A stretch of 12,119 nt of DNA from an uncultured Prevotella sp. (GTDB taxonomy: Bacteria; Bacteroidota; Bacteroidia; Bacteroidales; Bacteroidaceae), in assembly GCA_947303825.1 (NCBI GenBank), contig CAMYZK010000042.1, positions 1-12,119 on the forward strand. Reading direction: 5' to 3'. Within the stretch, counting starts at the first letter, position 1. Every line of letters begins with the position of its first letter. This document shows positions 1 through 12,119 of this stretch, in pieces. Below the pieces are notes generated by a model. It saw only the letters and a list, made by a program, of their open reading frames with translations, searched no databases and was not told where the DNA came from. Both the position numbers and the translations under genes were made by a program.

Positions 1-1498
1 GGTTCAAGGCCTCCCTAAACCCGGCGAACTGCTGCTGATACTCCGTTTGATAGAACGCCGAGTCCTTCGACAGCACCAAGGAGGCCGAGTTGTGTCGGTT
101 GTCACCCATCATCCAGTAGTAGTCCATCTTGAAGGTGTACTTCGTTGTCGGCTTGTCGTTGATGTATATCTGTCCGTTCTTCACCTCCACCTTGTTGCCC
201 TCGTAGGCCCTTATGCATCGCTCGTAGACAGCCAGGTTCTGGTATATGTCCTTGCCGGGCAGCTTGATGGTGTCGGCAAGGTCGATGGTAGCACCCTTCT
301 TCGGTATCCAGATGGGTCCGTAGTTATCACGTGTCCAGTGCAGGTTTCCGTTCTTGGGGTACACCTTGCGCAGGTCGTCATCGGGCGGCACGGTGTTCAG
401 CTCCACACTGTCTACCAGGTCTTTGTGCTGCAGCAGTGCAGCCTTGGCCTGCTTGGTGAGCGGCATATATGCCACCTTGGTGCGCCGTGCAAAGTGTATG
501 TCGTCGCGCTGTGAGCCTCTGGGATAGCCCAGGTCTTCGCAGGTGATGCCCTGCTCTTTCATAAAGTCGTTGGTCAGCGTGCTTCCCTCCTTGAAGGTTA
601 CCGAGTGCGAATACTGCACCAGGTCGGGCTCCTTGTTCATCTTGCCGTCCAGGTATATCATGCGGTCTTTTATCTGCAGTGTCTGGCCTGGCAGTCCCAC
701 ACAGCGTTTCACATAGTTCTCGCGGCGGTCGGTGGGGCGTGTGGCAATGTCACCGTACTGTGCCCAGTTGGCTGTGATGGCTTGCCGTCCGGCGGCGTAG
801 ATGCGCGCGTAGAAGGCATAGCGCTGGTCAGGCTGCATGCTGTCTATCTCTGCCTGGAGGTCGGGTGGCGGAGTGCCGTAGGCCTGCATATACCCCTGCT
901 CGTAGGCCTGATAGCCCAGCTCGTAGCAGATGTCGTAGTAATAGGTCTGGAACGGCTCTACCGAGCAGATGGTGTCGCCGGCAGGATAGTTGAACACCAC
1001 GATGTCGTTAAGCTCCACGTTGCCCAGTCCCTTCACGCGTCGGTAGTCCCAGTGTGGCCACTCAATATACGACTTTATGCCGCCTATAGGCAGCGTGTGC
1101 TGTGTGAGGGGCACGGTGAGCGGTGTCTGCGGTATGCGGGGACCATAGCTCAGCTTGCTCACGAAGAGGTAGTCGCCGGTGAGCAGCGACTTCTCCAGCG
1201 ACGAGCTGGGAATGACATAGTTCTGGAAGAAGAACTGGTTGATGAAGTATACTGCTACGAGAGCGAAGACGATGGCGTCTACCCACGACATGATGAAGTG
1301 TACGGGGCCTTCGCGGTCTTTCCACCACTGCCATTTTATCTTCTTGGTGATATAGGCATCATAAATGAAAGGCACCACGATAAGTCCCAGCCACGACTTC
1401 ACCCACAGCAGGAAGAGCAGGTAGAGTGCCGTGACGATACCAAATTTCATCCATTGCCGCTTCATGTTCAGCGGCTTCTTTTCCTTCTTTGTCTTCAT
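1..1498 (-). CDS. lepB: Signal peptidase I (LepB), C-terminus beyond window edge
   Basis: Membrane-bound serine protease that removes signal peptides from exported proteins at the periplasmic face of the inner membrane. 499 codons are visible from ATG at 1498 and the frame stays open to the left edge. Two N-terminal hydrophobic segments (about residues 19-48 and 68-91) precede the catalytic box IPSSSLEKSLLTGD, in which S100 is the nucleophile (Leu replaces the usual Met after it). The catalytic Lys is K264 in ENYVKRCVGLPG, and GDNRHNSA (465-472) is the conserved C-terminal box. The roughly 190 residues between the Lys box and GDNR are a long insertion, as in Bacteroidetes LepB. After A472 the family normally continues DSRYWGFVPEDH; here it reads SLVLSKDSAFYQTEYQQQF, which I do not recognise. 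The start codon lies 6 bases after the dapB stop, with GAAGG upstream, so the gene is translated from the dapB transcript. Confidence 0.9.
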   Translation of the reverse strand, partial: MKTKKEKKPLNMKRQWMKFGIVTALYLLFLLWVKSWLGLIVVPFIYDAYITKKIKWQWWKDREGPVHFIMSWVDAIVFALVAVYFINQFFFQNYVIPSSSLEKSLLTGDYLFVSKLSYGPRIPQTPLTVPLTQHTLPIGGIKSYIEWPHWDYRRVKGLGNVELNDIVVFNYPAGDTICSVEPFQTYYYDICYELGYQAYEQGYMQAYGTPPPDLQAEIDSMQPDQRYAFYARIYAAGRQAITANWAQYGDIATRPTDRRENYVKRCVGLPGQTLQIKDRMIYLDGKMNKEPDLVQYSHSVTFKEGSTLTNDFMKEQGITCEDLGYPRGSQRDDIHFARRTKVAYMPLTKQAKAALLQHKDLVDSVELNTVPPDDDLRKVYPKNGNLHWTRDNYGPIWIPKKGATIDLADTIKLPGKDIYQNLAVYERCIRAYEGNKVEVKNGQIYINDKPTTKYTFKMDYYWMMGDNRHNSASLVLSKDSAFYQTEYQQQFAGFREALN

Positions 1499-1504
1499 TG
1501 GCCT

Positions 1505-2236
1505 TCAGAACTTAAACATGTCGCTTATTGTCAGCAGACCCTCATGCTCGTGGGTGTACTCGGCAGCCAGCACTGCTCCCAGGGCAAAGCCCTTTCGCGA
1601 GTGTGCGTCATGGGTGATGGTGATGATGTCGGCATCGCTGTCGTAGCGCACGGTGTGAATGCCAGCCACCTCGCCACGCCTTATGTGGTCTATGCGCAGC
1701 AGGGCGGGGTCGGTGGTGTCTTCGGCCCATGCGGTCTTACGGTCTATGGCCTCGACTATCTCCTCGCCCAGGGTGATGGCCGTTCCCGAGGGGTGGTCGA
1801 GCTTATGCACATGGTGTGTCTCCTCCAACTCCACGTCATACTGCGGAAACTGGTTCATGATGTGTGCCAAGTAGCGGTTCACTGCCGAGAAGATGGCCAC
1901 GCCAATGCTGAAGTTAGATGCCCAGAAGAGGGTGGAGGGCTTTGCATTCTGGGCAGAGGGAGTGCAGGCACTGCGCACGTCGTCGCCATGCTCTTTCATC
2001 CAGCCGGTAGAGCCGCTCACCACCTTAACCCCGTGTTTCCAGCACTTCAGGTAGTTGCCGTAGGCGGCAGTGGGCGATGTAAACTCTATGGCAACGTCGG
2101 CACTCTTGAAGGCTTCGCTGTCAAAGTCTTCCTGATTGTCAATATCTATGATACTCACAATCTCATGACCACGGCTCAGGGCTATCTGCTCTATCATGTG
2201 CCCCATCTTGCCGTAGCCTATCAAGGCTATTTTCAT
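1505..2236 (-). CDS. dapB: 4-hydroxy-tetrahydrodipicolinate reductase (DapB)
   Basis: Cytosolic NAD(P)H-dependent reductase of the lysine/meso-diaminopimelate pathway, converting 4-hydroxy-tetrahydrodipicolinate to tetrahydrodipicolinate; it feeds peptidoglycan and lysine synthesis. The protein has 243 residues. The Rossmann loop is MKIALIGYGKMG (G7, G9, G12). EFTSP (51-55) and GSTGW (75-79) form the cofactor pocket. The signature ELEETHHVHKLDHPSGTA contains the catalytic pair H141 and K145 and the substrate-binding SGTA loop (150-153). ASNFSIGV (106-113) matches the usual NFSxGV. The frame stays open 37 codons further upstream, to 2347, but I chose the ATG at 2236. It begins exactly at the first Rossmann strand, and a promoter (2259-2290) lies inside the longer version. 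It is the first gene of an operon with lepB. Length is somewhat short of the E. coli enzyme but normal for Bacteroidetes. Confidence 0.96.
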   Translation of the reverse strand: MKIALIGYGKMGHMIEQIALSRGHEIVSIIDIDNQEDFDSEAFKSADVAIEFTSPTAAYGNYLKCWKHGVKVVSGSTGWMKEHGDDVRSACTPSAQNAKPSTLFWASNFSIGVAIFSAVNRYLAHIMNQFPQYDVELEETHHVHKLDHPSGTAITLGEEIVEAIDRKTAWAEDTTDPALLRIDHIRRGEVAGIHTVRYDSDADIITITHDAHSRKGFALGAVLAAEYTHEHEGLLTISDMFKF

Positions 2237-2258
2237 ATTAATACGTATTAATTCGGGT

Positions 2259-2290
2259 GCAAAGGTACGAATAAGTGAGCGAAGAACAAA
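2259..2290 (-). promoter_or_regulatory. Promoter of dapB-lepB
   Basis: On the minus strand a TACCTTTGC element (2267-2259) matches the Bacteroidetes -7 consensus TAnnTTTG. A TTTG (2290-2287) lies exactly 19 bases upstream of it, the consensus spacing for the -33 element. The -7 box ends 22 bases before the dapB ATG. A second TACCTTTG lies at 2352-2345, further upstream, without an evident -33 partner; it could be an alternative start. Confidence 0.7.
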
Positions 2291-2357
2291 GAAAAAATCG
2301 CTTTTTTTCTTTTTCTTCCGAACGGAAGTACCTTCGACGTTAGTCAAAGGTACGAAA

Positions 2358-2378
2358 GAGTTAGGAGTTAGGAGTTTT
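2358..2378. repeat. Three 7-bp tandem units, same family as 4514-4618
   Basis: Read on the plus strand the units are GAGTTAG, GAGTTAG and GAGTTTT. Read on the minus strand they become AAAACTC followed by CTAACTC twice. This is the same heptamer family as the 15-unit array at 4514-4618 (TTAACTC, TTAATTC, AAAACTC), in the opposite orientation. It lies between the LOG gene stop and the dapB promoter. Confidence 0.6.
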
Positions 2379-2405
2379 TAGCCTTGCATTATTCTTTTTT
2401 AACTC

Positions 2406-2936
2406 TTATCCCAAGAACTGCTCCACCTCCTGTATCGATGCTGCCACGCTGATGTGTTCGCGCCACGGCAGTCTCATCATGCCGTGTGCCTGCAGGTCGT
2501 CCAGGCAGGCAATGAGCGAGTCCCAGCATCCCTTCATGTTGTAAAGTATCACCGTCTTCGAGTGGTAGCCTATGGTGGCAGCCGCCACCACGGTGAAGAT
2601 TTCGTCGAGGGTGCCCAGGCCGCCGGGCAGGGCTACGAAGACATCGGCCTGATCTTGCATCAGCTGCTTGCGGTCGCTCAGGTTGTCGCAGGCAATGTCT
2701 ATGTCTACGTAGTCCGACCGCCGCCCGCACTTCTCTATTATCGTTGGAATGACGCCTATGGTGCGCGCGCCGCTGTCGTGGGCTGCCTTGGCCACACACT
2801 CCATCAGCCCCTGGTTCACCCCTCCAAACACTATGGTGTGACCGTGGGCACCGGCCCAGCGTCCCAGCTCCTCGGTCATAACAAAGAAGTCGGGGTCTAT
2901 CTGCGCATTGGCAGAACAGAAAATGCAAATCTTCAT
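2406..2936 (-). CDS. LOG family protein (cytokinin riboside phosphoribohydrolase-like)
   Basis: Soluble Rossmann-fold protein of 176 residues, a normal length for the TIGR00730/LOG family. Members hydrolyse nucleoside 5'-monophosphates (N6-modified AMP in plants and Corynebacterium), releasing the base and ribose 5-phosphate; older annotations call them lysine decarboxylases. It opens with MKICIFCSAN (strand plus phosphate-binding turn). FGGVNQGLM (37-45) is the GGxxxGLM motif, SDRKQLM (87-93) carries the conserved Arg/Lys, and PGGLGTLDE (104-112) is the hallmark PGGxGTxxE with catalytic E112. The ATG at 2936 sits 22 bases after a good -7 element, the same distance as for dapB. It appears monocistronic: a second promoter separates it from dapB. 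The physiological substrate in Bacteroidetes cannot be read from the sequence. Confidence 0.92.
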   Translation of the reverse strand: MKICIFCSANAQIDPDFFVMTEELGRWAGAHGHTIVFGGVNQGLMECVAKAAHDSGARTIGVIPTIIEKCGRRSDYVDIDIACDNLSDRKQLMQDQADVFVALPGGLGTLDEIFTVVAAATIGYHSKTVILYNMKGCWDSLIACLDDLQAHGMMRLPWREHISVAASIQEVEQFLG

Positions 2937-2958
2937 CGTCTTTTGGTTTTTTTACCTC

Positions 2959-2989
2959 GCAAAGGTACACATTTTTTTGAGAGAAGAAA
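2959..2989 (-). promoter_or_regulatory. Promoter of the LOG gene
   Basis: Minus-strand TACCTTTGC (2967-2959) is a strong Bacteroidetes -7 element. A weak -33 candidate, TTTC (2989-2986), lies 18 bases upstream. The -7 box ends 22 bases before the ATG. Confidence 0.6.
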
Positions 2990-2991
2990 GC

Positions 2992-3086
2992 GATAGCGGC
3001 TCCGTAACTGTCATTTTAAGGATATTTAAGGAGGAAGTATCACGGATAGCAGCTCCGTAACCATAAAAAACGACATAGTTAAGGAG
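2992..3086. repeat. Imperfect direct duplication, period 53-54 bp
   Basis: GATAGCGGCTCCGTAAC (2992-3008) recurs with one change as GATAGCAGCTCCGTAAC (3045-3061). The distal word TTAAGGAG (3025-3032) recurs at 3079-3086. The stretch between the matching ends has diverged. Confidence 0.75.
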
Positions 3087-3376
3087 AAACTTTCGTGGAA
3101 GACAGAGCGTGCTTTGACTTCCGAGCGAGAGCAAGCTCGACCGAAGGTCAAGGGCGTGGTGTCGGCTATGGTTGTTGGGCCGCGCCAAGTGATGCCGACC
3201 GCACCAGGGCGTTGTATATATGGACATTCAGCAGTGTGAATGGAGTTATCGAGTGCAAAAGTAGGCATTGAAAGTACGATAGGCAAGCCAGCGGAACGGA
3301 ATTAACAAGTTTTGCCTGTCTTTAACAATCACCACGCACGCGTAATGTTATAAGCCAACAGAAGTGCAACTCATAC

Positions 3377-3649
3377 TACTGGTGCTACTCGTGCTACTGG
3401 CCACTGATTTTCAACAAGTTAGCGGTAGCATCAATGTCTTTATCGCGCTAACCATTGTGCTACTGGCACTACCAAGAAAAAAAAGACTGCTCGCTGCCAA
3501 GTAAAACAAGTTGTTTTACTGAAAAAGGAGCCTTCCTGTCGGCAAAAGGCCTACACTATCATCTACAGTAGCAGTAGTTCCAGTAGTAGCATGTTGCATT
3601 GGTATAAATGCTTGATAATCAATGGTCAGTAGCACGAGTAGCACCAGTA
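3377..3649. repeat. Nested inverted-repeat element with 23-bp perfect outer arms
   Basis: The left arm 3377-3399 (starts TACTGGTGCTACTCG) is the exact reverse complement of 3627-3649. Pairing extends inward to 3414/3612 with three mismatches (35 of 38). A second, imperfect pair follows: TGCTACTGGCACTACC (3458-3473) against 3571-3590. The centre is a perfect 21-bp palindrome (3500-3520). The left half also holds a local hairpin, GTTAGCG (3418-3424) with CGCTAAC (3446-3452). The arms are themselves built from repeated TGCTACT words, and GTGCTACTGG occurs directly at 3391 and again at 3457. No coding frame runs through it. It could be a non-autonomous mobile element (MITE-like), a dispersed intergenic repeat, or DNA giving a structured RNA; the sequence alone does not decide. 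Confidence 0.8.
3500..3520. repeat. Perfect 21-bp palindrome at the centre of the inverted-repeat element
   Basis: AGTAAAACAA, one G, then TTGTTTTACT: 10-bp perfect arms. Its centre (3510) is within 3 bases of the symmetry centre of the outer arms (3513). Possible protein-binding operator, or the apex of a cruciform or RNA hairpin. Confidence 0.8.
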
Positions 3650-3702
3650 TCACCAGTAGCATCTTTACAAATATTTAGTGTTCCTCAAGTTATTTTCTAC
3701 AA

Positions 3703-3729
3703 CAGATTGCGCAGATGACACAGATTATA
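3703..3729. repeat. Three 9-bp tandem units starting CAGAT
   Basis: CAGATTGCG, CAGATGACA and CAGATTATA follow one another without gaps. Only the first five bases are shared by all three. No coding context. Confidence 0.55.
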
Positions 3730-3792
3730 ACCTCAATAATTGAGTCTACTTTAAAAAGTCCGCTACCGTCAACTAACGAGTCGCATGGCACA

Positions 3793-3814
3793 CCCCTCCC
3801 CTTAAGGGGCGGGG
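3793..3814. repeat. GC-rich REP-like palindrome
   Basis: CCCC, T, CCCC, TTAA, GGGG, C, GGGG: a 22-base palindrome broken only by one T/C pair. It lies in non-coding DNA. It could form a strong hairpin, but no U-tract follows on either strand, so a simple intrinsic terminator is unlikely. A dispersed extragenic palindrome is more probable. Confidence 0.6.
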
Positions 3815-3988
3815 AGCGGCTGCGCACAGATTTCTTCTCGGAATACTCATTTTCGGCCTTTTTAAAGTGGGCTCGGTTACATGACTTTAGAGCGCATATG
3901 AAGAGGAAACCGGGCGGAGCAGCGAGAGCCATCAAGTATGCAGGGTATTCTCCTTCCACCCTCCACCTTCCACAAAAAACTCAAAGAA

Positions 3989-4510
3989 TCAAATTATCTT
4001 GATGGCGACGGCATGTAGCTGTTGCCAGCCTGCACGGTCGGTGAGGCGAACCATGAAGTGGTAGTCGCCAGGGGCGATGTCGGCAGGGATGAGGATGTCG
4101 TGGCGGGCATCGTACTGGCAGCAACCTGCCGGGATGGTAAAGTCCTGATTGTAGACCCAAGCCTTGCCTTCGCTGTGTTCATGTTCATGCTCGTCATCGT
4201 CATCACACTCTCCCGTGGCGTGGTCGTGATCATGGTCGTCGGCCTCAGTGCTATGCGAGTGGTGGTCGAAGTTGTTGTGTATCTCAATGTTGTAGGCACC
4301 AAGCTCTTCGTCGTCGACCATGACATAGTGGAACGGTATGACATCGCCACGGCTATACACCTGACAGTTGACGGGATTGGCGGTGATACCTTCAGCACTG
4401 ATGACGGGCGGCGTCAGGTCTTTGTCGTCGTCGTTGCTGCAAGCGTTGAAACCAAGTATAAGTATGGTTATGAGAGCCATCGCGAGGCTCATGTTGATAA
4501 TCTTTTTCAT
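3989..4510 (-). CDS. His/Asp-rich DUF4625-like surface lipoprotein, putative metal binder
   Basis: 173 residues. A charged N-terminus and hydrophobic stretch (residues 4-22) lead to C24, the likely lipidated Cys (GFNAC, a relaxed Bacteroidetes lipobox). The next residues, SNDDDKD, form an acidic run of the kind known to send Bacteroidetes lipoproteins to the cell surface. The rest resembles DUF4625-type beta-sandwich lipoproteins: a strand region with GDVIPFHYVMVDDEELG (55-71), an IEIHNN strand, and a C-terminal IPADIAPGDYHFMVRLTDRAG segment. Inserted at 82-113 is a low-complexity loop with nine His and many Asp/Glu (DDHDHDH, EHEHEH), a plausible zinc, nickel or copper ligand cluster. It is the third gene of an operon after a Cys/His-rich membrane protein and a TonB-dependent receptor, and I infer that it captures or buffers metal for that receptor. 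The family assignment is from memory of its fold signature; the metal role is inference. Confidence 0.75.
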   Translation of the reverse strand: MKKIINMSLAMALITILILGFNACSNDDDKDLTPPVISAEGITANPVNCQVYSRGDVIPFHYVMVDDEELGAYNIEIHNNFDHHSHSTEADDHDHDHATGECDDDDEHEHEHSEGKAWVYNQDFTIPAGCCQYDARHDILIPADIAPGDYHFMVRLTDRAGWQQLHAVAIKII

Positions 4511-4513
4511 TGT

Positions 4514-4618
4514 CTTAATTCTTAACTCTTAATTCTTAACTCTTAACTCAAAACTCTTAATTCTTAACTCTTAACTCAAAACTCTTAATTCTTAACTCTT
4601 AACTCTTAACTCAAAACT
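4514..4618. repeat. 15-unit heptamer tandem array overlapping the receptor stop codon
   Basis: 105 bp made of exactly 15 seven-base units with no gaps. Units on the plus strand are A = CTTAATT, B = CTTAACT and C = CAAAACT, in the order A B, A B B C, A B B C, A B B B C. There is thus a 28-bp higher-order unit (ABBC). It fills the whole spacer between the receptor gene and the lipoprotein gene, and the receptor's TGA (4613-4611) lies across the last B/C boundary. Units A and B contain TTAA, giving TAA on both strands. Because 7 is not a multiple of 3, consecutive units place stops in every frame. Confidence 0.95.
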
Positions 4619-6725
4619 CCACCCCCACCATCAGCGAGATGTTGCGCCCGGGTTCGGGCACGTCTATGAGGCGGTAATAGCTGGTGTGGTCGTAGTACCG
4701 GCGGTTGAGCAGGTTGTCGGCATGCAGGGCGATGTTCAGCTTGCTTCCACGCAGGGCAATCTGCTTGCCTGCCGAGAGGTTCAGCGTCCAGTGACCGTCG
4801 GTAGGCTTCTCGGGCGGCACTATGTGGTGTTGAGCTCCCACGATGCGGGCGTCAAGGCCCACGAAGGTGTTGCCATGCCACTGGAATGAGTATTTGGCAC
4901 CTGCATCCACCGACCACGGTGTGCTGAAGGGCAGTGTGTAGCCTTTCTTGTCGCCAGAGAGCTGTTCGGCATAGAGATACTCTCCCTTCATCTCGGCCCC
5001 CCAGTGGCGGTCTATGACCCATGTGGCCTGTGCCTCCACGCCATAGCGCAGCACACGGGCCTGGGTGTAGTGGTAGAGCTGCAGGCCCTCCACATACTGA
5101 GCCGTGGGGTTCAGGTAGATGTAGTTGGGGAAGTAGTTCACGTAGGGGTCCAGCTGCAGGCACACCACGTCGTTGTCCCAGTGGATGCCCAGGTCCAGCT
5201 GGTAGCTCTCCTCCGGGTCGAGAGAGGCATTGCCGCGCTCGTAGCGGAAGATGTGATAGTTCACACCGTCGGCTCCCAGCTCCTTGGGGATGGGCACACG
5301 GAAGCTCTTGCCCGCGTTGGCCTTGAGCACCCAGTGGCCAACGGCATAGTTCACACCAGCCGACCACGTGAGGCTGGTAAAGTCGCGGCCTATAGTGGCC
5401 GAGCGCTCTTTATAGACAGAGTCGGCGTTGACCGTTGGTGTGAGGAACCAGTCGTGATAGCTGCTGATGTGGGTATGCGCGTAGTCCAGGCGGATGCCTG
5501 CGTTGAGTTTCAGACGATCGTTGACGGTATAGCTGTCCATGGCGTATGCACCGACACTCGCCGTTTCAAAGTCGGGGATGATAAATCCCCAGCCACCCCG
5601 GCGGTTGTGCTGATACTCACCGTTCACGCCAGTGCTCAGCTCATGGCGTTCGCCCGGGGTGAGATGGAGGGCGAGACTGGCCGTCAGCGTGTTTTTCACG
5701 AAACGGCGCTCCAGCGTACCGTCGGGTCGCGGCATGTAGCCGTGGCTCACGGGCTCGCTCAGCTCCTCGCGGTGGTTGTTCTGCCAGGCAAGGTTGGCCT
5801 CCACGCGCAAGCCGTCGCCCTGATAGGAGGTGTGGCTGAGCAGCTTCAGGTGGTTCACCCACTGGTAGGGCAGGTCAACGTCGCGCCGCGAATGGTCGTA
5901 GTCAATGTCAGAGAGGCGTACCTCCAGCCCATGGGCGTTGGCAAAGAATCCGCTCTTCGAGTAGCTGTCGGAGATGCGCAGGTCGGTGTGGAAACGATAG
6001 CCCGCATAGCCCACCGTCACGCTGCCGTCGCGCTCGCAGCCGGCGGTGTTGCGCAGTCGCCGGTTCTTAAGCCTTATCCAATAGCTGTAGTACTGAATAC
6101 TGTCTGTGGGCACACGGTAGTCGGCATAGTCGATGAGCGTGGCACCAATGCGATAGAACCAGCCAGCGTGCCGTCCGCCAAGCTTCACCGTCATGCCCAG
6201 CTGCTCGTTGTTAGAGCGTCCGAAGAGCTGTACGCTGCCGCTCAACGGCTCTGTGGGGACATGGTTGGTGTAGAGGTTCAGCACACCGCCAATGGCATCG
6301 CTGCCATAGAGCAATGCCGAAGGGCCCTTCACCACCTCGGCGCGGTCTACTGCAAACTGGTCAATCTCCAGCCCGTGGTCGTCGCCCCACTGCTGTCCCT
6401 CGTGCTTGATGCCGTCCTCGCTCACAACCATGCGGTTGTAGCCCAGGCCGCGTATCGTTGGCTTGGACTGTCCGGAACCTATGGCCATCGCCTTTACGCC
6501 GGGGATGCCTTCTAATGTCTGCATCAGCGAACCCGAGAAATGCTGCTGCAGGTAGTCGTGGCTCACCTGCACCGCCGACTGCGACATGCGCATCTGGAAG
6601 TCACGCTGCCGCTGTCCGCTCACGGTCACGCCCTGTAGCACTACGGTAGTGTCGTCGGGGGCCACATTGCTGTGACTGCCCGACACACATACCATCAGCA
6701 TAGTAGCTAAAATGGATGTTGTCAT
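4611..6725 (-). CDS. TonB-dependent outer-membrane receptor, probable metal/metallophore uptake
   Basis: 704 residues. A short signal peptide (about 1-19) is followed by DDTTVVLQGVTVSG (24-37), which may hold the TonB box. The plug domain (about 45-160) shows LEGIPGVKAM, IRGLGYNRMVVSEDGIKHEG and VVKGPSALLYGSDAIGGVLN (131-150), the classic plug signatures. The remainder is a 22-strand barrel rich in alternating aromatic strands and ends in GVEF, with the terminal Phe recognised by the BAM complex. There is no N-terminal carboxypeptidase-like domain and no SusD partner, so this is not a glycan SusC-type porin; it resembles siderophore/metal receptors, with ZnuD-like receptors among the possibilities. 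The flanking genes encode a Cys/His-rich membrane protein (upstream) and a His/Asp-rich lipoprotein (downstream), supporting a transition-metal substrate. The stop codon lies inside the heptamer array. Substrate is inferred, not seen. Confidence 0.9.
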   Translation of the reverse strand: MTTSILATMLMVCVSGSHSNVAPDDTTVVLQGVTVSGQRQRDFQMRMSQSAVQVSHDYLQQHFSGSLMQTLEGIPGVKAMAIGSGQSKPTIRGLGYNRMVVSEDGIKHEGQQWGDDHGLEIDQFAVDRAEVVKGPSALLYGSDAIGGVLNLYTNHVPTEPLSGSVQLFGRSNNEQLGMTVKLGGRHAGWFYRIGATLIDYADYRVPTDSIQYYSYWIRLKNRRLRNTAGCERDGSVTVGYAGYRFHTDLRISDSYSKSGFFANAHGLEVRLSDIDYDHSRRDVDLPYQWVNHLKLLSHTSYQGDGLRVEANLAWQNNHREELSEPVSHGYMPRPDGTLERRFVKNTLTASLALHLTPGERHELSTGVNGEYQHNRRGGWGFIIPDFETASVGAYAMDSYTVNDRLKLNAGIRLDYAHTHISSYHDWFLTPTVNADSVYKERSATIGRDFTSLTWSAGVNYAVGHWVLKANAGKSFRVPIPKELGADGVNYHIFRYERGNASLDPEESYQLDLGIHWDNDVVCLQLDPYVNYFPNYIYLNPTAQYVEGLQLYHYTQARVLRYGVEAQATWVIDRHWGAEMKGEYLYAEQLSGDKKGYTLPFSTPWSVDAGAKYSFQWHGNTFVGLDARIVGAQHHIVPPEKPTDGHWTLNLSAGKQIALRGSKLNIALHADNLLNRRYYDHTSYYRLIDVPEPGRNISLMVGVEF

Positions 6726-6731
6726 AATATG

Positions 6732-6799
6732 TTGGTCGTTTGGGTAATAGGGGGAATTGGTCGTTTGGGAAACCCCTAAACGACTAAACCACTAAACGA
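6732..6799. repeat. Duplicated 13-mer and three 8-bp units between the first two operon genes
   Basis: TTGGTCGTTTGGG occurs at 6732-6744 and again at 6757-6769 (period 25). Three octamers follow: CTAAACGA (6776-6783), CTAAACCA (6784-6791) and CTAAACGA (6792-6799). The TCGTTT core of the 13-mers is the inverse of AAACGA in the octamers, so the spacer could fold. The stop codon of the small upstream gene (TAG, minus strand, 6786-6784) and its last codons fall in the octamers. Confidence 0.8.
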
Positions 6800-7140
6800 C
6801 AAACAGGGGGAGCCCTCAGACCAACAATGCCGCTATGGGCAACACGGACATTGCGTTGCCGGGCATTGATAACGACACTCTTCACCTTACAAATAACAAG
6901 AGCGACAGTGCCGAAGAGCACAAATGTCAATGTGAGAAACTGGCAGAGCACACAGTCGTGCATCCACGATATGGTCTGTGTAAGGTGACCATGACAGCTG
7001 TGATGCACACAGTCGGCACACTGAGCCGATGCTGCCGTCTCGCTGTCTTCATGTAAATGGAGCGACGATAAGACAAGCATTGGCAGAAAGGCTGCCAGTA
7101 GCAGCCACGATGCAATATGTCGTCTGTTTTCCTGTTTCAC
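6784..7140 (-). CDS. Small Cys/His-rich membrane protein, first gene of the metal-uptake operon
   Basis: 118 residues starting at a GTG. No in-frame ATG precedes residue 21, and starting there would remove half of the first membrane segment. Segment one is about residues 10-27 (IASWLLLAAFLPMLVLSS) and segment two about 67-84. Between them lies a likely periplasmic loop with HLHEDSE, CADCVHHSCHGH (41-52) and HDCVLCQFL (61-69): five Cys and eight His (H28-H61), arranged like a metal site. The C-terminal 30 or so residues are basic and nondescript, and the last (RLVV) are encoded by the octamer repeat, so the true ancestral C-terminus may have been different. I do not recognise a named family with certainty; similar small proteins occur next to TonB-dependent receptors in Bacteroidetes. 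A role as metal sensor, chaperone or energiser accessory is inference from position and ligands. Confidence 0.75.
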   Translation of the reverse strand: MKQENRRHIASWLLLAAFLPMLVLSSLHLHEDSETAASAQCADCVHHSCHGHLTQTISWMHDCVLCQFLTLTFVLFGTVALVICKVKSVVINARQRNVRVAHSGIVGLRAPPVCRLVV

Positions 7141-7144
7141 GGCT

Positions 7145-7153
7145 GCAAAAATA
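7145..7153 (-). promoter_or_regulatory. -7 promoter element of the receptor operon
   Basis: Minus-strand TATTTTTGC fits TAnnTTTG, with an A/T-rich tract upstream (7154-7173) but no clear -33 TTTG. Only four bases separate it from the GTG start, so transcription would begin at or very near the start codon (a leaderless message). No recognisable repressor palindrome was found. Confidence 0.45.
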
Positions 7154-7259
7154 CAACTAAAAAAGAAAAAAACTCACCATTTCGCCTTAAAAATAACTTC
7201 TTTTGGCTTTTTTATGAGAAAAAGCAATGCTGAGTCGTGGCCGATAAAAAAATTTTTCG

Positions 7260-7268
7260 TATCTTTGC
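7260..7268 (+). promoter_or_regulatory. -7 promoter element of the fucosidase gene
   Basis: TATCTTTGC matches TAnnTTTG and lies 30 bases before the ATG at 7299, after an A/T-rich run. The -33 region (about 7236-7240) has no good TTTG. The leader is A/T-rich and lacks a Shine-Dalgarno sequence, as is usual in Bacteroidetes. Together with the minus-strand element at 7145-7153 it makes 7141-7298 a divergent promoter region. Confidence 0.6.
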
Positions 7269-7298
7269 GCACATTAATATTTACTAACTTAACTCAAT

Positions 7299-10200
7299 AT
7301 GAAAAAAATCCTTTTAGGCTTAATGTTGCTAGCCACAACAGCCAATGCACAGCTGGCCGACGTGACCGTCCAGACCGGCACGTATGGCAATGACTGGGAG
7401 TCGCTCAGTGCTTGGGAGTGCCCCGAATGGTTCAAGGACGCGAAGTTCGGCATCTGGGCACACTGGGGCCCGCAGTGCCAAGCCGAAGACGGCGACTGGT
7501 ATGCCCGCTTCATGTACTATGAGGGCAGCGGTCAGTATAACTATCACGTGAGCCACTTCGACAACCCGAAGGACTTCGGACTGAAAGACCTCTGCAACGC
7601 ATGGAAGGCCGACCAGTGGAACCCGCAGGAACTGGTGAGCCTCTACAAGAGCGTGGGCGCCCGCTACTTCATGGCCCTGGGCAACCACCACGACAACTTT
7701 GACAACTGGAACTCGCCCTATCAGGAGTGGAACTCGGTGAACGTGGGCCCGAAGAAAGACCTCATCAAGGGGTGGAGCGAGGCCTGTAAGGCCGAGGGCC
7801 TGCCGCTGGGCGTCAGCATTCATGCCTCACACGCCTGGACATGGCTGGAACCCTCGCAGAAGTACGATGGCAACCTGAAAAAGGCCGACGGTGCCGGCAA
7901 ATGGTGGGAAGGCCTCGACCCGCAGGAGCTCTATGCCCAGAACCACGCACACTCATCGGGCTGGGAGAACAGCGGCACCATACATAGCCAGTGGGACTGG
8001 GGCAACGGTGCCAGCCTGCCCTCACAGGCCTACAAGCAGAAGTTCCAGAACCGCGTGCTGGAGCTCATCAACGACTACGACCCCGACATGATCTACTTCG
8101 ACGACACGGCCATGCCTTTCTACGGCTGCGACGACCAGATAGGCAAGAACATACTGCAGCACTACTACAACCACAGCGCCGCCCAGCACAACGGCAAGCA
8201 GCAGGTGGTGGTGACCGGCAAGCAGCTCACTGAAGAGCAGAAGGGCTACATGCTGTGGGACGTGGAGCGCGGCATCCCCGACCGTCCGCAGGCCAACTAC
8301 TGGCAGACCTGCACCTGCATCGGCGACTGGCACTACAACCAGAACACCTATAACAACAACGGCTACAAGAGCGGCGCAACGGTCATACGTATGCTCGTCG
8401 ACGTGGTGTCGAAGAACGGCAACCTGCTGCTCAGCATCCCCGTAAAGGGCAACGGCACCATCGACGACAAGGAGCGCAAGGTGCTGGCCGACATCAAGGC
8501 CTGGATGGACATCAACAGCGAAAGCATCTACGGCACACGTACGTGGAAAACCTTCGGCGAAGGCCCGCTGGCCGAAGCCGCCAACCCCATGACAGCCCAG
8601 GGCTTCAACGAGGGACAGGCCTACTCGGCACAGGACGTGCGCTACGTGGAAAAGGAAGGAGCCGTCTATGCCACCATCATGGCCTGGCCAGCAGCTGGTG
8701 CTTTCACCTTCAAGGCCTTCTCTATCGCCGAACCCTCGTATATCGGCCAGGTTGAAAAGGTAACCCTGCTGGGAGGCGGCGACGTGGAGTTCACGCAAGA
8801 CATCAACGGACTCAACGTTCAGATTCCTGCCAAGAAGCCCAACGATATTGCACCCGTGTTCCGCATCACCTTCAGGCTCGACGACCGCACCGCCTATGAA
8901 GTGCTGCAGCAGCTCATCGAGGGGGTTGAAACCTTCATCAGCGAGGCCGCACCCAAAGCTCAAGCCTACAACACCGGCAAGCTCAGCCCTGCCAAGCTCG
9001 ACCAGCTGCGCGACGCCCTCGCCACGGCCAAGAGTGTGCCCGCCGGTTCTGCCGACGACGACTGCGTTGCAGCCCGTGAGACCCTCGCTGCCGCCTACCG
9101 CCTGTTCATCAGCGACGGCATGAACAAGGGCGGTGCCTTCAGTGGCGTCATCGAGGCCAACCTCACCACACAGTACCTCATCGAGGCCAGCGACTTCACC
9201 CGCTCGGCAGGTGGCACAAGCCGCTTCGGCAAACCAAAGAACTGGACGGTGGAGAACTTCAACATCCCCAACGGTGGCGACGGCACCAAGCAAGGCCTTG
9301 ACAAGTACTCTGGCCGCGAAGCCCTGATGCTCGGCGTGTGGAACGATGCCGGCAGCAACACCACAGGCGACCTGAGCAACGCACGCATCTACCGCAAGAT
9401 CACCCTGCCCGCTGGCAAGTACTACTTCGGAGCTGCCTATAACACCACTTACAACATCAACCCACAGGCATATATGTTTGTCAGCAAGACGCTCTGCAAC
9501 ACCGCCGACATTCCCGCTCAGAGCCTGGCCTACTACAGCATCAACAACTGCACGGGCGACCTGAGGCTGCAGGGTCTCTACTTCCAGCTCGACGAGGAGA
9601 CACAGGTATACATCGGCTTCCAGGCCAACCTGCTCAATGGCTCCAGCACCCAGGAGTTCCGCGCCGAACAGGTGGCCCTCTATGCACCCAAGGAGGCACA
9701 GGAGATGCACTCCGCCGAACATGGCTGGCAGAAGATTGACGCTCTGCCCGAAGACGTGAGCCAGCACTTCTTTGCCATCTATGAGCACGGCACTGACAAC
9801 GGGCTGGTGCTCGGCACCGGCAATAAGCAGGGCAACGCCTATCAGACCCTGTGGTACGAGTCGGACGTATACCCCGAAGTGAACAAGAACGCTCTCTTTA
9901 CCTTCGACGCTTTCAACTCCAGCAACCATTCTGGTGCGAAGTTTGACGATACCGCTGAAATGAAATGGCTCGTCATCACCTGCGCCGGCTATCCTGACAT
10001 CTGCCTACAGTCAAACGACAGCCCCAACAACTGGAACTACCGCACCGAGAATAATGGCGAAGGATGGACCGACCGCGCCTACGTCAGGGCCACTTTCGCC
10101 GCTATGCCCGACGTAACTCCGTCGGGCTACTGGAGCATCGCCAACAACAAGGGCGGCATGCTGGGCCGCTACGACGGCAGCGACGAGATTAGCGGCAACG

Positions 10201-10889
10201 CCACCGAGGAGGGCCGCTACGACATCTATGCCATCCTGCGCGGCAACTACGTAGCTGCTGTCGAGAACATCGACAAGGCATCCGAGGAGAATCCCGTCGA
10301 CATCTCCTACGTCATCACCAATGCCGATGCCACCCGCTACAACAACTTCCACGCCAAGCAACCCGTAGGCTGGACACTCTCGCAAGACGATGCCTTCGAG
10401 TGCGAGTACGCCAACTACCTGCCCGCCAAAGTGGGCAATAGCTACTTCAACAAGTGGCAGGGCAGCGGCAACCTCTCCGACCGCACCATCAGCCAGCAGC
10501 TGTCGGACCTGCCCAACGGCAAATACCGCCTCTCCGTACGCACCAGCAGCAGCGTCATCCATTCGGGAGCATCGCTCTTCGCCAATACCGAGAAGGCCGA
10601 CATGACCCAGCTGACCGACAACACCGCCAGCGTCACCACCGAGATTACCAACGGGCTGCTCACCCTCGGCGTGGAACTGAAAAACTACCAAAGCAACGAC
10701 TGTAAGTTCGACCATTTCACCCTGGAATACCTCGGCGACCCCAACGGCACCACAGGCATCAAGCCCATTGGAGACGGAAAACTGAAGCGCAGTCACTCTT
10801 CCATCTTATATGACCTCACTGGCCGCCGCGTCAGCCGTCCCGCCAAGGGATTGTATCTCGTGAATGGCAAAGTGATCGTGATTAAGTAA
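7299..10889 (+). CDS. Secreted multidomain GH29-type alpha-L-fucosidase with T9SS sorting tail
   Basis: 1196 residues; expected to release L-fucose from host or dietary glycans outside the cell. Signal peptide 1-18 (MKKILLGLMLLATTANA-Q). The GH29-like TIM barrel spans about 30-410: FGIWAHWGPQ (50-59, substrate-binding H55), ALGNHHDNFDNWNS (126-139, H130/H131), GVSIHASHAW (171-180), and DPDMIYFDDTAMP (261-273), where D268 aligns with the family nucleophile; NGNLLLSIPVKGNGTID (373-389) closes the barrel. A beta-sandwich follows (about 410-526), then a helical FIVAR-like segment (535-603), a DUF5013-like galactose-binding-fold domain (about 622-797), a region I cannot place (about 805-985), and another beta-sandwich with an LPNGKYRLSV motif (about 1000-1146). 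The tail YDLTGRRVSRPAKGLYLVNG (1171-1190) is a type A T9SS sorting domain. Codon use is strongly C-ending. No SusC/SusD genes are adjacent, so it is not in an obvious polysaccharide utilisation locus. Confidence 0.9.
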   Translation: MKKILLGLMLLATTANAQLADVTVQTGTYGNDWESLSAWECPEWFKDAKFGIWAHWGPQCQAEDGDWYARFMYYEGSGQYNYHVSHFDNPKDFGLKDLCNAWKADQWNPQELVSLYKSVGARYFMALGNHHDNFDNWNSPYQEWNSVNVGPKKDLIKGWSEACKAEGLPLGVSIHASHAWTWLEPSQKYDGNLKKADGAGKWWEGLDPQELYAQNHAHSSGWENSGTIHSQWDWGNGASLPSQAYKQKFQNRVLELINDYDPDMIYFDDTAMPFYGCDDQIGKNILQHYYNHSAAQHNGKQQVVVTGKQLTEEQKGYMLWDVERGIPDRPQANYWQTCTCIGDWHYNQNTYNNNGYKSGATVIRMLVDVVSKNGNLLLSIPVKGNGTIDDKERKVLADIKAWMDINSESIYGTRTWKTFGEGPLAEAANPMTAQGFNEGQAYSAQDVRYVEKEGAVYATIMAWPAAGAFTFKAFSIAEPSYIGQVEKVTLLGGGDVEFTQDINGLNVQIPAKKPNDIAPVFRITFRLDDRTAYEVLQQLIEGVETFISEAAPKAQAYNTGKLSPAKLDQLRDALATAKSVPAGSADDDCVAARETLAAAYRLFISDGMNKGGAFSGVIEANLTTQYLIEASDFTRSAGGTSRFGKPKNWTVENFNIPNGGDGTKQGLDKYSGREALMLGVWNDAGSNTTGDLSNARIYRKITLPAGKYYFGAAYNTTYNINPQAYMFVSKTLCNTADIPAQSLAYYSINNCTGDLRLQGLYFQLDEETQVYIGFQANLLNGSSTQEFRAEQVALYAPKEAQEMHSAEHGWQKIDALPEDVSQHFFAIYEHGTDNGLVLGTGNKQGNAYQTLWYESDVYPEVNKNALFTFDAFNSSNHSGAKFDDTAEMKWLVITCAGYPDICLQSNDSPNNWNYRTENNGEGWTDRAYVRATFAAMPDVTPSGYWSIANNKGGMLGRYDGSDEISGNATEEGRYDIYAILRGNYVAAVENIDKASEENPVDISYVITNADATRYNNFHAKQPVGWTLSQDDAFECEYANYLPAKVGNSYFNKWQGSGNLSDRTISQQLSDLPNGKYRLSVRTSSSVIHSGASLFANTEKADMTQLTDNTASVTTEITNGLLTLGVELKNYQSNDCKFDHFTLEYLGDPNGTTGIKPIGDGKLKRSHSSILYDLTGRRVSRPAKGLYLVNGKVIVIK

Positions 10890-10895
10890 GAGAAG

Positions 10896-10941
10896 AACCG
10901 AGCGAAGCTCAAGGTTGCTGGTTTGGTCGAGTCGCGACAAA
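10896..10941 (+). other. Two stem-loops between fucosidase and transporter genes
   Basis: The first stem is AACCGAGC with GCTC-AA-GGTT (10896-10916; GAA loop, two-base bulge). The second is TTT-G-GTCG with CGACAAA (10922-10941; five-base loop). Neither has a U-tract, so they may act as an mRNA processing or stabilising element, or as a weak terminator. No TAnnTTTG is visible between the genes, which leaves read-through into the transporter possible. The first stem shares the words CCGAGCGA and AAGCTC with the imperfect hairpin at 3121-3140. Confidence 0.5.
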
Positions 10942-10951
10942 CAATCAGAAT

Positions 10952-11875
10952 ATGAGCATAAAAGAGAACAAACCACTGATAGCGCATCTCTCGATGTTCG
11001 GGGCTTGCGCGTTCTGGGGACTGATGGCACCGCTGGGCAAGGACGCGATGACGCACGGCCTTGACGGACTGACGATGGTGTCGTTTCGTGTACTGGGCGG
11101 ATGTCTACTTTTCTGGCTGACATCGCTCTTCGTAAAGAAGGAATACGTGCCCCTGCGCGACAAACTGATGTTCATCGGTGCGGCTGTGTTCGGACTGGTA
11201 ACCAACCAATGCTGCTACACCATCGGCCTATCGATTACGTCGCCCATCAATGCCTCCATCGTGACCACATCGATGCCTATCTTCGCCATGATCCTAGCGG
11301 CCATCATCCTGAAGGAGCCCATCACGGGCAAGAAGGCGCTGGGCGTGCTCATGGGCTGCAGTGGTGCGCTGATACTTATACTGACATCGGCAGCACATGC
11401 CACTGACAAGGTAGGCGACATTCGCGGCGACCTGCTGTGTCTGGCGGCACAGTTCTCGTTTGCCCTCTACCTGTCGCTATTCAACAAGCTTATCCGCCGC
11501 TACTCGGTATTCACCATCAACAAGTGGATGTTTTTCTGGGCCACGCTGCTGGTCATTCCCTTCACCTCCTCGCATGTGATAGAGACAGTAAGCCAGCCTA
11601 TCCCCACGCAGACGTGGTTGGAGGCTGGCTATGTGGTGTTCTTCGGCACCTACGTGGGCTATATCCTGACGATGATTGGGCAGAAAACGCTGCGGCCTAC
11701 GGTGGTATCGGTCTACAACTACGTGCAGCCCATCGTGTCGGTCATCGTTTCTGTGCTGACAGGCATCGGCGTTCTGAAACCCACCCACGCCCTGGCCGTT
11801 ATCCTCGTGTTCAGCGGTGTTTGGTTAGTGACAAAGTCGAGGAGCCGTGCGGATATGAAGGCAGAAAAAGTTTAG
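10952..11875 (+). CDS. EamA/DMT-superfamily transporter (10 TM)
   Basis: 307-residue inner-membrane protein of the drug/metabolite transporter superfamily with two EamA repeats of about five helices each. Repeat one ends ASIVTTSMPIFAMILAAIIL, then KEPITGKKALGVLMGCSGALIL, the typical fourth/fifth-helix pattern with conserved Pro and acidic residue. Repeat two ends SVYNYVQPIVSVIVSVLTG and ALAVILVFSGVWLV. A short basic tail follows. The usual family length is about 280-310. Members export amino acids, purines or other metabolites; the substrate cannot be read here. ATG at 10952 is 62 bases after the fucosidase stop and lacks a Shine-Dalgarno site. It is followed immediately by a terminator-like hairpin. 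A functional link with the fucosidase is not evident. Confidence 0.92.
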   Translation: MSIKENKPLIAHLSMFGACAFWGLMAPLGKDAMTHGLDGLTMVSFRVLGGCLLFWLTSLFVKKEYVPLRDKLMFIGAAVFGLVTNQCCYTIGLSITSPINASIVTTSMPIFAMILAAIILKEPITGKKALGVLMGCSGALILILTSAAHATDKVGDIRGDLLCLAAQFSFALYLSLFNKLIRRYSVFTINKWMFFWATLLVIPFTSSHVIETVSQPIPTQTWLEAGYVVFFGTYVGYILTMIGQKTLRPTVVSVYNYVQPIVSVIVSVLTGIGVLKPTHALAVILVFSGVWLVTKSRSRADMKAEKV

Positions 11876-11894
11876 CCTATCGGCTGCCGATAGG
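11876..11894 (+). terminator. Hairpin immediately after the EamA stop codon
   Basis: CCTATCGG, CTG, CCGATAGG: a perfect 8-bp stem with a 3-base loop starting at the first base after TAG. The following sequence is pyrimidine-rich (CTTCCCCTTTTACC) rather than a pure T-run, so termination strength is uncertain. The perfect symmetry would also serve a converging transcript from the cas side. Confidence 0.65.
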
Positions 11895-11980
11895 TGACTT
11901 CCCCTTTTACCACGTACCTTGTTCCCCTCCCCCAACGTATTCTACCGCCAGCATCGCATTGTAATGGCATACTTTTTATT

Positions 11981-12012
11981 GTTTCAATCCACGCCCCCGC
12001 AGGGGGGGCGAC
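11981..12012 (-). CRISPR. Solitary type I-C CRISPR repeat
   Basis: A 32-bp unit, on the plus strand beginning GTTTCAATCCACGCCCCC and ending GGGGGGGCGAC. Read on the minus strand it starts GTCGCCCC and ends GTGGATTGAAAC, the hallmark ends and length of type I-C repeats. The internal stem is CGCCCCC (11992-11998) with GGGGGCG (12004-12010). No second copy lies within 100 bases on either side, so there is no array in the window. It points the same way as the adjacent cas1 fragment, as expected for an array downstream of cas1-cas2. The 86 bases between it and the EamA hairpin hold nothing I can identify; they could include old trailer or spacer DNA. Confidence 0.85.
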
Positions 12013-12119
12013 TCATTTCTTTCGCATGGTATTCTTCCTTGTCAACGGAGACTACCACATTCAGCCCATCTTTAGAAAGATAGGCTTCGGGAGTGGTGAT
12101 ATAGAGTGTGTTAAGCAGT
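11984..12119 (-). pseudogene. cas1: 5' fragment of cas1 (type I-C), truncated and fused to the CRISPR repeat
   Basis: The frame enters from beyond the right edge and reads LLNTLYITTPEAYLSKDG, then LNVVVSVDKEE, the characteristic N-terminus of type I-C Cas1, the integrase subunit that inserts new spacers. The family start (usually MKK) would lie two or three codons outside the window. After DKEE the expected core (IPLHNLEGI and onward, with the catalytic Glu/His/Asp) is missing. Instead there are about 19 bases of unrelated sequence (YHAKEM) and then the CRISPR repeat, which is read as SRPPCGGVD and ends at the TGA in GGATTGAAAC (11986-11984). The product would be a peptide of about 48 residues with no active site. 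Most likely a deletion removed the rest of cas1, cas2, the leader and the array. Other cas genes may remain to the right. Confidence 0.8.

Follow-up and report, generated by a model that had tools for sequence, protein, structure and literature searches.

The window, by which is meant the whole 12,119-nt stretch of DNA that was analysed, is the entire contig C42 of a bin of 385 contigs with a completeness of 70.7% (below, G denotes genomes, L fetched stretches, P public proteins and C contigs). At its right-hand end, read along the minus strand, a 5′ fragment of a type I-C cas1 gene is followed by 19 nt, a single CRISPR repeat and a trailer, with a transporter gene as the left bound of the locus (Table 1). 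The contig edge falls within cas1; codons 1–3 and everything upstream are absent because the assembly ends there, and the place of the effector genes (cas3-cas5-cas8c-cas7) would fall past the contig end. Elsewhere in the window, 14-nt tandem units lie between two minus-strand genes (4499–4633), a pair of 57-nt inverted repeats, 81% complementary and spaced by 183 nt, occupies 3365–3661, and 7299–10889 encode a protein of 1196 aa in which alpha-L-fucosidase and DUF5013 domains are accompanied by a fucosidase C-terminal domain.

Table 1. Features at the CRISPR-proximal end of the window
Feature	Position	Strand	Basis
5′ stub of type I-C cas1, codons 4–32	12032..12118	-	Match to TIGR03640; DNA and protein identity to intact cas1
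19 nt, inferred repeat-proximal part of the last spacer	12013..12031	-	No source match in relatives or spacers
Single 32-nt type I-C CRISPR repeat, holding the stop of the stub frame	11981..12012	-	Identical to the G313 array repeat
Array trailer/intergenic region, no further repeat	11876..11980	-	No second repeat found
EamA-family transporter gene, left bound of the locus	10952..11875	+	PF00892, E 1.8e-39

The minus-strand frame starting at 12118 reads LLNTLYITTPEAYLSKDGLNVVVSVDKEE-YHAKEMSRPPCGGVD-stop, where LLNTLYITTPEAYLSKDGLNVVVSVDKEE comprises the 29 residues that correspond to the cas1 codons present. On its own, this stub matched positions 2–31 of the NCBIfam profile TIGR03640 (type I-C Cas1c) with an E value of 6.2e-6 (1.9e-4 in the genome scan). 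Both matches lie well below the cut-off that the profile sets for a whole protein, 385 bits as opposed to 25.6 for the stub by itself, just 29 residues being present. A Pfam search of the short stub gave no match, so that it could not be named in this way. At the DNA level, the nearest cas1 among the fetched relatives was that of G721, which belongs to another genus of the family and carries an intact type I-C locus (92.0% identity over 88 nt), followed by that of G295 (87.5% over the same 88 nt). Both alignments end at 12032, while both of these cas1 genes continue to full length. When the translation was aligned to type I-C Cas1 proteins, all 29 residues were found unchanged in 19 of the best 120 among 7998 scored; a script counting zero mismatches had returned 22 rows, three of which were dropped since the motif was not found in them. 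In those 19 proteins the next residue is R, K or M, and FRIP follows (FRIS in one), where the window reads YHAKEM instead. The homology to cas1 thus ends abruptly after codon 32. The stub belongs to the cas1 of the I-C clade (cas1_DVULG) and, judged by its sequence, is a cut version of a normal cas1 gene. An earlier note on this DNA had read some 30 N-terminal residues of Cas1 on the minus strand, with the coding similarity stopping and a repeat beginning 19 bases further on; both observations proved right, the repeat starting at 12012.

The repeat is exactly that of the array in G313, an intact locus of the same genus with 13 exact copies in stretch L090, and it differs from the repeat of G072 at a single position (31/32). 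It lies 3′ of the cas gene and in the direction of the cas genes, the arrangement seen in intact relatives, in which the same repeat strand starts less than 900 nt after cas2 in 19 of 20 loci (for the 20th, L047, the script placed the first repeat further off than 900 nt). The note's description of a perfect repeat in the orientation of a normal array therefore holds, as does its remark that the repeat supplies the stop codon, an in-frame TGA at 11984–11986 that terminates the cas1 stub frame. No second copy of the repeat was found in the assembly when its 19-nt core was searched with up to two mismatches allowed; the assembly thus has one repeat, where a functional array has at least two and a spacer. 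The trailer matched the fetched relatives with no word longer than 15 nt, and the EamA gene was matched by 140 other genomes of 299 searched, none of the alignments listed for them extending beyond position 11870 of the window. An Rfam search gave no match.

The 19 nt between stub and repeat were compared with several sets of sequences. Nothing beyond 13-nt chance words was found in the fetched relatives, and the best word shared with 593 spacers from 25 loci (mean length, 34 nt) was of 9 nt. By eye, the 19 nt were unlike the bases preceding the first repeat in 16 stretches. With up to three mismatches, only the window's own copies appeared among the fetched loci, and with up to four, the selected loci showed three scattered places, all of them outside arrays. 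We infer that these 19 nt are the remnant of the last spacer.

Within the rest of the assembly, profile and sequence searches revealed no second cas1 in the 70.7%-complete bin. Queries with cas7 from G295 and cas3 from G224 gave no match, and a 7.8-kb DNA query that took in cas5 through the array of the G295 operon recovered the stub and the repeat only; as about 30% of the genome is missing, these results carry little weight. No match to cas2 was seen, the gene being covered solely by the G295 operon query, nor was there a Cas4 match in the window's genome (G000), an incomplete assembly in which cas4 may lie past the contig end. Of the adaptation set cas4, cas1 and cas2, the assembly therefore contains codons 4–32 of cas1 only.

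Comparable loci were sought among relatives. A search for Cas4 covered 398 genomes of the genus. Of its 32 matches, 20 are nearly complete, five are cut at a junction (G049, G072, G097, G203 and G224), one is cut by a contig end and six are weak. Thirty stretches were compared with cas proteins, of which 20 are intact, with cas4, cas1 and cas2 all present, eight are cut (the window and seven others), one is a contig-edge stub and one duplicates the G051 locus. In the window and the seven other cut loci cas1 has been lost (apart from the codons kept in the window) along with part or all of the neighbouring genes, and at least one repeat has been kept. The junctions differ among the seven. In G072, a rhuM gene is followed by a cas4 stub (codons 1 to ∼42) that abuts the first of 14 repeats, and in G051 by a shorter cas4 stub (codons 1 to ∼16) that abuts a single repeat; effector genes are absent from the 14 kb and 18–19 kb fetched, respectively. 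G203 retains cas3-cas5-cas8c-cas7 and a cas4 stub (codons 1 to ∼27), then 9 nt and 10 repeats. G224 has the same effector genes, rhuM and a cas4 stub, the break lying inside a repeat, so that a partial repeat precedes the array. In G097 and G049, the effector genes are followed by a cas4 stub fused to the 3′ end of cas2, and in G244 by a rhuM fragment fused to cas2, leader and array being kept in all three. In the bases before the first repeat of 16 fetched stretches, three cas4 fragments abut a whole or partial repeat. The earlier note had expected an interference complex devoid of adaptation and memory if effector genes survive on the right; five of the seven comparable loci keep cas3-cas5-cas8c-cas7 together with spacers, whereas the window has no complete spacer.

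A gene of the RhuM family (PF13310) lies between cas7 and cas4 in the I-C operon of L049 (7523–8566), and also in L036, L037 (where only its end before cas4 is visible), L038, L040, L090, L091, L094, L110 and L111. These copies are mostly 80–95% identical to that of L049 (69% in one stretch of L094). The likeness persists in L036 and L091 despite a much lower similarity of their cas7 and cas8c, which suggests that RhuM may move independently of the cas genes. RhuM-like stretches also occur on the far side of arrays, in L035 (minus strand, 8002–8325), L038 (minus strand, 12425–13737) and L049 (10551–10802).

Outside the genus, a sample of 399 genomes of the family gave 22 true Cas4 matches, one of them cut. 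This one, in G462 (another genus), runs to about codon 150 of cas4 and is followed by 4 nt and then the array; the stub contains an internal TGA, as a decaying gene would carry. Eight loci from the family search were inspected; seven have cas1 and cas2, and G462 has neither. In a sample of 393 genomes of the order, all 14 true Cas4 matches covered 206 or more of the 225 positions, close to the full length, and one of them holds an internal TGA. An enrichment of cas4 truncation in the genus was considered and rejected: cut genes made up 5 of 26 in the genus (six weak matches and one contig-edge stub excluded) and 1 of 36 elsewhere (excluding one weak match and the already counted G298 from the family, and four weak matches from the order), a difference that is not significant (Fisher P = 0.074). 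With seven loci of the genus and G462 showing comparable joins beside 20 intact loci, the comparison with relatives supports the internal deletion read by the earlier note, and losses of cas4-cas1-cas2 genes from type I-C systems recur in this group.

Short public proteins were also inspected. Among 106 with a Cas4-like start, eight were judged by eye to finish in a translated I-C repeat (P0070, P0071, P0082, P0087, P0144, P0154 and P0163, with P0166 less clear) and five to have a Cas2-like C-terminus (P0116, P0118, P0146, P0161 and P0168). P0154 and P0163 have one junction of cas4 stub and repeat in common and are hence not independent; their sequences differ after the first repeat, hinting at a change of the array after the loss of adaptation or at a rearrangement. 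None of 62 short proteins beginning like Cas1 carried a repeat tail and, at the DNA level, the cas1-repeat join was found in its own genome only among 299 searched, so that the cas1 version has no second example. Three short Cas1-like reading frames (P0029, P0033 and P0040) break at FRIP/FRIPIH, after which come tails such as RECKINCVRL, RECKLNCVKLQ and QYCVKLIFNRL; these may reflect an insertion or a join to the leader. The tails of several short proteins, in both the Cas1 and the Cas4 lists, look like what we take to be translations of sequencing adapters; not every stub in such data is therefore real.

Stub, repeat and flank are arranged and oriented as in an intact locus that has lost its middle. 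The end of the window, a 29-codon cas1 stub joined through 19 nt to one repeat, is most likely the scar of a single illegitimate deletion. The ancestral order would have been cas7-(rhuM)-cas4-cas1-cas2-leader-array, and one deletion reaching from codon 33 of cas1 into the last spacer would have taken out what follows in cas1, together with cas2, the leader and every spacer apart from the 19-nt remnant. The terminal repeat would have stayed in place next to the EamA gene. Three lines of evidence support this view: full-length Cas1 proteins with the identical N-terminus exist, the break falls 19 nt away from the repeat and not at the point where a repeat-mediated assembly join would be expected, and comparable joins occur in eight other loci. 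That the joining was illegitimate is indicated by G244, the sole join for which both parental sequences could be aligned side by side (parent G028), where the parents overlap by ∼2 nt, as in illegitimate deletion. The loss appears to have been a single event, and it may have brought a selective advantage, for example by lowering the cost of, or autoimmunity from, Cas4-Cas1-Cas2. The left breakpoints of eight joins were skewed towards the 5′ end of cas4 plus cas1 (KS P = 0.002), the codon values having been set by hand, G244 omitted because its break lies in rhuM, and the joins being a non-random sample. An internal deletion of the adaptation module and array that left both outer ends, as first proposed, is thus supported as a deletion, and its transporter-side end is seen; the effector side lies past the contig.

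An alternative is that the join arose during assembly, the assembler having crossed the 32-nt repeat, or used a chimeric read at a fork, and joined the trailer to a fragment of a cas1 that is intact in the organism. Repeats are classic points of assembly collapse; the sequence comes from a metagenome bin, the repeat sits 107 nt from the contig end, the exact cas1-repeat join is known from this one metagenomic contig, and the adapter-like tails mentioned above indicate that artefactual stubs exist. A repeat-mediated misjoin would, however, switch at the repeat, whereas here the homology to cas1 ends 19 nt away from it, and the 19 nt share no sequence with the continuation of a normal cas1 after codon 32; even if the repeat had been crossed wrongly, the break between cas1 and the 19 nt would still need explaining. 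The bin contains no other copy of the repeat or of cas1, and the joins of relatives lie away from contig ends, in G072 (C53, 91.7 kb), G203 (C33, 76 kb) and G224 (C51, 54 kb). An assembly artefact therefore seems rather unlikely. The idea that the contig ends at a fork of the k = 141 graph at the repeat edge was dropped, as no overlaps between contig ends were found among 40 contigs and the window (nine of the contigs being compared by their left end only).

The earlier note had also suggested that the join could reflect recombination initiated by the adaptation machinery. In such an accident, Cas1-Cas2 would integrate the 3′ end of a broken cas4 or cas1 into the repeat as a half-site and the DNA in between would be deleted. 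A 3′ end that undergoes half-site integration becomes attached to the repeat at its 5′ edge. The joins in G072 and G051 fall exactly at the repeat, that in G462 within 4 nt of it. The distance from the end of cas homology to the next full repeat was 0, 0, 4, 9 and 19 nt in the DNA loci, with one join inside the repeat, and ∼10, 22 and 25 nt in the protein cases, with two inside the repeat. Three of these 11 array joins lie 0–4 nt from the 5′ edge (P = 0.045 if joins were spread evenly over a unit of 66 nt, the 0–4 nt bin having been chosen with the data already known), or three of six if the DNA joins are taken by themselves (P = 0.007, likewise post hoc). This hint weakens to 3 of 13 (P = 0.07) once the ambiguous P0144 and the pair P0154/P0163, counted as one, are added. 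The other joins speak against the idea: the distance is 19 nt in the window and 9 nt in G203, P0071, P0070 and P0087 are ∼10, 22 and 25 nt off, those of G224, P0082 and P0166 fall inside the repeat, and three DNA loci end in cas2. An accident of adaptation thus finds a weak hint in the whole set and no support at the window junction, for which we consider it very unlikely. Integrase-made joining is a minority idea for the group as well; that Prevotella-group I-C systems have repeatedly been frozen as interference-only by deletions starting close to the 5′ end of cas4/cas1, part of the joins being made by Cas1-Cas2 joining a broken end to the 5′ edge of a repeat, is an unlikely proposition. If true, the machine that writes the memory would delete its own genes and fix that memory. 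Finally, escape from self-targeting, in which a spacer against the cas region made loss of that region advantageous, is a very unlikely explanation: chromosomal targeting is reported by one study to select for genome remodelling (PMC3630108), but no match longer than 19 nt at E 0.05 was found between the 593 spacers (25 loci) and 28 stretches with their arrays masked. This is a weak result, as such a deletion takes the newest spacers with it and a distant target would escape the search.

Under the preferred reading, a deletion, the window locus is predicted to acquire no new spacers through machinery of its own, as its 29-codon stub cannot encode Cas1. As it has a single repeat and lacks a whole spacer, the remnant is also predicted to yield no crRNA and to be an inert array. 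Relatives that suffered the same loss but kept an array may still interfere by means of old spacers. The window thus shows, base by base, a scar left by the loss of CRISPR adaptation, and the eight comparable loci indicate that such loss has been repeated in the group; in these losses at least one repeat, usually the array and often the effectors remain. The frequency with which CRISPR memory is frozen in bacteria, and the reason for it, thereby become open to test, and the junctions can be used to compare Cas1-made, slippage-made and selected deletions.

Among the titles and abstract openings listed from open-licence PMC papers, none described a cas4 or cas1 stub joined to a repeat in Prevotella. 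Related losses have been described. In Bacteroides fragilis, truncated type I-B loci contain a cas1 fragment (252 of 1014 bp) and an array of up to eight spacers, for which the authors favour a single deletion event that crippled acquisition (PMC5704556). As proposed for the window, an internal deletion left a fragment of cas1; in B. fragilis the fragment adjoins a kept array, the 5′ end of cas1, cas4, cas7, cas8b6 and cas3 having been lost and cas2 and cas6 retained, whereas the window is of type I-C and keeps the 5′ end of cas1, 19 nt from the last repeat and with no spacer (PMC5704556). A natural loss of cas1 in type I-C is also described for the pKLC102-element systems of Pseudomonas aeruginosa, where a cas1 frame shift is common to two lineages with dissimilar spacers, one of which includes PaLML1, a strain whose function was tested; there the gene is frame-shifted and the array is kept and varies, while in the window a deletion would have joined a cas stub to the repeat (PMC7913775). 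Type I-E loci of Streptomycetaceae have an array and effectors, lack cas1-cas2 and are consistently associated with tnsB/tnsC; like the loss class discussed here, they are seemingly competent for interference without an adaptation module (PMC8730458). Other reduced subtypes are also described as lacking adaptation modules (PMC12669027). The loss of adaptation modules is thus already known in print, and the window adds a recurrent example, resolved to the base.
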